Positions 1 through 64,000 of a DNA stretch of 64,000 bases are shown one piece after another (positions within the stretch are counted from its first letter, which is position 1; each line of letters opens with the position of its first letter). This stretch comes from Pedobacter boryungensis (GTDB taxonomy: Bacteria; Bacteroidota; Bacteroidia; Sphingobacteriales; Sphingobacteriaceae). Location: positions 992,001 to 1,056,000 of the forward strand of contig NZ_JABMKV010000002.1 of the NCBI RefSeq assembly GCF_013204825.1, read 5' to 3'. A program made the translations under genes and the position numbers. The notes below the pieces were generated by a model. It searched no databases, was not told the origin of the DNA, and saw nothing but the letters and a program-made list of their open reading frames with translations.

Positions 1-2
1 TT

Positions 3-203
3 TACTATGCTTTCGGACATTTTTTATTGACAAACATCCAATCTTATTTCCTGCTCGCTTTATTAATTTTGAATTGTATATTGCTTGTTTCCTGTTTTAA
101 AATAAAAAAAAACAGAAAAATACTTGCTTACATGGCACTAATTATAGTTTCGTTGCCAAGTCTTTGTTGTGTAATCCTAGTAATGAAAGTGCTATTTCTA
201 TAG
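3..203 (+). CDS. C-terminal end of a membrane protein (partial)
   Basis: One frame is open from the left edge of the window to a TAG at 201-203 and gives 66 residues. They form two strongly hydrophobic stretches (about residues 8-30 and 42-64) separated by a short basic segment, Lys-Ile-Lys-Lys-Asn-Arg-Lys, the pattern of two membrane helices with a positive loop. The start lies outside the window and no family can be named. The gene converges on the HTH gene that ends at 218. Confidence 0.5.
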   Translation, partial: YYAFGHFLLTNIQSYFLLALLILNCILLVSCFKIKKNRKILAYMALIIVSLPSLCCVILVMKVLFL

Positions 204-217
204 AACCGTATTATACA

Positions 218-430
218 TTATTCTCCATCATTCGTATATTCTAAAATATCTCCAGGCTGACAGTTTAAGACTTTACAGATGGCTTCTAAAGTAGAGAAAC
301 GAATAGCCTTTGCTTTTCCTGTTTTTAAAATGGATAAATTGGAAAGTGTTAAATCAACCTTTACTGAAAGTTCATTTAAAGACATCTTTCGTTTAGCCAT
401 CATCACATCTAAATTTACAATTATTGACAT
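218..430 (-). CDS. XRE-family HTH regulator (YozG-like)
   Basis: A 70-residue protein that is essentially one Cro/C1-type helix-turn-helix domain: MSLNELSVKVDLTLSNLSIL (about 15-34) is helix 2-turn-helix 3, and a PGDILEY motif lies near the C-terminus. Small regulators of this type (Pfam HTH_26) bind DNA as dimers. It starts two bases after the stop of the DUF2975 gene, a pairing common in Bacteroidota and Firmicutes, so the two are probably co-transcribed. The target is unknown; autoregulation is plausible by family habit but not visible here. Confidence 0.85.
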   Translation of the reverse strand: MSIIVNLDVMMAKRKMSLNELSVKVDLTLSNLSILKTGKAKAIRFSTLEAICKVLNCQPGDILEYTNDGE

Positions 431-432
431 GG

Positions 433-972
433 TTATATGATTAATTCGTTTTCTTGTTGTAATTCAATGCCTCTTGCAAATAATAAGGATATAAAATATA
501 AGATGCCTGCAAAGAATAAAAAGGCATCTCCAAGCCCAATATGTTCGGTAAGATTTGGAAGATTTAATTTTAGGGCTATAAATTTACCTGCATAGCCTAC
601 AGCTACTTCACTTAACAGACCGACGAATAATGAAAAAATACTCATTCTCTTAATCAATTGACCAATGGTTTCGCTAAAAGGGCTAACCATATTAATTTTC
701 AAGAAGATTTGAATTAAACAATAAAATAATAAGGCTTCTAATACTGTAATGGCTATCATACAGCCAACTAAAATAGAGTAGTCTATTATATCATAAGCGT
801 GTAGGTGCGATAAATCTAAATTTAATGCTAAATTTTTTGCACCCATAGGGTTGATGTACATAGCCATAATATAATAGCATAAAAGCATACCTGCTTTTAC
901 ACAAAGTCCAACAAAGGTAATCCAGGACAAAATGTTGAGGACTTTTAGAATAGTAGTGGATTGTGTTGTCAT
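433..972 (-). CDS. DUF2975 family membrane protein
   Basis: About 179 residues with four predicted membrane helices (approximately 10-35, 60-85, 105-130 and 145-165), matching the DUF2975 layout. I start it at the ATG at 970-972 (MTTQSTT); the frame stays open to a TTG at 999, but the ATG directly precedes the first hydrophobic segment and fits the family. It is followed at once by a small HTH gene, the usual DUF2975-HTH operon. The function of DUF2975 proteins is not known; they are assumed to be inner-membrane partners of the regulator. Confidence 0.8.
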   Translation of the reverse strand: MTTQSTTILKVLNILSWITFVGLCVKAGMLLCYYIMAMYINPMGAKNLALNLDLSHLHAYDIIDYSILVGCMIAITVLEALLFYCLIQIFLKINMVSPFSETIGQLIKRMSIFSLFVGLLSEVAVGYAGKFIALKLNLPNLTEHIGLGDAFLFFAGILYFISLLFARGIELQQENELII

Positions 973-1319
973 AATTATAAAATTTAAATTATATGACAAA
1001 GGTAAAATAATTATTGAATATCAATAAAAATAAATTGAAAAAGGATAAACGATATCGATGGTGTATTAAGATTGCTTAGTAATTCGCAATGACGAACACC
1101 AGTATGGACTTACTTAATTAACGTATTACGATTAAACGATCGAGTTGGGCTGATTCATTCCTAATAGATCATTCCAGTGAACGGCGATCACGAAGTGCTT
1201 AGATATCTAATCTTAAAGTGCATTAAGATACCAATCGAGTTGGGTATGACGACGCCTAGGAAAGATTGCCTCTCGTAATGATGATAAATTGCTAAGAGAG
1301 TAGGTCAGAAAATTTGTTC
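973..1319. repeat. Intergenic region with decayed REP-like repeats
   Basis: No gene is visible in these 347 bases. Bases 1066-1096 (AAGATTGCTT ... TTCGCAATGACGAA) and 1262-1287 (AAAGATTGCCTCTCGTAATGA) are degenerate copies of the repeat seen intact at 14513-14597 and 53120-53144. Two further short segments, around 1148 and 1234, share ATCGAGTTGGG. The region looks like a graveyard of short interspersed repeats between two convergently organised accessory units. Confidence 0.6.
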
Positions 1320-1685
1320 TTATTCTTCTCGTAAAATCTTTTCCATTTTACGGCCTTTTGCTAATTCATCTATGATTTTATCTAAATAGCGGATTTGTTG
1401 CGTTAAAGGATTTTTAATTTCTTCTATTCGATAGCCACATATTACTCCAGTAATGAGTTGTGCATTAGGATTTAGTTTAGCTTGCTGAAAGAATTTTTCG
1501 AACGTTACTTTTTCATCGATAAGTTCTTGTTGTTTTTTTGCATCGAAACCAGTTAACCATTCTATTACTTGTTGTAATTCTGCAATAGTCCTACCTTTCT
1601 TTTCAACTTTTGTAACGTAGTGTGGGTATACAGATGCGAAAGTTAGTTTTGCAATTTTCTGATCATGTTCTGGTGTAGCATTCAT
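1320..1685 (-). CDS. DUF2200 family protein
   Basis: About 121 residues matching DUF2200, a small cytosolic family of unknown function. The family signature is clear in KLTFASVYPHYVTKVEKKGR (residues 12-31) and VIEWLTGF (40-47). The chosen ATG at 1683-1685 (MNATPEHDQKI) fits family starts; an in-frame ATG seven codons upstream is possible. It lies 53 bases after the DUF1801 gene on the same strand and the two may share a transcript. Confidence 0.85.
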   Translation of the reverse strand: MNATPEHDQKIAKLTFASVYPHYVTKVEKKGRTIAELQQVIEWLTGFDAKKQQELIDEKVTFEKFFQQAKLNPNAQLITGVICGYRIEEIKNPLTQQIRYLDKIIDELAKGRKMEKILREE

Positions 1686-1738
1686 CTTATTAATGTTTAG
1701 CCACATTTTAAAATCTGCGGCATAATTACTGAAATTCG

Positions 1739-2131
1739 TTATTTCAATCGTTCTAAATGTCCTTTTCTTTTCACAATGTTTTTATAATCCCATTGTATTT
1801 CTATCGACTTTTTTAACCAACGTTTTACTTCTTCAGGTTTAATTTCGGAAAAATTGGTGTAAAAAATAGAAGCATCTTTAAACTTTTTACCGACTACATT
1901 TAAATTTTCTTCCTCAAAACCCGCTCCACTCCAAAACATAAGTCTTATTCCAGCCTTTTGTTTGCTATATCCAACAATTGGATTACCTTCTAAAAACCAA
2001 ACAGGATGTGCATGCCAAATTTTACTTTCTGCTAAGCTAAGCTCCTTATTAATTAATTTAGCTAAGTGGTCACAAATTTCTCTTTCGCCTTCGGTTTTAC
2101 TGTTGTTGTAGGTTGGAATTTCTTGGTTCAT
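1739..2131 (-). CDS. DUF1801 family protein
   Basis: 130 residues resembling the DUF1801 / YdhG-like fold, which is typically about 110-140 residues. Recognisable parts are KIWHAHPVWFLEGNPIVGYS (about 37-56), the following hydrophobic strand RLMFWSG, and the C-terminal helix with VKRWLKKSIEI. Members act in the cytosol and are often found near stress or transport genes, but no reaction is established. It sits 12 bases downstream of the dihydrofolate-reductase-like gene on the same strand. Confidence 0.75.
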   Translation of the reverse strand: MNQEIPTYNNSKTEGEREICDHLAKLINKELSLAESKIWHAHPVWFLEGNPIVGYSKQKAGIRLMFWSGAGFEEENLNVVGKKFKDASIFYTNFSEIKPEEVKRWLKKSIEIQWDYKNIVKRKGHLERLK

Positions 2132-2143
2132 ATTTTATCCTTA

Positions 2144-2710
2144 TCAATCAACAGTATAATTCAATTCAGTTACGCCACAAGTAAACTGATGGGAGTTTAA
2201 GAGCTTCAGTTTTGTTTTCTCAGTAATACCTTTAAACAAAGGGATGCCTTGTCCAAGAATAATCGGGTTAACAAATAGCCAGTAGCCATCTATCAAGTTC
2301 TGTTCAATAAGTGAGTGCGTTGCCGTCGGACTACCAAAAAGTAAGATGTCGTTACCTGATTGTTTTTTTATTTCATTGATATGATCAGCAAGATTGTCGC
2401 TAATAATGGTAGTATTGTTTAGCTCTGCATCCTTCATAGTTTTTGATAAGACAACTTTGTGAACTTGACTATACCACTTTGAATGTTCAATATCGTGTTT
2501 GCTCGCTGTCGGGCTATCAGCTGCGGTAGGCCAGTAGCCTTCCATCATTTCATATGTCACTCGTCCATATAAGGCAGTATCTCCTTCGCCAATCCGATTA
2601 CCAACGTAATCAAAAATTTCTTCATCAACTTTAATCCAATCCATTTCTCCATTCGGACCCGCTACAAAACCATCAAGGGATATGTGCATAAATGAAATTA
2701 TTTTTCTCAT
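2144..2710 (-). CDS. RibD C-terminal / dihydrofolate reductase-like protein
   Basis: 189 residues of the RibD_C fold, related to DHFR and to the reductase domain of riboflavin synthesis. Visible marks are the N-terminal strand RKIISFMHISLDGFVAGPNG, the WIKVDEEIFDYVG helix, the nucleotide-loop sequence YGRVTYEMMEGYWP, DILLFGSPTATHSLIE (GS-x-x-T) and NPIILGQGIPLFKG. Stand-alone copies such as YwjB/YyaP are assumed to be NADPH-dependent reductases, but their substrates are unknown. I start at the ATG at 2708-2710; the 30 residues further upstream are not family-like and would overlap the SRPBCC gene end. Confidence 0.85.
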   Translation of the reverse strand: MRKIISFMHISLDGFVAGPNGEMDWIKVDEEIFDYVGNRIGEGDTALYGRVTYEMMEGYWPTAADSPTASKHDIEHSKWYSQVHKVVLSKTMKDAELNNTTIISDNLADHINEIKKQSGNDILLFGSPTATHSLIEQNLIDGYWLFVNPIILGQGIPLFKGITEKTKLKLLNSHQFTCGVTELNYTVD

Positions 2711-2774
2711 GTGGTTTACGTTTAAGGTGTCTCGTAGTATTAATGCAATATAATTACAAAATTTGAATTTACAT

Positions 2775-3698
2775 TTAATTCTCCTTTGCCCCAAAAACAT
2801 TGGTACCTTTTCCTGTGGTGATTAAGCTAAATAAACTTTCTTGCATCAATGCTCCCCAAGCCCAAGAGCAATTCTCATAACATTCGAAAGTTGGCACTAA
2901 ACCTTCATGTGTAAAACGAACCTGAGTTTTATTATTGATCTCCTTAATTTCAAAAACTATTTTTGTGCCTGTCCATTCGGTTTGATTTGAGAAACTTAGT
3001 TTACTGTCGGTAACCAACCAAACCACTTTTTCGTTAGGAATTAGCTCAACTAATTTTTGTCGCGAAAAGTGAACATCATTCATTTGGTAATCAAATTCAT
3101 CACCTAAATTTTTTGTGCTTCCTTTTATTTCGCCTTGCCACCAGGCACCCACATTCATAATGGCATTAAATACTTCTGCAGGAGTTTGGTTGACAAAAAA
3201 AGTACTAGTGAAATTAGTAGATGATAATGCTTTTTCATCTTCCGTTTGCGGTTTGTCTTTACCATTTGGTTCACCTTTCCCAGTCGTGATTAACTTATAC
3301 AAACTTTGATGAATGTAAGTGTTCCAAGCATTTTCGCAAATATCATAACACTCATAGGTTGGTACTAAGCCTACCTGCGTAAATTGAAGCTGAGTTTTAT
3401 CGCCTATTTCAGTTATTTCAAAAACAATGGTGTTACCTTTCCATTCCTCTTTGTCTTTGGTAAAACTAAAATGGTTATCTAGTACTTCCCAAACTACTTT
3501 TTCATTTGGAACGAACTCCACTATTTTCAATTTGCACACATGTACATCTTGATAATGATACCTCCATTCTTCATTTAATTTTTGGGTATTTCCTTCAATT
3601 TCTTCGCTCCACCAACCGCGTACATTATTAACTGCATTAAATACTTCTTCGGGAGAATGGTCAACTACAATAGTTGTTGTAAAATTTGATGCTTTCAT
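2775..3698 (-). CDS. Tandem SRPBCC (AHSA1-like) domain protein
   Basis: 307 residues made of two copies of an SRPBCC/AHSA1-like domain. Copy 1 covers about 3-140 and copy 2 about 157-300. Each begins with NFT-T-(x)-P-EVFNA(I/V)-NV-WW and ends with E-C-W-LITTGKG, so the protein arose by internal duplication. The fold is a hydrophobic-ligand-binding helix-grip; the single-domain form is the normal one in Bacteroidota. It lies seven bases downstream of a DinB gene on the same strand. Ligand and role are unknown. Confidence 0.85.
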   Translation of the reverse strand: MKASNFTTTIVVDHSPEEVFNAVNNVRGWWSEEIEGNTQKLNEEWRYHYQDVHVCKLKIVEFVPNEKVVWEVLDNHFSFTKDKEEWKGNTIVFEITEIGDKTQLQFTQVGLVPTYECYDICENAWNTYIHQSLYKLITTGKGEPNGKDKPQTEDEKALSSTNFTSTFFVNQTPAEVFNAIMNVGAWWQGEIKGSTKNLGDEFDYQMNDVHFSRQKLVELIPNEKVVWLVTDSKLSFSNQTEWTGTKIVFEIKEINNKTQVRFTHEGLVPTFECYENCSWAWGALMQESLFSLITTGKGTNVFGAKEN

Positions 3699-3705
3699 TG
3701 TTTGA

Positions 3706-4194
3706 TTACTTTAATAAAACCAATTGACCTAAATGATATTGCAAATGAGAGGTTCTTGTAATGATGATATTTAACTTGTTGCGATGCGGTTCGTTAGCAA
3801 AGTCTTCGGCAGAAACAGCCGTATGTTTTTCAAACCATTGGTCTATTGTCAATGCATCGAACTTTTGCTTTAATACTTCACATTGCTTTGTCCAAAACGC
3901 TCGTAGCTCTGCTACTGATGGCATCGGCGTTGCAACGTTATCGGGAGATTTTATAAAAGGCTCAGCTAATGCTGGATATAATTTTTCGCCCATGTCTAAT
4001 AAAATCAGCATATCATCGTGAACTGCAATAAGGTGACCTAATAAATAAATACCTCTGTTTTTACCTGGTGCAATTTGTTTTTGGAAGGTCTCGTCAGTTA
4101 AGGTGCTAATTAAAGCATCACCACTTTTTATCGATGCATTCCAACGGTCTAATACGATTTTAACGCTAGTTTCTGTTTGTGTCATTGTTGCCAT
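3706..4194 (-). CDS. DinB-family protein
   Basis: 162 residues of the DinB/YfiT four-helix-bundle superfamily. The putative metal-binding histidines are seen in GHLIAVHDD (about 53-61) and, near the C-terminus, in SHLQYHLGQLVLL (about 148-160). Such proteins include thiol-dependent transferases (bacillithiol and mycothiol types) but most are uncharacterised. It is the first gene of a minus-strand pair with the tandem SRPBCC gene. It is divergent from the GlxA-type regulator at 4324, which could regulate it. Confidence 0.85.
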   Translation of the reverse strand: MATMTQTETSVKIVLDRWNASIKSGDALISTLTDETFQKQIAPGKNRGIYLLGHLIAVHDDMLILLDMGEKLYPALAEPFIKSPDNVATPMPSVAELRAFWTKQCEVLKQKFDALTIDQWFEKHTAVSAEDFANEPHRNKLNIIITRTSHLQYHLGQLVLLK

Positions 4195-4277
4195 ATCAAT
4201 CTTTATATAAATCTAACATCACAAATGTAATGTCTAAATATAAAGTAAATATGGTGTAAAATAGACTTTATGATGGG

Positions 4278-4308
4278 TTGATTTGGACAAGCAAAGATGA
4301 TACCTTTG
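4278..4308 (+). promoter_or_regulatory. Bacteroidota-type promoter for the GlxA-like regulator
   Basis: TTG at 4278-4280, a 20-base spacer, then TACCTTTG at 4301-4308. This matches the TTG / TAnnTTTG consensus of the Bacteroidota primary sigma factor exactly. Transcription would begin near 4313-4316. It rules out the upstream ATG at 4297, which lies before the -7 box. Confidence 0.75.
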
Positions 4309-4323
4309 TATAAAATGATAGCA

Positions 4324-5310
4324 ATGAAACAGCTTACAATTATTGTCCCTAATGGTGATAACAACCTGAGTAGTATTACGGGCGCTTATGAAATATTTAC
4401 AAAAGCAAATTCATATGGTAAAGCTAAGGGTAAAAATGAATTGTTTAATATTCAGTTAGCTGGCATTGCTGAAAAGGTAGAATTTAATAATGGTTTATTT
4501 ACGGTAAAGCCACATACCCATATATCAGCTATTGCTAAAACCGACCTGATCATTATTCCTTCCTTAAACCATAACTATGAAATGGCTTTAGCTGGAAATG
4601 ATTTGCTCTTGGATTGGCTAGAGAAACAATATAAAAACGGTGCAGAAATCGCAACAATTTGCACAGGTGCGTTTATGCTAGCTGCATCTGGTTTGCTAGA
4701 TGGAAAAAGTTGCTCTACGCATTGGTCGGTAACGGATAATTTTAGAGCAATGTTTCCTAAAGTTAATTTACAAATCGATAAGTTGATTACCGATGAAAAA
4801 GGGATTTATACCAATGGTGGTGCTTATTCCTTTTTGAATTTAATGCTGTATCTGGTTGAAAAATATTACGACAGAGAAACTGCCATTTATTGTTCTAAAG
4901 TTTTCCAAATAGAATTGGATCGGAATGCACAATCAGAATTTGCAATTTTTATAGGTCAAAAAACACATAGTGATGATGTGGTAAAAAGTGCGCAAGAATA
5001 CATTGAAAATAACTTGCAGGAAAAAATCAGCATAGAGAATTTATCGGCTAAGTTTAATGTAGGCAGAAGGAATTTTGACCGCAGGTTTATTAAAGCAACA
5101 GGAAATACCCCCATAGAATATACACAAAGAGTGAAGATAGAAGTGGCTAAAAAGGCTTTTGAAACCAATCGAAAAACCGTAAGCGAAGTCATGTATGAGG
5201 TTGGTTATGCTGATATAAAAGCCTTTAGAGAAGTGTTTAGGAAAATTACAGGTATGTCTCCATTAGAATATAAAGGGAGATATTATAAGGAAACCTCATT
5301 GTATAAGTAG
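4324..5310 (+). CDS. GlxA-family AraC-type transcriptional regulator (DJ-1/PfpI + HTH)
   Basis: About 328 residues in two domains. Residues 1-190 form a DJ-1/PfpI (class I amidotransferase-like) domain with the nucleophile-elbow sequence IATICTGAFMLAASGLLDG; Cys is present, as in many GlxA regulators, though catalysis is not expected. The C-terminal 90 residues are an AraC HTH domain (ENLSAKFNVGRRNFDRRF, then VSEVMYEVGYADIKAFREVF and a GMSPLEYK tail). The start at 4324 is set by a promoter whose -7 box ends at 4308. ATG 4315 is also possible but would be almost leaderless. Divergent from the DinB/SRPBCC pair, its likely target. Confidence 0.88.
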   Translation: MKQLTIIVPNGDNNLSSITGAYEIFTKANSYGKAKGKNELFNIQLAGIAEKVEFNNGLFTVKPHTHISAIAKTDLIIIPSLNHNYEMALAGNDLLLDWLEKQYKNGAEIATICTGAFMLAASGLLDGKSCSTHWSVTDNFRAMFPKVNLQIDKLITDEKGIYTNGGAYSFLNLMLYLVEKYYDRETAIYCSKVFQIELDRNAQSEFAIFIGQKTHSDDVVKSAQEYIENNLQEKISIENLSAKFNVGRRNFDRRFIKATGNTPIEYTQRVKIEVAKKAFETNRKTVSEVMYEVGYADIKAFREVFRKITGMSPLEYKGRYYKETSLYK

Positions 5311-5329
5311 TTGCTTAAACTTTAATTTT

Positions 5330-6238
5330 TCAGTTAAACGATTGCCTAAACTCCAAGGGTGAAATGTTAGTCTTTGTCTTGAAAAGTTTGCTGAATGATT
5401 GTGGATGTTCAAAGCCCAATTCGTAAGCAATTTCGCTTATTGACAGTGCTGTCGTAGATATCTTTTCTTTCGCCTTCTCAATCAATTTATCGTGAATGTG
5501 TTGTTGTGTGCTTTGCCCTGTTAGCATTTTGAGTAAACCACTCAAATAATTTGGAGAAACATTTAACTCATCGGCAACATGCTGAACAGTTGGCAAACCT
5601 TTCGAAATTAAATCGCCACTGTTAAAGTAATCTGACAACAATGTTTCTAATCGATCAAGTATTTGATGATTGATCTTTTTTCTGGTAATGAATTGCCTTT
5701 GATAAAAACGCTCTGAATAGTTGAACAAGGTTTCAATTTGCGAAATGATGATCCGCTGGCTAAACTTGTCAATATTTGAATGGTATTCTTGTTTAATATT
5801 CTGAATAACGTTTAGAATTACATTTTCTTCTTTTTCAGAAAGCCACAATGCTTCTTTCACGGAATAATCAAAAAATCCATATTGTTTAATGGTTTTTGCA
5901 AGCGGAGTGTTCCAAAGAAAATCTGGGTGAATGAGCAACATCCACCCTGATCTTTTAATTTCTTCATCCTGACTATTGATGATTTTTAACACTTGATTTG
6001 GTGCCATGAAAAACAATACCCCTTCGTTAAAATCACAGGCTTGTTGACCATAGTACATTTTATTTACGCCTCTTTTTAGCGCAATGCTGTAATAATCAAA
6101 TGTCAAATTTTCAATGTTATCACTTGGTGCTACATAGATTTGAGCATAATCTACCACACTAATTAAAGGGTGTTCGGGTTTAGGTAAACCTCTCAATTCA
6201 TGAAACTCACTAATCGACTTTAATCTATGCACTTTCAT
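5330..6238 (-). CDS. AraC-family transcriptional regulator
   Basis: 302 residues. The N-terminal part (1-190) is a cupin-like sensing domain typical of AraC proteins, with no recognisable effector signature. The C-terminal AraC HTH domain is clear: HVADELNVSPNYLSGLLKML (about 221-240) and ISEIAYELGFEHPQSFSKLF, closing with TNISPLEFRQSF. It starts 38 bases after the NmrA-like gene stop on the same strand, so it is probably made with that gene and may control it. Confidence 0.88.
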   Translation of the reverse strand: MKVHRLKSISEFHELRGLPKPEHPLISVVDYAQIYVAPSDNIENLTFDYYSIALKRGVNKMYYGQQACDFNEGVLFFMAPNQVLKIINSQDEEIKRSGWMLLIHPDFLWNTPLAKTIKQYGFFDYSVKEALWLSEKEENVILNVIQNIKQEYHSNIDKFSQRIIISQIETLFNYSERFYQRQFITRKKINHQILDRLETLLSDYFNSGDLISKGLPTVQHVADELNVSPNYLSGLLKMLTGQSTQQHIHDKLIEKAKEKISTTALSISEIAYELGFEHPQSFSKLFKTKTNISPLEFRQSFN

Positions 6239-6276
6239 ACCTCAAAGATAATTGTTTTTTAAAAGGACTATTCCTA

Positions 6277-7182
6277 TTAATGAGCACCCTGATTAAAAAC
6301 CATTGCAAAATCTTTTGCGAAGTCAGTAAGTTTCACTTTGCCTAACGTTGGTTTGTTCTTGTTATAATCATCGTATAAAACGCCACTCATTCTGCCTTGG
6401 TTCATTGCTGCCAAACCTTCGGCGCCTTGCGAACTAAAACCCACTCGTTGTAAATTTGCAATAAAATCTTCATTCGAAATTACAACCCATTTTACATCGG
6501 ATTTTCCAATGGCTTCACCTAAAATTGCGGCCACTTCATTTGGCGTCACTTCATCACTTGCAATGTAACGGATTTCTCTTCCATCAAATGGCAAGTCAAT
6601 TTCTTCAGCAATCGTATCTGCAATATCTAATGGCGAAACCCAAGGTTCCTTAAATTCATCGCCGCCGTAGTTTTGAAAAATACTTCCTGCGTTTTTAATG
6701 GAAGGAATAAAAGCAAACATATTGTAATAAAAGCCAACAGGTCGCATAGTTTTGATGGAAACAGTGCTTGGCAGTTCTTTCAAAATATTTTCAACCCAAT
6801 GGTGCGTGGCTAATAGTCCTACGCCTTGGTCGGTATGACCGCCTATGCTGCTCAGATGGATCACTTTTGTAACACCTGATTGCTGAATGGCTTGCGCATA
6901 ATTCTTGGCAATGTCTAACCAATATCCAGTGATGTCAATGGTAGGGTCGAAGAAGTTAAAAGGTGGCTCCATCAAATAAACGATATCTGCACCTTTGAAT
7001 GTGTTGGAAAGAAACTCTAGATCTTCAATCGTTCCGATGGCGGGTTTGGCACCCATCTTTTCAATTTCTTCTTGTTTATCGGTTTTACTGCTGATGATGG
7101 TTACCGAATGTCCTTTTGCAATCAATTGTATTGCAAGTGGTTTGCTGATATGCCCTAATGAGCCTGTTAATACTACTTTCAT
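6277..7182 (-). CDS. NmrA-like NAD(P)-binding protein
   Basis: 301 residues with an atypical short-chain dehydrogenase (extended SDR) fold. The dinucleotide-binding start is VVLTGSLGHISKPLA (about 3-17; GxxGxxx type), followed by SIIS and a GADIVYLMEPP segment. The family (NmrA/QorB/HSCARG-like) includes NAD(P)H quinone reductases and redox-sensing regulators that lack the YxxxK catalytic pair; I see no clear YxxxK here. It is transcribed just ahead of an AraC regulator. A reductase or a sensor role are both possible. Confidence 0.82.
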   Translation of the reverse strand: MKVVLTGSLGHISKPLAIQLIAKGHSVTIISSKTDKQEEIEKMGAKPAIGTIEDLEFLSNTFKGADIVYLMEPPFNFFDPTIDITGYWLDIAKNYAQAIQQSGVTKVIHLSSIGGHTDQGVGLLATHHWVENILKELPSTVSIKTMRPVGFYYNMFAFIPSIKNAGSIFQNYGGDEFKEPWVSPLDIADTIAEEIDLPFDGREIRYIASDEVTPNEVAAILGEAIGKSDVKWVVISNEDFIANLQRVGFSSQGAEGLAAMNQGRMSGVLYDDYNKNKPTLGKVKLTDFAKDFAMVFNQGAH

Positions 7183-7287
7183 TTTTTATGCTATTTAGCT
7201 TGACTATACAAAATTGCACCGAAGTTGAAAAACAGACTTAGCCAAATCTACTTTTGTAGTAGCCAAAAATGAGGGGAATAGATTAGT

Positions 7288-7734
7288 CTATATATCCAAA
7301 AGCCTTCTGTGATAGTTTATTTGCCCAAGATGATAGGCTAAATGTGTTGTTAAGTGAATTAAGAAATATTCGGTGGAAGTTTTCGCTTCAAAAACTAAAA
7401 TTGGAAATTCTTTGTCCAATTCTTCATCAGTTAATTTATCGAGTGAGGTAGCTACAATTTGCTGTGTTTGCGTTATGCTTTTAATGAGTTCGGCTCTGGG
7501 AATGTTTTTTAAAGAGAATTCTAGCGGCCTGTTTCTAACGTAATTTGTCTTTCCAATTTCGGCACCGATATAGGCATTCAAATTTCCAATTAAGTGTTGA
7601 CAAAGGTTCCCTGCAGAATTCGCGATTTGTTGATCAACTATCCAAAGGTTAGCTTCGTTTTGGTATAAGTCGATTTCATTTTTTAATTTATTCAAATCTC
7701 TATCGAATAAAGATTTTAGTGATTCGATGATCAT
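7288..7734 (-). CDS. DinB superfamily protein
   Basis: About 148 residues of the DinB/DUF1572-like bundle. Histidines in NLCQHLIGNLNAYIG (about 44-58) and in LIHLTTHLAYHLGQINYHRR near the C-terminus match the three metal-ligand positions of the family. The start chosen is the ATG at 7732-7734 (MIIESLKSLF); the frame extends 13 codons further but that part is not family-like. A stand-alone gene upstream of the NmrA-like gene. Substrate unknown. Confidence 0.82.
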   Translation of the reverse strand: MIIESLKSLFDRDLNKLKNEIDLYQNEANLWIVDQQIANSAGNLCQHLIGNLNAYIGAEIGKTNYVRNRPLEFSLKNIPRAELIKSITQTQQIVATSLDKLTDEELDKEFPILVFEAKTSTEYFLIHLTTHLAYHLGQINYHRRLLDI

Positions 7735-7852
7735 TGGGTTAGTTTTTGATTTTCTTTGAAGATAGTGCAGCAATAGTTACTTGGCTAATTTATAACACAA
7801 GTGGGACGCTTGCGCTAGATTGGGTTGCTATTATAAGATATTCGTAAATACT

Positions 7853-8377
7853 TTATTTATTTAAATATTCACGCCGAGTTTTCTTTCTAAGGGTGTTTTG
7901 TGGGTCATTTTTAAGTTTTATTAATATGTTATTTGCGTTTTTAATGGAATCCAAAAACGCACGTTCTGTTCCTAAGTATGTTTTTGTACAATGTTTATCA
8001 AGTTCAAAAAATACTTTTTTTGCCCAAACTGTGTCTTGAAGTAAATTATAAGAAAATTCTACGATACTTCCAACTTTATAACCCATTGATGATAAATTGG
8101 AATAAGCTTTTTCTATAAATTCAAAATGGCTATAAGGTCGATTGTATTCCTCATATAACTTATCTTTTTCCCTTTCAGGAGGGTCAATTCCTTTTACCTC
8201 GTAGGGGGAAACCTCTCTGTAAATGGACTGCTTTCCAGTTGTGTCAAATCTAGGGATGTCAGATAACCTTAAAACAGTATCTGGTTGTGATTCTGGTTTA
8301 GTGTCAGGTGTTGAACTATTACAAGATGAAATAACAATACACATAAATGTGCAGAATAAAATATTTTTATATTTCAT
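7853..8377 (-). CDS. Hypothetical lipoprotein
   Basis: About 174 residues starting at the ATG at 8375-8377, which places a basic n-region (KYKN), a hydrophobic core and the lipobox VISSC at residues 14-18 in proper order. Residues after the cysteine are rich in Ser, Pro, Asp and Glu, typical of a lipoprotein tether. The mature part is charged and helical with no family I recognise. It follows the unknown gene at 8441-8839 on the same strand. Probably exposed in the periplasm or at the outer membrane. Confidence 0.7.
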   Translation of the reverse strand: MKYKNILFCTFMCIVISSCNSSTPDTKPESQPDTVLRLSDIPRFDTTGKQSIYREVSPYEVKGIDPPEREKDKLYEEYNRPYSHFEFIEKAYSNLSSMGYKVGSIVEFSYNLLQDTVWAKKVFFELDKHCTKTYLGTERAFLDSIKNANNILIKLKNDPQNTLRKKTRREYLNK

Positions 8378-8440
8378 TTTCTCGATCAGAGTTGTTTTTA
8401 TCGGCTTTTCTTTCATTTTTTCGAATTATTGATTAAAGCT

Positions 8441-8839
8441 TTAGATAAGTTTCTTAATCCTTATTCTTGCTAGATTTTCGGTTTGATTATCTAATATTTG
8501 ATGCGTGATTTCGCCAATTTTTGAGATGTCATCGCTTTTCCAATTCTGGTCTTTTAAAGATAAAACTCCATCTAAAAAATTATCCATATCATCAGATTCA
8601 AATAGGTTCATTGTCAACATATTATTAATGTGGTTGTACTTAATTATCCCTACAAACTGGTAATATCGTTTGATTTCATAAAAGTCTCGTTGCAATTTAT
8701 TAATGGCGATATTAAGATTATGAACGCCTTGTTCTCCAAATACAGCCTCATAGTTATTCACTACATCTTCATTTGTGAAAACAATCCATTTTTTTAGTGC
8801 ATCATGCTTTACAAGGTCGTGGGCAATTAATTCTATCAT
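8441..8839 (-). CDS. Hypothetical protein
   Basis: 132 residues, no signal peptide and no membrane segment, so probably cytosolic. It is helical and mixed in charge, with a hydrophobic stretch YYQFVGIIKY around 58-67. I do not recognise a family. It lies 63 bases upstream of the lipoprotein gene on the same strand and could be co-transcribed with it. Codon use is like that of the neighbours, which argues that it is a real gene. Confidence 0.6.
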   Translation of the reverse strand: MIELIAHDLVKHDALKKWIVFTNEDVVNNYEAVFGEQGVHNLNIAINKLQRDFYEIKRYYQFVGIIKYNHINNMLTMNLFESDDMDNFLDGVLSLKDQNWKSDDISKIGEITHQILDNQTENLARIRIKKLI

Positions 8840-9036
8840 AAATAATTAATAATTTACAAGCGTTCTAAAACTTAGGTATTTATACTGCAAATTGTCGGTT
8901 ATAATTACAGCTAACTAGTTTATATCTGCCATTATTTGCTCCAATACTGATAATGCTATTTGCATAAAGCCATAACATGGCTTATCATTTACTAATATAA
9001 AACAATACATCATCAAATAGATATTTGAATGATAAA

Positions 9037-11094
9037 TTACAACTTCAACACCAAACCCGTATAATAATTAATCCTTGCGGCGGCATTAAAATATCTATTA
9101 TTTGCTGCGTTTAAATCATTGCCTAAACTATAGCTTTGATTAAACAGATTGTTCACCCCAAAAGAAAGATCGAAAGCTACTTTACCAATTTTTAAATTCC
9201 TCATTCCAGCTTTTACATCAGCTAAGTGATACGGTTTTGCGAAAACTGTATTTGCATCATTCAATGGAATAGCAGCTGTATAATTGTGCTGTGCAAATAG
9301 ATAAAAACCTTTGTCGAAATTAAACAGCAAACTGCTGACGATTGTGTACGTAGGTACGCCAGATAATTTATTTCCAGAATAATCTTGCAAAGCATTTTTA
9401 AAATCATCAAACCTAAAATGACTGTAGGTATAACTGCTTCTTAATTGTAAACCATTTATGAAGCCTTTTGCTGTGGGTTCAATTAGCCATGTAGCTACCT
9501 GAAATTCTGTACCCAATTGCTTTGTTCCACCTGCATTTATAAAATATTCTACATCGTTTGTGTTTAGTCGCCTTACTATCGCATCTTTTAAATTGAAATA
9601 GAATACAGTTGCATCTATATCAATTCGTTTATTGGTAGTTTGGTAACGAAGGCCACTTTCATAATTCCAACCAGCTTCTGCTTGTAAATTGGTATTGATG
9701 ACATTATCTGAGGAACGAACTTCGGCCAGTGTAGGAGGTGAGTAACCTTTACTTGCGGATGCTCTTACTGTAAAGTTGCGATTAACTAAATAAGACGCAG
9801 CAAGTTTAGGCATCAACTGTTTTTTGAACGTTTTTTCTTTTTCAGCCAATGCCAAAGGGAAATAAGATTGGTAGTTGTATCCGTAAAAGTTTAAACTAGA
9901 ACCAACCTCTACCAATAAACGCTGTTGGATATCGAAATTTAAACGTAAAAACGTAAAGCTTTGGTTGGCTTTTAGATGATCTGATGCAAGCAAAGTAGAA
10001 GGCGAGCCATTGGTATTTCCAAAATTGTTAATGTTCGTTTTGGTGCTTGCTGTTTCTAAGCCACCTTGTAAGGTATAGTTTAGATTTTTATTTGTTTTAG
10101 CGTATTCGATAAACGTTCTTAAACCTATGGTACTTTCTGTTCTTTTCTCGTAATTGGTAATAAATGGATTTTTAAAATCTGTGTGCGCAGTATACAAAGC
10201 AATTACATGCTTCAAGTTACTGGTGAAACTATAACTATTCGATAGTCCGCCAAAAAATGTTTTGTTAAAGATGCCTGCTTGTTGTTGCACTGCACCCGGT
10301 AAAGTAGGCGTTGCTGGTCGTGCAGCTTTTGGGTTGGCTGCTAATTGTGCAACGGTTAATCCGCCTGGGGTTTGGTAATCTAAATCGCTATACAACAAGA
10401 AAGCTTTTAACTGACCTTTTGTCAAATAGTCCCACTGTTGTGAAGTCTGAATATATTTTCGTTTTAATGCACTATTTTCTCGGTATCCATCGCTTTGCTG
10501 ATAACCTTGAACAATGTTGAATTTGTAATTTTTAAATACCTGACTAAGATTTGCATTCTGATGAAACAGTCCGTAAGAACCAGCAGTTAAACCAACTTCA
10601 ACTTGGTTGTTGTTTGCCAATGGCGATGTAATTAAAACAGCGCCACCTGTATTTGCACCAAATATGCTTGCTTGCGGACCTTTATAAATTTCCATGGCAC
10701 TAATGGCGGTAGCATCTAGCGAGTTTAAGTAGCTATTGCCGCCTGCATCTGTAAAAGGAAAATCATCGATGTATATTTTGATATTCCTAATGCCAAATGG
10801 CGAACGCAACAAACTTCCACGAAGCGATAAACGGTAACTTCCGGGAGAACGTTCTTCCATGCGAACTCCGGGCGCTGTATTTATCAAACCAATTAGCGAA
10901 GAGGTAGATTGATTTTGAATTTGATTGCTATCTAAAATGCTAACTGTACCAACCGATCTGAGTAAGGGCTGCGGATTGTAATATCCTTTTACCGTTACCT
11001 CATTTAGCTTTTTAACGCTATCTGTTGGCTTAACTTGAGCAGCGACTGTAAAGGAAAATAGGGCAAGTAGAAGTGTAAGGGATAATTTTGACAT
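9037..11094 (-). CDS. TonB-dependent outer-membrane receptor
   Basis: 685 residues. Residues 1-19 are a signal peptide ending VAA-Q. A TonB-box-like stretch (LNEVTVKGY, 30-38) is followed by a plug domain (about 45-160) with GLINTAPGVRMEER, a LSLRG motif and AMEIYKGPQASIFGAN. The remainder is a 22-strand beta barrel with a terminal aromatic-rich strand. There is no N-terminal carboxypeptidase-like domain, so this is not a SusC type; it resembles receptors for siderophores, haem or vitamins. No substrate-specific partner gene or riboswitch is seen nearby. A 15-base palindrome abuts the start codon. Confidence 0.9.
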   Translation of the reverse strand: MSKLSLTLLLALFSFTVAAQVKPTDSVKKLNEVTVKGYYNPQPLLRSVGTVSILDSNQIQNQSTSSLIGLINTAPGVRMEERSPGSYRLSLRGSLLRSPFGIRNIKIYIDDFPFTDAGGNSYLNSLDATAISAMEIYKGPQASIFGANTGGAVLITSPLANNNQVEVGLTAGSYGLFHQNANLSQVFKNYKFNIVQGYQQSDGYRENSALKRKYIQTSQQWDYLTKGQLKAFLLYSDLDYQTPGGLTVAQLAANPKAARPATPTLPGAVQQQAGIFNKTFFGGLSNSYSFTSNLKHVIALYTAHTDFKNPFITNYEKRTESTIGLRTFIEYAKTNKNLNYTLQGGLETASTKTNINNFGNTNGSPSTLLASDHLKANQSFTFLRLNFDIQQRLLVEVGSSLNFYGYNYQSYFPLALAEKEKTFKKQLMPKLAASYLVNRNFTVRASASKGYSPPTLAEVRSSDNVINTNLQAEAGWNYESGLRYQTTNKRIDIDATVFYFNLKDAIVRRLNTNDVEYFINAGGTKQLGTEFQVATWLIEPTAKGFINGLQLRSSYTYSHFRFDDFKNALQDYSGNKLSGVPTYTIVSSLLFNFDKGFYLFAQHNYTAAIPLNDANTVFAKPYHLADVKAGMRNLKIGKVAFDLSFGVNNLFNQSYSLGNDLNAANNRYFNAAARINYYTGLVLKL

Positions 11095-11109
11095 AGCAGT
11101 TAAACTGCT
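11095..11109 (-). promoter_or_regulatory. Palindrome directly before the TonB receptor start codon
   Basis: Bases 11095-11109 read AGCAGTT-A-AACTGCT, a perfect 7-bp inverted repeat around one base, touching the receptor's ATG at 11092-11094. It could be an operator or a hairpin that hides the start codon. No matching copy was noticed elsewhere in the window. Confidence 0.35.
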
Positions 11110-11400
11110 GCAATTTAAAAATTAATTACGATTGCTGATGATTGGTGTTAGTGCTAACAATAAATAATTAAATGCAGTTTTTGGGTTCTATTCTTTTCTA
11201 CTATGCTTTTCCTCCATGTTCGTCATCCTGAGCTTGTCGAAGGATCTTTATTTGTAGGCCACATGCGTCATTCCCGTGAAAACGGGAATCTTAAAGCGAT
11301 AAAAAGAAATGATTAATGCATTAAGATGCCCAGTCAAGCTGAGCAAGACGATATGTTGCGCTATCGGCTGATGTCTTACCAGCAGAAATAGCTAATGCGA
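11110..11400. repeat. Intergenic repeats: CGTCATCCTGAGC element and a CATTCCCG hairpin
   Basis: This 306-base gap holds no gene. Bases 11221-11247 are the dispersed repeat CGTCATCCTGAGC...TCGAAGGATC, also present at 18136-18203 and, decayed, at 37405-37432. Bases 11268-11291 (CATTCCCGTGAAAACGGGAATC) form a separate compact hairpin (CCCGT/ACGGG). Bases 11330-11350 (CAGTCAAGCTGAGCAAGACG) look like a decayed mirror copy of the first element. All resemble REP-type repeats rather than regulatory sites. Confidence 0.6.
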
Positions 11401-12102
11401 TTAGTTAATTCGGTAGGCTACACCAAATCTGATTACTCGTGAATGGGCTTCCCATGGTCCACCACCAATCATGCCTTCCAAATAATTGCTTAAGCCATAA
11501 GAATAACCTGCATACACACAAAATTTCTGGTAGTTTGCTGTTAATTGAATGCGTGGTCTAAGATCTGTTTTTAAGTTTTTTCTATCTCCGTCTGTAGCAT
11601 ATACTGTTCCATCTGCTATTTTAGCTTCTCCTTTTTCTTGTGATTTTAAAATAAAGCCTATGTCCATTCCAGCGGTTAAGTCGAGCGTTGTTTTATATTT
11701 GCCAAAACGAAAACCGAAATTAGGGTGCAGGTTTAAAAATTGCGTAGTTAACTTACTTTCCCCGCTTGCTTTCACATATGAAGACCCTGTAGCATAGGTA
11801 GAAGCGAAATCAATGTCAATTTTACTGCTCATCGCTTCGTAGCCTAAGTCTAATCCGACTAAGAAATGATTAACGAAAATATGTTTAGCATTGGCTGATA
11901 AACCATATACAAAACCATTTTTTTCTCCGTAAGGATTGTTGGTGTAATTATTTTCACTACCTACAATTATAAAAGAAGTTTTGGCAGCAGAGCTTCCTCC
12001 AAAAGAAAATAAACCTGAGTTAAAGGCAACGGAAACTTCAGTTTGTGCAAATGCAACTGTTAAGAAAAATAAACTGAATGCGGTAAGTAAAATTTTTTTC
12101 AT
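11401..12102 (-). CDS. Outer-membrane beta-barrel protein
   Basis: 233 residues with a signal peptide (1-19, cleavage at AFA-Q) and alternating hydrophobic strands, ending in the strand HSRVIRFGVAYRIN with aromatic residues and no C-terminal Phe. The pattern is that of the small porin-like OmpA/OMP_b-brl barrels of Bacteroidota. Ligand or role is not evident. It stands alone downstream of the rifampin-resistance unit, separated by about 105 bases. Confidence 0.78.
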   Translation of the reverse strand: MKKILLTAFSLFFLTVAFAQTEVSVAFNSGLFSFGGSSAAKTSFIIVGSENNYTNNPYGEKNGFVYGLSANAKHIFVNHFLVGLDLGYEAMSSKIDIDFASTYATGSSYVKASGESKLTTQFLNLHPNFGFRFGKYKTTLDLTAGMDIGFILKSQEKGEAKIADGTVYATDGDRKNLKTDLRPRIQLTANYQKFCVYAGYSYGLSNYLEGMIGGGPWEAHSRVIRFGVAYRIN

Positions 12103-12208
12103 GATGAGTTATTTGGTTGGTTTCCAATGTATACGCATATAAGCTGTTAAACGCTACTAGGGACAAGAGATATTTCCAATCTTCAATGCATTGCACCCTT
12201 TTCTAAAG

Positions 12209-12397
12209 CTATTCTTGTTTTTCTTTAGGGTTTTTAAATAAGAAGTAAAGCGTCATTAAAAAAGTTAAAATATAGATTACCGCCATGGCAGGGCTTTCAA
12301 ATGTGAAACTTTTAAAATCGAATTGTTTATAAATTGTTACGCCTAAAACGACAGCAATGATGATTAATGGAAATGATAATCCTTTTTTGTTGTTCAT
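12209..12397 (-). CDS. Small two-helix membrane protein
   Basis: 62 residues with two membrane helices (about 9-24 and 37-55), a lysine-rich N-terminus and a charged C-terminal tail (KNPKEKQE). It begins 12 bases after the rifampin ADP-ribosyltransferase stop, so the two are probably co-transcribed. No family is recognised, and no link to resistance can be claimed from sequence. Confidence 0.6.
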   Translation of the reverse strand: MNNKKGLSFPLIIIAVVLGVTIYKQFDFKSFTFESPAMAVIYILTFLMTLYFLFKNPKEKQE

Positions 12398-12409
12398 AAG
12401 TGATAAGGT

Positions 12410-12847
12410 TTAATTGATAATTTTTGCATTTGAATCTGCTTTTAGATTTGCTATTCGCTCTCGCCATTGTTGAAGTTCTTCGGGTGTTAGCCTTACCCAA
12501 TCCGTTACTTCGCCCACAATTTTTAATGGTGCTGTACTGCGATAAGAACGTGTTGGATTACCTGGGAATTTTTTGTCGGTAACGTTTGGATCATTTTCAA
12601 AACTTCCTGTAGGCTCAACTAAGTAAACGCGATCTTCTCCATTGCCTTTGGCTAGGGCAGCAGCAAGTCCGGCACCATTAGGTAGGGCAGTAAAATAAAT
12701 ATGGTTCATAATCACTTCATCATAATAATTAGAGTTAAAACCAGCTGTAAGTAAATCTCCAGGTTTCAAATCTGCTTTTGTTCCATGATAAAAAGGGCCT
12801 ATGTCTAAAATCTCAGCATCTTCAATTCTCTTACTTTCGTCTTTCAT
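12410..12847 (-). CDS. arr: NAD(+)--rifampin ADP-ribosyltransferase
   Basis: 145 residues, the usual length for Arr enzymes, which inactivate rifampin by moving ADP-ribose from NAD+ onto its C23 hydroxyl. The H-Y-D triad typical of Arr is present: His in FYHGT (residue 21), Tyr in IYFTA (51) and Asp in FENDPN (86). The hallmark KKFPGNPTRSYRS segment (92-104) follows. The start is the ATG at 12845-12847; the open frame continues 29 codons upstream only as an overlap with the end of the glyoxalase-like gene. Chromosomal arr genes are common in environmental bacteria, so this may be native rather than acquired. Confidence 0.93.
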   Translation of the reverse strand: MKDESKRIEDAEILDIGPFYHGTKADLKPGDLLTAGFNSNYYDEVIMNHIYFTALPNGAGLAAALAKGNGEDRVYLVEPTGSFENDPNVTDKKFPGNPTRSYRSTAPLKIVGEVTDWVRLTPEELQQWRERIANLKADSNAKIIN

Positions 12848-12870
12848 TCTTAATATATTAGGTTGATCAA

Positions 12871-13323
12871 TTACTTTTTGCCAAGTTCTTCTGCTAAACC
12901 AACGAGTAGTCCTTCGGTGCCACGAATATAACACAGCTTATAGGTTTCTCCATATTTAACTATTTCACCTACCAGTTTTGCGCCTTTTTTGATCAACCTT
13001 GCTACCAGTTCCTCTAAGTCTTCCACGGTAAACATTACTCTTAAATAACCAAGAGAGTTTACAGGCGCAGTGCGATGATCTGAAATGGTGTGCGGACTTA
13101 GAAACCGTGAAAGTTCTAATCGACTGTGACCATCTGGTGTAATCATCATGGCAATTTCTACACTTTGATTGCCTAGCCCAGTCACACTACCTGCCCATTC
13201 TCCCTCTATCATAGCTCGGCCTTCAAGTTTTAAACCTATCTCTGTAAAAAAAGCAATCGCATCGTCTAATGACTCTACAACGATGCCCATGTTGTCCATT
13301 CGCAGTAATTTATTTTGTGCCAT
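12871..13323 (-). CDS. VOC-family (glyoxalase/bleomycin-resistance-like) protein
   Basis: 150 residues with the beta-alpha-beta-beta-beta VOC modules: LRMDNMGIVVESLDDAIAFF (6-25) begins module 1, and YLRVMFTVEDLEELVARLIK (about 93-112) begins module 2. The final strand CYIRGTEGLLVGLAEELG carries the position of the last metal ligand; the Glu of EGLLVGLAEEL is a candidate. The family includes glyoxalases, dioxygenases and antibiotic-binding proteins. It is the first gene of a unit with arr 23 bases downstream. Confidence 0.85.
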   Translation of the reverse strand: MAQNKLLRMDNMGIVVESLDDAIAFFTEIGLKLEGRAMIEGEWAGSVTGLGNQSVEIAMMITPDGHSRLELSRFLSPHTISDHRTAPVNSLGYLRVMFTVEDLEELVARLIKKGAKLVGEIVKYGETYKLCYIRGTEGLLVGLAEELGKK

Positions 13324-13411
13324 AGTCTTAATTAAATCTTTGCGTTAAGGTATAAAGTTTCCATCTAATATGCAGACTGTTTTTTTGTCAAACGACTAAC
13401 AAGCAGTTTCT

Positions 13412-13921
13412 TTAATTCGCTGGATATTTTTCGTAGGCCAATTTGTAAATCTCTGGCTCCGAAAGTCCTTGTTGTCTAAGCTGGCCGCAGTAAGTGGCAC
13501 GAAGTCCTGCTAAGTCATCAAAGGGATGGGATTCCAGAATGCTGTGATGTCTAGCGTTTTCCTTTTGTCTCCAACTATCATTAAGTTGACCCAATAATTC
13601 CTCCTGCTTTTGAAACATCATTCTTCTGGAATCTTTGTCCGCTATTCTATTTTTTAATTCATAGTCAGAAGCCATCGCAAAAGTCACATTAGCAAAAATC
13701 CAATAGAGTAAATCATCGATGTTGTTCGTTCCTTTCCTTTCGTATTCTTGCCCCCGCTCTGAGATAATGTAAAACATATAACCTAAATTGTCGACTTCAA
13801 TATAAGGATGGGCGTCCCATTTTTGATTTCCGAAACTAGGTAGAAGATTTAGTGGAACATGGATTTTTAAAGCCAATTCCGTTACTATTTCCTCTATGTC
13901 GTTAAGTGAATACGTCATCAA
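13412..13921 (-). CDS. Imm63-like immunity protein
   Basis: 169 residues whose middle part closely recalls the Imm63 family of polymorphic-toxin immunity proteins: DDLLYWIFANVTFAMASDYE (about 69-88), then DSRRMMFQKQEELLGQLN (about 97-114) and HPFDDLAGLR. The family name is from memory of these motifs and was not searched. Immunity genes normally lie directly after a toxin gene; here both neighbours (a VOC gene and a GNAT gene) are unrelated, so this is an orphan copy. It may protect against toxins of kin. Confidence 0.7.
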   Translation of the reverse strand: MMTYSLNDIEEIVTELALKIHVPLNLLPSFGNQKWDAHPYIEVDNLGYMFYIISERGQEYERKGTNNIDDLLYWIFANVTFAMASDYELKNRIADKDSRRMMFQKQEELLGQLNDSWRQKENARHHSILESHPFDDLAGLRATYCGQLRQQGLSEPEIYKLAYEKYPAN

Positions 13922-13953
13922 TAAGTTCTGTTTGTTATAAGTTGCCCAAAAAT

Positions 13954-14478
13954 TCAGTTTTGTAAGGTTAGTTTCATCGTGATGTCCGTTTGTTCTTCTG
14001 TTCCAAGTATAAATGTATGTTTGGCAAACTCAACGAAGCCATTTTTCTTGTAGAAACTGATAGCTCTGGGATTTTCTTCCCAAACCCCTAACCAAATATA
14101 ATTTATCCCTTTGCTACGGGCTACTTCAATTGCTTTATCATACAGCATTTGACCTACCTTCTTTCCATGAAATTCTTTTAACACATAAATCCTTTCAATT
14201 TCTATAGCATCATTATCTTTTAATTTTGTTTGAGATGGACCAGAATTAAGTTTTAAATAACCAATTATTCTTGTGTCAATTTTTGCCACATAAAACTCAG
14301 CATGCTCGTCACTCAGTTCAGCTGTAAGTTTATCGGTCGAAAAACTATTTTCCAAGTAGTTATTCATATTTTCTTCCGTATTACTTTCAGCATAGGTTTC
14401 GAAAAAAGTTTGCTTGCCAATTTGTTGTAATTGGTTAACGTCCTTAATCGTAATTTTTTCAATGCTAATGTTTTCCAT
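13954..14478 (-). CDS. GNAT-family N-acetyltransferase (PaiA-like)
   Basis: 174 residues with a complete GNAT fold. The acetyl-CoA pyrophosphate loop is seen in IERIYVLKEFHGKKVGQMLY (about 93-112, Q/R-x-x-G-x-G/A variant), and the second half in YIWLGVWEENPRAISFYKKN (about 126-145). The N-terminus (LQQIGKQTFFETYAESNT) and overall shape resemble PaiA/spermidine-type acetyltransferases, but the substrate cannot be fixed. It stands alone between an Imm63-like gene and an inverted repeat. Confidence 0.88.
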   Translation of the reverse strand: MENISIEKITIKDVNQLQQIGKQTFFETYAESNTEENMNNYLENSFSTDKLTAELSDEHAEFYVAKIDTRIIGYLKLNSGPSQTKLKDNDAIEIERIYVLKEFHGKKVGQMLYDKAIEVARSKGINYIWLGVWEENPRAISFYKKNGFVEFAKHTFILGTEEQTDITMKLTLQN

Positions 14479-14512
14479 TGTTTTTTGCTACGTAATTTAA
14501 GGTATTTACTGC

Positions 14513-14597
14513 GTCATTGCGAGGGACGAAGCAAACTTAAAGCATTATACAGGATATCCTACTATAGTTGTAATATTGCTTCGTTCCTCGTAATGAC
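14513..14597. repeat. REP-like inverted repeat pair (GTCATTGCGAGG...GAAGCAA)
   Basis: Arms at 14513-14534 and 14576-14597 are inverted copies agreeing at 20 of 22 bases and separated by 41 bases that include the palindrome AGGATATCCT. Further single copies occur at 53120-53144 and, decayed, at 1066-1096 and 1262-1287. The structure matches the paired REP sequences (BIMEs) moved by REP-associated tyrosine transposases; no such transposase is encoded in this window. Confidence 0.75.
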
Positions 14598-14599
14598 GA

Positions 14600-14674
14600 C
14601 TACTGGATTAGTTCCTTAAAGAATGTTTTCAATTTTACATATTGAAGTAACATGATGGTTTTTCTATCCTTTAC
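14600..14674 (-). pseudogene. Remnant of a nudK 3' end
   Basis: The minus strand encodes [14 protein letters not shown] followed by a different short tail (KTFFKELIQ) and a stop at 14600-14602. The complete nudK gene ends [18 protein letters not shown]. Bases 14633-14664 are identical to 15084-15115 over 32 positions. The fragment has no start and is only the last part of a gene. Together with intact nudK it brackets the DUF4406 gene, suggesting an insertion or a duplication followed by loss. Confidence 0.75.
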
Positions 14675-14698
14675 AAACTAGGCTTGCCCTACATAGGT

Positions 14699-15061
14699 TT
14701 ATTTTTCTAATAAGTTAGGGATTTCGTCTAAACTGTAATAAATTTTCAAACCCCGCTCTTGTGCAATTCTCACATCGTTGTCGGCTCCTTTTGATGCTCC
14801 TTCAAGTCGAAGAACTGCGTCACATTTTTCAAGAAGGCGATGTGCAACAGGATATTGTATTTCATCCCATGCACTGTCTCCAATTTCTTTTGAACCAGCT
14901 AAGTGCATTAAGGGTAAAGCTACCCATTCACCAATTATAGGGATATGTCCTTTACGAAATAATGGCAAGGCAACCGATTCAAGTTTATCTAAATTCTTTT
15001 TTATCAAAATTGGATCGTCGTTAGTGCCTCCTCTATAAGGCCCTGCTATAAGTATCATCAT
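14699..15061 (-). CDS. DUF4406 protein (nucleoside 2-deoxyribosyltransferase-like)
   Basis: 120 residues with the Rossmann-like fold of DUF4406, related to nucleoside 2-deoxyribosyltransferases. The N-terminal strand-loop MILIAGPYRGG, the WDEIQYPVAHRLLEKCDAVL helix-strand, and LEGASKGADNDVRIAQERGL (G-x-S-x-G-A-x-x-D...A) match that superfamily. The catalytic Glu position is not certain. It ends up four bases downstream of nudK on the same strand and lies between two copies of the nudK 3' end, so it may be a later arrival there. Confidence 0.82.
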   Translation of the reverse strand: MMILIAGPYRGGTNDDPILIKKNLDKLESVALPLFRKGHIPIIGEWVALPLMHLAGSKEIGDSAWDEIQYPVAHRLLEKCDAVLRLEGASKGADNDVRIAQERGLKIYYSLDEIPNLLEK

Positions 15062-15065
15062 AGTT

Positions 15066-15644
15066 TTAAAGTATGTTGTTCAGTTTTACATATTGAAGTA
15101 ACATGATGGTTTTTCCATCTTTAATTTCTCCAGTTTCTATCATTTGCATTGCTTGGGCAATATCAAGTTCTAATACTTCAATATTTTCTTCTTCATGCTC
15201 AAGGCCGCCACTGTCTGTTACTTTCATTTCCTTTGCGTATTCGGCCACAAAAAAATACAAAATCTCTGTTACCGAACCTGGAGACATATAGGCTTCAAAA
15301 ATTTTTCGTACTTCGGTAACTTTATAGCCTGTTTCCTCTTCGGTTTCTCTTCTAATACAATCTTCAGGGTTATCTTTATCTAACAAGCCTGCACAGGCTT
15401 CAATTAACATTCCAGATTCATTTCCATTCACAAAAGTTGGAAGTCTAAATTGTCTGGTTAGGATCACTGTTTTTTGTGCCTTGTTATACAGTAAAATGGT
15501 AGCTCCATTTCCCCTGTCGTAAGCTTCTCTGCTTTGAGTAAGTGTGGTGCCATCTTCTTTGGTGTACTCGTAGGTTATTTTTTTAAGCACATACCAATTG
15601 TCAGAAAGTACTTTAGTGTCTACTATTTTTACATTGTTTATCAT
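15066..15644 (-). CDS. nudK: GDP-mannose pyrophosphatase NudK (Nudix hydrolase)
   Basis: 192 residues, the length of NudK, which splits GDP-mannose into GMP and mannose 1-phosphate. The Nudix box is complete: G in AGLLD, then E and [11 protein letters not shown] (about 86-108), giving the REx2EExG metal-binding core. Typical family sequence also appears in [12 protein letters not shown] and [11 protein letters not shown] upstream and in the [14 protein letters not shown] segment downstream. The closest neighbour is the DUF4406 gene, which follows by four bases. A copy of its last 14 codons lies at 14600-14674. Confidence 0.9.
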
Positions 15645-15696
15645 GTGTTCATTGTTTATTTAATGTTCGCAAATGGTTAAGCCCTTTACAGTACTA

Positions 15697-16422
15697 TTAT
15701 AATTTCTTTCTTTTCCACGCAATTACCTTTATTCCTTCCGAATAATGTGCTGAGTCAGGTTTTCTTTCAGATAGATTAATTTCACCAATGGTATAGGTTA
15801 CTTGTAGTTCTTTTATATTTACGCTTTTTAGTTCCCACTCTTTGTGATGAATGTCATAACGATAAATTTCACTGTCTTTATCAAGATATAGGCAATATCT
15901 TTCAGTCAACCACATAGCGAGGTCTGTTTTGCTTTTCAAATTGTCTCCAACATTAAACTCTGTATAAAGTTTAAAATGTTTTTTAGAATTTTCTGATTTA
16001 TAAACTTTATCGTTTCTACTGATTTTTGATTTTTCATATGGAAGTCCTGAAATTGCTTTCGCTAAAAATGTAGAAATTATTTTCCCCGCTTCTATATTCA
16101 AGAAGTAAACACCTTTCTTGTTATTATTATCAATATAAGTCCTAATATTTATTTCATCGAAATCTGAAATCAAACTGACCGATGGAAAATATTTGGGTCT
16201 AATTTTTTCCATCGTAAAAGCAACCAATGAAATGTAGCATTTACCTTCAAAAGTGTCAATTGATAGATTTGAAGGGACACATTTTTTTAAAAGTTCAAAA
16301 GGAACTTCCCAATGTAAAAATAATGCCTTGTTCCACTCTTGATAGTAGGTCCAATTTCCTTTTGGCATGCCAAAAGGTCTGTGGAGTGTTTTATTTAATA
16401 TTTCTTCTATACTTTCATTCAT
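15697..16422 (-). CDS. DUF2071 (YqjF-like) protein
   Basis: 241 residues matching the DUF2071 family: the opening region PFGMPKGNWTYYQEWNKALF (17-36), the LHWEVPFELLKKCVPSNL segment, DEINIRTYI, GVYFLNIEAGKI, and LTERYCLY. The family has an acetoacetate-decarboxylase-like fold and is common next to stress or redox genes in soil bacteria, without a proven reaction. It is separate from nudK by 52 bases on the same strand. Confidence 0.85.
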   Translation of the reverse strand: MNESIEEILNKTLHRPFGMPKGNWTYYQEWNKALFLHWEVPFELLKKCVPSNLSIDTFEGKCYISLVAFTMEKIRPKYFPSVSLISDFDEINIRTYIDNNNKKGVYFLNIEAGKIISTFLAKAISGLPYEKSKISRNDKVYKSENSKKHFKLYTEFNVGDNLKSKTDLAMWLTERYCLYLDKDSEIYRYDIHHKEWELKSVNIKELQVTYTIGEINLSERKPDSAHYSEGIKVIAWKRKKL

Positions 16423-16533
16423 TGTGGCGGCTTATGATTAGACAAGTTTTTGGTTTTTGAGCTCTTTTATAGTGCTGAAGTTATGATAATATGAATTCAT
16501 TTTTGAAGTGAATTCGCTGACAAACACATATTA

Positions 16534-16799
16534 TTAACCATCAATTATTTTATAAGGGTTCACATAATCACTAAAGTTTTCGATAATCTCAGTTTGTTCT
16601 TCCTCATACCATTGTAGTCGGTAAACAATAGGTTTATTATCCCTTAAAACGTGAAGTGTAAGCCATCAGCATGTGCAAGAAAATTTGTTCCCTGATAAGT
16701 CCAAATCTCACCAATATCGTGAACAATTCCGTCGAAATCAATGAAGGTCTTTTTAACTTGGTAAACTTGCCCTATTTTAAGATGAAGTAAGTTGTTCAT
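16534..16799 (-). pseudogene. DUF3601-like gene broken by a frameshift
   Basis: From an ATG at 16797-16799 the minus strand encodes MNNLLHLKIGQVYQVKKTF, then FDGIVHDIGEIWTYQGTNFL, and stops at 16644-16646 after GLHFTF. The next frame continues directly with VLRDNKPIVYRLQWYEEEQT, then IIENFSDYVNPY, to a stop at 16534-16536. Joined, the two halves read like one DUF3601 protein of about 87 residues. One missing base in the stretch 16645-16653 would explain the break. A sequencing error is the alternative. Confidence 0.75.
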
Positions 16800-16965
16800 A
16801 AATTTTTGCTAAAAGAGAGTCGATTGGTAAACTTAGTCATTGTATTTTCTTTAAAAAATCATCTTTTAGGGTGCTAAGTCTATCATACTGATTAGTTTCT
16901 GTAGACTTAATGTGCTTAAATTGAGAGGTAAACTGTTTTCCCTTATGTTTATCGGTTTTTCTTCA

Positions 16966-17342
16966 CGAGAGATGAAGATTTCTAGAGGAGAGAAGATCAT
17001 TTCTCGTCGAGAAATGTCTTTCGACTTACGGTCGAAGCCCTTCGCATTTGAGTTAAAGCACTTTTCTAAACAGTAAAAGGCTATTTACTTTGGGAAGATG
17101 CTCTTTACGTAACGGTCGAAGCGCTTTTCTAAACGGTAAAAGGCTATTTACTTTGGGAAGATTCTCTTTGCGTAACGGTCGAAAGGCTTTCCATTACGGT
17201 CGAAGTGCTTTTCTAAACGGCAAAAGCCTATTAACTTTGGGAAAATGCTCTTTACATAACGGTCGAAAGGCTTTCCATTAGGGTAAATTGCTTTCGACTT
17301 TCAGTAAAAGAGCTTTACTCAATAGGAAAAGGTCGGTTCCTT
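16966..17342. repeat. Array of eighteen degenerate 21-bp tandem repeats
   Basis: From 17028 to 17342 there are fifteen consecutive 21-base units (starts 17028, 17049, 17070 and so on), and 16966-17027 holds three weaker ones. The typical unit is ACGGTCGAAAGGCTTTCCATT or a relative such as ACGGTAAAAGGCTATTTACTT. Four unit types form an 84-bp higher-order repeat present twice (17112-17195 and 17196-17279; 76 of 84 bases agree). Most units contain a short dyad such as GAAAGGCTTTC. There are no unique spacers, so this is not CRISPR. It lies between a broken gene and a fibronectin-III-like gene. Confidence 0.85.
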
Positions 17343-17454
17343 ATGCTAAATGCAGTTAAATCACATTAATTAACTTCGTGCATATCTTTTATTGCAGTGT
17401 GCCGTTAGTAACTGGTTGAAAACAATAGGTTTTTACCACACCGCCGATCTAAAC

Positions 17455-18084
17455 ATGAAAAACATGAAAATTGCTAAATTAATTATAGACTATTCGAAAC
17501 TATCGGATGCAAATTTGAACCAAAGAGCACAAAATGTATTGGATGCCTTAACAGGAAATGCTAATTTTCCTATAACAACGCCAACCTTGATGGCATTTAA
17601 TAAAACTCTAAGTACTTACAATACTCATTTAGCTAAAGCAGCTAATGGTGATAGAGAACTGATTGCCTTAAAAAATCAAACTAAATTGGCGTTAACCTTA
17701 GCGATGCGCCAATTAGCATTAGATATCTCCACTCAAGCCAACGGCGATAAAGCTAAATTGCTAAGTAGCGGTTTTGATATGGGAAGTACTGGTGAGGCTA
17801 GTGCTCCCTTAGAAAATCCAAGAGAGTTTACAATAAGCGATGGGGCTAACCCTGGAGAGCTTATTTTTTCGTGCAAAGGTGTAAAAAATGTATTGAGTTA
17901 TATTTTTCAATATTCAGAAGAAATGCCTACTGCAGATACTCCATGGAAAATTCAACCTAACAGTTCACGTCAGTTTACGTTTGTGGGCTTAAAAAGTGGT
18001 GCACGTATTTATGGTCGTATTACGGCAGTTGGTAGGAGAGGACAAAAAGCAGAAAGTGATATTATTTCTAGAGTTGTGCAGTAA
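17455..18084 (+). CDS. Helical + fibronectin type III-like domain protein
   Basis: About 210 residues. The N-terminal 110 residues are helical (DANLNQRAQNVLDALTGN, then repeated helix segments). The C-terminal 90 residues resemble a fibronectin type III domain: SDGANPGELIFSCKGVKNVL, YIFQYSEE, W in ADTPWKIQP, FTFVGLKSGARIYGRITAVG. Proteins of this shape recur in Bacteroidota and are annotated as hypothetical. No signal peptide is seen. Start is at 17455 or three codons later (17464). It lies 110 bases after the 21-bp repeat array and is the only plus-strand gene in a minus-strand stretch. Confidence 0.75.
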   Translation: MKNMKIAKLIIDYSKLSDANLNQRAQNVLDALTGNANFPITTPTLMAFNKTLSTYNTHLAKAANGDRELIALKNQTKLALTLAMRQLALDISTQANGDKAKLLSSGFDMGSTGEASAPLENPREFTISDGANPGELIFSCKGVKNVLSYIFQYSEEMPTADTPWKIQPNSSRQFTFVGLKSGARIYGRITAVGRRGQKAESDIISRVVQ

Positions 18085-18114
18085 ATGATTTGAGGCTTCG
18101 GCCCCGAATCATTT
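18083..18114 (+). terminator. Hairpin with UUCG loop after the fnIII-like gene
   Basis: AAATGATT at 18083-18090 pairs with AATCATTT at 18107-18114, and the inner GGC-TTCG-GCC makes a UUCG tetraloop. The stem begins at the stop codon. There is no T run after it, so it may stabilise the mRNA end rather than act as a full intrinsic terminator. Confidence 0.45.
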
Positions 18115-18135
18115 AAAAGTTGGTAAACTTGTATA

Positions 18136-18203
18136 GATCCTTCGACTATGCTCAGGATGACGGCTGAGGTTAATCGTCATACTGAGCGTAGTCAAGAATT
18201 ATT
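18136..18203. repeat. REP-like inverted pair (GATCCTTCGAC...GGATGACG)
   Basis: Bases 18136-18162 (GATCCTTCGACTATGCTCAGGATGACG) and 18175-18200 (CGTCATACTGAGCGTAGTCAAGAATT) are inverted versions of one element with a 12-base spacer. Other copies are at 11221-11247 and 37405-37432. The layout is that of paired REP elements. Confidence 0.65.
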
Positions 18204-18289
18204 TTTCTCGCAAGGAATATCCCTTTACTGATGCACGTATTTGATATGTACCTCTAAAAGGCTGTTAACCTTTCGGCTAAACCATCATT

Positions 18290-18844
18290 TTAAAACTTTG
18301 ATAAAAGTTCATCTTCCTCGTCTGGTTTGCCGTATGCGTCCGCTTCCGTTAAATGTCCGTCTTGGTCGCTTATTCTTGTAAGCTTTTTACCTTGTTTAAA
18401 CACTAATTGAAGTCCATGCTCTTGTTCCCAATCACACTCGCAAGCAATTTGAACATATATGTCTTGCTCTTTGTAAGGCCTTCTTGTTACATAAATCTCT
18501 GTTGGCTGAATAAAATTCCAAATTTCATTTTTATTCTTAATTTGTCTTAGTGGTTCATCCGCTTCATCATATTCCACTTCGTCCAAAAAGTCCATACAGT
18601 TTTGATAAGCTAATTCAGAAATTGAATCTCGGTCGACAGCAGTTAGTTTTAGAAAATTTGTCAATGCTTGGTCTGCTTCATCAACAAAAGTGTGGTCATC
18701 TTCAGGTTCAAAATCGGTAAAAGTAATCGTCAACTTCATGTTGTCGAAAAAGGGAATGGAGATTTCTTCACTTTTCCACCAATCGGGAAGACCTGTATCT
18801 TGTTTTAGTCTTCCAATAATCTTTGATATAACTTCTTTGCTCAT
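18290..18844 (-). CDS. DUF6985-like protein
   Basis: About 184 residues, acidic, with no signal or membrane segment. The part NMKLTITFTDFEPEDDHTF (about 34-52) and the C-terminal IACECDWEQEHGLQLVFKQG (about 138-157) followed by LTRISDQDGHLTEADAYG look like the DUF6985 family, which often occurs in polymorphic-toxin immunity clusters. That name comes from memory. The start is the ATG at 18842-18844; the frame runs 21 codons further but without family-like sequence. No toxin gene is adjacent. Confidence 0.65.
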   Translation of the reverse strand: MSKEVISKIIGRLKQDTGLPDWWKSEEISIPFFDNMKLTITFTDFEPEDDHTFVDEADQALTNFLKLTAVDRDSISELAYQNCMDFLDEVEYDEADEPLRQIKNKNEIWNFIQPTEIYVTRRPYKEQDIYVQIACECDWEQEHGLQLVFKQGKKLTRISDQDGHLTEADAYGKPDEEDELLSKF

Positions 18845-19037
18845 TTTTATCTTGTTGTTTTTAAGCTGGTTACTAACGCTTAAATATACATATGTTTTTA
18901 TATTCACTGCTAGCCAATAGTTACATTAATTGCTATTCAGCCCATTTTAATGACCTTTAAGTAAATATTGCCTGAATGGATTTTGCTATATAATGGTATA
19001 GAATTTAGTATTGATTATAACAAGCTAGACACTCTTG

Positions 19038-20204
19038 CTATTCATGGTTTCCGCTAAAAAAGGCAGTCATTATTTCCAATGCATTTTTGCTGTGCATTCT
19101 TTCCCCATTGTCAAGCGATTCTTGGGCCATTTGAGATGCTCTTTTTCGCATAACTGTTTCATAAGATGCAATCGCTTTTGCTATCGTTTCGTGTTCGTTA
19201 CTTGATAAAACTTCAGACAACTCTAAGGCATCAAGCATTGCCATATTTACACCTTCGCCAGCAAACGGCGGCATTACATGAGCTGCATCTCCAAGCAGGG
19301 TGATATTTGATTGAGCTTCCCAAGTTTGATCTAAAGGCATACAATATATTGGTCGTGGAATAAATGGCACTGTTGTGTTTTCAAATAATTCATGCCAAAT
19401 TGTGCTCCACTCTGGATAAGCTTTCTTAAACCAATTTAGTACTTGGTTGTGATCTTTAAAATCTAACCCACTTGTTGTAGCCCAATTTTCGGCTGCTTTG
19501 AAACTTGCATAAAACCCGATTTCTCCATTTGCTTTTTGCCCCATCAAAATATCTTTTTCGTTTCCGAAAGCCATTATTTTTCCTCCTCGAAGAATGGCAG
19601 AAACTTTTGGTACTACTTTTTCACCCTTATAGATGTTTCCTTCAAGCATCGTTATGCCAGAATAAAAAGGTTTAATATTCGTAATGTAGGGGCGAATTTT
19701 CGAATTTGCTCCATCTGCTGCAATTACAATATCTGCGTAAGTGCTTTTGCCATTTTTGAAATGCAACAACCAGCCCTCGCCTTGTTTATCCATGGATAAA
19801 AAGTGACTGTTCCAAACAATATTATCAGGGTGTAAAGAATTTATTAATAGTTTTCGGAGCACTCCTCGGTCTATTTCCGGACGAAAATATTGGTCGCCAA
19901 AGTTTTCTTCTTTTTTAGTTTCATGATCGGTAAAAACAATTTCGGCTTGATCGTTAGTGATCGTTGTTTTATCTGCGCCCGGCATATAGTTCTTTTTGAA
20001 CTCCTCCAGCAAATCGGCTTTTCGAATAGCTGCCAAACCTGAATTTTCATGTAAATCGAGAGGGGAGCCTTGAACTCTTGCGTTTTTATCGACATCTCTT
20101 TCATATACTTTTACATTTACGTTTTGTAATTGTAAAAGTCTGGCTAGGGTAAGTCCGCCTGGACCACCGCCTACAATTGCTATTTGTTTATTTTGTATCA
20201 GCAT
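19038..20204 (-). CDS. TetX-like FAD-dependent monooxygenase
   Basis: 388 residues, the length of Tet(X) enzymes. FAD-binding motifs are complete: IAIVGGGPGGLTLARLL with a VYERD strand end (8-37), and LLGDAAHVMPPFAGEGVNMA (about 304-323). Global similarity to Tet(X) can be followed by eye (LDLHENSGLAAIRKADLLEE, then LRKLLINSL and WLLHFKNGK). The Tet(X) substrate residues Gln192, Arg213 and His234 do not seem conserved in my unaided alignment. Oxidation of another small molecule is therefore more likely than tetracycline inactivation. Followed upstream by an AraC gene on the same strand, 23 bases before its start. Confidence 0.88.
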   Translation of the reverse strand: MLIQNKQIAIVGGGPGGLTLARLLQLQNVNVKVYERDVDKNARVQGSPLDLHENSGLAAIRKADLLEEFKKNYMPGADKTTITNDQAEIVFTDHETKKEENFGDQYFRPEIDRGVLRKLLINSLHPDNIVWNSHFLSMDKQGEGWLLHFKNGKSTYADIVIAADGANSKIRPYITNIKPFYSGITMLEGNIYKGEKVVPKVSAILRGGKIMAFGNEKDILMGQKANGEIGFYASFKAAENWATTSGLDFKDHNQVLNWFKKAYPEWSTIWHELFENTTVPFIPRPIYCMPLDQTWEAQSNITLLGDAAHVMPPFAGEGVNMAMLDALELSEVLSSNEHETIAKAIASYETVMRKRASQMAQESLDNGERMHSKNALEIMTAFFSGNHE

Positions 20205-20227
20205 AATTTTAAATTTATGCTACAAAA

Positions 20228-20977
20228 TTAGTCTTCACCGTAGGCTAAGAATTGTAAAAATCGGTCGTTTTCATTTTTATAGAGTTCTTTCGGAGAAACG
20301 CCAGAAAATTGTTTAATTTCTTTAATAAAATGTGACTGATCGGTGAAATTGAGTTTTGGATAAAGATGACCGTTTTTGATAAATGGAAGCGAATATTGGA
20401 ATCGAAGTATTTTGCAATATGCTTTTAAAGAAAGTCCAAACTGCTGATTGAAGTATCTATTCATTTGGCGTTCACTCCAATGTAGCTTTTCAGCAAGTTC
20501 TTTGATTGGCATTTCGCCATTTGAAGCGAAGATCAATTGAAATAATTCACGTTTGCGTTCATCTATTTTCTTTGGCAAAATAGATTTGATCTTGTTGCTT
20601 GCTTTTTCACAAAATCTTTCAAAATTATCCAAGTCATTGATAGTGACATCCCAAAAACCAGCAGGCAAAATTTTTCCTGTGTTGATGATGTCAGCTATTG
20701 GCTCATTAAAGATGTATTCTATAGCGAGTGGATTAAAACTCACCGAAAAGAAATTGACAACTTCTTGGTGAGTGTATTTGGGTTTTGTTTCTAATCCCAA
20801 AAGCGCTACGATCAATTGATTGTCCTTTGTTTTGGAGAAGATTAAATCTACTTTTCCATTTGGAATGATGACTGCTTGCTCTTGACTTGAGAAACCTTGC
20901 AGGCAAGTGAAAGCATACACAAAATCAGTAAGTGATTTATCAGGTTCGATGAGTTGAAAGTTTAATGCGTTTTTCAT
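20228..20977 (-). CDS. AraC-family transcriptional regulator
   Basis: About 249 residues. The N-terminal domain begins FQLIEPDKSLTDFVYAFTCL, as in the DUF6597 sensing domains of many Bacteroidota AraC proteins. The HTH domain is at about 160-245: IKELAEKLHWSERQMNRYFN, QFGLSLKAYCKILRFQYS, and FTDQSHFIKEIKQFSGVSPK. The start at 20977 is chosen because the frame's longer N-terminus is not family-like; the ATG at 20989 is also possible. The TetX-like gene starts 23 bases downstream, so this regulator probably controls it. Confidence 0.85.
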   Translation of the reverse strand: MKNALNFQLIEPDKSLTDFVYAFTCLQGFSSQEQAVIIPNGKVDLIFSKTKDNQLIVALLGLETKPKYTHQEVVNFFSVSFNPLAIEYIFNEPIADIINTGKILPAGFWDVTINDLDNFERFCEKASNKIKSILPKKIDERKRELFQLIFASNGEMPIKELAEKLHWSERQMNRYFNQQFGLSLKAYCKILRFQYSLPFIKNGHLYPKLNFTDQSHFIKEIKQFSGVSPKELYKNENDRFLQFLAYGED

Positions 20978-21073
20978 CGGTCGTAACATTTCGGGGCTTT
21001 GGAAATTTGGACGGTTACTTGAATTTATTATTATGCTATAACACAAAAATTCATCTGTTTAAATTTTCTGATT

Positions 21074-21448
21074 TTATCTCCTTAATAATTTTTGTTGTGA
21101 AATTGTTTTTTGAGCTGAAGGTCCAAGCCCAAGCTCTTCTATTTCTGAACAAACCTTGTCAAACTGAAAATTTGTCAATTCAATTTCTGTTAATATGTCA
21201 AGAATTGCAGAATTTGCCATTATCTCATCTTCGTCAGATTTTGCAACTTTTATATAGTTACTGAGTTCGTTATCTGTCAATATTTTTTTTATTGTTAAAA
21301 ATTTTCTAAACGTTTCATAACGATAGTGTTCAGTGTTTTTGTCGTCACTTTTGTCAAATTCTTTCAATTGCTCATTTAACACTTGCTTCGTTAAAAGTCC
21401 AAGATCAATCCACAAATTTGTATATCCTAATTTTAAAAGTCTATCCAT
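21074..21448 (-). CDS. Hypothetical protein
   Basis: 124 residues, cytosolic, mostly helical, with many Lys, Glu and Asp. No known motif is recognised. Two segments, LLTKQVLNEQLKEFDKSDD and FRKFLTIKKILTDNELSNY, suggest long amphipathic helices. It lies 96 bases ahead of the AraC regulator on the same strand. Probably a real accessory gene, as its codon use and length are normal, but nothing points to its role. Confidence 0.55.
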   Translation of the reverse strand: MDRLLKLGYTNLWIDLGLLTKQVLNEQLKEFDKSDDKNTEHYRYETFRKFLTIKKILTDNELSNYIKVAKSDEDEIMANSAILDILTEIELTNFQFDKVCSEIEELGLGPSAQKTISQQKLLRR

Positions 21449-21506
21449 GTAAGGTATGTTTTAAATGGTTTCTACTTAAATATATAGAAGTTTATTTTTG
21501 TGTTTA

Positions 21507-21860
21507 TTACTTATCCTCCCTTTTCACCAACAATACTTCGCCATTCTCTAAAGAAAGATAGCCTTGTTCATAACAAAAGAAATAAACCTGACCTTTTTGT
21601 GTGGCGTAACTATGGGTATGGTAATTAAAATCGAAACCCTTTCTTAGTAATGCTTCTCGTTTGACTTTAATTTTGCCATCAGGATTTTTGGTTTTAAGAA
21701 TAGCTCTATTCTTTTTTAAAATCCGATTAACCTCATTTACAAAACTATTGTCTTCCGTTCTTTTAAGGTTGTTGTAGTTTGTGCGACATTGATCGTCGCA
21801 GAATTTTTTATCAGCCCTGCCATTAATAACAGCATTGCAGTCTAGACATAATCGTTCCAT
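21507..21860 (-). CDS. Zinc-ribbon protein of unknown function
   Basis: 117 residues. The N-terminus carries two cysteine pairs, CLDC (5-8) and CDDQC (21-25) separated by 12 residues, a zinc-ribbon pattern (DUF2116-like). A basic helical middle (ILKKNRAILKTKNPDGKIKV) and a C-terminal beta region (GYLSLENGEVLLVKRE) follow. Similar small proteins are widespread in Bacteroidota and are unnamed. It is divergent from the ssb gene, and nucleic-acid or protein binding is likely but unproven. Confidence 0.7.
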   Translation of the reverse strand: MERLCLDCNAVINGRADKKFCDDQCRTNYNNLKRTEDNSFVNEVNRILKKNRAILKTKNPDGKIKVKREALLRKGFDFNYHTHSYATQKGQVYFFCYEQGYLSLENGEVLLVKREDK

Positions 21861-22113
21861 ACTGTTTTTGTTTTTAATAGGGGTGATGGTTAAAACTACT
21901 GAAAAATAAAATGATAAAGAATTTTATCGCAATTTTAATGCTTAAATAAGGCCCTTGTCCTCTCTCTTAATTTTGGCAGACGTGTTTAACCGTTTATACA
22001 CGGTTATAACTGTTTAAAATCCGACTACTTATCTCCACTCTTTTCAACTTTGTCCTGTCGGTAGTCGTGGTGACTATTGTTTGTTAAATAGTTAGAAACT
22101 TAATTTAAAGATC

Positions 22114-22458
22114 ATGGAAAACGTAGTAAACAAAGTAGTATTAAGCGGTTGTGCAGGTAGCGATGCAGAAATTAAAGTAGTAGCAGGTAACACTAAACTA
22201 GCCCGTGTAAATATGGCCGTAAACGAACGTTATAAAAATGCTGCAGGTGAAGAAACGAAAAAAACACATTGGTTTTCATTAACCTTTTGGGGTGCTAAAG
22301 CAGATATAGCAGAGTTAAAGATTAAGAAAGGGACGTACTTTTCAATTGAAGGCAGATTACAAAATAACAATTATGAAGCAAAAGATGGTACTAAACGCTA
22401 TAGCACAGAAATAGTGGTAGAAGAGGTGGTAATCAAAGAAGCGGAAATTGCGGGCTAG
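22114..22458 (+). CDS. ssb: Single-stranded DNA-binding protein (short form)
   Basis: 114 residues comprising one OB-fold of the bacterial SSB type: NKVVLSGCAGSDAEIKVVAG (5-24), TKLARVNMAVNERYKN, THWFSLTFWGAKADIAE, and the strand YFSIEGRLQNNNYEAKDG. It lacks the acidic DDIPF-type tail that recruits partner proteins in full-length SSB, so it is probably an accessory or competence/plasmid-type SSB rather than the essential one. Upstream, TAACCG at 21987-21992 and CGGTTA at 22001-22006 form a small dyad that might be an operator. Confidence 0.88.
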   Translation: MENVVNKVVLSGCAGSDAEIKVVAGNTKLARVNMAVNERYKNAAGEETKKTHWFSLTFWGAKADIAELKIKKGTYFSIEGRLQNNNYEAKDGTKRYSTEIVVEEVVIKEAEIAG

Positions 22459-22535
22459 TGCTGGGTTTATAAATTGGGATGTTTGTCTGCTAATGAACAG
22501 CATACAAACATCCTCTTTTAGTATTCAATTATAGT

Positions 22536-23039
22536 TTAAAATATCAATCTCCAATTAAATACATTATCCACTTCACCAACCTTTTCGAAGTGGTTGTGTT
22601 CTAATATCCCAAATGATGCAGGGTTATCTTTTGCAGTTTGAGCAAATATAGACTTCACATTTTCCTGACTTTTTGCCCATTCAATCATGCGGCCAACACC
22701 TTCGGTCATATAACCTTTGCCTCTAAAATCTTCGTAGGTTCCATAACCAATTTCTATTTCGCCATTTTCATCAGGTTCACCCACAAAGCAGATATCACCA
22801 ATCATTTTATTTTCCGTTTTTAAAATGAGTGTCCACAACGTAGAGAACAAATGGTTTTTACCTGTGTCAGCTACGTTTGGTAAAATGGTTTCTTCTAAAG
22901 CTTCTTTAAGTGCAGGAGAAATTATTTTGTGCGTAGGGTTTAGCTGCAACTCCTCTTCTAAGGAATTATCGTTCTTAATATATTTTACTAATTGGTCGTG
23001 AGTGAGCGGTTGTAAAATGAGGCGTTTGCTTTCGATCAT
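22536..23039 (-). CDS. GNAT-family N-acetyltransferase (RimJ/RimL type)
   Basis: 167 residues. The start of the family is clear in MIESKRLILQPLTHDQLVKY, and the acetyl-CoA loop in GYGTYEDFRGKGYMTEGVGR (R-G-K-G-Y-M-T-E). The closing part SIFAQTAKDNPASFGILEHN matches the RimJ/RimL group, which acetylates N-terminal amines of ribosomal proteins or small amines. The ATG at 23037-23039 is chosen because it follows the map stop by five bases; the longer frame would overlap map. It is probably co-transcribed with map. Confidence 0.87.
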   Translation of the reverse strand: MIESKRLILQPLTHDQLVKYIKNDNSLEEELQLNPTHKIISPALKEALEETILPNVADTGKNHLFSTLWTLILKTENKMIGDICFVGEPDENGEIEIGYGTYEDFRGKGYMTEGVGRMIEWAKSQENVKSIFAQTAKDNPASFGILEHNHFEKVGEVDNVFNWRLIF

Positions 23040-23044
23040 AAGGT

Positions 23045-23809
23045 TTAGTTCCAAATTTCATTTTGATTGGTCAGGATTAGTGGAATGCCATCCGTAACCA
23101 TAATGGTGTGTTCATGTTGTGCTACAAATCCGCCGCGGTTACCTACTAATGTCCAGCCGTCTTTTTCAGTATTGGCGATGGTAGACTTGGTTGATATAAA
23201 TGTTTCTACAGCAACGGTTGTATTCTTTCTGAAACGTTCAAAGTTATAACGATCTTGAAAGTTGGCAATTTCATGTGGTTCTTCATGTAAACTTCTGCCT
23301 ACACCATGGCCTGTTAAATTTTTAATTACGGTGTAACCAGATTTCTTTGCTTCAGTTTCAATCAGCCTTCCAATCTCAGAAATTTTAACGCCGCCTTTTA
23401 TTTGGCCTATGGCTTTCTTCAAGATGTTTTTAGAAGCGGTCACTAACTTTTGGTATTGATAAATATCTTCGCCCAACACAAAAGAACCTCCATTGTCTGA
23501 CCAGAAACCATCTAATTCTGCAGATACATCAATGTTCACTAAATCGCCTTCTTTAAATATCTTTTGTTCGCTCGGAATACCATGTGCAATTTCATTATTC
23601 ACGCTAATACAAGTCCAACCAGGGAAGTCATAAGTTAAACGCGGAGCAGATTTTGCGCCGAGATCATTTAAAATGCTACCGCCAAAATCATCTAATTGTT
23701 TAGCACTCATGCCTGGTTTCACATAAGCTCGCATTTCTTTGAGCGTAATGGCTACAGCATCACTTATTTTTTGCATTCCTGCAAGTTCTTCGGCATTAGT
23801 TATCGACAT
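23045..23809 (-). CDS. map: Type I methionine aminopeptidase
   Basis: 254 residues, a typical MAP length. It removes the initiator methionine from new proteins. The five metal ligands can be placed: Asp in NIDVSAEL, Asp in WSDNGGSF, His in LTGHGVGRSLHEEP, Glu in VETFIS and Glu in AQHEHTIMV. The substrate histidine is in NEIAHGIP. The second Asp lies in GFWSDNGGSF rather than the more usual YHGDTS. This variant, with a neighbouring acetyltransferase, suggests an accessory MAP in addition to the one near ribosomal genes, which is not in this window. Confidence 0.92.
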   Translation of the reverse strand: MSITNAEELAGMQKISDAVAITLKEMRAYVKPGMSAKQLDDFGGSILNDLGAKSAPRLTYDFPGWTCISVNNEIAHGIPSEQKIFKEGDLVNIDVSAELDGFWSDNGGSFVLGEDIYQYQKLVTASKNILKKAIGQIKGGVKISEIGRLIETEAKKSGYTVIKNLTGHGVGRSLHEEPHEIANFQDRYNFERFRKNTTVAVETFISTKSTIANTEKDGWTLVGNRGGFVAQHEHTIMVTDGIPLILTNQNEIWN

Positions 23810-23813
23810 AATT

Positions 23814-25565
23814 CTATTTATTAAGCAAAGATATGGCTTTTTCTAAAAGTTCATCCCTACCTTCTTGTATACCTTTAACGGTTGGCTTCACTACAATGTT
23901 TGGTATAATTCCAATTCTTTGTGTTTCTCTACCATCAGGATAATACACGCCAATTTGTGTATAGCTCGAACCTATTCCTCCGGGCAAGGTAATCGGCATA
24001 CCTACACTACCATCTGCTCCTGCAGTTTGACTGCCTATTACCAAAGTGTTTGGTCGTGTACTTAATGCCATCACCGATAATTCGGCCAAGCTTTGCGTTT
24101 CTTCATTCACCAGAATAATGACTTGCCCTTTGTAATTGTCTGTTCTAGCTATTCCAATTCTGGCTTGTGCCATGTATTCATAAGACATGTAGGTAAATAA
24201 TCCTGGAGTTTCGGTACTTCCTTGTGTATATCGGGCGATATCCATCGGCTTTGTAAATAAATATTTTCCAATGTCCCAAGCAAAATCTGTTGGTTTAGGA
24301 TAGGTGCGCATATCAATAATTATCCCTTTAGCTTTCATGGCTAAAGGCATAACAGAATTTAAGCGTTTGCCTAACCTACCAGGATGAAAATAGGCAACGT
24401 CATTAATTATCTTAAAACCTGTATCGGTTGCTGCAGGTTTTTTATAATTGGTTCTGTTAAAAGGATAACATTTTAAAGTTGTAGTTGCAGATTGATTATT
24501 TCTAAGATAACTTACTTTCATCAAGGTATCGTTGGTCCTTAAAAGCAGTTGTGCCATTTTTCTTAATTTGGTTGGATAGTTTGATGCAGACATGTATGGC
24601 AATTTTTCTTTCATCAGCTGTGCTACCGGAACTGTATTAATGGTTTGTATTACATCGCCTCTCTTTAACGAATTGGTGCCAACTATTTCATCATTGCTGT
24701 AAGTAACAACAGGTTCATTATTCACAAAAACGATTTCGATATTTGGGGCCATTGTACCATAAAAAGTTCTAAAGGCATTGTCGAAAGGGGAAAGATCTGC
24801 GTGTGAATCGCTAATCTCTGCCACCAAAGCAGCTGCGGTAAGTTTATATGTTAATTCATCTTTAGCAGCTATAAATTTTGGTAAGTATTCTTTTAAGATG
24901 TTTCCCCAGGGTTTATCTGTTAAGTTTCTATAGGGAGCGAAATATTCTATGCTGCTCCAAAATCTAAATAAGGCTAACACTCTATAACCATCATCTGGGT
25001 ATTTAAAACTACGGTAAGGATCTTCATTTTTAAATATGGCAACAGGCGTTTCGGCATCGTATAATTTTACATAATAACTTTCTTCCGTTCTATCTGCTAT
25101 TTTGATTTGGTTAATCTGGTCGATTAATTTTTTGCTCAGTCCTGAAGTTGTTACCCAGTCGAAATTTGGTTTGTATTTGATAGCTGCTGCAGGAATTACT
25201 TTTGGAGTAAGGGTTTTAAATGGACCGAGACCATTTATCCAATTGGATAAAACTACATTTCGCTCTGCGTCGTTCTTTACAGCAAGAACTTTGGGAATAA
25301 TCCTAAATAGTTCGAAATCCCAATTGTAATTTCCTTTAGCAACAGCCGGATGATGATATTTTAAAAAGCTCCATAGTTTACCCAGCACTGCCAAATTGGT
25401 AATTTGCATGGGTGTTAAGTTTTTCAAACTGAGGTTTGAACCTGCAGTAAACTCTTTATCTAAAGAAGCTTTAGGTTTTTCTTTTTCAGTCGGATTTACT
25501 GTTTGAGCTTTATTGGTAACCACAAAAAGCAAGAGGAGTAGGGTAAGGAGTTTTGTTTTCATCAA
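23814..25565 (-). CDS. S41-family peptidase (C-terminal processing protease-like)
   Basis: 583 residues with a signal peptide (1-20, NKAQ cleavage), so the protein is periplasmic or outer-membrane. A PDZ-like region lies at about 275-345 (SLKRGDVIQTINTVPVAQLM). The S41 catalytic domain follows: GIIIDMRTYPKPTD, then YKGQVIILVNEETQSLAELS with the serine nucleophile in the QSLAE position, and GSQTAGADGSVGMPITLPGG. The large N-terminal half (50-270) is typical of Bacteroidota members of unknown substrate. It stops five bases before the start of map on the same strand. Confidence 0.85.
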   Translation of the reverse strand: MMKTKLLTLLLLLFVVTNKAQTVNPTEKEKPKASLDKEFTAGSNLSLKNLTPMQITNLAVLGKLWSFLKYHHPAVAKGNYNWDFELFRIIPKVLAVKNDAERNVVLSNWINGLGPFKTLTPKVIPAAAIKYKPNFDWVTTSGLSKKLIDQINQIKIADRTEESYYVKLYDAETPVAIFKNEDPYRSFKYPDDGYRVLALFRFWSSIEYFAPYRNLTDKPWGNILKEYLPKFIAAKDELTYKLTAAALVAEISDSHADLSPFDNAFRTFYGTMAPNIEIVFVNNEPVVTYSNDEIVGTNSLKRGDVIQTINTVPVAQLMKEKLPYMSASNYPTKLRKMAQLLLRTNDTLMKVSYLRNNQSATTTLKCYPFNRTNYKKPAATDTGFKIINDVAYFHPGRLGKRLNSVMPLAMKAKGIIIDMRTYPKPTDFAWDIGKYLFTKPMDIARYTQGSTETPGLFTYMSYEYMAQARIGIARTDNYKGQVIILVNEETQSLAELSVMALSTRPNTLVIGSQTAGADGSVGMPITLPGGIGSSYTQIGVYYPDGRETQRIGIIPNIVVKPTVKGIQEGRDELLEKAISLLNK

Positions 25566-25680
25566 GTTCTTTTTATAAGTTGACGATCTTGTATATCAAA
25601 TGGTTGCATCAATATAGCAATAGTTTTACGCATATGGTTTGTCCATCATCAAAACCAATTTAACATTACCATGTTATTAA

Positions 25681-27975
<2,295 letters not shown>

Positions 27976-28000
27976 TCTAATTGGCTTAACTAGTTTTAAT

Positions 28001-28032
28001 AAAAAAGTCGCAGCATTTGCTGCGACTTTTTT
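28001..28032 (+). terminator. Intrinsic terminator after icd
   Basis: A perfect stem, AAAAAAGTCGCAGCA at 28001-28015 with TGCTGCGACTTTTTT at 28018-28032, has a two-base loop (in practice four) and ends in six T residues. The A run on the left makes it work in either direction. Confidence 0.92.
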
Positions 28033-28189
28033 ATGGTCAATTCTTTCTTAATCTTTTAAGATGATATCAGATCAATTCATTCCGTTTTTAAGTGCTAATT
28101 AAAATTTTTATCTCCTTAAAAGATGATTTTTTAAGGTTTCTTGAATGACTAGGTTTGCCGATTAATTTAATCTTGTAATCTAGACAACA

Positions 28190-29011
28190 ATGAGAAAGAA
28201 TATTCTTTATAGTTTAATTGCCCTAATGGGTTTATTTACAGCTTGTAAAAAAGGAACTGATCCTAAGCCGGTTGATCCTATTGTAATTGCTGATCCATAT
28301 AAGAATTCACGTCCAATAATGCTAACTAGCGATGATGGTACCTCATTGAAATATTATTATAATACTGAAAATCAAATTATTAAAGTAGAGTATTTTAACA
28401 AGCCTGGGGTTGTTTACAGTTCTCAGAAAAGCACTTACTCAAATGGTAGGCTTGTTCAAGTTTTATTAGAAAATGTTAATTCAATAAAATATGTAACTGA
28501 TTATAAATATCAAGGCAATACAAATCTTATTGAGAGTACAAATTTTACTGCTACTGATTATCAAAACCCTGCCAGCCCAGTAGTTACTTTAACAAGTAGT
28601 CAAGAGTATAGCTACTTAGGTGGAAATATTTTCAAAATAACAACCAAAAATGTTGACAATGCTCCTACCATGATTAATACATTTACGTTTAGCTTAAAAG
28701 GTGGAAATCCATTTGTAACAACAGATTATATTCCACAATCAATAAATGGTATTCCAGCTTCTGATTCATATCATTCAACAATAGAATATTATAAAGATAT
28801 AATAGATCCAGTTTATTATTTCTTTACAAATTCTACAATTGCAAGTAAGTTTATACAAAAAAATGGAACATTCAGTGCAAATAACAGCAGTTACAACCAA
28901 ACTTATGAATTAGACGATTTGGGTAGATTAAAAACTGTAACAGCAGTAACATTAAATAATTCCATTACTCAAAGCGTCGTTAAAACTACTTATACCTACG
29001 AAAGTTATTAA
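28190..29011 (+). CDS. Hypothetical lipoprotein with YD-like repeats
   Basis: 273 residues. The N-terminus is a lipoprotein signal (RKNILYSLIALMGLFTAC; Cys at 19). The mature part has short tandem beta segments such as LKYYYNTENQIIKVEYFN, YKYQGNTNLIEST, and YELDDLGRLKTVTAVTLNN, spaced about 30-40 residues and resembling the Rhs/YD-type strands of many Bacteroidota DUF4595-like lipoproteins. Probably attached to the outer membrane or cell surface. It is a single gene followed by a hairpin terminator. Confidence 0.75.
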   Translation: MRKNILYSLIALMGLFTACKKGTDPKPVDPIVIADPYKNSRPIMLTSDDGTSLKYYYNTENQIIKVEYFNKPGVVYSSQKSTYSNGRLVQVLLENVNSIKYVTDYKYQGNTNLIESTNFTATDYQNPASPVVTLTSSQEYSYLGGNIFKITTKNVDNAPTMINTFTFSLKGGNPFVTTDYIPQSINGIPASDSYHSTIEYYKDIIDPVYYFFTNSTIASKFIQKNGTFSANNSSYNQTYELDDLGRLKTVTAVTLNNSITQSVVKTTYTYESY

Positions 29012-29045
29012 ATAGCAAGTTTATATCATCTACATATGTAAGTTC

Positions 29046-29079
29046 AAAAGCCCAAATGCAATGCAAATGGGCTTTTTTC
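29046..29079 (+). terminator. Terminator between the lipoprotein and the response regulator
   Basis: AAAAGCCC at 29046-29053 pairs with GGGCTTTT at 29069-29076, with the stem extended by A/T pairs and followed by T residues. The A run on the far side lets it serve the convergent response-regulator operon, which ends at 29085. Confidence 0.8.
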
Positions 29080-29084
29080 ATAGT

Positions 29085-29774
29085 TTAAAAAATCAATTTA
29101 TAACCCTGTCCTCTAAAGTTTAAAATAGCTATTGAAGAATCTTGCTTTAGGTATTTTCTTAGTTTGGTTATAAATACATCCAAACTTCTACCAGAGAAAT
29201 AATCATCATTTCCCCAATGTGTTAAGAGCAATTCTTGTCTTAAAACCATTTGTTCATGGCGGGTTTGTAGCACATTTAATATTTCTGCTTCACGGAAGGT
29301 TAGTTGCTTCTTTGAACCTTTGTAAACTAAAACTCCTTCTGGATAGTGGAATACATATTCTCCAATTGCAAATGGACCTGTTTTCTTTAACTCAATGGGA
29401 CGAGTGTTTACAATTCCCAAAAGTGACCTTATTCTAATTATCAACTCCTCCATACTGAAGGGTTTTTTAAGGTAATCATTAGCCCCACTTTCAAATCCAT
29501 TTACCACATCTGTAGGCAATGATTTTGAGGTTAAAAATAGGGCAGGCGTTGTTAGATCTTTACTTCTAATTTTTTTCAATAATGAAAATCCATCCCCATC
29601 TGGTAACATTACATCTAAAATTAATAAATCGAACTTAGTTGAAGAATGTGCCTGTAAACCTTCGGCAACTGTAGCTACATGCAATACATCAAAGCCTTTG
29701 CTTTCTAAACTTTCTTTAATAATTTCAGCAAGAGCAGGTTCATCTTCTACAAAAAGAATTTTTAAATTACTCAT
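29085..29774 (-). CDS. OmpR-family response regulator
   Basis: About 229 residues. The receiver domain (1-120) has the acidic pocket EDE, the phospho-acceptor Asp in LLILDVMLPDGDGF, Thr/Ser in FLTSKS, and Lys in NDYLKKPFS. The C-terminal winged helix spans about 130-228 (LTFREAEILNVLQ and RSLDVFITKLRKYL). The start at 29772-29774 overlaps the kinase TGA as ATGA, so translation is coupled. The frame's longer N-terminus lies inside the kinase gene and is not used. It binds DNA when phosphorylated by the kinase encoded upstream. Confidence 0.92.
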   Translation of the reverse strand: MSNLKILFVEDEPALAEIIKESLESKGFDVLHVATVAEGLQAHSSTKFDLLILDVMLPDGDGFSLLKKIRSKDLTTPALFLTSKSLPTDVVNGFESGANDYLKKPFSMEELIIRIRSLLGIVNTRPIELKKTGPFAIGEYVFHYPEGVLVYKGSKKQLTFREAEILNVLQTRHEQMVLRQELLLTHWGNDDYFSGRSLDVFITKLRKYLKQDSSIAILNFRGQGYKLIF

Positions 29775-31279
29775 AAAGGCCATCCCAATTTTAATTCTGT
29801 TCCGTGTTGATTGCTCTGAAGGCTGTACCAACCCTTATGCTGTTCCATAATTTGTTTAACATAGTTTAGGCCCAATCCATAGCCTTTAACAGACTGCACG
29901 TGGTGTTGTTTAGCTCTATAGAATTTCTCAAAAACGAACGGCATGTCCGATTTATCTATTCCGGGACCGTTATCTTTAATCACTGTAACGAAATAGTCTG
30001 ACTCTAGTAACAATGTGATGTCAATTTCTATCTCGTCTCGTCCGTATTTAATTGCATTGTCTATCACATTAGCTATCGCGTGTTGAAATTGTGATTTATC
30101 TGCAAGTATTTCAACTATGCCTGTGTTATTGTTTAGTGTAATTTTTACTTTCTTGGCAGTAAGGCTGTATATATCAATAATTTCATTTATAATGATTTCA
30201 ATTTGGATTTTCTCTTTTTTAATTTCATCAATCCCTGTGTCGTAAAGTGATATTTTTAATATTTTATCAGTTAATTCACTAATGCGATTTAATTCATTCT
30301 TAGCATGTTTCAAATAGCGTGTTGCCTTCTCCTCGTCATCTCTTACAGCCTGTTGATTTAACGCTTCAATGGCGAGCATACTTGTTGCGAGAGGTGTTTT
30401 AAATTCATGTGTAATGTTACTAATGAAGTCGTTTTTTATGGCAGATAGTTTTTTCTCTTTTCTCAAACTTTTCAGTAAATAATAAAGACAGAAAGCAATT
30501 AACAATACTAAAAATATAGAGCTGAAAAGAATCAACCACATATTAGATAAGATGTAGGGAAATGGATCTTTGAATAAAACACGGATATAATTTTGCCCAG
30601 GATTATGATTATAGGTAGGGAGTGAATGTGTAATGATAGGATACTTTTTTAACAGTGATTGTTTAAAAGTGCTACTATTGGTTGTGCTGTCCTTTCTTTT
30701 GGCGTAAAAGTTATACTTTACAAAAATTGATTTATTAGCTAGATATTTATTTAGAATTGGGCGCAAATTAGCGGTATCAAATTCCATTTTGTTAGTAAGG
30801 TCTAGCATATACTTGCCCAACTCTTGCGTTCTGTAATATATTATATGATTATTGAGGTCTTCATTCCTAAGTAATTCCGAAAATCTCTGAGCAATAAGAG
30901 TGGTCATTTGTTTTTTATTCTCCTCTTTGATCATAGTATTTACGTCATGAAGAGAAAAGGAACTCGAAAATTTATCTTTTGGATTTTTTGTTTCGCCAAC
31001 TGTATAAATAACCCTTTTATCTTTTTTGTCGAGCCTACTTGTAATGGTAAATAAAGCGGTGTCTAATAGTTTTCTCTTTAAAATGTTTTGAATGCTATCA
31101 GCTCTAAGGCTAAATTCTTTTTTAAAGGCATCTTCAAAAACTAGGTTTACCTCTTTTTCAAAATTTTGCTTGGTGATATTATAGTATTTGCTAATCCAGT
31201 AAACTTGCAGCCCTAAAAGGATAAGCATGGCTGTAAAGCAAAGTGCAGGAAGTAATTGATGTTTTTGCCGCATGATCAA
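29771..31279 (-). CDS. Sensor histidine kinase
   Basis: 502 residues. A membrane helix at about 10-30, a periplasmic sensing domain (about 31-240) and a second helix (LILFSSIFLVLLIAFCLYYL) precede the kinase core. The H-box is ITHEFKTPLATSMLA, the N-box NVIDNAIKYG, and the G boxes DNGPGIDKS and GYGLGLNYV, all intact. The sensing domain is not recognised. It forms an operon with the response regulator and is divergent from a thioredoxin-like gene, which may be a target. Confidence 0.92.
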   Translation of the reverse strand: MIMRQKHQLLPALCFTAMLILLGLQVYWISKYYNITKQNFEKEVNLVFEDAFKKEFSLRADSIQNILKRKLLDTALFTITSRLDKKDKRVIYTVGETKNPKDKFSSSFSLHDVNTMIKEENKKQMTTLIAQRFSELLRNEDLNNHIIYYRTQELGKYMLDLTNKMEFDTANLRPILNKYLANKSIFVKYNFYAKRKDSTTNSSTFKQSLLKKYPIITHSLPTYNHNPGQNYIRVLFKDPFPYILSNMWLILFSSIFLVLLIAFCLYYLLKSLRKEKKLSAIKNDFISNITHEFKTPLATSMLAIEALNQQAVRDDEEKATRYLKHAKNELNRISELTDKILKISLYDTGIDEIKKEKIQIEIIINEIIDIYSLTAKKVKITLNNNTGIVEILADKSQFQHAIANVIDNAIKYGRDEIEIDITLLLESDYFVTVIKDNGPGIDKSDMPFVFEKFYRAKQHHVQSVKGYGLGLNYVKQIMEQHKGWYSLQSNQHGTELKLGWPL

Positions 31280-31394
31280 ATCTAATCATAAAGCTGTTTA
31301 TTACGCTGCTGTTAACATAATATAACATTCGATAACATGTTGTTAACCCTCTTTTATTGGGACAATAATCACATTTGTATCAAAGAAAATAAAT

Positions 31395-32588
31395 ATGAAA
31401 AAAATAGTTAGTTATATATGTTTCCTGTTTCCAATTTTTGCTTTTGGTCAAGGTATGGTGTTAAAATCTGGAGATCAGTTTCCAAATATTTCGATTAATC
31501 AACTAATTAATGCGCCTGTTAAAAATATTAACCTAAGTGAAAGCAAGGATAAAAAGTTTTACATTCTAAATTTCTGGGGAACCTGGTGTAGTCCTTGCAT
31601 ACCAGAAATGGATGAATTAACTAAACTGCAAAAAGCCAATGCTAATAAGCTACAGGTAATCGCAATTTCTGACGATGATCCATTAAAACTTCAGAAATAT
31701 CTTAAAAATAAACCTACCAGCATTTGGCTGTCAACTGATACCAGTTATTTGTTTTATACTTTATTCAATTTAGCTTCAGTAAGTCAATGTGCTATTGTAA
31801 ACGCTGATAAGAAAATTGTAGCGGTAATGAAAACACACTCGATTACACAAGGATTATTAGATAGTTTATATTCAGGAAAGAGGATCGTGTCTAATGCTGA
31901 TATTAAAGAAAAACCTATAAATACCTCATCAGATATTTTTGCTGTGGACTCTACACTAGCGTCAAATTTTACGGTACGAAGTTATATGATTGGTCAACAA
32001 TCAATGGGAAAAAGATATGCAGGGAAGAGTGTTTTTGCAAAAAGAAGACGAAGCTTTATCAATACAGGAATAATTTCTTTGTATAAAGATGCCTACAATA
32101 TCGTATCAAATAATCAAATTATTTATGAAGTGGATAAGAAAAAAATTGATAATTATAGTGATAAGAACACTTTGTATTGTGTAGATATTTTGGTTAGACC
32201 AGAAGAAAAGGACAGTCTGAATGTTATTCTCCAACAAAAATTAAATGCCGTTTTACCTGTTAAAGCTAGAATTGAATACAAAACTATCCCTGTGTATGTG
32301 ATAACCGATAATGGTTTTAAGCTGCCAACTTCTACTAAAGAAACGAGTTATGGTTTTAGCGGTCGAGGATATGAGGGTGAGGCAGTTACCATTGTTGACT
32401 TTGCTAACGATTATTTGAGCAATGAACTTTCTTTGCCAGTTGTGGATGAAACCAATTTAAAAGGAAAGTTTGATATTAAAACTGCTATAGAAATGCGAAC
32501 TCAAGAGAATGTAATTAAATCTATCGAAGCGCTGGGGTTAAAAATTGAAAAATTAGAGCGTAAAATGAGAATGATGGTATTATATTAA
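31395..32588 (+). CDS. Thioredoxin-like (TlpA) domain fused to a DUF3738-like domain
   Basis: 397 residues with a signal peptide (about 1-19, AFGQ). Residues 25-150 form a TlpA-type thioredoxin domain with the redox-active motif WCSPC (about 60-64) after ILNFWGT. The C-terminal half ends YLSNELSLPVVDETNLKGKF, then a closing segment ALGLKIEKLERKMRMM; this is the shape of the DUF3738 / TIGR03435 family. It should act as a disulphide reductase or isomerase outside the cytoplasm. It is divergent from the histidine kinase operon with a 115-base shared upstream region. The DUF3738 name is from memory. Confidence 0.82.
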   Translation: MKKIVSYICFLFPIFAFGQGMVLKSGDQFPNISINQLINAPVKNINLSESKDKKFYILNFWGTWCSPCIPEMDELTKLQKANANKLQVIAISDDDPLKLQKYLKNKPTSIWLSTDTSYLFYTLFNLASVSQCAIVNADKKIVAVMKTHSITQGLLDSLYSGKRIVSNADIKEKPINTSSDIFAVDSTLASNFTVRSYMIGQQSMGKRYAGKSVFAKRRRSFINTGIISLYKDAYNIVSNNQIIYEVDKKKIDNYSDKNTLYCVDILVRPEEKDSLNVILQQKLNAVLPVKARIEYKTIPVYVITDNGFKLPTSTKETSYGFSGRGYEGEAVTIVDFANDYLSNELSLPVVDETNLKGKFDIKTAIEMRTQENVIKSIEALGLKIEKLERKMRMMVLY

Positions 32589-32636
32589 TTTGAGCAATAT
32601 TAGCCCAAACTAAATACATTATTTTAACAACTAATT

Positions 32637-32671
32637 AGTAATTGTTTTGAGCTTTAATCAAAACAATTACT
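32637..32671. promoter_or_regulatory. Perfect 14-bp inverted repeat upstream of the acidic protein gene
   Basis: Arms at 32637-32650 and 32658-32671 are exact inverted copies with a seven-base loop (GCTTTAA). The right arm overlaps TTACTTTG at 32667-32674, a one-mismatch -7 box for the gene at 32712. An operator is likely; a rho-independent terminator for the thioredoxin gene is the alternative, but no T run follows the stem. Confidence 0.55.
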
Positions 32672-32711
32672 TTGTGCATTTCGTTATATTTATAGAATTA
32701 ATCGAAAAATT

Positions 32712-33134
32712 ATGAGCACAAATTCAAATAACAATCCGCAAAAAGCCACAGATAAATTGCATCCAAGTGATCTTGGAGAAACAAAAGATTTTAACGATTT
32801 ATCTTTTGATGAGGAAAAACAAAGTTACGAGCTAGATGTAAAAGGAGAGGATAAAGATTATGATCACCCTATGCCTTATGAAACTGTAGCTACAGGATCT
32901 GTAGATGATAATTCTACTTTCGACGAAGCTAATCCTTATGTAGGTGATGAGTATGCAACTGATGTGGAGAAAGTAAATGATAAATTAGATGAGCTTGGTA
33001 TGCACGTTGATAATAATGGAGATAGTGTCTTGTTAAGTCCGGAAGATGAAATTTTATCTAGAACTCCAGAAGATGAAAGAGATGATTTAGATGAAGAAGG
33101 CTATCCTAAAAATGATGCGCCGAATGCGAATTAG
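32712..33134 (+). CDS. Acidic hypothetical protein
   Basis: 140 residues, very acidic and rich in Asp, Glu, Asn and Pro, without hydrophobic core segments, so probably intrinsically disordered. Motifs such as HPSDLGETKDFNDLSFDE (18-35) and DEILSRTPEDERDDLDEEGY near the C-terminus repeat a Thr/Ser-Pro-Glu-Asp theme. No domain is recognised. It stands alone between two genes, converges on dnaX with only 14 bases between, and has a long dyad before its promoter. Confidence 0.65.
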   Translation: MSTNSNNNPQKATDKLHPSDLGETKDFNDLSFDEEKQSYELDVKGEDKDYDHPMPYETVATGSVDDNSTFDEANPYVGDEYATDVEKVNDKLDELGMHVDNNGDSVLLSPEDEILSRTPEDERDDLDEEGYPKNDAPNAN

Positions 33135-33148
33135 TGGGTGACTAACAA

Positions 33149-35005
33149 TTAAGGATTAATATCCAAATTGAAGCGTTTTCGCATTTCTTCCAGCTGTGGA
33201 TTTTTCTCAATGAGGTAGCTATATTTATCTTTATTGGTGTAAATACGTTTCTTTTGGGTGTTCTCTGCTCTTCTCGAAACAATTTGTAAATCGAAATTTT
33301 TTAACGCAGTGCGAAGAAAGTTTAACAATTCAATTTTTTCATCTTGAAGTGTACTTTCCAAAGCTAAATTTTCTACCAATACTGTAATTTCCGTGCCATT
33401 TAAAATCGGATCATTATTCATTAAAGTATAGAGATGAATTTTGTCAGCATCTTTGGCTTTTTGTGTATAGATTTTCCAAAATTCTAAAAATTGCTCTTCA
33501 GTAAATTCTTGCTTTTCATTCCCAGTTGCATATTGCGGACCTTTATCTTCCTCGCCATTTGCAACACGTTCCAAATCTGTTAATGACGGAATTAGTGAAG
33601 TAATTTTGGTAGTATGTAAAGGTTGAATTTTAATAGATCCACTTAAGGGTTTATTAACCGAGGGTGTTTTAGGGATTTGTATAGGAATTTCTGTTGGTAA
33701 AGCAACATCTAAATGATCTGGTAAATCTTGCAAATCTTCCTGCTCAAGAAAATCTTTTAGATCATTAATCGTAGCGCTTTCAACTTTTAGCTTCTCACTG
33801 TCAACTTCCCGACTTCCCGACTTCTCAACTTCCTGACTTTCTAATTTGTTAGGAGTTTTTTTTTTATCCTGATCTAGGTCAGTTGCTCTTGGTTGTTGCG
33901 CTAATTGTATCACTGATGGAATGTGACACATTTTAATTAACGTTAACTCGACTTGCAAACGCTGATTTTTACTGTTCTTGTAAATTAAATCGCATTGGTT
34001 AGCCAAATTTAAAGCTGTTAAGATAAAACTAAGGTCAGTTAATTTACTTTGGGCTAAATATTTTTGCTTGATGTTTTCACTTACCTCTAACAATTGCAAC
34101 GTTTGACTATCTTTCCCTACCAATAAATTTCTAAAGTGACTAGCCAAACCATTGATGAAGTTATTGCCGTCAAAACCATTATTTAAAACTTCATTAAATA
34201 ATAATAAAGTCTGACTTACATCTCCACTGCTTAAAAAATCAACTAGTTTAAAATAGTAATCGTAATCTAAAATATTCAGGTTATCAATTACTGCCTTGTA
34301 GGTTAAATTTTTGTTGGTATAACTTACAATCTGATCAAACATAGAAAGCGCATCACGTAAACCACCGTCTGCCTTTTGAGCAATGATATGTAAACCATCG
34401 CTATCTACCGAGATATTTTCTCTTGTAGCAATTTTGTTTAAATGATTAGCAATGTCTTCTACTTGGATACGATTGAAATCAAAAATCTGGCAACGAGATA
34501 AAATCGTCGGTAAAATTTTATGTTTCTCTGTAGTTGCTAAAATAAAAATAGCGTAAGATGGAGGTTCTTCTAATGTTTTAAGGAATGCATTAAACGCATT
34601 TGCAGAAAGCATATGAACCTCATCAATAATATAAATTTTGTATTTCCCTGCTTGTGGTGGTATGCGTACTTGTTCAATCAAACTCCTAATGTCATCAACA
34701 GAGTTGTTAGAAGCGGCATCTAATTCATGGAAATTAAAAGAATGTCCAGTCTGAAAAGAAATGCAACTTTCGCAAGTTCCACATGCTTCTTGTTCAGGTG
34801 TCAGATTGGTACAGTTAATTGTTTTTGCTAAAATACGGGCACAAGTAGTTTTCCCAACGCCACGTGGACCGCAAAACAAAAATGCCTGAGCTAACTGATT
34901 ATTTTTAATGGCATTTTGTAAAGTGCCCGTAATATGCTGTTGGCCAACTACAGTTTCGAACGTAGCTGGACGATATTTACGTGCCGAAACAATAAAATTT
35001 TCCAT
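33149..35005 (-). CDS. dnaX: DNA polymerase III subunit gamma/tau
   Basis: 618 residues. The AAA+ clamp-loader core includes Walker A GPRGVGKTT (about 45-53), the zinc-finger cysteines C-x9-C-x2-C-x2-C in CTNLTPEQEACGTCESC, DEVHML, and the SRC sensor (TILSRCQIFDF). Domain III extends to about 370. A C-terminal region (about 500-618) is the tau part that binds polymerase and helicase. Codons 381-383 are a run of ten A residues where slippage would give a gamma product. Residues about 389-412 are encoded by a short GGAAGTC-type repeat. Confidence 0.95.
   Translation of the reverse strand: MENFIVSARKYRPATFETVVGQQHITGTLQNAIKNNQLAQAFLFCGPRGVGKTTCARILAKTINCTNLTPEQEACGTCESCISFQTGHSFNFHELDAASNNSVDDIRSLIEQVRIPPQAGKYKIYIIDEVHMLSANAFNAFLKTLEEPPSYAIFILATTEKHKILPTILSRCQIFDFNRIQVEDIANHLNKIATRENISVDSDGLHIIAQKADGGLRDALSMFDQIVSYTNKNLTYKAVIDNLNILDYDYYFKLVDFLSSGDVSQTLLLFNEVLNNGFDGNNFINGLASHFRNLLVGKDSQTLQLLEVSENIKQKYLAQSKLTDLSFILTALNLANQCDLIYKNSKNQRLQVELTLIKMCHIPSVIQLAQQPRATDLDQDKKKTPNKLESQEVEKSGSREVDSEKLKVESATINDLKDFLEQEDLQDLPDHLDVALPTEIPIQIPKTPSVNKPLSGSIKIQPLHTTKITSLIPSLTDLERVANGEEDKGPQYATGNEKQEFTEEQFLEFWKIYTQKAKDADKIHLYTLMNNDPILNGTEITVLVENLALESTLQDEKIELLNFLRTALKNFDLQIVSRRAENTQKKRIYTNKDKYSYLIEKNPQLEEMRKRFNLDINP
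33778..33845. repeat. GGAAGTC-type repeat inside dnaX
   Basis: On the minus strand the segment reads as repeats of GAAAGTC / GGAAGTC / GGAAGTT and translates in frame to SQEVEKSGSREVDSEKLKVE. Related sequence (GACTTTC-GTCTTC-TGACT on the plus strand) occurs in the intergenic regions after purH (53183-53220) and purN (54891-54926). The dnaX copy is in the flexible linker before tau's C-terminal domains, where an insertion would be tolerated. Confidence 0.6.
33856..33865 (-). promoter_or_regulatory. A10 slippery run in dnaX
   Basis: The coding strand carries ten consecutive A residues at codons 381-383 (Asp-Lys-Lys-Lys-Thr). Adding one A changes the reading to Lys-Lys-Lys-Asn-Ser-stop (385 residues). 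Losing one gives Lys-Lys-Lys-Leu-Leu-Thr-Asn-stop (387 residues). Both would end right after the clamp-loader domains, as the gamma form does. Transcriptional slippage on a run of A residues is the known mechanism in Thermus dnaX. Confidence 0.6.
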
Positions 35006-35123
35006 CGCAACGAAAATAGGAATTTTTGTTGGATGTTCGAATGATGAAATGCTTGAATGTTGAAAAGTTGAATTGAAAAGACGGAGTTGGAAAATCCGTT
35101 TAGTAAAAGCAATATCAGGCCTA

Positions 35124-35162
35124 CCTAGTTTTAGGTATTTTTTAAAAATACGTAGTACTACG
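35124..35162. promoter_or_regulatory. Three abutting perfect palindromes
   Basis: CCTAGTTTTAGG (35124-35135), GTATTTTT-T-AAAAATAC (35135-35151) and CGTAGTACTACG (35151-35162) follow each other, sharing one boundary base at each junction. They lie 25 bases before a possible -7 element (GATTTTTG, 35187-35194). This arrangement suggests a multi-site operator or a structured leader. Confidence 0.55.
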
Positions 35163-35213
35163 GATAAATTATTAAGGATAGATGCCGATTTTTGTATTCA
35201 AATAATACCTACT

Positions 35214-35285
35214 ATGGAAAGACTAATTGCGTTTTTGAAATTAATGGGCGGATTTGCTGTTTACCTCTATAAATTAGCTAAATAA
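35214..35285 (+). CDS. Possible 23-residue peptide
   Basis: An ATG at 35214, 20 bases after a -7-like box, opens a frame for a 23-residue peptide: MERLIAFLKLMG then GFAVYLYKLAK. It is amphipathic and cationic, like membrane-active or regulatory peptides. The frame is open further upstream to 35073, but that part overlaps the palindromes and promoter and is unlikely to be translated. Evidence is position and composition only. Confidence 0.35.
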   Translation: MERLIAFLKLMGGFAVYLYKLAK

Positions 35286-35393
35286 GACGGTCTAATTAGG
35301 TAGCAAGTACTTGTCTAAAGAATTAATTAGCATTTTCGGTCAACTTTGTAACTATGGGCATAACTTTTAAGTCTTAAAAGTAAAAACCCAAAT

Positions 35394-36140
35394 ATGAAAA
35401 GAAAATTACTATCTGCGTTGCTACTTTTAGTATTAAGTATAAGCGTAAATGCTCAGGTTGACACCGTAAATGCTATAAATAACAAGTTATTACTTCAAAA
35501 TTTAAAAGAAGGAACCCATACTTATTTGGTTTATATGACTGACTCTTTAATGGCGAAGAGAAGTATTGGAGATATTTGGAAAAGAACAACTAAATTCACT
35601 ACATTTCATCAACAACCAGTGGTAGAGTTTAAATGGGAATGGCTGCATGCTGATAGCACATTCGCTACTATCATTAACATCTGCGATCGTAAAACATTAG
35701 CGCCAATTTATCATTATGCAAATTATAAAGGGCGTGGCGTTTTTGCTCATGATTTTCGTGATGGTTTCATGATCCCAACAGACACTATTAAAAATAACAT
35801 GGCAACTAAGAAAACGAAGGTAGCATTAACCATTCCAATTATAAGCTGGGAGCAAGATTTAGAAACCTATGCTTTATTGCCAATTAAAAAAGTAGGTCAG
35901 AAATTCGACATCTCATTTTTCGATCCAAATGAGGTCAAGCCAAGTTACCACACCTATGAGGTGGTGGGCAAAGAGGATTTGGCCATAAATAGTGAGATGA
36001 AGGTGAAATGTTGGTTGCTTAAAATTAAATACACACCAGATAGTTATGCTACATTTTGGTTAACTGAAAAGAATAAAGAAGTGGTTAAAATGCAAGAATA
36101 TTTTAAGGGTAAGTATAGAGTTAAGGTGTTACAATATTAA
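35394..36140 (+). CDS. Secreted hypothetical protein (DUF3108-like)
   Basis: 248 residues with a clear signal peptide (1-20, SVNA-Q cleavage), so periplasmic. The mature protein is beta-rich; the C-terminal part, YATFWLTEKNKEVVKMQEYF followed by KGKYRVKVLQY, is the pattern of DUF3108 domain proteins, in which a final strand pair carries a conserved Trp and Lys. Function unknown; a periplasmic binding or chaperone role is only a guess. A single gene upstream of the ribosomal operon. Confidence 0.68.
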   Translation: MKRKLLSALLLLVLSISVNAQVDTVNAINNKLLLQNLKEGTHTYLVYMTDSLMAKRSIGDIWKRTTKFTTFHQQPVVEFKWEWLHADSTFATIINICDRKTLAPIYHYANYKGRGVFAHDFRDGFMIPTDTIKNNMATKKTKVALTIPIISWEQDLETYALLPIKKVGQKFDISFFDPNEVKPSYHTYEVVGKEDLAINSEMKVKCWLLKIKYTPDSYATFWLTEKNKEVVKMQEYFKGKYRVKVLQY

Positions 36141-36208
36141 TTCAAAAGCATTCATTATCAGATTTCTAACTTTACAGCTTAAGGACTACATGTTTTCTTT
36201 ATAACATT

Positions 36209-36238
36209 TTGATTTTAAGAATAATCTCACTACATTTG
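36209..36238 (+). promoter_or_regulatory. Promoter of the rpsF-rpsR-rplI operon
   Basis: TTG at 36209-36211, a 19-base spacer and TACATTTG at 36231-36238 match the Bacteroidota consensus exactly. Transcription is expected near 36244, leaving a leader of about 72 bases before rpsF. Confidence 0.8.
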
Positions 36239-36252
36239 TGCCTCCTAAAAAA

Positions 36253-36278
36253 TGGGCATTCCTTTGGAACAACCCGTC
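36253..36278 (+). promoter_or_regulatory. Putative S6:S18 leader structure
   Basis: In the rpsF leader GGG (36254-36256) can pair with CCC (36273-36275), enclosing a hairpin UUCC-UUU-GGAA (36259-36269). A CCG follows the outer stem. In several bacteria the S6-S18 dimer binds a CCG-bearing stem in its own leader and represses translation; this element has a similar position and shape. Structure judged by eye. Confidence 0.45.
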
Positions 36279-36315
36279 TTATAGGAAAATAAATTATAAA
36301 TCACTTTAAAAAACA

Positions 36316-36681
36316 ATGATGAATCAGTACGAAACTGTTATCGTTCTTACCCCGTTGTTGTCAGAAGATGTTGCGAAAGAGGCATTAGCTAAATTCAAAG
36401 GCATTATTACTGATAGCGGAGCCGAAATTATCGCAGAAGATAATTGGGGTTTGAGAAAATTAGCGTATCCGATTGAAAAAAAAGCAAGCGGATTTTTCCA
36501 CCTTACAGAATACAAAGCTGAAGGGGAATTAATTAACAAGTTAGAGTTAGAATTGAAACGCGACGAGCGTGTTTTACGTTTCTTAACTGTAAGATTAGAT
36601 CGCCATGCGATTGCTTATAGCGAGAAAAAACGCAGTGGAGCTTTTAACAAAAAACCTAAGAAAGAGGAGGCTGGAGCATAA
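36316..36681 (+). CDS. rpsF: Small-subunit ribosomal protein bS6
   Basis: 121 residues, usual for S6, which binds 16S rRNA with S18 in the platform of the small subunit. The family start [18 protein letters not shown], the [20 protein letters not shown] strand, and [20 protein letters not shown] are all present, with an extra basic/acidic tail. The start is ATG 36316, or the next codon 36319, also Met. It shares one base with rpsR (TAATG) and opens an operon with rpsR and rplI. Confidence 0.96.
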
Positions 36682-36944
36682 TGGCAAAGGATCAAATACA
36701 ATATGTTACCGCTCCAAAAGTGGACGATAACAGAAAAAAATATTGCCGTTTTAGAAAAAATGGCATCAAATATATTGATTACAAAGACGCAAACTTCTTG
36801 TTAAAATTCATCAATGATCAAGGTAAAATTTTACCTCGCCGTTTAACTGGTACTTCATTGAAATTTCAACGTAAAGTGGCTCAAGCGGTTAAACGTGCAC
36901 GTCACATCGGTTTGTTACCTTTCGTTACTGACCAATTAAAATAA
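36681..36944 (+). CDS. rpsR: Small-subunit ribosomal protein bS18
   Basis: 87 residues. [20 protein letters not shown] (19-38), [19 protein letters not shown] and [20 protein letters not shown] are the S18 signature. It has one cysteine, in YCRF, so it is not the four-cysteine zinc form. It partners S6 on 16S rRNA. Its start overlaps the rpsF stop by one base, so translation is coupled; rplI begins 10 bases further. Confidence 0.97.
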
Positions 36945-36954
36945 GCGCAGAGAG

Positions 36955-37398
36955 ATGGAAATTATTTTAAAGCAAGATATCAAATCACTAGGTGAGAAAG
37001 ATGATATCGTTACAGTAAAACCAGGGTACGGTCGTAATTATCTAATTCCACAAGGTTTTGGACAATTGGCTACACCATCTGCTAAAAAAGTATTGGCAGA
37101 AAACTTAAAGCAAGCTGCTTTTAAACAAGATAAAATTAAAAAAGATGCTGAGGGCATTGCTGAACGTTTAACTGATGTTAAATTAAGCATTGGTGCTAAA
37201 GCTGGCGAAACAGGTAAGATTTTTGGTGCTGTAAACACTATTATGATTGCTGATGCATTAAAAGCTAAAGGTTTTGATGTAGATCGTCGTCGTATTACTT
37301 TCGAAACTGAACCTAAAATGGTTGGCGAATATGTTGCTAACTTAAACTTGCACAAAGAAGTGAAAGTTAAAGTTTCTTTCGAAGTTGTAGCTGAGTAA
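36955..37398 (+). CDS. rplI: Large-subunit ribosomal protein bL9
   Basis: 147 residues. The N-terminal domain signature is present (MEIILKQDIKSLGEKDDIVT, then VKPGYGRNYLIPQGF), followed by the long connecting helix and the C-terminal domain (LSIGAKAGETGKIFGAVNT, then ALKAKGFDVDRRRITFE). It binds 23S rRNA at the base of the L1 stalk. It ends the rpsF-rpsR-rplI operon; a terminator follows 44 bases later. Confidence 0.97.
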   Translation: MEIILKQDIKSLGEKDDIVTVKPGYGRNYLIPQGFGQLATPSAKKVLAENLKQAAFKQDKIKKDAEGIAERLTDVKLSIGAKAGETGKIFGAVNTIMIADALKAKGFDVDRRRITFETEPKMVGEYVANLNLHKEVKVKVSFEVVAE

Positions 37399-37404
37399 GC
37401 ATTT

Positions 37405-37432
37405 GTCATCCTAAGGATGTCGAAGGATAACA
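37405..37432. repeat. Decayed REP-like element after rplI
   Basis: TGTCATCCTAAGGATGTCGAAGGATAAC is a shortened copy of the CGTCATCCTGAGC...TCGAAGGATC family seen at 11221 and 18136. It lies between the rplI stop and its terminator. Confidence 0.55.
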
Positions 37433-37442
37433 AAAATAATTT

Positions 37443-37473
37443 AACCGTTCTTGAAACTCAAGAACGGTTTTTT
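37443..37473 (+). terminator. Intrinsic terminator of the ribosomal operon
   Basis: AACCGTTCTTGA and TCAAGAACGGTT form a 12-bp perfect stem with a four-base loop (AACT) and run into seven T residues. Confidence 0.93.
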
Positions 37474-37528
37474 TATGTTCCTTAATTCCCAATACTAACT
37501 CTTTATCCTTTTTATTACCTTTATCCCA

Positions 37529-38254
37529 ATGGCAAAAAGAAAAGCAAAATCCACCAATTCAAAAAAACAATCTTTGCTAAAACGCATTAGCATAATTGCT
37601 GGTAAAGTGTTGTTATGGTTTTTTCTTGTAAGTGTAATTTGGGTCTTAGCTTATCGCTTTATCAATCCACCAACTACTTTATTAATGATACAGCGTAACT
37701 GGGAACGCAAAGCGGATAATAAACCAAGAAAAATGGCTCAAAAATGGGTTAAGTTCGAAGATATTTCTGATAATATGAAACGAGCTGCAGTATCTGCCGA
37801 AGATCAACTCTTTTTGCAACATATGGGTTTTGATATTAAAGCTATCGAAAAAGCATATGCAAGTAACGCTAAAGGCAAGAAGGTAAAAGGCGGAAGTACT
37901 ATCTCACAGCAAACTGCTAAAAATGTGTTTCTTTGGCCAGGTAGATCATACATTAGAAAAGGTTTTGAAGCTTATTTTACGTTATTGATTGAATTATTGT
38001 GGAGTAAAGAGCGAATTTTAGAAGTGTATCTAAATGTAATAGAAATGGGAGACGGTATTTATGGAGCAGAAGCTGCCTCACAAGCATATTATGGTAAATC
38101 CTGTAGTAATTTATCTCGAAGTGAAGCATCCTTAATTGCAGCATGCTTTCCTAATCCACTACGATGGACACCTAAAAGACCAACAGGCTATATTAGACAT
38201 CGTCAGTATTTGATTATGAGAAATATGAAAAGGTTAGGCCCACTAGACTTTTGA
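37529..38254 (+). CDS. mtgA: Monofunctional peptidoglycan glycosyltransferase
   Basis: 241 residues with an N-terminal membrane helix (about 25-45) and a GT51 transglycosylase domain. It polymerises lipid II into glycan strands on the outside of the inner membrane. The first catalytic Glu is in AAVSAEDQLFLQHMGFD, and the other GT51 marks are GGSTISQQTAKNVFLWPGRS, KERILEVYLNVIEMG and GAEAASQAYYGKS. There is no transpeptidase domain. It is convergent with the AsmA-like gene. Confidence 0.93.
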   Translation: MAKRKAKSTNSKKQSLLKRISIIAGKVLLWFFLVSVIWVLAYRFINPPTTLLMIQRNWERKADNKPRKMAQKWVKFEDISDNMKRAAVSAEDQLFLQHMGFDIKAIEKAYASNAKGKKVKGGSTISQQTAKNVFLWPGRSYIRKGFEAYFTLLIELLWSKERILEVYLNVIEMGDGIYGAEAASQAYYGKSCSNLSRSEASLIAACFPNPLRWTPKRPTGYIRHRQYLIMRNMKRLGPLDF

Positions 38255-38275
38255 TGTTAGATGGAAAAGATATGA

Positions 38276-40705
38276 CTAATCGTGATCCTTATTCCATCGT
38301 ACTTTTATTCCGCCTTTACCATCATCAACTGCTTTTAGATGTAAAACAATGCCTTTCATCCGAGCTTGTTCTTTAGCAGCCTTATCTGTTATATTTTCAT
38401 CCTTTTTAGGATTTCTTAGAGGAATATCCATTGCAATATCAGTTCCTAAGCCTAAAGCATATATTCCTTTCATGTTAAAGTTTAATACACTGGTATTAAA
38501 CTGCATAGGGCTAATTATAATTTTATCCCCGTTTAGCGTTAATATGCCATCTAAATTATCAATGGCTATATTAGAAAAATCTCTATTTGCAAATGCTAAT
38601 TTCTGCACCTTTTCTAAAGGTTGAAAACCAATTAGTGCTGCGTTATTTAAATTAAAAATAACTTGTCCATACATAGATCTTGAAACGATATTTCCTTTAT
38701 CAGTAATACTTCCAACTGCATTTACTTTTGCAGATAAATAACCTTTGATATTTTGATTAGTAATGGAAGTTTGTCCGAAATTCTCAAATGCATAGAAGAA
38801 ATCCTTCACATTCACTTTGCTAATGATCGAATTAATGGTGAATTTATTGATAGTGCCAGACTGTTTTATATTTCCAGTTAAATTCAAATTTCCACCTGCA
38901 TGACTAACATTAATTTTATTGAAATAAATTCCATCGCCTACCATAGAAACATTTGAATTTAAGTTATTAGCTACAAAGCGATTATAAATCGCTTTATTTA
39001 CATTAAGTTGGATTTGAACTTTAGCTGCCTCCAAAACTGCACTTAACTGGTCTGAAACTTCTTTTATGGAATTTTTAGTCGTTGACTTTCTTTTTACTGA
39101 TTTTCTTGTGCCTAAAAATGGCATAAATTCACTTAAATATAATTGCGGGCTATTTAATTTTAAATTTACTAGTATCTTTTCAGGAGCAGTATAATAGAAA
39201 TTAAGGAAATTTTCAATTGAGCAATTCATATTCAGGACACTTTTTCCTAATTGAAATCTACTTCCAGTAATATTTAAGTCTTTTTGATTAAAATTGAGAA
39301 CTAAAAAACTATTTACCAATTTCATATTGCGAGGTAAATAGGTAATGTCTGCATCTTTAATAGCAACATTTCCAGTTAATACAGGCTTGGTAAATCTAAA
39401 GTTATCAATATCTGCTTTACAGTACAATCTAACATCTGCAGTTCCTTTTTTAAAACTAAAAGTTTCTCCACCAAGAGAGCTATTTAATTTCTCTAAAGGA
39501 AATTGAGAGGTTACAAAACCCGTTGCAATGGGTTTAGCTAAATTGCTTATTAAAAAAGTATCAACTTTTAGTGGTGCATTGTAATAATCGCCAGTTAAAT
39601 TATAAAATTTAATGGCAGAGTTTTCATCCCCTATGGCTTTATTGACTGTGTCCTTATTGGTAAATGTTCCTGTGAAATTGCATTTAGTAAGTTGCCCTGA
39701 AGGAATGGTTACTGTGTTGTCTTTAACAATCATTCGAACATTAATTAAAGGATCTTTCCCACTTTTACTACCATCATCTATAATGTGGCCAGTGACCGCA
39801 ATGGGTTCATCAATTGCAAATTTCAAAAGTTTAGATGAAATATTAGGTGACAATAATAAGGCGATGTCTTTGTATAAAATTTTATCTACTCTAATATCAA
39901 TAGAAAATGCAGAATCGTTTTTTGCGAGGTCTATTTTAGCACCAATAAAAAATTCATCTTCGCCAATGTTTAGTTTTTCTTGGTCAATAGTAACAACCTT
40001 ACTTTTGTTGTTGTAATGTGCAATTAAAGTACCTTTTAATGTTTTGTCTTTCAAGAAACTTCCTTTTTTCGTGTTAAAAGCAAAACTTTTAATTGTTGTA
40101 TTTAGTTTCAAATTTCCGTTCCATCCAGAGTCTGGATAATTTATTTTTCCTTCAAGGTCGTCTATTATAAAATGAAAAAGCTTAAATCGCTTTTGATTAT
40201 CTACAATTAAATTAACGTTATTAAAATCAACTCGTTTGATCTCAAAAGCATTTGAAGATTTTTGTTCGGTAGGCTTTACATCTTTTTTAGATTTAAACAT
40301 GCTCGTATTACTATATCCAGTACTATCAGTATACAAATAAACAGCAGCGTTATTAATCCCTATTTTGTTGATTTTGATGCTTCCCGTAAGAAGTGAAAAA
40401 ATATTTAGAGAGACATCAATGTCTTTCGCATTCAATAGTTCGTGTTTATGCTTTATCCATAAACTATCTCTGAGTTGGACTTTTTTAAGAGAAACAGATA
40501 CGCCTGGAAATCCCTTTAATAATGTAGTTTCCATACTCTCAACATCAATTTTACCATTTACATTGGCATTTAGTTGATTTAGGATTGTGCCCAAAATAGC
40601 TTTGTTATTATGATTGATGTAATAAGCCGCCCCTAGCCATACAAATATGATTAAGATAAATATAGAAGCAAGTATTTTAAGAGAAATTTTGAGCCAGCGA
40701 GACAT
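38276..40705 (-). CDS. AsmA-family protein
   Basis: 809 residues with an N-terminal membrane helix (about 8-30) and a long beta-rich periplasmic region. The start is typical of AsmA (VNGKIDVESMETTLLKGFPG, then VSVSLKKVQLRD), and the C-terminal 200 residues match AsmA_2-like ends (FNLNNAALIGFQPLEKV and LDGILTLNGDKIIISPMQF). AsmA-like and TamB-like proteins are thought to carry phospholipids between the two membranes. It is a single gene and its start is 28 bases before a short gap leading to the 40820 gene. Confidence 0.85.
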   Translation of the reverse strand: MSRWLKISLKILASIFILIIFVWLGAAYYINHNNKAILGTILNQLNANVNGKIDVESMETTLLKGFPGVSVSLKKVQLRDSLWIKHKHELLNAKDIDVSLNIFSLLTGSIKINKIGINNAAVYLYTDSTGYSNTSMFKSKKDVKPTEQKSSNAFEIKRVDFNNVNLIVDNQKRFKLFHFIIDDLEGKINYPDSGWNGNLKLNTTIKSFAFNTKKGSFLKDKTLKGTLIAHYNNKSKVVTIDQEKLNIGEDEFFIGAKIDLAKNDSAFSIDIRVDKILYKDIALLLSPNISSKLLKFAIDEPIAVTGHIIDDGSKSGKDPLINVRMIVKDNTVTIPSGQLTKCNFTGTFTNKDTVNKAIGDENSAIKFYNLTGDYYNAPLKVDTFLISNLAKPIATGFVTSQFPLEKLNSSLGGETFSFKKGTADVRLYCKADIDNFRFTKPVLTGNVAIKDADITYLPRNMKLVNSFLVLNFNQKDLNITGSRFQLGKSVLNMNCSIENFLNFYYTAPEKILVNLKLNSPQLYLSEFMPFLGTRKSVKRKSTTKNSIKEVSDQLSAVLEAAKVQIQLNVNKAIYNRFVANNLNSNVSMVGDGIYFNKINVSHAGGNLNLTGNIKQSGTINKFTINSIISKVNVKDFFYAFENFGQTSITNQNIKGYLSAKVNAVGSITDKGNIVSRSMYGQVIFNLNNAALIGFQPLEKVQKLAFANRDFSNIAIDNLDGILTLNGDKIIISPMQFNTSVLNFNMKGIYALGLGTDIAMDIPLRNPKKDENITDKAAKEQARMKGIVLHLKAVDDGKGGIKVRWNKDHD

Positions 40706-40819
40706 AGATGGGGTTTGATGTTATTAAAGATAACAAATTAAACCTTTTAAAGTTTGTGTTGCTCATTAGGACGTGTAGTATTGACACCTACTGATTTTTC
40801 CTATGAAATAACGATTTGA

Positions 40820-41305
40820 TTAACTTTCTAGCTGTTCTGCAAATATCGACTTATGCCAACTGTTTTCTAATGGAACTTCCCATTTCTCTTCATACTCTGC
40901 TAAAGTTTGCACCATGTTGTTAAATACGATAGTCTGTGGTCCAATTTTTTTGATGGTAATTAAAGTCTCAAAATCTTCTTTGGTATTTAAGTAGATCTGA
41001 TCATTTAATTTATAAGCCATATTAAATCGATCAAATAAATCAACACCATATGTATTTTCAATCTCTTTAATGACGCGAACAGATGAATCTATAGAACAGC
41101 CAGTTGCTGAGGCTGAATCTTGATCTACAATTAAAACAATGAAAAAGTTGTAAGGGATTTCTGCTTTTGCTTTGAGCTGATGACCATGCGCTTTCCATTG
41201 GGCTGTAAAAACATCCAATTTTTGCTGTATTTCTTCAGCTTCCGCTGCTGTAAACTCACGATTACTTTGGTAAATCCAAACTTTAGAATGTGGAGAAAAA
41301 ATCAT
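40820..41305 (-). CDS. Conserved Bacteroidota protein (often named 'ABC transporter ATPase')
   Basis: 161 residues of a family conserved across Bacteroidota, with the invariant stretch TGCSIDSSVRVIKEIENTYG (about 68-87) and a beta-rich start VWIYQSNREFTAAEAEEIQQ. Databases often call it an ABC transporter ATPase, but no Walker A, Walker B or LSGGQ motif is present, so that name is unsupported. Cytosolic, function unknown. A plus-strand CAAATTTA at 41310-41317 is a perfect -7 box for the minus strand, but so close to the ATG that the mRNA would have almost no leader. Confidence 0.75.
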   Translation of the reverse strand: MIFSPHSKVWIYQSNREFTAAEAEEIQQKLDVFTAQWKAHGHQLKAKAEIPYNFFIVLIVDQDSASATGCSIDSSVRVIKEIENTYGVDLFDRFNMAYKLNDQIYLNTKEDFETLITIKKIGPQTIVFNNMVQTLAEYEEKWEVPLENSWHKSIFAEQLES

Positions 41306-41356
41306 GTTCCAAATTTATCATTTTATTTAATTTACTCTTCTAAAAACGTCCTTCTG

Positions 41357-41839
41357 ATGAAAAAGTTTACATTGAACTTAAAAATTGTGTTTTCTTTTAC
41401 TGTTTGCCTAGCTTTTTGTGTTTTTTCGGGATTTGACTTGCCTGAAAACAACACAGTTTTTATCCAAAATGTGCTCACAAAATATTACGATAAGGATGGA
41501 CAAAATCAGGAAGTAAAGCGGTATGAAATAAATGTTACTAACACTGGTTTTTGTCGCTATAGGAAGGTTTTTGTGAATGGAAAGGAAGAATATTTTGCTT
41601 TTAATCTCTCACGTTTTAAAACAATGGATTATTACGGGACTTCCACTAAAGGTGATTTATATTTGCGCACCAAAAATGACGATGTAATTATTCAAACACG
41701 TAACGATAGTCGAGGAGAAATCGATTCTATGGGTACTTATGTTGTTATTCCGTTAAAAAATATTGATGTAGAAGAATTAAATGCGTTGGCAGAAAACTTT
41801 AAAAAGTTAAATCAGACTTTAGTAGCAAGTAATAAGTAA
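41357..41839 (+). CDS. Secreted hypothetical protein
   Basis: 160 residues starting at the ATG at 41357, which gives a signal peptide (MKKFTLNLKIVFSF, then TVCLAFCVFSG). The mature part has beta strands and patterns such as YYDKDGQNQEVKRYEINVTN and GTSTKGDLYLRTKNDDVIIQ. No family recognised. The longer open frame starting at 41180 overlaps the opposite gene and lacks a signal, so it is not used. Convergent with the HdrB-like gene. Confidence 0.7.
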   Translation: MKKFTLNLKIVFSFTVCLAFCVFSGFDLPENNTVFIQNVLTKYYDKDGQNQEVKRYEINVTNTGFCRYRKVFVNGKEEYFAFNLSRFKTMDYYGTSTKGDLYLRTKNDDVIIQTRNDSRGEIDSMGTYVVIPLKNIDVEELNALAENFKKLNQTLVASNK

Positions 41840-41842
41840 AAC

Positions 41843-42631
41843 CTATAATCCATTTGCTTTTGCTGTAATTTCTGCAATATCTAAAACTTTAACTTCTTGG
41901 TCTTTATCCTTCAACTTAACACCATCACTTAACATCGTCATGCAGAAAGGGCAACCGGCCGCTATAATTTGTGGTTGAGTTTCTAAAGCTTCTTCAATTC
42001 TCTCTATGTTGATATCTTTATTTCCTCTTTCCGGTTCTTTAAACATTTGAGCGCCGCCAGCACCACAACAAAGTCCATTGCTTTTGCAACGTTTCATCTC
42101 CACCAATTGCGCATCTAAAACTTCTAATGCTTTACGTGGAGCTTCATAAATTCCATTTCCCCTACCTAAATAACACGGATCGTGATAGGTAATTTTACGG
42201 CCTTTGAAACTTTCGCCACCTTCTGCTTTGAGCTTACCTTCATTAATCAAGTCTTGTATTAATTGAGTATGGTGTATTACTTCGTATGTACCACCTAAAC
42301 CAGGGTATTCATTTTTAATGGAATTAAAGCAATGAGGGCAGCCTGTTACAATTTTTTTGATGTTATAGCCATTCAATACCTCGATATTAGTCATGGCTTG
42401 CATTTGGAATAAGAATTCATTTCCTGCCCTTTTAGCCGGATCTCCAGTGCAGCTTTCTTCTGTTCCCAACACGGCATATTTAATGCCTACATGATGTAAA
42501 ATCTTGCAAATATCACGTGTGATTTTTTGTGCTCTTTCATCGTAACTTCCAGCACATCCTACCCAGAATAATATTTCAGGCTCTTCGCCCATAGCCATTA
42601 ATTCGGCCATTGTTGGTACTTTAAATTCCAT
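41843..42631 (-). CDS. HdrB-like CCG-domain (Fe-S) protein
   Basis: About 262 residues with two cysteine-rich CCG domains as in heterodisulfide reductase subunit B, LutA and GlpC. Seen are FWVGCAGSYDERAQKI and TGCPHCFNS in the first domain, and CKSNGLCCGAGGAQMF and AAGCPFCMTM in the second. Start at ATG 42629-42631 (MEFKVPTMAEL) is favoured by family similarity; an upstream ATG is possible. With the membrane Fe-S protein encoded just upstream it likely forms an oxidoreductase that passes electrons to or from quinones. The donor is unknown. Confidence 0.87.
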   Translation of the reverse strand: MEFKVPTMAELMAMGEEPEILFWVGCAGSYDERAQKITRDICKILHHVGIKYAVLGTEESCTGDPAKRAGNEFLFQMQAMTNIEVLNGYNIKKIVTGCPHCFNSIKNEYPGLGGTYEVIHHTQLIQDLINEGKLKAEGGESFKGRKITYHDPCYLGRGNGIYEAPRKALEVLDAQLVEMKRCKSNGLCCGAGGAQMFKEPERGNKDINIERIEEALETQPQIIAAGCPFCMTMLSDGVKLKDKDQEVKVLDIAEITAKANGL

Positions 42632-42686
42632 TTTAGTATTTAGTTTTAGTGCCAAGTCGTTAAAACTTGAACTTCCTTAATCTTAA

Positions 42687-43982
42687 TTATCCTTCTTGCG
42701 CCCAATTTAAACGATCTGCTGGAGAATATTTCCATGGCGCTCCATTATTTTCTACGTTTCCTAACATTGCATTAATACTTGCTGGAGCAACAGATTCTTC
42801 CATTACAGCAAATCTACGTAGCTCTACAATTATAGCTAATGGATCAATATTAATAGGACAAGCTTCTGTACAAGCGTTACAACTTGTACACGCCCAAATT
42901 TCTTCACGACTGATATAATCATCTAATAAAGATTTTCCATCTTGATGATCAGCACCATGTTTATCTATGTTTTTACCTACTTCTTCTAAACGATCGCGGG
43001 TATCCATCATAATTTTTCGAGGTGATAATAATTTGCCTGTAATGTTAGCTGGACACACTGAAGTACAACGACCACATTCTGTACAGGTGTAGGCATTCAT
43101 TAAATTTACCCAAGTTAAATCATGTACATCTTTAGCTCCAAATTTACCAGGAGCAGTTTCTGCAGGCACAAAAGAAGGATCAAGCATTGCTTTTACTTCA
43201 TTAGTAACGCTTGCCATATTTGTAAATTCGCCTTTTGGTTCCAAATTAGAAAAATACGTATTTGGAAATGCAAAAAGTATATGAAAATGTTTCGAATAGG
43301 GTAGATAATTAAGAAAAGCAAAAATTCCAACAATGTGAAACCACCAACATATTCTTTCAACCAAGATTAAACTACTTGCCGAGGTAGGTAATAAGCCTTG
43401 TAAATAAGCACTCACAGGAAATGCCCCAGCATTTATATAATGACCTTCCCCTAACGCCTGTAATTTAGCATCTGATGCATTCATGAGTAAGAATGCAGTC
43501 ATTAATAAAATCTCTGTAATTAAGATATAATTAGCATCAGATTTTGGCCATGATTTCATCTCTACACCACTAAAGCGTTTTAATTTCAATACATTTCTTC
43601 TGATTAGAAAAACAGCACAAGCTAGCCAGACACCTAAAGCTAAGAGTTCAAATGAACCAATTAAAAAGTTGTAAAAACCGCCTAAGCCAGCAAATATGCG
43701 ATGAGTACCAAAAATACCATCAATCATAATCTCTAAAACCTCAAGATTGATAATTACGAAACCTAAATAAACCACTAAATGCAATATAAAAGGTACTGGT
43801 CTAACTGCCATTTTGGTTTGACCGAAAGCAACTTTAAGCATGGTTGCAAATCTTTTTGCAGGCTGATCTGTACGATTTTGAGGTTTACCTATTTTAATAT
43901 TGCGAATTACTTTACGGGCGTTGAAGGTAAATAATGCAACTCCTGCAAGTGTAAGAATTAAGAATATTATTTGTGATGCCAT
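42687..43982 (-). CDS. HdrC-like membrane Fe-S protein
   Basis: 431 residues. The N-terminal half has about five membrane helices (nitrate reductase gamma-like quinone/haem region). The C-terminal half has two ferredoxin-type 4Fe-4S motifs, CTECGRCTSVCP and CTSCNACTEACP. This is the HdrE-HdrC fusion layout common in Bacteroidota. It transfers electrons between quinone in the membrane and the HdrB-like subunit encoded 55 bases downstream. The last residues (NGAPWKYSPADRLNW) are also family-like. Physiological partner unknown. Confidence 0.87.
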   Translation of the reverse strand: MASQIIFLILTLAGVALFTFNARKVIRNIKIGKPQNRTDQPAKRFATMLKVAFGQTKMAVRPVPFILHLVVYLGFVIINLEVLEIMIDGIFGTHRIFAGLGGFYNFLIGSFELLALGVWLACAVFLIRRNVLKLKRFSGVEMKSWPKSDANYILITEILLMTAFLLMNASDAKLQALGEGHYINAGAFPVSAYLQGLLPTSASSLILVERICWWFHIVGIFAFLNYLPYSKHFHILFAFPNTYFSNLEPKGEFTNMASVTNEVKAMLDPSFVPAETAPGKFGAKDVHDLTWVNLMNAYTCTECGRCTSVCPANITGKLLSPRKIMMDTRDRLEEVGKNIDKHGADHQDGKSLLDDYISREEIWACTSCNACTEACPINIDPLAIIVELRRFAVMEESVAPASINAMLGNVENNGAPWKYSPADRLNWAQEG

Positions 43983-44146
43983 AGTTTATTTGCTGTAATG
44001 GTTTAGCTAAGTTAAAATATTTAGCATTAAAAAATTTATTATGCATGCATAAAATCAAAAATTTAGAATGGATATGAATAATTACAAGACTAAAACTTTA
44101 AATACCAATCTAATTAGATTTTTAAATTTCACTAAAAACCCTCTTA

Positions 44147-44180
44147 AAACAAAAAACCCCAGATTGCTCTGAGGTTTTAA
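44147..44180 (-). terminator. Terminator after tRNA-Phe
   Basis: On the minus strand AAAACCTCAGA and TCTGGGGTTTTTTG form an imperfect stem (one mismatch) ending in a run of T residues, 3-5 bases after the tRNA 3' end. It is an ordinary intrinsic terminator. Confidence 0.75.
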
Positions 44181-44182
44181 AG

Positions 44183-44255
44183 TGGTATGGGCCGGGATCG
44201 AACCGGCGACACATGGATTTTCAGTCCATTGCTCTACCGACTGAGCTACCGTACC
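44183..44255 (-). tRNA. tRNA-Phe (GAA)
   Basis: The minus strand folds as a 73-base tRNA without encoded CCA. The D arm is AGCTCAGTCGGTAGAGC, the anticodon arm ATGGACTGAAAATCCAT with anticodon GAA, and the T arm GCCGGTTCGATCCCGGC. The acceptor pair is GGTACGG with CCATACC, and position 5-68 is C against A, a mismatch. The discriminator base is A, as expected for Phe. It stands alone; the rest of the gap up to 43983 is AT-rich and empty. Confidence 0.96.
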
Positions 44256-44420
44256 TACTTCCCGTTTGGGATTGCAAATGTAGTGTCTTTTTTTAAAGCT
44301 ACCAACATTTTTTCATTTTTCTTTTCTTGTAAATTTTTTTAAATACTTTTTATGCTCTAAATCAATAGTTTACAATGTTCAAAAAACTAAAATCAGAATA
44401 AACAAATAGATTGAAAATTT

Positions 44421-44891
44421 TTATACCACTACTGGAGGAATGATTTCATCCTGTTCTGCTAATGATTTTACATTTGCTAAGGCTTTAGGCCACATTCCTG
44501 CAAACATTTCAATCATTGCTTTATTAGCTTCAGAATCATCCATTTCCATAAAGACGTATAATTCTGTTTTACCATCTACATCTTTTAATGTATAATTCTC
44601 TTTGGCGCCTGCCCATTTCTTTACCTCTTCACTTTCATAATCTTCAATACCGTTCATAATCATCCCCAAATGTTCAATTGACATGTATTCGTTCGGTATA
44701 TTTTCAGCAATTCTAGAAACCATACCACTATTTTCGTTACCTAGAAATAAAGCTTTGCTTCCTTTTTTCCAATCGGTTTCTACTCTAGATCCTTTACCAA
44801 AAGCAGCAGTCCACATTGGATATGTTTTTTCACCCCAAAGTACATCCCATACTTTTTCTTTTGGCGCATTAATTTCAATTTTAAAGTCCAT
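44421..44891 (-). CDS. SRPBCC (AHSA1-like) protein
   Basis: 156 residues of the helix-grip START-like fold: KIEINAPKEKVWDVLWGEKT (4-23), then WTAAFGKGSRVETDWKKGSK, then ENYTLKDVDGKTELYVFMEM and a closing helix MIEMFAGMWPKALANVK. Hydrophobic ligand unknown. It lies 16 bases after the VOC gene on the same strand; VOC and SRPBCC genes are often paired in Bacteroidota. Confidence 0.83.
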   Translation of the reverse strand: MDFKIEINAPKEKVWDVLWGEKTYPMWTAAFGKGSRVETDWKKGSKALFLGNENSGMVSRIAENIPNEYMSIEHLGMIMNGIEDYESEEVKKWAGAKENYTLKDVDGKTELYVFMEMDDSEANKAMIEMFAGMWPKALANVKSLAEQDEIIPPVVV

Positions 44892-44907
44892 ATTAAAAAG
44901 ATTAAAA

Positions 44908-45321
44908 TTATTTACTCATTTTGCTAAAGTCCATATGTAGCACATTCCATCTGTGTCCATCTAGATCAATAAAGCCACCCCCATACATCCAACCATCTTT
45001 TTCCCCACCGTTTGCATAAATTTTACCTCCAGCATCTTCTGCTTTTTGTAGCATTTGATCTACTTCCTGAGGGCTTTCTGCATCAATAGAGAATAACACT
45101 TCGGTACCTTTTGAAGTGTCTGAAATTTTATTTCCACAAAAACCTTCTATAACTGAATTAGTGAATAACATCATCACGAAATTTTTTTCTCCAATAAAAA
45201 AGGAAGCCATTGTCTCAGTAAAAGGAAATCTTTCGTTGGCTTTAAATCCTAATTTCTTAAAAAAATCTACAGATTTTGAAATATTGGCTACAGGTAAATT
45301 TACCCAAATATCTTTTGTCAT
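44908..45321 (-). CDS. VOC-family (glyoxalase-like) protein
   Basis: 137 residues. The first VOC module opens WVNLPVANISKSVDFFKKLG (about 6-25). The second closes with GWMYGGGFIDLDGHRWNVLH, where Asp-x-Asp-Gly-His-x-W-x-x-x-x is the usual end pattern. The PhnB-like shape suggests metal binding, but no substrate is indicated. First of a pair with the SRPBCC gene. Confidence 0.84.
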   Translation of the reverse strand: MTKDIWVNLPVANISKSVDFFKKLGFKANERFPFTETMASFFIGEKNFVMMLFTNSVIEGFCGNKISDTSKGTEVLFSIDAESPQEVDQMLQKAEDAGGKIYANGGEKDGWMYGGGFIDLDGHRWNVLHMDFSKMSK

Positions 45322-45415
45322 AATTTTTCGTTTTAATTAATAAACTAAAGTTCAGTAATTAATACTTAAAACAAGAGGTGTGATAAGACATTTTAAAGGT
45401 GTAAAGACGACAGTT

Positions 45416-45991
45416 TTAGCCAAGTGCATTGTAGCAAGCTCGGCAACGAGGTTCGTAACTGTCTTTTTCTCCTAATAAAATCTTTGCATCATTAGCAACA
45501 GTACGATATGAATAAACTGCTGGACTACCGCAACGCATGCAAACTGCATTTACTTTGGTAACATGTTCTGCAATAGCTAACAGGGCAGGCATAGGGCCAA
45601 ATGGCTTGCCTAAAAAATCCATGTCTAAACCAGCAATAATCACTCTAATTCCTTTTAGAGCAAGTTTGTTGCACACTTCAGGTAAGTTTTCGTCAAAAAA
45701 TTGTGCTTCGTCTATACCCACCACTTGTGTGTTAGCGCCTAATAATAAAATAGCAGATGAACTATCTACAGGAGTAGATTGTATGGAGTTTAAATCATGA
45801 GAAACCACTGCAGTTTCATCATAGCGGGTATCAGTTTTAGGTTTAAATATTTCTACATTCAGCTTTGCAATTTGAGCTCTTTTAAGTCTTCTAATTAATT
45901 CTTCTGTTTTGCCTGAGAACATGGAGCCGCAAATTACTTCGATGCTTCCACAAAATTCTCCTCTTCTAAAATTTTGCTCGCTGAATAACAT
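45416..45991 (-). CDS. tdk: Thymidine kinase
   Basis: About 191 residues. Type II (TK1-like) kinase: Walker [16 protein letters not shown] (about 20-34), Walker B-type [12 protein letters not shown], lasso and zinc-binding cysteines in AVCMRCG and [10 protein letters not shown]. It phosphorylates thymidine for salvage. The ATG at 45989-45991 ([13 protein letters not shown]) is chosen; the frame runs 22 codons further upstream with sequence unlike the family. Single gene, divergent from the gene at 46087. Confidence 0.93.
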
Positions 45992-46086
45992 TTGTAAAGG
46001 TATTTTAGCCAAATATAAAAGAATTTTATAGTACTTTTGACTGTCATTTATTAACATAAATCGCCCATTTTTTCGTTTACACAGTT

Positions 46087-47181
46087 ATGATGAAGCAAGA
46101 AGATCTTTTTAGGAAATTAGGATTGATATTAAATGAATTGAATGAACAATATCAATTTTTAGCACAAAACCCACAACAACTCAATGAGTTAGAATTGGAG
46201 CTTTTTCATGCCAATGCAAATTTCCTAGCAGACCATGTTCAAATCATCAAAAAAATAAGTCTAGGCCAACAAGCGCCTATTGCTTTAGCGCCTGCTAGTG
46301 AAAATCAAGAAATAGCTGAAAATATAACCGAAGCTGAAGGAGATAACATTCAGGATGAGCAACAAGTTGAGGAAATAACTTTTGAAGATCAAATTAAAGA
46401 TTCGGAACCAATTATAGAAGAAAAGCAAACTCCGAATTTTGAAGAGATAGAAGCTGAGGTTTTTAAATTAGATGATGAACCTGCTAAATTTGAGTTTATT
46501 TTAAATGACCACTCTGAGTATGAAACAACTGAAGATGTAGGGGAAATGGACAATAGGCAATTTTCACTAGATAGTTTCATCCATGAAGAAAATTCAAACG
46601 CAGATGAAAAATTTGATTTTGAGGAGAAGAGTGTTGATGAAATTTTTAATAGGCCTTTAAGTGAGGAAGAAGAACGTATTTTAGCGCAAAAGAAAAAGCT
46701 CAGAGAAGATCCTATAGAAGAAATTATAGATACTGATGAAGATGAAATTGGGCCTGAACCATTTTTAGTCAAAAAAAATGAGGATTTTATCATAACACCG
46801 AATGATCTAAAACTAGAAGAAGCTCCAACCCTAGAAGTTACTTTAGACAAAAGTGAACTAGTAGAAGATCCAAATTTCAAACCAACATTAAATGATTTAT
46901 TGGCAAACAGATCGGCAGCTAACTTAAATTCTACTTCGACAACAGGTATTACTGATTTAAAACAGGCAATTAACTTAAACGATAAATTACTTTATATTAA
47001 AGATTTATTTAATGGATATAATTTAGCTTATGCAGAAGCAATTGATTTAGCCAACAAACTACCAAATTTTGAAGCTGCAGATAATTTCTTTAAAAACAAT
47101 TATGCTGTCAAAAATAATTGGGCAGAAAAGCAAACAACGGTTGATAAATTTTACGAATTGTTAAATCAACGTTTTAAATAA
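46087..47181 (+). CDS. Hypothetical protein with conserved C-terminal domain
   Basis: 364 residues. The N-terminal 60 residues are helical and Gln-rich, a long acidic segment (65-280) is probably disordered, and the last 80 residues (ITDLKQAINLNDKLLYIKDL, then LFNGYNLAYAEAIDLANKLP) look like a compact helical domain conserved in Bacteroidota. No named family. Start is ATG 46087, with Met also at 46090. It is convergent with the rodA gene, overlapping its end by eight bases. Confidence 0.75.
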   Translation: MMKQEDLFRKLGLILNELNEQYQFLAQNPQQLNELELELFHANANFLADHVQIIKKISLGQQAPIALAPASENQEIAENITEAEGDNIQDEQQVEEITFEDQIKDSEPIIEEKQTPNFEEIEAEVFKLDDEPAKFEFILNDHSEYETTEDVGEMDNRQFSLDSFIHEENSNADEKFDFEEKSVDEIFNRPLSEEEERILAQKKKLREDPIEEIIDTDEDEIGPEPFLVKKNEDFIITPNDLKLEEAPTLEVTLDKSELVEDPNFKPTLNDLLANRSAANLNSTSTTGITDLKQAINLNDKLLYIKDLFNGYNLAYAEAIDLANKLPNFEAADNFFKNNYAVKNNWAEKQTTVDKFYELLNQRFK

Positions 47182-48436
47182 AACCCATTCTATTTGAATC
47201 GAGTTTTAAGAAAATAAATAACAAAATTGTAAAACTCCACAAAGATGATCCGCCGTAACTAATAAAAGGTAATGGAATGCCAATTACTGGCATTATACCA
47301 ATAGCCATTCCTATATTAATAAATACGTGAAAGAAGAAGATGCAGGCAATACAATAGCCATAAATCCTAGAGAAAGACGAACGTTGTCGTTCCGCAATAT
47401 TCACGATTCTTAAAAGTAAAAAAATATAAAGTCCAATTACGACGAAGCAACCTACGAAACCCCATTCTTCACCAATGGTTGAAAAAATAAAATCAGTACT
47501 TTGAGCAGGTACATATTTTAATTTTGTTTGTGTGCCTTGTAAAAATCCTCTCCCTGTAGCTTGTCCAGAACCTATCGCAATTTTGGATTGTATAACATTG
47601 TAGCCAGCACCTTTATTATCTTTCGATAAACCAAGGATTAATTCAATACGTGTACGTTGGTGCGGTTGTAAAACATTGTTAAACATAAATTTAGCAACAA
47701 ATAGATATGCAACTGCAATTAATGTAATGATGCCAATACTAATCATCTTTTGCTGTCTTTTTCTATTTGTGTAAATAAATAAAGCACCAATTAATAAAAT
47801 AGCAGAAATGAGTAGATAAGGAGATAAGAAAAGATTAAGAATAAAGAGTAAAACAGCTCCCCAGAATATAATTAATAAATTGCCAGGTAAGCCTTCTCTG
47901 TACAATGGAAACATAAAAGATAAAAATACCAACATAGAACCTGCGTCTGGCTGCAACATAATTAATGTCATTGGTAATATAATAATTGCAGCAGATATAA
48001 GAATTGGTTTTAAGGAATTAAGTTTAAGGTTAAAGGAGCTTATATATCTGGCCAAAAGTAAAGCTGTTCCAAATTTGGCAAACTCTGAAGGCTGTAATCT
48101 AAATGAACCTATGGGAATCCAAGCCTGATTACCACCAACATTTCTGCCTATTACTAACACAATTAATAATAGAACAATGGTTACACCATATATAACTGGA
48201 GCAAATACACTAAAAAATTTGGCATCAAATAAAAGAATGGATAAGCCTAATACTAAACCTGTAATGATAAAGATTAGTTGTTTTCCATATTCTGCGGCAA
48301 AACTAAAAGCTTCCGATTTATCAGGATTGAATTTTACAGAGTAGATGTTCAAAAAGCCAATAGCACACAATGCCACATAAATTAATATTGTTATCCAATC
48401 TACATTAAAGAAAAACCGATTACTTTGATGTTGCAT
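47174..48436 (-). CDS. rodA: Rod shape-determining SEDS protein RodA
   Basis: 420 residues with ten membrane helices. RodA is a peptidoglycan glycosyltransferase that works with PBP2 in side-wall growth. The catalytic Asp is in MLQPDAGSMLVFLSF; other family marks are SAGRNVGGNQAWIPIGSF-like GNQAWIPIGSFRLQPSEFAK, GFLQGTQTKLKYVPAQSTDF, and PFISYGGSSLWS near the C-terminus. Its start overlaps the mrdA end by 17 bases. Last gene of the mreB operon. Confidence 0.93.
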   Translation of the reverse strand: MQHQSNRFFFNVDWITILIYVALCAIGFLNIYSVKFNPDKSEAFSFAAEYGKQLIFIITGLVLGLSILLFDAKFFSVFAPVIYGVTIVLLLIVLVIGRNVGGNQAWIPIGSFRLQPSEFAKFGTALLLARYISSFNLKLNSLKPILISAAIIILPMTLIMLQPDAGSMLVFLSFMFPLYREGLPGNLLIIFWGAVLLFILNLFLSPYLLISAILLIGALFIYTNRKRQQKMISIGIITLIAVAYLFVAKFMFNNVLQPHQRTRIELILGLSKDNKGAGYNVIQSKIAIGSGQATGRGFLQGTQTKLKYVPAQSTDFIFSTIGEEWGFVGCFVVIGLYIFLLLRIVNIAERQRSSFSRIYGYCIACIFFFHVFINIGMAIGIMPVIGIPLPFISYGGSSLWSFTILLFIFLKLDSNRMGFI

Positions 48437-50411
48437 TGTCTTTTGGTTTAATAGCTAATTTATTAGGTTGATTTTGAGCAACTTTTGTTTTTACTGGTAT
48501 AGTCTTTTTCAGACTGTCAGTTTTTTTTAAACTATCTGGTTTACTAAGTGGCTTAATTAAGGGTTTGGTTGTAAATACAGGTAATAAATTAGCTTCTTTA
48601 TACATTTCTATTGTACTGCCATTTATTCTTCTTCCTGATAGGGAATCTGTTAAATATTTTTCAGTTAAATAACTTGCAATTGGTGCTGCATATGCCCCAC
48701 CATAACCACCATTTTCGACAATTACAGCAATGGCAATTTTTGGATTATCTCTAGGGGCAAAGCCAATAAATACGGAGTGATTTTTACCCCTGCTATTCTG
48801 CACTGTTCCTGTTTTTCCGCACATAATGATATTCTGCAATCTCGATTCTGTCGCTGTACCCCATGATTGGTTTACAGCATCTTCCATACCATCTATTACT
48901 GGCTCAAAATAACGAGGATCAATGCCTACTGAATGTTTTTCTTTATATCTGGGAGCAATGCTTTTTCCATTTCCAATAGCTTTAACTACATGCGGTTTTA
49001 AGTAATAGCCTCTATTGGCAATAATTGCCATGATATTTGCCATTTGTAGAGGTGTAGTGTTAATTTCTCCTTGGCCAATAGCTACAGACATAATAGAGGT
49101 ATTACCCCAATATTTACCACGGTGTAATTTATCGTAATCTGCAGCTCTATATAACTTGTATGCTTTTTCCCCAGGGAAATCAATTCCTAATGTATCGCCA
49201 ATGCCAAATTTTCTAACCTTATTTTGCCAATCTTCGTATGTGATATGTTGTTTAGCATACGAACTGCCATTTTTTGTCATCAGTTTTGCGAAAATATTAT
49301 AAAAATAAGTATTGCATGAACGAGCAATTCCTCGACGTAGACTAATATTTCCATCAACGTGCTCACACTTAAATCTTCTATTTCCGGCAATGTAATATCC
49401 TGGGCAATTAAATGTTGTGTTGGGATCTACAACACCTTCACTTAATGCAATTAAAGCATCTAGAGGTTTGAAAGCTGAACCCGGACTATATCCGCCTTGA
49501 ATTGGCCTCACCACAAAAGGTCGATTTGGATTGCCATAAATTTCTTGATAATTAGGACTGAATTTATTTCCCACTAATCTATTAGGATCATATCCAGGGC
49601 TGCTCACAAAAGCTAAAATTTCTCCTGTGCTGGGTTCTATTGCCACAATACTTCCAACTTTATTAGCTAATAATTCTTCCCCTAATTTTTGTATTCTGCT
49701 ATCAATTGTTGAGGTTAATTGATCTCCAGAAATAGCCAACGAATCAAGCTTTCCATTTGCATAGCTCCCTTGCGCTACATTATGCGCATTATAAAGCATA
49801 TTAGTAACGCCTTTTGTACCGCGTAATACAGTTTCATATTCTCTTTCAATGCCGCTTTTTCCGATATAATCTCCTGGTTTATAGTAACCTGCATGTTTTT
49901 CTATATCTGTTGGATTAACCTCTCTCATGAAACCTAAAAACTGAGCAGCAATACTATCTGGATAATATCTAATAGTTCTTTTTCTAACACTAAAACCCCT
50001 ATAATTAAACATCTTCTCTTGTAAAGAAGCGTAAGTTTCTACAGGTATTAATTTTTGAAAGATTGTTTCTTGGTACCTGGATTGTACAATTGCTTTATGG
50101 AACTTTTCCCTGAACTGTACCATATCAATACCGATGATCTTACAAAGTGATAAGGTATCAAATGGTTTAACCTGATTTGGAGTAACTAATAAATCGTATG
50201 TGGGTTGGTTTTGTGCTAAAACGTTATTATGACGATCTAAAATTACCCCCCTAGCTGGATATGTATAGATTTTACGAAGTGCATTATTGTTAGCGCTTAA
50301 AAAATATTTATCGCTAATTACCTGCATATAAAAAAGCTTGCCTAAAAGAATTAGGGCAATCAAAACAAATAAACCTTGTATAATATATTTTCTATTAAAC
50401 AATTGATCCAT
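48420..50411 (-). CDS. mrdA: Penicillin-binding protein 2
   Basis: 663 residues, class B PBP. After an N-terminal membrane helix (about 10-27) and the pedestal domain, the transpeptidase domain carries SxxK in GGYSPGSAFKPLDALIAL, SxN in RSCNTYFYN, and KTG in IMCGKTGTVQNS. The C-terminal tail is a Pro/Ser/Lys-rich repeat (KPDSLKKTDSLKKT) and would be periplasmic. It cross-links peptidoglycan for rod shape with RodA, whose gene overlaps the end. The start overlaps the mreD stop by one base. Confidence 0.94.
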   Translation of the reverse strand: MDQLFNRKYIIQGLFVLIALILLGKLFYMQVISDKYFLSANNNALRKIYTYPARGVILDRHNNVLAQNQPTYDLLVTPNQVKPFDTLSLCKIIGIDMVQFREKFHKAIVQSRYQETIFQKLIPVETYASLQEKMFNYRGFSVRKRTIRYYPDSIAAQFLGFMREVNPTDIEKHAGYYKPGDYIGKSGIEREYETVLRGTKGVTNMLYNAHNVAQGSYANGKLDSLAISGDQLTSTIDSRIQKLGEELLANKVGSIVAIEPSTGEILAFVSSPGYDPNRLVGNKFSPNYQEIYGNPNRPFVVRPIQGGYSPGSAFKPLDALIALSEGVVDPNTTFNCPGYYIAGNRRFKCEHVDGNISLRRGIARSCNTYFYNIFAKLMTKNGSSYAKQHITYEDWQNKVRKFGIGDTLGIDFPGEKAYKLYRAADYDKLHRGKYWGNTSIMSVAIGQGEINTTPLQMANIMAIIANRGYYLKPHVVKAIGNGKSIAPRYKEKHSVGIDPRYFEPVIDGMEDAVNQSWGTATESRLQNIIMCGKTGTVQNSRGKNHSVFIGFAPRDNPKIAIAVIVENGGYGGAYAAPIASYLTEKYLTDSLSGRRINGSTIEMYKEANLLPVFTTKPLIKPLSKPDSLKKTDSLKKTIPVKTKVAQNQPNKLAIKPKDNATSK

Positions 50412-50926
50412 TAATTCGATTTTCTATTATGGAAGATAAACTCGACCAATAAAACTAAAAATAGTGTAAAAATAACACTTAAAGCACATCTGCCTAAAGT
50501 GTAAGAGAATTCACTTAATTTAAATGCTTCTAAAAAGAATACCACAAAGTGATGTACAAAAATACAAAGAATGGCATAGATGGAAAACCATTTAAAACCC
50601 ATATTGCCAAGGGATGGTTCTGGTTCATCAAAGGCATCGCGGTTTACGCTGACAGAAATAAATAAAATCCTCACAAAAGCTAATGCCACACAGGCTGTTG
50701 TGTGTACACCTAAAGTATCATAAAAAGAATCTAATGTTAAGCCTGTACCAAAAGCAATAATGAAGAGTAATAAATTTGGTATTCCGAAAGGAAGAACCAA
50801 AATAAATAATATGTAAATAAAAGGAGTGGAGAGGTTATAAAAACTAAGATTGCGTAATAAGAAAACCTGCACAAATAAAAGTACAAACCATCTAAATATG
50901 TTGATGAAAATAGTTTTACTGTTCAT
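50411..50926 (-). CDS. mreD: Rod shape-determining protein MreD
   Basis: 171 residues, five or six membrane helices, matching MreD in size and place between mreC and mrdA. Family-like sequences include FVQVFLLRNLSFYNLSTPFI and GTGLTLDSFYDTLGVHTTAC. MreD links MreC to the inner-membrane elongasome. Its start overlaps the mreC end by eleven bases, and its stop shares one base with mrdA, so the set is translated together. Confidence 0.9.
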   Translation of the reverse strand: MNSKTIFINIFRWFVLLFVQVFLLRNLSFYNLSTPFIYILFILVLPFGIPNLLLFIIAFGTGLTLDSFYDTLGVHTTACVALAFVRILFISVSVNRDAFDEPEPSLGNMGFKWFSIYAILCIFVHHFVVFFLEAFKLSEFSYTLGRCALSVIFTLFLVLLVEFIFHNRKSN

Positions 50927-51755
50927 TAGGAGTCTGAGTTTCTAAAGTCTTTTGTTCTTCTGCTAATCGATTTTTTATAATATAAACATATTGTAAAGTG
51001 CTAAAATCGTTAAAAAGATTAATTTCTAACGTCATAAAGCTATCTCCCGTGCTTATTTGAGTTTTACTTACTTTACCAACTTGTATGCCCTTAGGAAAAC
51101 CACCAGCCCCTGAAGTCACAATTGTATCTCCAACGTTAACTTTAAAATGATTTGGTATTTCTTTCACATAGGCTTTTCTAAAATCGAAATTTCCGTCACC
51201 CCACACCAATGAACCAAATGCATTATTCTTTTTAAGATTTACACTTATTAGGGTTTCTTTGTGCAATAAAGATCTTATGGTAGCCAAATGTGGCGAAACA
51301 TTTAAAATAAAGCCAACCACCCCATTGTTTGGTGATATAACAGCCATATCTTTTACAATACCATCATCACTACCTCTATTAATGGTAATGATATTATTGC
51401 GTTGGGTAATAGAGTTTTTAATTACTTTGGCAGAAAGTAAGGTGTATTGTTGTTGATTTACAGTGTCCTTAACAACAATAGTTTTATTGCTGTCAATATT
51501 TTTTAAAGAAATCAGTTCTGTTTTAAGTTTCGCATTTTCTACAGCAAGACTATCGTTAACTTGTCCTAAATTTAAATAGCGTTTTAAAACATTTAAGCGT
51601 TCATAAGCGCTACCTACCACTTCATTTGTAGAATTTAAAGTAACACTACGTTGAAACACATTGTTTTTTAAAGTAAGGACAATGCCAACAGTAAAGAAAA
51701 TGATGAAATAGAAAAATGCGTTATATCTGTTTATGAAAATCCAAAGGTTACGCAT
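50916..51755 (-). CDS. mreC: Rod shape-determining protein MreC
   Basis: 279 residues. A short N-terminal cytosolic part, one membrane helix (about 11-28), a coiled coil (55-95), and a periplasmic beta domain: AVISPNNGVVGFILNVSPHL, and SGAGGFPKGIQVGKVSKTQI. MreC scaffolds the PBP2-RodA complex. Its start is preceded by an inverted repeat (51773-51826) between mreB and mreC. Confidence 0.93.
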   Translation of the reverse strand: MRNLWIFINRYNAFFYFIIFFTVGIVLTLKNNVFQRSVTLNSTNEVVGSAYERLNVLKRYLNLGQVNDSLAVENAKLKTELISLKNIDSNKTIVVKDTVNQQQYTLLSAKVIKNSITQRNNIITINRGSDDGIVKDMAVISPNNGVVGFILNVSPHLATIRSLLHKETLISVNLKKNNAFGSLVWGDGNFDFRKAYVKEIPNHFKVNVGDTIVTSGAGGFPKGIQVGKVSKTQISTGDSFMTLEINLFNDFSTLQYVYIIKNRLAEEQKTLETQTPNEQ

Positions 51756-51772
51756 TCTGGGTTATGAATTGC

Positions 51773-51826
51773 GAGTTATGAGTTATGAGTTTAGGCTTGT
51801 AACCTTTAACTCATAACCCGTAACTC
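51773..51826. repeat. Inverted repeat between mreB and mreC
   Basis: GAGTTATGAGTTATGAGTT at 51773-51791 and its partner at 51808-51826 agree at 17 of 19 positions and enclose a 16-base loop; both differences are G-U compatible in RNA. As transcript it could attenuate mreC relative to mreB. Sequences of the GAGTTATGAGTT type are common intergenic repeats in related genomes, so it may be simply a mobile repeat. Confidence 0.6.
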
Positions 51827-51829
51827 AAT

Positions 51830-52852
51830 TTATTGCATTAAAAATTTAAAATTACCAATGTTTTTTAAAGCGATACCAGTACCACGAACTACTGCACGAA
51901 GTGGATCTTCGGCAACGTGAACTGGTAATTTTGTTTTAGCCGCAACACGTTTATCTAAACCACGTAACAATGCACCACCGCCAGTTAAATAAATACCAGT
52001 TTGGTAAATATCAGCTGAAAGCTCTGGAGGTGTAATCTCTAGCGCTTTTAAAATTGCTTCTTCAATTTTAGAAATTGATTTATCTAAACAGTGCGCAATT
52101 TCAGTGTAAGAAACAGTAATTTGTTTTGGTACACCAGTCATTAAATCTCTTCCTTGTACTGCAAAATCTGCAGGTGGATCTGCTAACTCTGGCAAAGCTG
52201 CACCAACTTCAATTTTTATCTTTTCCGCAGTACGATCACCAATCATAATGTTGTGTTGGCGACGAATGTAATTTACAATATCGCTATCAAAATTATCTCC
52301 TGCAACACGAATTGATTGATCGCAAACAATACCCGATAAAGCGATAACCGCAATCTCAGTTGTACCACCACCAATATCGATAATCATATTTCCCATTGGT
52401 TCCTCTACGTCAATTCCGATACCTACAGCAGCTGCCATTGGTTCATGAATTAAGTAAACTTCTTTCGCGCCAGCAATTTCTGCACTATCTCTAACCGCAC
52501 GTTTTTCAACCTCAGTAATCCCGCTTGGGATACAAATTACCATCCTTAATGATGGGAACATCCATCCTTTACCGCCATTTAACATGCGAATCATTCCTTT
52601 AATCATCGCTTCTGCAGCATTAAAATCTGCAATTACGCCATCTTTTAAAGGTCTAACTGTTCTAATATTATCGTGTGTTTTACCTTCCATTTGCATCGCC
52701 TGACGGCCAATTGCAATAATTTTGTTTGTTTGCCTATCAAAAGCAACTATCGAAGGTTCGTCAACTACTACTTTATCGTTATGTATGATGAGGGTGTTTG
52801 CGGTGCCTAAATCTATAGCAACCTCTTGTGTAAACCAATTAAATAAACCCAT
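51830..52852 (-). CDS. mreB: Rod shape-determining actin homologue MreB
   Basis: 340 residues. The actin fold's phosphate loops are visible: VAIDLGTANTLI (11-22) and NMIIDIGGGTTEIAVIALSG; the adenosine motif is YLTGGGALLRGLDKR. The opening GLFNWFTQEVA is an amphipathic membrane-binding helix. MreB filaments guide side-wall synthesis. First gene of mreB-mreC-mreD-mrdA-rodA. A perfect -7 box for the minus strand (TACATTTG, 52896-52903) lies 44 bases upstream, without a clear -33 partner. Confidence 0.96.
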   Translation of the reverse strand: MGLFNWFTQEVAIDLGTANTLIIHNDKVVVDEPSIVAFDRQTNKIIAIGRQAMQMEGKTHDNIRTVRPLKDGVIADFNAAEAMIKGMIRMLNGGKGWMFPSLRMVICIPSGITEVEKRAVRDSAEIAGAKEVYLIHEPMAAAVGIGIDVEEPMGNMIIDIGGGTTEIAVIALSGIVCDQSIRVAGDNFDSDIVNYIRRQHNIMIGDRTAEKIKIEVGAALPELADPPADFAVQGRDLMTGVPKQITVSYTEIAHCLDKSISKIEEAILKALEITPPELSADIYQTGIYLTGGGALLRGLDKRVAAKTKLPVHVAEDPLRAVVRGTGIALKNIGNFKFLMQ

Positions 52853-53218
52853 TTATATCTTGTAATTATTTTATTCTAGTTAATGTGTATTATATCAAAT
52901 GTAAAAATAGTCTTTTTATTATATTTTAATTCAAAAAAACAGTGTGATATCTTAATTTATTTTTTCAAATTATTTGAAAATCAATAAACTACTTTTATCG
53001 GTTTTTTCAGTCCCGCTTTCCCTACTGCCATGAAGAATGGCATTCGTTCAATCACGTTTATTTTATTTAGGTATGTGCAAATAGTAAAGGTTGTAAAGTT
53101 TTTAAAAAGTAATCGCTTTAAGATTGCTTCGTTCCTCGCAATGACGAAGAACGAGTTTATTCTTTGCTCCTTATTCTTTAATCTTTCCGACTTTCGGTCT
53201 TCTTGACTTACCTACTTC
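52853..53218. repeat. Gap between purH and mreB with repeats
   Basis: No gene is visible in these 366 bases. Bases 53120-53144 are an intact single copy of the GATTGCTTCGTTCCTCGCAATGACGAA repeat. Bases 53183-53218 are a GGAAGTC-type repeat, and the left part is AT-rich and holds the mreB -7 box. The gap also serves as the region where purH transcription must end; no standard terminator is seen. Confidence 0.6.
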
Positions 53219-54745
53219 TTAGTGCTTAAAATGTCTAACCCCCGTGGTAACCATGGCAATACCTTTTGCGTTACACATGTCGATAGAATCCTGATCTTTA
53301 ATCGATCCGCCAGGTTGTAAAACAGCAATAATTCCAGCGTCAGCAGCCAATTCAACACAATCAGGGAAAGGGAAAAACGCATCCGACGCCATTACAGCGT
53401 CTTTTAAGCTAAATCCAAATGCTTCTGCTTTTACAACTGCTTGTTTCAAGGCATCAACTCTAGAAGTTTGTCCAACTCCACTTGAAATTAGTACATTGTC
53501 CTTAACAAAAACGATGGTATTTGATTTGGTGTGTTTTACAATTTTATTCGCAAAGATTAAATCTTGAATAGATGCTGCACTTGGAGCTTTTTCTGTAACG
53601 ACTGTCATTTGATCAGCACCCTCAAGGCTTAAATCTTTATCTTGTTCAATTACGCCATTTAATAAAGTTTTAAATTGTTTTTTACTCAATTCAACCTCAT
53701 TACGCTGTAAAATCACTCTATTTTTCTTTGCTTTAAATAATTCTACTGCTTCTGTTTGATAAGAAGGAGCGATTAAAACTTCAAAGAACAAGTTGTTGAT
53801 TTCTTGCGCCGTTGCTAAATCAACCTCTTTGTTTGTAATTAAAACACCTCCAAAAGCAGAAACAGGATCGCAAGCTAAAGCATCTTTCCATGCTTCTAGA
53901 ACAGTTGGTCTTGATGCTAAACCACAAGCGTTGGTGTGTTTTAAAATGGCGAAAGTTGGTTCTGTAAATTCATCAATCAAACTAACCGCTGCATCAACAT
54001 CAACCAAATTATTATAGCTTAATTCTTTACCATTCAATTTAGTAAACATTTCATCAAGGTTACCATAAAATGTTCCTTGCTGATGTGGATTTTCGCCATA
54101 ACGTAATGTTTGTGCCTGTTTGACACTTTGTTTAAAAACGTTTAGTGGTTCTTCTGCATTAAAATAATTGAAAATAGCTGTATCATAATGTGAAGAGGTA
54201 TGAAAAGCTTTTTTAGCATACGATTTACGTTGAGCTAAAGTTGTAGCGCAGTCTTGAGCTTGTAATTCTTCTAATAAATTTCCGTAATCATCTTTAGATG
54301 CAATAATAACTACATCATTAAAGTTTTTCGCGGCAGCACGAATTAATGAAATACCACCAATATCTATTTTCTCAATAATTTCTGTATCTGTTCCGCCAGC
54401 TTTTACAGTCTCTTCGAACGGGTAAAGATCTACAATCACTAAATCAATTTCTGGAATTTCGTATTCAGCAATTTGATTTTGATCGCCAGTTAAATTTCTA
54501 CGGTTCAAAATTCCACCAAAAACTTTCGGGTGTAATGTTTTTACACGACCACCCAAAATAGAAGGATAACCGGTTAAATCTTCAACAGCAGTTACTGGGA
54601 GGCCTAAATCCTTAATAAATTGCTCTGTACCACCTGTCGAAAATAGGGTTACGCCCTGTTGGGCTAAATATTGAACAAGAGGTGCTAAACCATCTTTGTA
54701 ATAAACTGAAATTAAAGCGTTTTTAATCTTAACTGGTTGGCTCAT
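53219..54745 (-). CDS. purH: Bifunctional AICAR formyltransferase / IMP cyclohydrolase
   Basis: 508 residues for the last two steps of IMP synthesis. The MGS-like cyclohydrolase domain is at 1-195 (LISVYYKDGLAPLVQYLAQ, STGGTEQFI, GRVKTLHPKVFGGIL). The formyltransferase domain has LRYGENPHQQGTFYG, the catalytic Lys-His in ILKHTNACGLASR, and DAFFPFPDCVELAADAGI. The -7 box TACCTTTG at 54766-54773 (minus) sets the start at 54745 with a 15-base leader. purN lies upstream on the same strand as a separate unit. Confidence 0.96.
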   Translation of the reverse strand: MSQPVKIKNALISVYYKDGLAPLVQYLAQQGVTLFSTGGTEQFIKDLGLPVTAVEDLTGYPSILGGRVKTLHPKVFGGILNRRNLTGDQNQIAEYEIPEIDLVIVDLYPFEETVKAGGTDTEIIEKIDIGGISLIRAAAKNFNDVVIIASKDDYGNLLEELQAQDCATTLAQRKSYAKKAFHTSSHYDTAIFNYFNAEEPLNVFKQSVKQAQTLRYGENPHQQGTFYGNLDEMFTKLNGKELSYNNLVDVDAAVSLIDEFTEPTFAILKHTNACGLASRPTVLEAWKDALACDPVSAFGGVLITNKEVDLATAQEINNLFFEVLIAPSYQTEAVELFKAKKNRVILQRNEVELSKKQFKTLLNGVIEQDKDLSLEGADQMTVVTEKAPSAASIQDLIFANKIVKHTKSNTIVFVKDNVLISSGVGQTSRVDALKQAVVKAEAFGFSLKDAVMASDAFFPFPDCVELAADAGIIAVLQPGGSIKDQDSIDMCNAKGIAMVTTGVRHFKH

Positions 54746-54890
54746 TGAGGTATTATTTTAAGCCGCAAAGGTAAGGAAAACGAACGTTTTTTAAAGAGGG
54801 TTTTTTGAATAAAAATCAAGCTATAATGGAAGATGTAAAATGTATGAGGAAGGATGCGTTTTATTCAACTGATTTAGCCACTTATCTTTT

Positions 54891-54926
54891 GGACTTTCCG
54901 TCTTCCTGACTATTTTACTACTTCTT
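54891..54926. repeat. GGAAGTC-type repeat after purN
   Basis: GACTTTCCGTCTTCCTGACT followed by a TACTTCTTA end is nearly the same as 53189-53220 after purH. It sits at the purN stop codon and continues outward. The same building block occurs in dnaX at 33778-33845. Confidence 0.55.
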
Positions 54927-55496
54927 AATCTTCTTAATGATACTTTCTACAACACGTGGATAATGCAAGTGTTCTAATTGTTGTCCTTTAAATTTTACCA
55001 TTTCTAAGTTGTCACCTTTGTCAATGCGATATTTTGCTTGGTAAATATATTCACCCTCATCATAATTTTCATTCACATAGTGGATCGTAATTCCACCTTC
55101 TGGTTCCTTAGCTTCTATTACGGCTTTATGTACAAAATCTCCATACATTCCTTTTCCACCAAATTTTGGTAAAATGGCAGGGTGTATATTTATAATTCGT
55201 CCAGGATATTCATGTAACAAATTTTTAGGGATTAACCATAAAAAGCCCGCCAATACAATTAAATCAATATCTAAATTTTTTAAGAGATCAATAATGTTGT
55301 CGGTTTTGTAGAATTCGTGTTTGTCAAAAATATGAGAAGGGATTTCAAAACTATCAGCACGTTGTAAAACATAGGCATCAGGATTGTTGGTTAACACTAA
55401 AGCAACTTCCACCTCTGTGTTGCGTTTAAAGTGTTCCATTAATTTTTGGGCATTCGACCCTGATCCTGAAGCAAAAATTGCGATGCGTTTTTTCAC
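54918..55496 (-). CDS. purN: Phosphoribosylglycinamide formyltransferase
   Basis: 192 residues, N10-formyl-THF-dependent GAR transformylase of purine synthesis. The catalytic set Asn-His-Asp is visible: NIHPAILPKFGGKGMYG (Asn and His) and NYDEGEYIYQAKYRI (Asp). The N-terminus IAIFASGSGSNAQKLMEHF is the phosphate-binding loop. It is followed on the same strand by purH after a repeat-containing gap, so the two may be expressed separately. Confidence 0.94.
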   Translation of the reverse strand: MKKRIAIFASGSGSNAQKLMEHFKRNTEVEVALVLTNNPDAYVLQRADSFEIPSHIFDKHEFYKTDNIIDLLKNLDIDLIVLAGFLWLIPKNLLHEYPGRIINIHPAILPKFGGKGMYGDFVHKAVIEAKEPEGGITIHYVNENYDEGEYIYQAKYRIDKGDNLEMVKFKGQQLEHLHYPRVVESIIKKIKK

Positions 55497-55687
55497 TAAG
55501 CTGATGTTTTTTTCAAAAATAGCATTTTACCCTTTTAATGAAAGAGTTTTTCAAATTTTAAATATATAAGTCGGTCATTTTAACTGATATGCAAGAAAAA
55601 TTAATCAGCACTAAGCATCCATTTTTATATTGCAAACCTAATTTTTAAATAAATGGAATGAATTATAAAATTATTTTCAAAAGCATT

Positions 55688-55718
55688 TTGTATTTTAGAA
55701 ACATAAACTCTATATTTG
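55688..55718 (+). promoter_or_regulatory. Promoter of rpsT
   Basis: TTG at 55688-55690, 20 bases, then TATATTTG at 55711-55718. This is a full match to the Bacteroidota promoter consensus, 48 bases before the rpsT start codon. Confidence 0.8.
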
Positions 55719-55765
55719 CAGTCCGAAAAATAGTTAACACAGAAGATATAAAAGGCTAAACAATA

Positions 55766-56020
55766 ATGGCAAATCATAAATCGTCTTTAAAAAGAATTAG
55801 AGCAAACGCTACAAAACGTCTACGTAACAGATATCAAGCAAAAACTACACGTACATTCATCAAAAGATTACGTGCTGCTGAAGATAAAAAAACTGGTGCT
55901 GAGTTATTACCTAAAGTAATTTCTATGTTAGATCGTTTAGCTAAGAAAAATGTAATTCACAAAAATAAAGCTGCTAACAATAAATCTAAATTAACGAAAT
56001 TCGTTAACGGTTTAAAATAG
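55766..56020 (+). CDS. rpsT: Small-subunit ribosomal protein bS20
   Basis: 84 residues, nearly all helical and strongly basic: ANHKSSLKRIRANATKRLRN, RTFIKRLRAAEDKKTG, and NVIHKNKAANNKSKLTKFV. S20 binds the 5' domain of 16S rRNA. It is a single gene with its own promoter and terminator, as usual in this phylum. Confidence 0.96.
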   Translation: MANHKSSLKRIRANATKRLRNRYQAKTTRTFIKRLRAAEDKKTGAELLPKVISMLDRLAKKNVIHKNKAANNKSKLTKFVNGLK

Positions 56021-56041
56021 TAAGTATTTTTCTTGATATTG

Positions 56042-56075
56042 AAACGGGGTAATCACAAGTTATGCCGTTTTTTTA
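56042..56075 (+). terminator. Terminator after rpsT
   Basis: AACGG-G-GTAA pairs with TTAT-G-CCGTT across a seven-base loop and continues into seven T residues. The single G-G mismatch does not break the helix. Confidence 0.78.
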
Positions 56076-56164
56076 TGTCTAAAAATTGATAGACTACAAA
56101 GATTAATTTCTATATTTAACTTATTCATCCCTAAAAATTTTTACGAACTATAATTAGAAATGGG

Positions 56165-56863
56165 ATGGATAATTACGATCAAAAATTAGGGATTAAAGCT
56201 TGGGCAGAAGCAGATAGACCACGAGAGAAATTACTTTTACAAGGTAGAAGACAATTGACTGATGCAGAGCTTATTGCAATTTTAATTGGCTCTGGAAGTA
56301 GAACCGAGACTGCAGTAGATTTAAGTAAAAGAATACTCAGTTTTTATCAAAATGATTTAGCCAAACTGGCGAAATTAAGTGTTAAAGAACTTTCTAAATT
56401 TAAAGGAATTGGTGAAGCAAAAGCTATTGCTATTGTTGCCGCATTAGAACTAGGTAGGCGCCGGAAAGAAACAGAGGAGAATGGTCAAGTAAAAATCACT
56501 TCCTCAAAAGATGCTTATTTTATTCTTAAACAGCAGCTTACAGATCTGCCTCATGAAGAATTTTGGATTTTGTTACTTAGTAGAGCCAACTTTGTAATTG
56601 GTAAGCATTTTATTAGTAAGGGCGGACAAGCAGGAACTGTAGTTGATCCGAAAATTATTTTTAAAGTAGCGATAGAGCATAATGCCTCATCAATTGTATT
56701 GGCGCATAATCATCCTTCTGGGAATTTAACTGCCAGTGGAGCTGATATTAAAATTACAAAGCAATTAATTGAAGCTGGCAAAACCTTAGAAATTACAGTT
56801 TATGATCATCTCATTATTAGCGATCACTCTTTTTTAAGCATGGCAGATGAAGGATTAATTTGA
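56165..56863 (+). CDS. radC: RadC-family protein (JAMM/UPF0758)
   Basis: 232 residues. An N-terminal helix-hairpin-helix part (LSVKELSKFKGIGEAKAIAI) precedes the JAB1/MPN-type domain with the metal motif VLAHNHPSGNLTASGADIKI (His-x-His and Asp) and Glu in PHEEFWILLLS. Despite the name, a repair role for RadC in E. coli was disproved, so function is unsettled. The start at 56165 is preceded by an out-of-frame ATG four bases earlier. Single gene. Confidence 0.92.
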   Translation: MDNYDQKLGIKAWAEADRPREKLLLQGRRQLTDAELIAILIGSGSRTETAVDLSKRILSFYQNDLAKLAKLSVKELSKFKGIGEAKAIAIVAALELGRRRKETEENGQVKITSSKDAYFILKQQLTDLPHEEFWILLLSRANFVIGKHFISKGGQAGTVVDPKIIFKVAIEHNASSIVLAHNHPSGNLTASGADIKITKQLIEAGKTLEITVYDHLIISDHSFLSMADEGLI

Positions 56864-56912
56864 AACACGCTAGGTTTATACTAACTTAACATTCTATTTG
56901 TAATTTAGTGAT

Positions 56913-57752
56913 ATGATGAAAAGAACATTTTTACTCCTATTAATATGTGTATCCATTACATCGATAACAAATGCACAGAAAAATCAGCCCATAAATATAA
57001 TTTCGTATAATATCAGATTAAATGTAGCATCTGATGGAATTAACGCTTGGCCTAACAGAAAAGATAATGTTAAAGCGTTGGTCAAATTTTACGATGCTGA
57101 TATTTTGTGTGTTCAGGAAGCTTTGCCAGAACAATTTGATGATTTGTTAGCCAAAACAGATTTTGATGTAGTAGGAGTTGGAAGAGATGATGGAAAACGA
57201 AAAGGTGAGTTTTCTGCTGTATATTTTAATAAAAATCGTTTCGTAAAAAAGGACGGCGGAACTTTTTGGTTATCACTTACTCCAGATGTACCTAGCAAAG
57301 GTTGGGATGCTGCTTTAAATAGAGTTTGTTCATGGGTAAAGTTGTATGATAAATCGAATAAAAGAGAGTTTATTGTTTTTAATACACATTATGATCACAT
57401 TGGAGTACAGGCAAGAATTGAGTCGGCGAAGTTAATTAAAAGAAAAATTCAGGAAATTGCACCAAAATTACCTGTGGTTTTTACAGGAGATTTAAATGTA
57501 ACTCCAGAAACTGAAGCGATTGCTACAATTAAATCATTTTTGACAGATGCCAAAGAAATTTCAATCGAACCACCTTACGGACCAAGTGGCACATTTAATG
57601 GGTTTAAGTGGGATAGTCCTTTAAAGGATAAAATTGACTACATCTTTGTAAATAAGACTTTTAAAGTGCAAAAATTCGCGGTATTATCTGACAGTAAAGA
57701 TCAACGTTATTACTCGGATCATTTACCAGTTTTTGCAAGGTTGATGTTTTAA
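56913..57752 (+). CDS. Secreted endonuclease/exonuclease/phosphatase-family protein
   Basis: 279 residues with a signal peptide (1-21, TNAQ cleavage). The EEP fold is complete: INIISYNIRL (Asn), LCVQEALPEQ (Glu), VVFTGDLNVTPE (Asp-x-Asn), KIDYIFVNK, and YYSDHLPVFARL (Asp-His). Extracytoplasmic members are phosphodiesterases acting on phospholipids, sugars or nucleotides. The stop codon overlaps the next start as TAATG, so it is coupled to the Lgt-like gene. Its last 33 codons are duplicated at 60147-60248. Confidence 0.9.
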   Translation: MMKRTFLLLLICVSITSITNAQKNQPINIISYNIRLNVASDGINAWPNRKDNVKALVKFYDADILCVQEALPEQFDDLLAKTDFDVVGVGRDDGKRKGEFSAVYFNKNRFVKKDGGTFWLSLTPDVPSKGWDAALNRVCSWVKLYDKSNKREFIVFNTHYDHIGVQARIESAKLIKRKIQEIAPKLPVVFTGDLNVTPETEAIATIKSFLTDAKEISIEPPYGPSGTFNGFKWDSPLKDKIDYIFVNKTFKVQKFAVLSDSKDQRYYSDHLPVFARLMF

Positions 57753-58516
57753 TGGGAGTTTTGAGTTTGATAAATTTTCCTGTACAATTTACAATTTATG
57801 GGAAACTTTACCATTGGCATTACATTTTTGAAACTTTAGCCTTTATTATTGGCATACGAGTTTATTATTACCTAAAAAAAGATATTAAAGATCCAATTTC
57901 GGATGAGAATAGGCTTTGGATTATGCTAGGAGCGATGATTGGTGCTTTGATAGGCTCTCGATTAATTGCCATACTAGAAACTCCAAACCAATTAAAAGGC
58001 CTCACATTTATGACTTTGTATGCAAGCAAAACTATTGTCGGTGGTTTGCTAGGTGGTTTATTTGGAGTAGAAATTATTAAAAAATTTATTGGAGTAAAGG
58101 TAGCGTCTGGTGATTTATATGTTGTTCCAATTCTTGTTGCCCTATTTATTGGTAGGATTGGTTGTTTTTTAATGGGGGTTGATGAGCCTACCTATGGAAT
58201 AAAGACTAATTTTTTTATGGGAATGGATTTAGGTGATGGTTTGAAAAGGCATCCAGTTGCACTTTATGAAATGATCTATTTGACTATACTTTTTATATTA
58301 TTTCAAGCCATTAAAAATAAAAGATTAATAAATGGAGATCGGTTTAAACTCTTTATGGTTTTATACTTTTTATACAGATATTTAGTTGAGTATATCAAAC
58401 CATACCAACCATTATTTTTTAATTTAAGCAGTATTCATTGGTCGGCGATTTTTATTATATTTTACTATTATAAATTCATCATTAGATTAATAAAAACAAT
58501 TTTAACTTATAAGTAA
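57752..58516 (+). CDS. Lgt-like membrane protein lacking key Lgt residues
   Basis: 254 residues, about seven membrane helices, clearly related to prolipoprotein diacylglyceryl transferase. The GRIG of the Lgt signature is at 134-137 and the downstream RHPVALYE (166-173) matches HPxxLYE; an Arg-containing YRYLVEY (208-214) matches the conserved late Arg. However, SKTIVGGLLGG (92-102) has Val where Lgt has the essential His103, and GRIGCFLMG has Cys where Lgt has Asn146 (E. coli numbering). So it may move a different lipid. It starts on the stop of the EEP gene and is three bases before the radical SAM gene. Confidence 0.82.
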   Translation: MGVLSLINFPVQFTIYGKLYHWHYIFETLAFIIGIRVYYYLKKDIKDPISDENRLWIMLGAMIGALIGSRLIAILETPNQLKGLTFMTLYASKTIVGGLLGGLFGVEIIKKFIGVKVASGDLYVVPILVALFIGRIGCFLMGVDEPTYGIKTNFFMGMDLGDGLKRHPVALYEMIYLTILFILFQAIKNKRLINGDRFKLFMVLYFLYRYLVEYIKPYQPLFFNLSSIHWSAIFIIFYYYKFIIRLIKTILTYK

Positions 58517-58519
58517 ACT

Positions 58520-59914
58520 ATGGCCAATACCAGAGATTATATTTATTACGATTATACTAAAAGTTTGTGTCCAGTATGTTTACTGCTTTGTGATGCGAAG
58601 ATTGTTTTTCAAGATACAAATGTTTATATGCTTAAGCATTGTAAAGTGCATGGCGATACTAAGGTGATGATTGCTGATGACATAGAATACTATAAGCAAA
58701 TTAGAAACTATAATAAGCAATCTGAAATGCCTTTAAAGTTTAACACAAAAGTTCATTACGGTTGCCCTTATGATTGTGGTTTGTGTACAGATCATGAACA
58801 ACATTCTTGTTTAACAGTAATTGAAGTAACAGATAGGTGTAACCTAGCTTGTCCAACCTGTTATGCAATGTCTTCTCCTAATTATGGCAGACATAGAACT
58901 TTGGAGGAAATTGAAAAGATGATGGATGTTGTAGTTGCTAATGAAGGTGAACCTGATGTAGTGCAACTTTCTGGTGGCGAACCAACAGTCCATCCACAAT
59001 TCTTCGAAATTCTAGATATTGCAAAAACAAAGCCCATTAAACATTTAATGGTGAATACAAATGGAATTCGTATTGCTAAAGATGTCAACTTCGTTGAAAA
59101 ATTGGCAAAATATATGCCTGATTTTGAAATCTATTTGCAGTTTGATAGTTTTAACGCAGATGTATTAACAAGGTTGAGAGGTGAAGATTTAACACAGGTA
59201 AGAAAAAAAGCAATTTATAATCTTAATAAATTTAATGTATCTACAACATTGGTTGTTACACTTCAAAATGGTTTAAATGACCATGAAATTGGTGACATTA
59301 TTGAATATGCACTTAAACAAAGATGCGTTAGAGGTGTTACTTTTCAGCCCACTCAAGTTGCCGGCAGAAATGATAACTATAATGATCAAACTGGAAGAAT
59401 TACTTTAACAGAAGTTCGGAGAAAAATCTACGAACAATATCCAACCTTTACTCCGCAAGATTTAATTCCGGTACCTTGCAATCCTGACGCATTATGTATG
59501 GCATACGCTTTAAAAATTGGTGATGAAGTAATTCCTATGACTCATTTAATTAATCCTGAAGATTTATTAAACAACTCTAAAAACACGATAGTTTTTGAGC
59601 ACGATGAAAAATTAAAAGAGCATATGCTTAACTTGTTTAGCACAGGAGTTTCTGTAGATTGTGCAGAAGATACATTTGGCGAATTAATGTGCTGTTTACC
59701 TAGAGTAAAATCTGATAATTTGAGCTATGATAATTTATTTCGTATCATTATCATGAATTTTATGGATCCTTTAGACTTTGACGTTCGTGCTGTAAAGAAA
59801 TCTTGTGTTCACATTGTAAGTGATAAGTATAAGATTGTTCCGTTCGAAACGATGAATATTTTTTATCGTGATCATAAAATAGATGCGATTAGAGAAAAAT
59901 TAAATTTAAACTAG
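58520..59914 (+). CDS. Radical SAM protein of the Tes/MJ0619 (membrane-spanning lipid synthase-like) family
   Basis: 464 residues. The radical SAM motif CNLACPTC (Cys 107, 111, 114) holds the cluster. Many further cysteines suggest extra metal centres: CPVC (17-20) and Cys 41, GCPYDCGLC (81-89) with Cys 97, CNPDALC (about 321-327) and the late CAED and MCC. The layout N-terminal Cys pair, HxxC-GLC, CL-x-I-x-VT-RCNL resembles the tetraether lipid synthase Tes (MJ0619) family and its bacterial relatives that join lipid chains. This is motif recall, unsearched. Between an Lgt-like and a small membrane protein, so a lipid target is plausible. Confidence 0.8.
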   Translation: MANTRDYIYYDYTKSLCPVCLLLCDAKIVFQDTNVYMLKHCKVHGDTKVMIADDIEYYKQIRNYNKQSEMPLKFNTKVHYGCPYDCGLCTDHEQHSCLTVIEVTDRCNLACPTCYAMSSPNYGRHRTLEEIEKMMDVVVANEGEPDVVQLSGGEPTVHPQFFEILDIAKTKPIKHLMVNTNGIRIAKDVNFVEKLAKYMPDFEIYLQFDSFNADVLTRLRGEDLTQVRKKAIYNLNKFNVSTTLVVTLQNGLNDHEIGDIIEYALKQRCVRGVTFQPTQVAGRNDNYNDQTGRITLTEVRRKIYEQYPTFTPQDLIPVPCNPDALCMAYALKIGDEVIPMTHLINPEDLLNNSKNTIVFEHDEKLKEHMLNLFSTGVSVDCAEDTFGELMCCLPRVKSDNLSYDNLFRIIIMNFMDPLDFDVRAVKKSCVHIVSDKYKIVPFETMNIFYRDHKIDAIREKLNLN

Positions 59915-59917
59915 ATT

Positions 59918-60124
59918 ATGGAAGGTGTTGTTGTTTTAAGTTTATTGTATTGGATAGCGGCTGGAGTTGTATTTTTAATTAGTTTGATTCAACTTATTAT
60001 TAAATCATCCAATAACAAGCCTCTAAAACCCGCATTAAGGCTGCTAATTATTTCTGTAATTATGTTAGTGATCGGTGTAGGAGCTTGCGCTGTAATATTA
60101 GGTGGTTTGGGTAGTATGCACTAA
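59918..60124 (+). CDS. Small two-helix membrane protein
   Basis: 68 residues with two membrane helices (about 5-28 and 40-63), joined by a short Lys-rich loop (KSSNNKPLKPALR). A Gly-rich end (GVGACAVILGGLGS) suggests close helix packing. It starts three bases after the radical SAM stop, so it belongs to the same operon, and ends about 20 bases before the duplicated EEP end. No known family; likely a partner of the lipid-type enzymes. Confidence 0.72.
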   Translation: MEGVVVLSLLYWIAAGVVFLISLIQLIIKSSNNKPLKPALRLLIISVIMLVIGVGACAVILGGLGSMH

Positions 60125-60146
60125 CATTAAGTTCTAATGTTAGGAA

Positions 60147-60248
60147 AATAAGACATTTAAAGTGCAAAAATTCGCAGTATTATCTAATAGTAAAGATCAA
60201 CGTTATTACTCGGATCATTTACCTGTTTTTGCAAAGCTGATGTTTTAA
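60147..60248 (+). pseudogene. Duplicated 3' end of the EEP gene
   Basis: These 102 bases match the end of the EEP gene (57651-57752) at 95 positions with no gap, up to and including the stop. Four of the seven changes are silent, two make Asp to Asn, one makes Arg to Lys. There is no start codon and no other part of the gene. The pattern looks like the end of a working relative, not random decay. Confidence 0.85.
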
Positions 60249-60264
60249 ACAAGTTTTGTTTGAT

Positions 60265-60699
60265 CTAATTAGATTTTTCTTCTTTGACTTTTTCCTTCTT
60301 TCTAATAAATGTCATTGTGTTTTTTCGTGTTTCCCTTAACCAATTCGTTTGTTTGTCGTTAACATGTTGAATTTTAATAGTATCAGGGCCTAAAGGTTTG
60401 ATGAAATAGTATAAAATTAATGTACGAACACCGCTTCCTTTATCAGGAGTAGTTAATTTTAGTTGATCTAAATCTCCAGTTTTATAAATTTCATAACTTC
60501 CATCAGTTTGTAACTCATTTCCTTTACGTTCCAATATGCTTATAAACTTGTTGTCGACATCAAATTTGTAAGTCAATTTATTTTTCTTTTTTGGGCTTTC
60601 ATATTCCCATGTACCCTTTATTGATTTATAGTTAATCACCTGTGCATTTGCCAAAGAAAAGTACAGACAAATAATGATTAGCATGCTGAGGAATTTCAT
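60265..60699 (-). CDS. Secreted lipocalin-like hypothetical protein
   Basis: 144 residues with a signal peptide (1-19, ANA-Q). The mature part opens with YKSIKGTWEYESPKKKNKLT and continues in beta strands such as DNKFISILERKGNELQTDG, the pattern of lipocalin-like DUF4488/Lipocalin_4-type proteins in Bacteroidota; the tail is Lys/Glu-rich. The ligand is unknown. It is convergent with the operon that carries the radical SAM gene. Confidence 0.65.
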   Translation of the reverse strand: MKFLSMLIIICLYFSLANAQVINYKSIKGTWEYESPKKKNKLTYKFDVDNKFISILERKGNELQTDGSYEIYKTGDLDQLKLTTPDKGSGVRTLILYYFIKPLGPDTIKIQHVNDKQTNWLRETRKNTMTFIRKKEKVKEEKSN

Positions 60700-60871
60700 C
60701 GTTATGTTATTAAGTTAACTTATGATTTATTATATACAAAACAAAGGCCATTTTGTTTGCTTTGTAGCTTTAGCTTTCCGCTATAAATAATATCTTTGCG
60801 TTTTACAAATTTGTTGGCTCAATATTTTTGATTTTATCTCAAATTTAACGTCACATCTTATATTATATAAA

Positions 60872-63271
60872 ATGAAAATATCATATAGTTGGCTTAAACA
60901 ATTTATACAAACTGATAAAACTCCACAAGAAATTTCTTTAATCTTAACCGATATAGGTTTAGAGGTAGAAAGCTTGGAAAAAGTTCAGCCCATTGTAGGT
61001 GGATTAGAAGGGTTAGTTATTGGTCATGTAGTAGAGTGTGTTCAGCACCCAAATGCAGATCGTTTACGTGTAACAAAAGTTGATGTAGGTACTGGCGAAT
61101 TATTGCAAATTGTATGTGGTGCGCCAAATGTCGCTGCTAATCAGAAAGTAGTTGTAGCTACAGTTGGTACAACAGTTTATCCAAACGAAGGTGAACCGTT
61201 TAAAATAAATAAATCTAAAATTAGGGGAGAGGTTTCTGAAGGGATGATTTGTGCAGAAGATGAAATCGGTTTAGGTACATCTCACGATGGAATTATGGTT
61301 TTGCCAGAAAATACTGAAATCGGTATTGCTGCAAAGTCTTATTTCAAAATGGATGACGATTTTATGTTTGAAATTGGTTTAACACCAAACAGAGCAGATG
61401 CGGCGTCACATTTAGGCGTAGCTAGAGATTTAGCTGCTTATTTGCGAACTTCTTATCAACTACCAGATGTTTCAAATTTTAAAACTGAGAATGAAGATTT
61501 AAAAATTGAAGTTAAGGTTGAAGATACAGTAGCTTGTCCTCGTTATAGCAGTGTAAGCATTACGGGTGTAACTGTAAAATCATCGCCAGATTGGTTAAAA
61601 GATAAATTGAAAGTTATTGGTATTCGTCCAATTAATAATATTGTTGATATTACGAATTACGTGTTGCATGAATTGGGACAACCTTTACATGCATTTGATG
61701 CGGACCAAATTAAAGGCAAACAAGTTATTGTTAAAAAATGCCCAGAGGGAACTCCGTTTATAACGCTAGATGATGTAGAACGCAAACTTTCTGCAGATGA
61801 TTTAATGATTTGCGATGCTGAAAAACCATTGTGTATTGCTGGTGTATTTGGTGGAAAAACTTCTGGAGTAAGCGACAAAACCACAAATATTTTCTTAGAA
61901 AGCGCTTATTTTAATTCAGTTTCAGTGCGTAAAACTTCTAAAAGACATAACCTAAAAACAGATGCATCTTTTAGATTTGAGCGTGGTACAGATCCAGAAA
62001 TTACAGTTTTTGCATTAAAACGTGCTGCATTATTAATTCAAGAAATTGCAGGTGGAAAAATTTCTTCATCAATTTCAGATAACTATCCTGTAAAGTCAAA
62101 TCCTTTTGATGTTGAAGTTAATTATTCAAATATTGTAAAACTAATTGGTCAGGATATTCCTGCTGCAGAAATTAAAGCAATTATTGTAGCATTAGGGATT
62201 GAAGTGGTTAAGGAAACCGAACAAGGTTTAAGTTTAAAAGTGCCAGCGTATAAAGTAGATGTAACTCGCGAATGCGATATTACTGAAGAAGTTTTGCGTA
62301 TTTATGGTTACAACAATATTCATATTCCTACTAAAGTAAATGCATCTTTGGCTTATACAGCGAAGCCGAATAAAGAAAATGTACAAAATCTAATCGCAGA
62401 TATGTTAACTGCAAATGGGTTTTTAGAAATTTGGTGTAATTCGCTAACTCGTTCGGCTTTTTCAAAAAATCCTGATGAGGCAGTACAAATTTTAAATCCG
62501 TTAAGTTCAGATTTAAATGTAATGCGCCAAAGTTTATTACAGCCTGCTTTAGAAAGTGTAGCATATAATCAGAATCGTAAAAATTCTGATTTAAAGCTTT
62601 ATGAATTTGGTAAAACATATCATCACATTGATTCTAAATATGTAGAACGTCCACGTTTATTAATTTTAATTAGCGGCGCAAAACAAAGTGAACAATGGAA
62701 CCACGCAACTACACCATCAACATTTTACAATTTGAAAGCAACAGTTGATGCGATAATTGGTCGTTTAGGTATCACTAATTATCAGGTTAATGAAGTCAAG
62801 GATGAAAACTTCACCTATGGCTTAACCTATTTTAGGGGAGATAAGACTTTGGTTTCTTTTGGAGCGGCAACAGCAGCAGATAGGAAACAAGCTGATTTAG
62901 ATAAAGATGTATTTTATGCAGATTTTGACTGGGCTTTATTGTTAGATGTTATTCGTAAAAATAAGATTATAAACAAAGAAGTGTCAAAATATCCGGCAGT
63001 GCGAAGAGATTTATCAATGTTGGTTAATGAGCAAGTTACTTTTGATGAGTTGAAAGGAATTGCATTTAAAACAGAGAAAAAACTAATTAAAAACATACAG
63101 GTATTTGATGTGTATCAAGGTGATAAATTACCTGCTGGGAAAAAATCTTATGCGCTAAATTTCACTTTACAGGATGAAGAACAAACTTTAACCGATAAAC
63201 AAATTGATGCCATTATGCAAAAGATTATAGTTAACTTAGCCCAAACTGCAAAAGCAGAAATAAGAAAATAA
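60872..63271 (+). CDS. pheT: Phenylalanine--tRNA ligase subunit beta
   Basis: 799 residues. In order: the N-terminal part and tRNA-binding OB domain (about 40-150, VGDVV-type LVIGHVVECVQHPNADRLRV), the B3/B4 editing region (about 215-380, DITNYVLHELGQPLHAFDAD), B5 (410-475), the catalytic-like core (490-680), and the ferredoxin-like anticodon domain at the C-terminus (SKYPAVRRDLSMLVNEQVTF). pheS is not adjacent, as is usual in this phylum. The -7 type sequence TATCTTTG lies at 60791-60798. Confidence 0.96.
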   Translation: MKISYSWLKQFIQTDKTPQEISLILTDIGLEVESLEKVQPIVGGLEGLVIGHVVECVQHPNADRLRVTKVDVGTGELLQIVCGAPNVAANQKVVVATVGTTVYPNEGEPFKINKSKIRGEVSEGMICAEDEIGLGTSHDGIMVLPENTEIGIAAKSYFKMDDDFMFEIGLTPNRADAASHLGVARDLAAYLRTSYQLPDVSNFKTENEDLKIEVKVEDTVACPRYSSVSITGVTVKSSPDWLKDKLKVIGIRPINNIVDITNYVLHELGQPLHAFDADQIKGKQVIVKKCPEGTPFITLDDVERKLSADDLMICDAEKPLCIAGVFGGKTSGVSDKTTNIFLESAYFNSVSVRKTSKRHNLKTDASFRFERGTDPEITVFALKRAALLIQEIAGGKISSSISDNYPVKSNPFDVEVNYSNIVKLIGQDIPAAEIKAIIVALGIEVVKETEQGLSLKVPAYKVDVTRECDITEEVLRIYGYNNIHIPTKVNASLAYTAKPNKENVQNLIADMLTANGFLEIWCNSLTRSAFSKNPDEAVQILNPLSSDLNVMRQSLLQPALESVAYNQNRKNSDLKLYEFGKTYHHIDSKYVERPRLLILISGAKQSEQWNHATTPSTFYNLKATVDAIIGRLGITNYQVNEVKDENFTYGLTYFRGDKTLVSFGAATAADRKQADLDKDVFYADFDWALLLDVIRKNKIINKEVSKYPAVRRDLSMLVNEQVTFDELKGIAFKTEKKLIKNIQVFDVYQGDKLPAGKKSYALNFTLQDEEQTLTDKQIDAIMQKIIVNLAQTAKAEIRK

Positions 63272-63300
63272 TCTAAAAATAGGTAAATATAATTTTAATA

Positions 63301-63591
63301 ATGTCTTCGGTTGCTGATCAATTAAATAATGTATTACAAAAAACGGCTCGTTTAATTGAGCTTTGTAGTGCGTTGCAAGAAGAAAATGATTTATTAAAAT
63401 TAGAAAATCAGCAAACAAAAGAGGCATTAAATGCTGCAAAAATAAAGCATACAGATCTCGATGAAAAGTTAAGAGTACTTAAATTAGCAAAGAGTATTGA
63501 AGGAACAAGTGAAAAGACACTTGATATAAAGCAAAAAATTAACGAATTTGTGCGGGAGATTGATAAGTGTGTAGTGTTGCTTAAAAAATAG
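63301..63591 (+). CDS. Small coiled-coil protein upstream of zapA
   Basis: 96 residues, entirely helical with heptad repeats (LIELCSALQEENDLLKLENQ and QTKEALNAAKIKHTDLDEKL), so it is a coiled coil. It sits 29 bases after pheT and 30 bases before zapA on the same strand. By position and form it may be a ZapB-like or septum-associated partner, but that is inference and no sequence family is recognised. Confidence 0.7.
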   Translation: MSSVADQLNNVLQKTARLIELCSALQEENDLLKLENQQTKEALNAAKIKHTDLDEKLRVLKLAKSIEGTSEKTLDIKQKINEFVREIDKCVVLLKK

Positions 63592-63621
63592 GTAACATAA
63601 ATAATTGAAACTAAGCTAAAA

Positions 63622-63912
63622 ATGGGAGAAATCTCGATTAAAATAACTATTTCTGACCGTATTTACCCTTTAAAGGTGAATATGGAAGAAGAGGAAATTG
63701 TAAGACGGGCGGCTAAGATTATTAATGAACGTATAAAAGACTACCAAGAAAATTATGCGGTTAGAGATAAACAAGATTTGCTTTCTATGGCGGTATTGCA
63801 TTATGCAACAGCCGTTTTAAGAACAGAGCATAAAGTGCAGAACCAAGATACTGCAGTTGCCGAAAAAGTTGAGGAATTGGATAGTTTATTAAACGGATTT
63901 TTCGCTAAATAA
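63622..63912 (+). CDS. zapA: Cell division protein ZapA
   Basis: 96 residues in the ZapA size range. ZapA binds FtsZ and cross-links its filaments. The family start is seen in ISIKITISDRIYPLKVNMEE followed by EEIVRRAAKIINERIKDYQE, and the coiled-coil end in VEELDSLLNGFF. It is the last gene of the pheT / coiled-coil / zapA run in this window. Confidence 0.9.
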   Translation: MGEISIKITISDRIYPLKVNMEEEEIVRRAAKIINERIKDYQENYAVRDKQDLLSMAVLHYATAVLRTEHKVQNQDTAVAEKVEELDSLLNGFFAK

Positions 63913-63970
63913 CGTTCTTTATAATTAGTTTGCTTAATGTTTTTCATTAAATAAACTATAATAGCTAATA

Positions 63971-63994
63971 AAATTTAGCCGTGGCTAAATTTTT
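63971..63994 (+). terminator. Terminator after zapA
   Basis: AAATTTAGCC at 63971-63980 pairs perfectly with GGCTAAATTT at 63983-63992, followed by TT-A-TG-TTT. It closes the zapA transcript. Confidence 0.75.
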
Positions 63995-64000
63995 ATGTTT

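Follow-up and report, generated by a model that had tools for sequence, protein, structure and literature searches.

A duplicated EEP gene end bracketing an Lgt-radical SAM cassette in Pedobacter boryungensis: a probable recombination scar

How did the end of one gene come to stand on both sides of three other genes? The question is raised by a locus in a 64,000-nucleotide stretch of Pedobacter boryungensis DNA, the whole of which is called the window here. An endonuclease/exonuclease/phosphatase (EEP) gene (56913-57752, + strand, 279 aa; PF03372, E-value of 6e-18) is intact, and its last 102 bases including the stop codon (57651-57752, + strand) recur on the + strand at 60147-60248. The two copies agree without gaps at 95 of 102 positions and end at a common stop codon; coordinates, identity and shared stop were thus reproduced as the original prediction had given them. 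Its description of the seven differences was likewise recovered (four silent, two that together turn Asp into Asn, and a single one giving Lys for Arg), as was its statement that the three-gene block starts on the EEP stop, which overlaps the ATG of the first gene (TAATG). On the 5′ side, the match reaches one base further (103 nt, 96 identical) and breaks off sharply, and the stop codon forms its right limit.

The repeat lies far beyond chance, since local alignment of the window’s EEP end with its own downstream copy gives a score of 171, whereas EEP ends of other genomes reach at best 35 against their own downstream DNA, one sister genome (167) excepted. BLAST lengthens the match by about 18 gapped bases beyond the stop, but approximately 4% of random 60-mers of the window extend equally, and homology beyond the stop codon was rejected as not significant. 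A scan of 1.2 Mb of the window’s contig found no other repeat pair in which the end of a long gene is repeated past intervening genes. Elsewhere in the window, a 64-nt direct repeat (89%) occupies 14609-14671 and 15061-15122, 452 nt apart; the end of one copy lies near the stop of a minus-strand ORF.

Between the two copies lie three + strand genes, referred to as the block or cassette. The first encodes a paralogue of Lgt (57752-58516, 254 aa; PF01790, E-value of 9.5e-21), the second a radical SAM enzyme resembling Tes and TrsS (rSAM; 58520-59914, 464 aa) and the third, known as an ORF, a small hydrophobic protein (59918-60124, 68 aa). No integrase, transposase or recombinase was found among the three by ORF inspection and domain search. 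Directly past the cassette and directly ahead of the downstream copy, a hairpin with a perfect 9-bp stem (CTAACATTA/TAATGTTAG) was observed (60121-60143, + strand; fold z −2.5); it has no T-run, and terminator prediction called none there. The downstream copy is followed by a gene for a 144-aa protein on the minus strand (60265-60699; the 60265 gene), which occurs at the site in eight surveyed genomes. Conserved ORFs flank the locus, radC on the left (56165-56863, + strand; same order in the surveyed genomes) and pheT on the right (60872-63271, + strand). A suspected Lgt stub after the downstream copy was set aside, as the apparent match to G057 sits in the end of the 60265 gene.

To place the locus in context, the radC-EEP-pheT interval was compared in 97 Pedobacter genomes (the window’s and 96 related ones). 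The block is present in 53 and absent from 44. Its lgt-like gene directly follows EEP in 52 genomes, and two genes intervene in the remaining block-bearer (G026); one or two homologues of the small gene come after the rSAM gene in block-bearing relatives. On a pheT+zapA tree of 92 species, block presence requires at least 13 state changes, and the sister pairs G000/G056, G026/G027, G057/G018, G010/G049 and G128/G037 differ in block state. Based on this patchy distribution, we conclude that the block is an old, patchily kept tenant of the site and no newcomer to the genus. Sites without it take several forms: EEP, a small lipoprotein gene and then the 60265 gene in G027 and G048, EEP running straight to pheT in G075 and G109, and EEP followed after at most 9 nt by the 60265 gene in P. 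cryotolerans (G018). The last is the empty site that the original prediction had described, found here in a comparison of species rather than of conspecifics. It had also reasoned that the event would be old if all relatives kept the same truncated copy; among the 97 genomes, a duplicated EEP end exists only in that of the window and in its sister species, P. planticolens (G056).

DNA identities of the block to G026 and G057 (lgt 81 and 78%, rSAM 84 and 83%, respectively) resemble those of the flanking genes. Because the block has diverged like its neighbors, any donor must be very close kin; a foreign donor was rejected on the same ground, and the EEP tree broadly agrees with the pheT tree. 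The window’s larger clade, with ten members, lies wholly on one side of a branch in the block tree, and a tree keeping the window’s closer clade together was not rejected (p = 0.27).

P. planticolens, the window’s sister on the pheT+zapA tree (support 99), carries a parallel scar with different cargo. There, EEP is followed by 517 nt, a gene for a 405-aa protein, one for a 166-aa lipoprotein, an EEP end of 91 bp (97%), the 60265 gene and pheT, in this order. The 405-aa protein is taken for a putative C10-like protease from its sequence; 11 of 145 Pedobacter genomes contain relatives of it, and within the surveyed EEP-pheT intervals P. planticolens alone does. The left breakpoints of the two scars are 12 nt apart. 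The 517 nt ahead of the protease-like gene contain a 47-bp direct repeat (89%, copies 417 nt apart; L061:5450-7700), the first copy of which begins 2-3 nt past the EEP stop. EEP itself is 85–89% identical in DNA between the two species over its whole length, and no mosaic break was seen inside the gene along this comparison. A second genome collection contained no genome nearer to the window’s than P. planticolens.

The downstream copy of the window is now a relic that has lost constraint, as Asp260, invariant in all 97 EEPs, is Asn there; the sister’s relic has Tyr where all 97 have Ser or Thr. Nevertheless, silent changes (four of seven differences in the window’s repeat, six of ten over both scars) are commoner than neutral drift predicts, with P = 0.03–0.09 for the window and 0.005–0.03 with the sister’s scar added, the range depending on transition bias. 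With so few differences, the excess is modest, and it would suit a divergence partly gathered while both copies were working alleles. The suggestion that the copy is a diverged functional relative rather than a neutral relic is thus corrected for the present, while a partly functional past fits the silent excess.

Within a genome, the two copies are closer to each other (95/102 = 93% in the window, 88/91 = 97% in the sister) than are the EEP ends of the two species (86/102, about 85%), and they share states not present in the other of the two species. This leaves two options, a donor that was almost conspecific in each case or homogenization of the copies by gene conversion. Compared with the sister’s EEP end, the window’s two copies match at 86 and 84 of 102 positions; neither is clearly nearer, so that incoming and resident ends are inseparable by similarity.

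We consider the downstream copy to be the scar of a recombination between a block-bearing and a block-less allele of very close kin, with a probability of roughly 0.6. The recipient would have been a chromosome in which EEP was directly followed by the 60265 gene, presumed to be the native neighbor of the resident EEP end, and the incoming DNA would have come from a very close relative carrying EEP, lgt, rSAM and the small gene in this order. The left exchange would have been homologous and within EEP. The right joint would have formed without homology, the incoming end (about 20 nt beyond the stop of the small gene) being joined to the resident EEP approximately 103 bases before its stop. With the right joint inside the resident gene, the intact EEP would end with the incoming 3′ end and be followed by the cassette, and the resident 3′ end would persist as a decaying relic beside its old neighbor, the 60265 gene. 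Such an event would be a homology-facilitated illegitimate recombination; a single crossover with a circle of the same DNA would give an identical structure. From this arrangement we infer which way the DNA moved, that the mechanism was one-sided and what kind of genome acted as donor.

Two alleles are indicated by three features taken together: the homology stops at the stop codon, the relic adjoins the 60265 gene, and the junction of EEP and cassette is the one seen in relatives. Homology should end at the stop if two complete EEP ends met that were followed by different DNA. On one side of the insert there is homology, as the EEP ends are 93% alike and relatives have the cassette directly after EEP, and insert-free alleles exist in related species (EEP-60265 gene in G018; block-less G027 and G048). 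At the right joint, which may be non-homologous or microhomologous, the relic’s left edge is abrupt. The first of the two explanations in the original prediction, a donor block that entered by homologous recombination and left the native end downstream, is supported as to recombination by the empty sites and the sister’s parallel scar, but the block is not new to a site where 52 of 97 genomes have it directly after EEP, and any donor was very close kin. Against recombination of two alleles speaks that the donor allele was not found among the genomes compared, the nearest being P. planticolens, and that the only two scars lie in sister species with breakpoints 12 nt apart, a coincidence that is awkward to reconcile with independent events. 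The inseparability of incoming and resident ends and the states shared within a genome count against it as well.

This coincidence would vanish if a single scar had formed in the common ancestor of the window’s species and P. planticolens, one lineage later exchanging its cargo and gene conversion keeping the copies alike. Such an origin is possible, if rather unlikely. Only these two sisters among 97 genomes carry a scar, the same 60265 gene adjoins it, the left breakpoints nearly agree, and the sequence from relic to 60265 gene looks partly alignable between the two species. However, with an ancestral scar and no conversion, the copies should be no more alike than the species are (about 15% difference), and the actual differences are 7% and 3%. 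Further, no position unites the relics to the exclusion of the functional ends. Conversion would be required across the entire 91-102-bp repeat in both lineages, in addition to the cargo swap. A more far-reaching idea, which we regard as doubtful, is that the EEP end is a standing exchange site, where duplicated ends, kept alike by conversion, let cassettes leave and enter by homologous recombination without a recombinase. In this way, the sister species would have come to hold different cargo in the same bracket.

Copying of the 102 bases within one genome, e.g., by template switching and with no second allele involved, is improbable. It would agree with Thr249, which both the window’s EEP and its relic have and which occurs in no other of the 97 EEPs, and with a block diverging at the rate of its neighbors, but it leaves unexplained why the copies of both species end at the stop and adjoin the 60265 gene, which directly follows EEP in a block-less relative.

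Integrase-borne islands insert at the 3′ ends of genes and restore the gene end. Two different cargoes at one gene end and scars of similar length could accordingly suggest a mobile element that carries both gene sets and uses the repeat as its attachment site. We consider this very improbable, as no integrase is evident in either the window’s or the sister’s insert (2.3–2.4 kb), 51 other species have the block after EEP without an EEP-end repeat, and the breakpoints differ by 12 nt; viral carriage of the rSAM enzyme was also rejected, the protein having no match in viral contigs. Equally hard to credit is the original alternative that a second full-length EEP gene once lay downstream of the block and has disappeared apart from its final 102 bases: the relic does end exactly at the stop and its changes lean silent, but full-length EEP genes occur as a pair at none of the 97 loci, and the sister too keeps just an end fragment of nearly equal length.

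A comparable case is found on the other side of the interval. In P. frigiditerrae (G026; L063), the block stands after the homologue of the 60265 gene and ahead of pheT. In front of lgt there now stands the native sequence from upstream of pheT (91% to the sister G027), and the sequence ahead of pheT itself is another one, 88% like that of G109. As judged from these similarities, this arrangement suggests a re-entry of the block anchored at the pheT side. It is the weaker case, because its direct repeat is a 23-nt promoter-like core only.

The cassette is the more interesting part of the locus than the scar. Its Lgt paralogue exceeds the cut-off of the LGT Pfam domain (74.6 against 24.9 bits) but stays below the level for true Lgt (TIGR00544, 30.8 against 118.9 bits), and a separate, better-scoring Lgt is encoded elsewhere in the same genome. 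The rSAM protein carries the radical SAM motif CX3CX2C (CNLACPTC) and aligns with the structure of tetraether synthase (PDB 7TOL; E-value of 1e-63) over residues 13–320 and 403–452. It scores below the cut-offs of both NF045702 (Tes; 270.7 against 450 bits) and NF045646 (TrsS radical SAM (seleno)protein; 314.7 against 490 bits). Twenty-eight further loci from Bacteroidota were examined, and at 24 of them an Lgt paralogue lies just upstream of the rSAM gene on the same strand. The two proteins may modify lipids together, and the Lgt paralogue with its tetraether-synthase-like partner is possibly an undescribed lipid-modifying pair or pathway. Compared with Tes/GDGT-MAS (PMC9433317, PMC8941075), the cassette enzyme aligns with 7TOL and keeps the rubredoxin-type motif CX2CX20CX2H described for Tes (PMC9433317) as C17-X2-C20-X20-C41-X2-H44. 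In contrast, it is bacterial, below the NCBIfam Tes cut-off and paired with an Lgt paralogue. Both papers mention bacterial homologues of unknown function (PMC9433317, PMC8941075).

At this one chromosomal position, the turnover of small cassettes has left a legible footprint in which genes of mobile elements play no part. Neighboring species repeatedly gain, lose or swap small cassettes there, and the process is made testable by two sisters whose scars are parallel but differ in cargo, together with nearby empty sites. Homology-facilitated illegitimate recombination has been proposed for effector-immunity cassettes and their displacement in Vibrio cholerae (PMC5361080) and, in work cited in PMC5361080 and PMC2884548, described from experiments with Acinetobacter, Pseudomonas stutzeri and Streptococcus pneumoniae. 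In V. cholerae, homology anchors the cassette on one side, the joint on the opposite side is non-homologous, and resident sequence is retained downstream of the new cassette, as would be the case here. The leftover there is a retained immunity gene, whereas here it is a functionless 102-bp gene end, and the mechanism is deduced from the arrangement. Homology-assisted illegitimate recombination also partly explains small variable segments at dimorphic loci (PMC2884548), which resemble our locus in that a conserved site is occupied by one or another short segment, some of these with flanking direct repeats. Those differ between strains within a species and most of their repeats are shorter than 30 bp, whereas the difference here is between species and the repeat 102 bp long. 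Most likely, the locus is thus a clean new example of an ordinary process with a known mechanism, and no new type of element.
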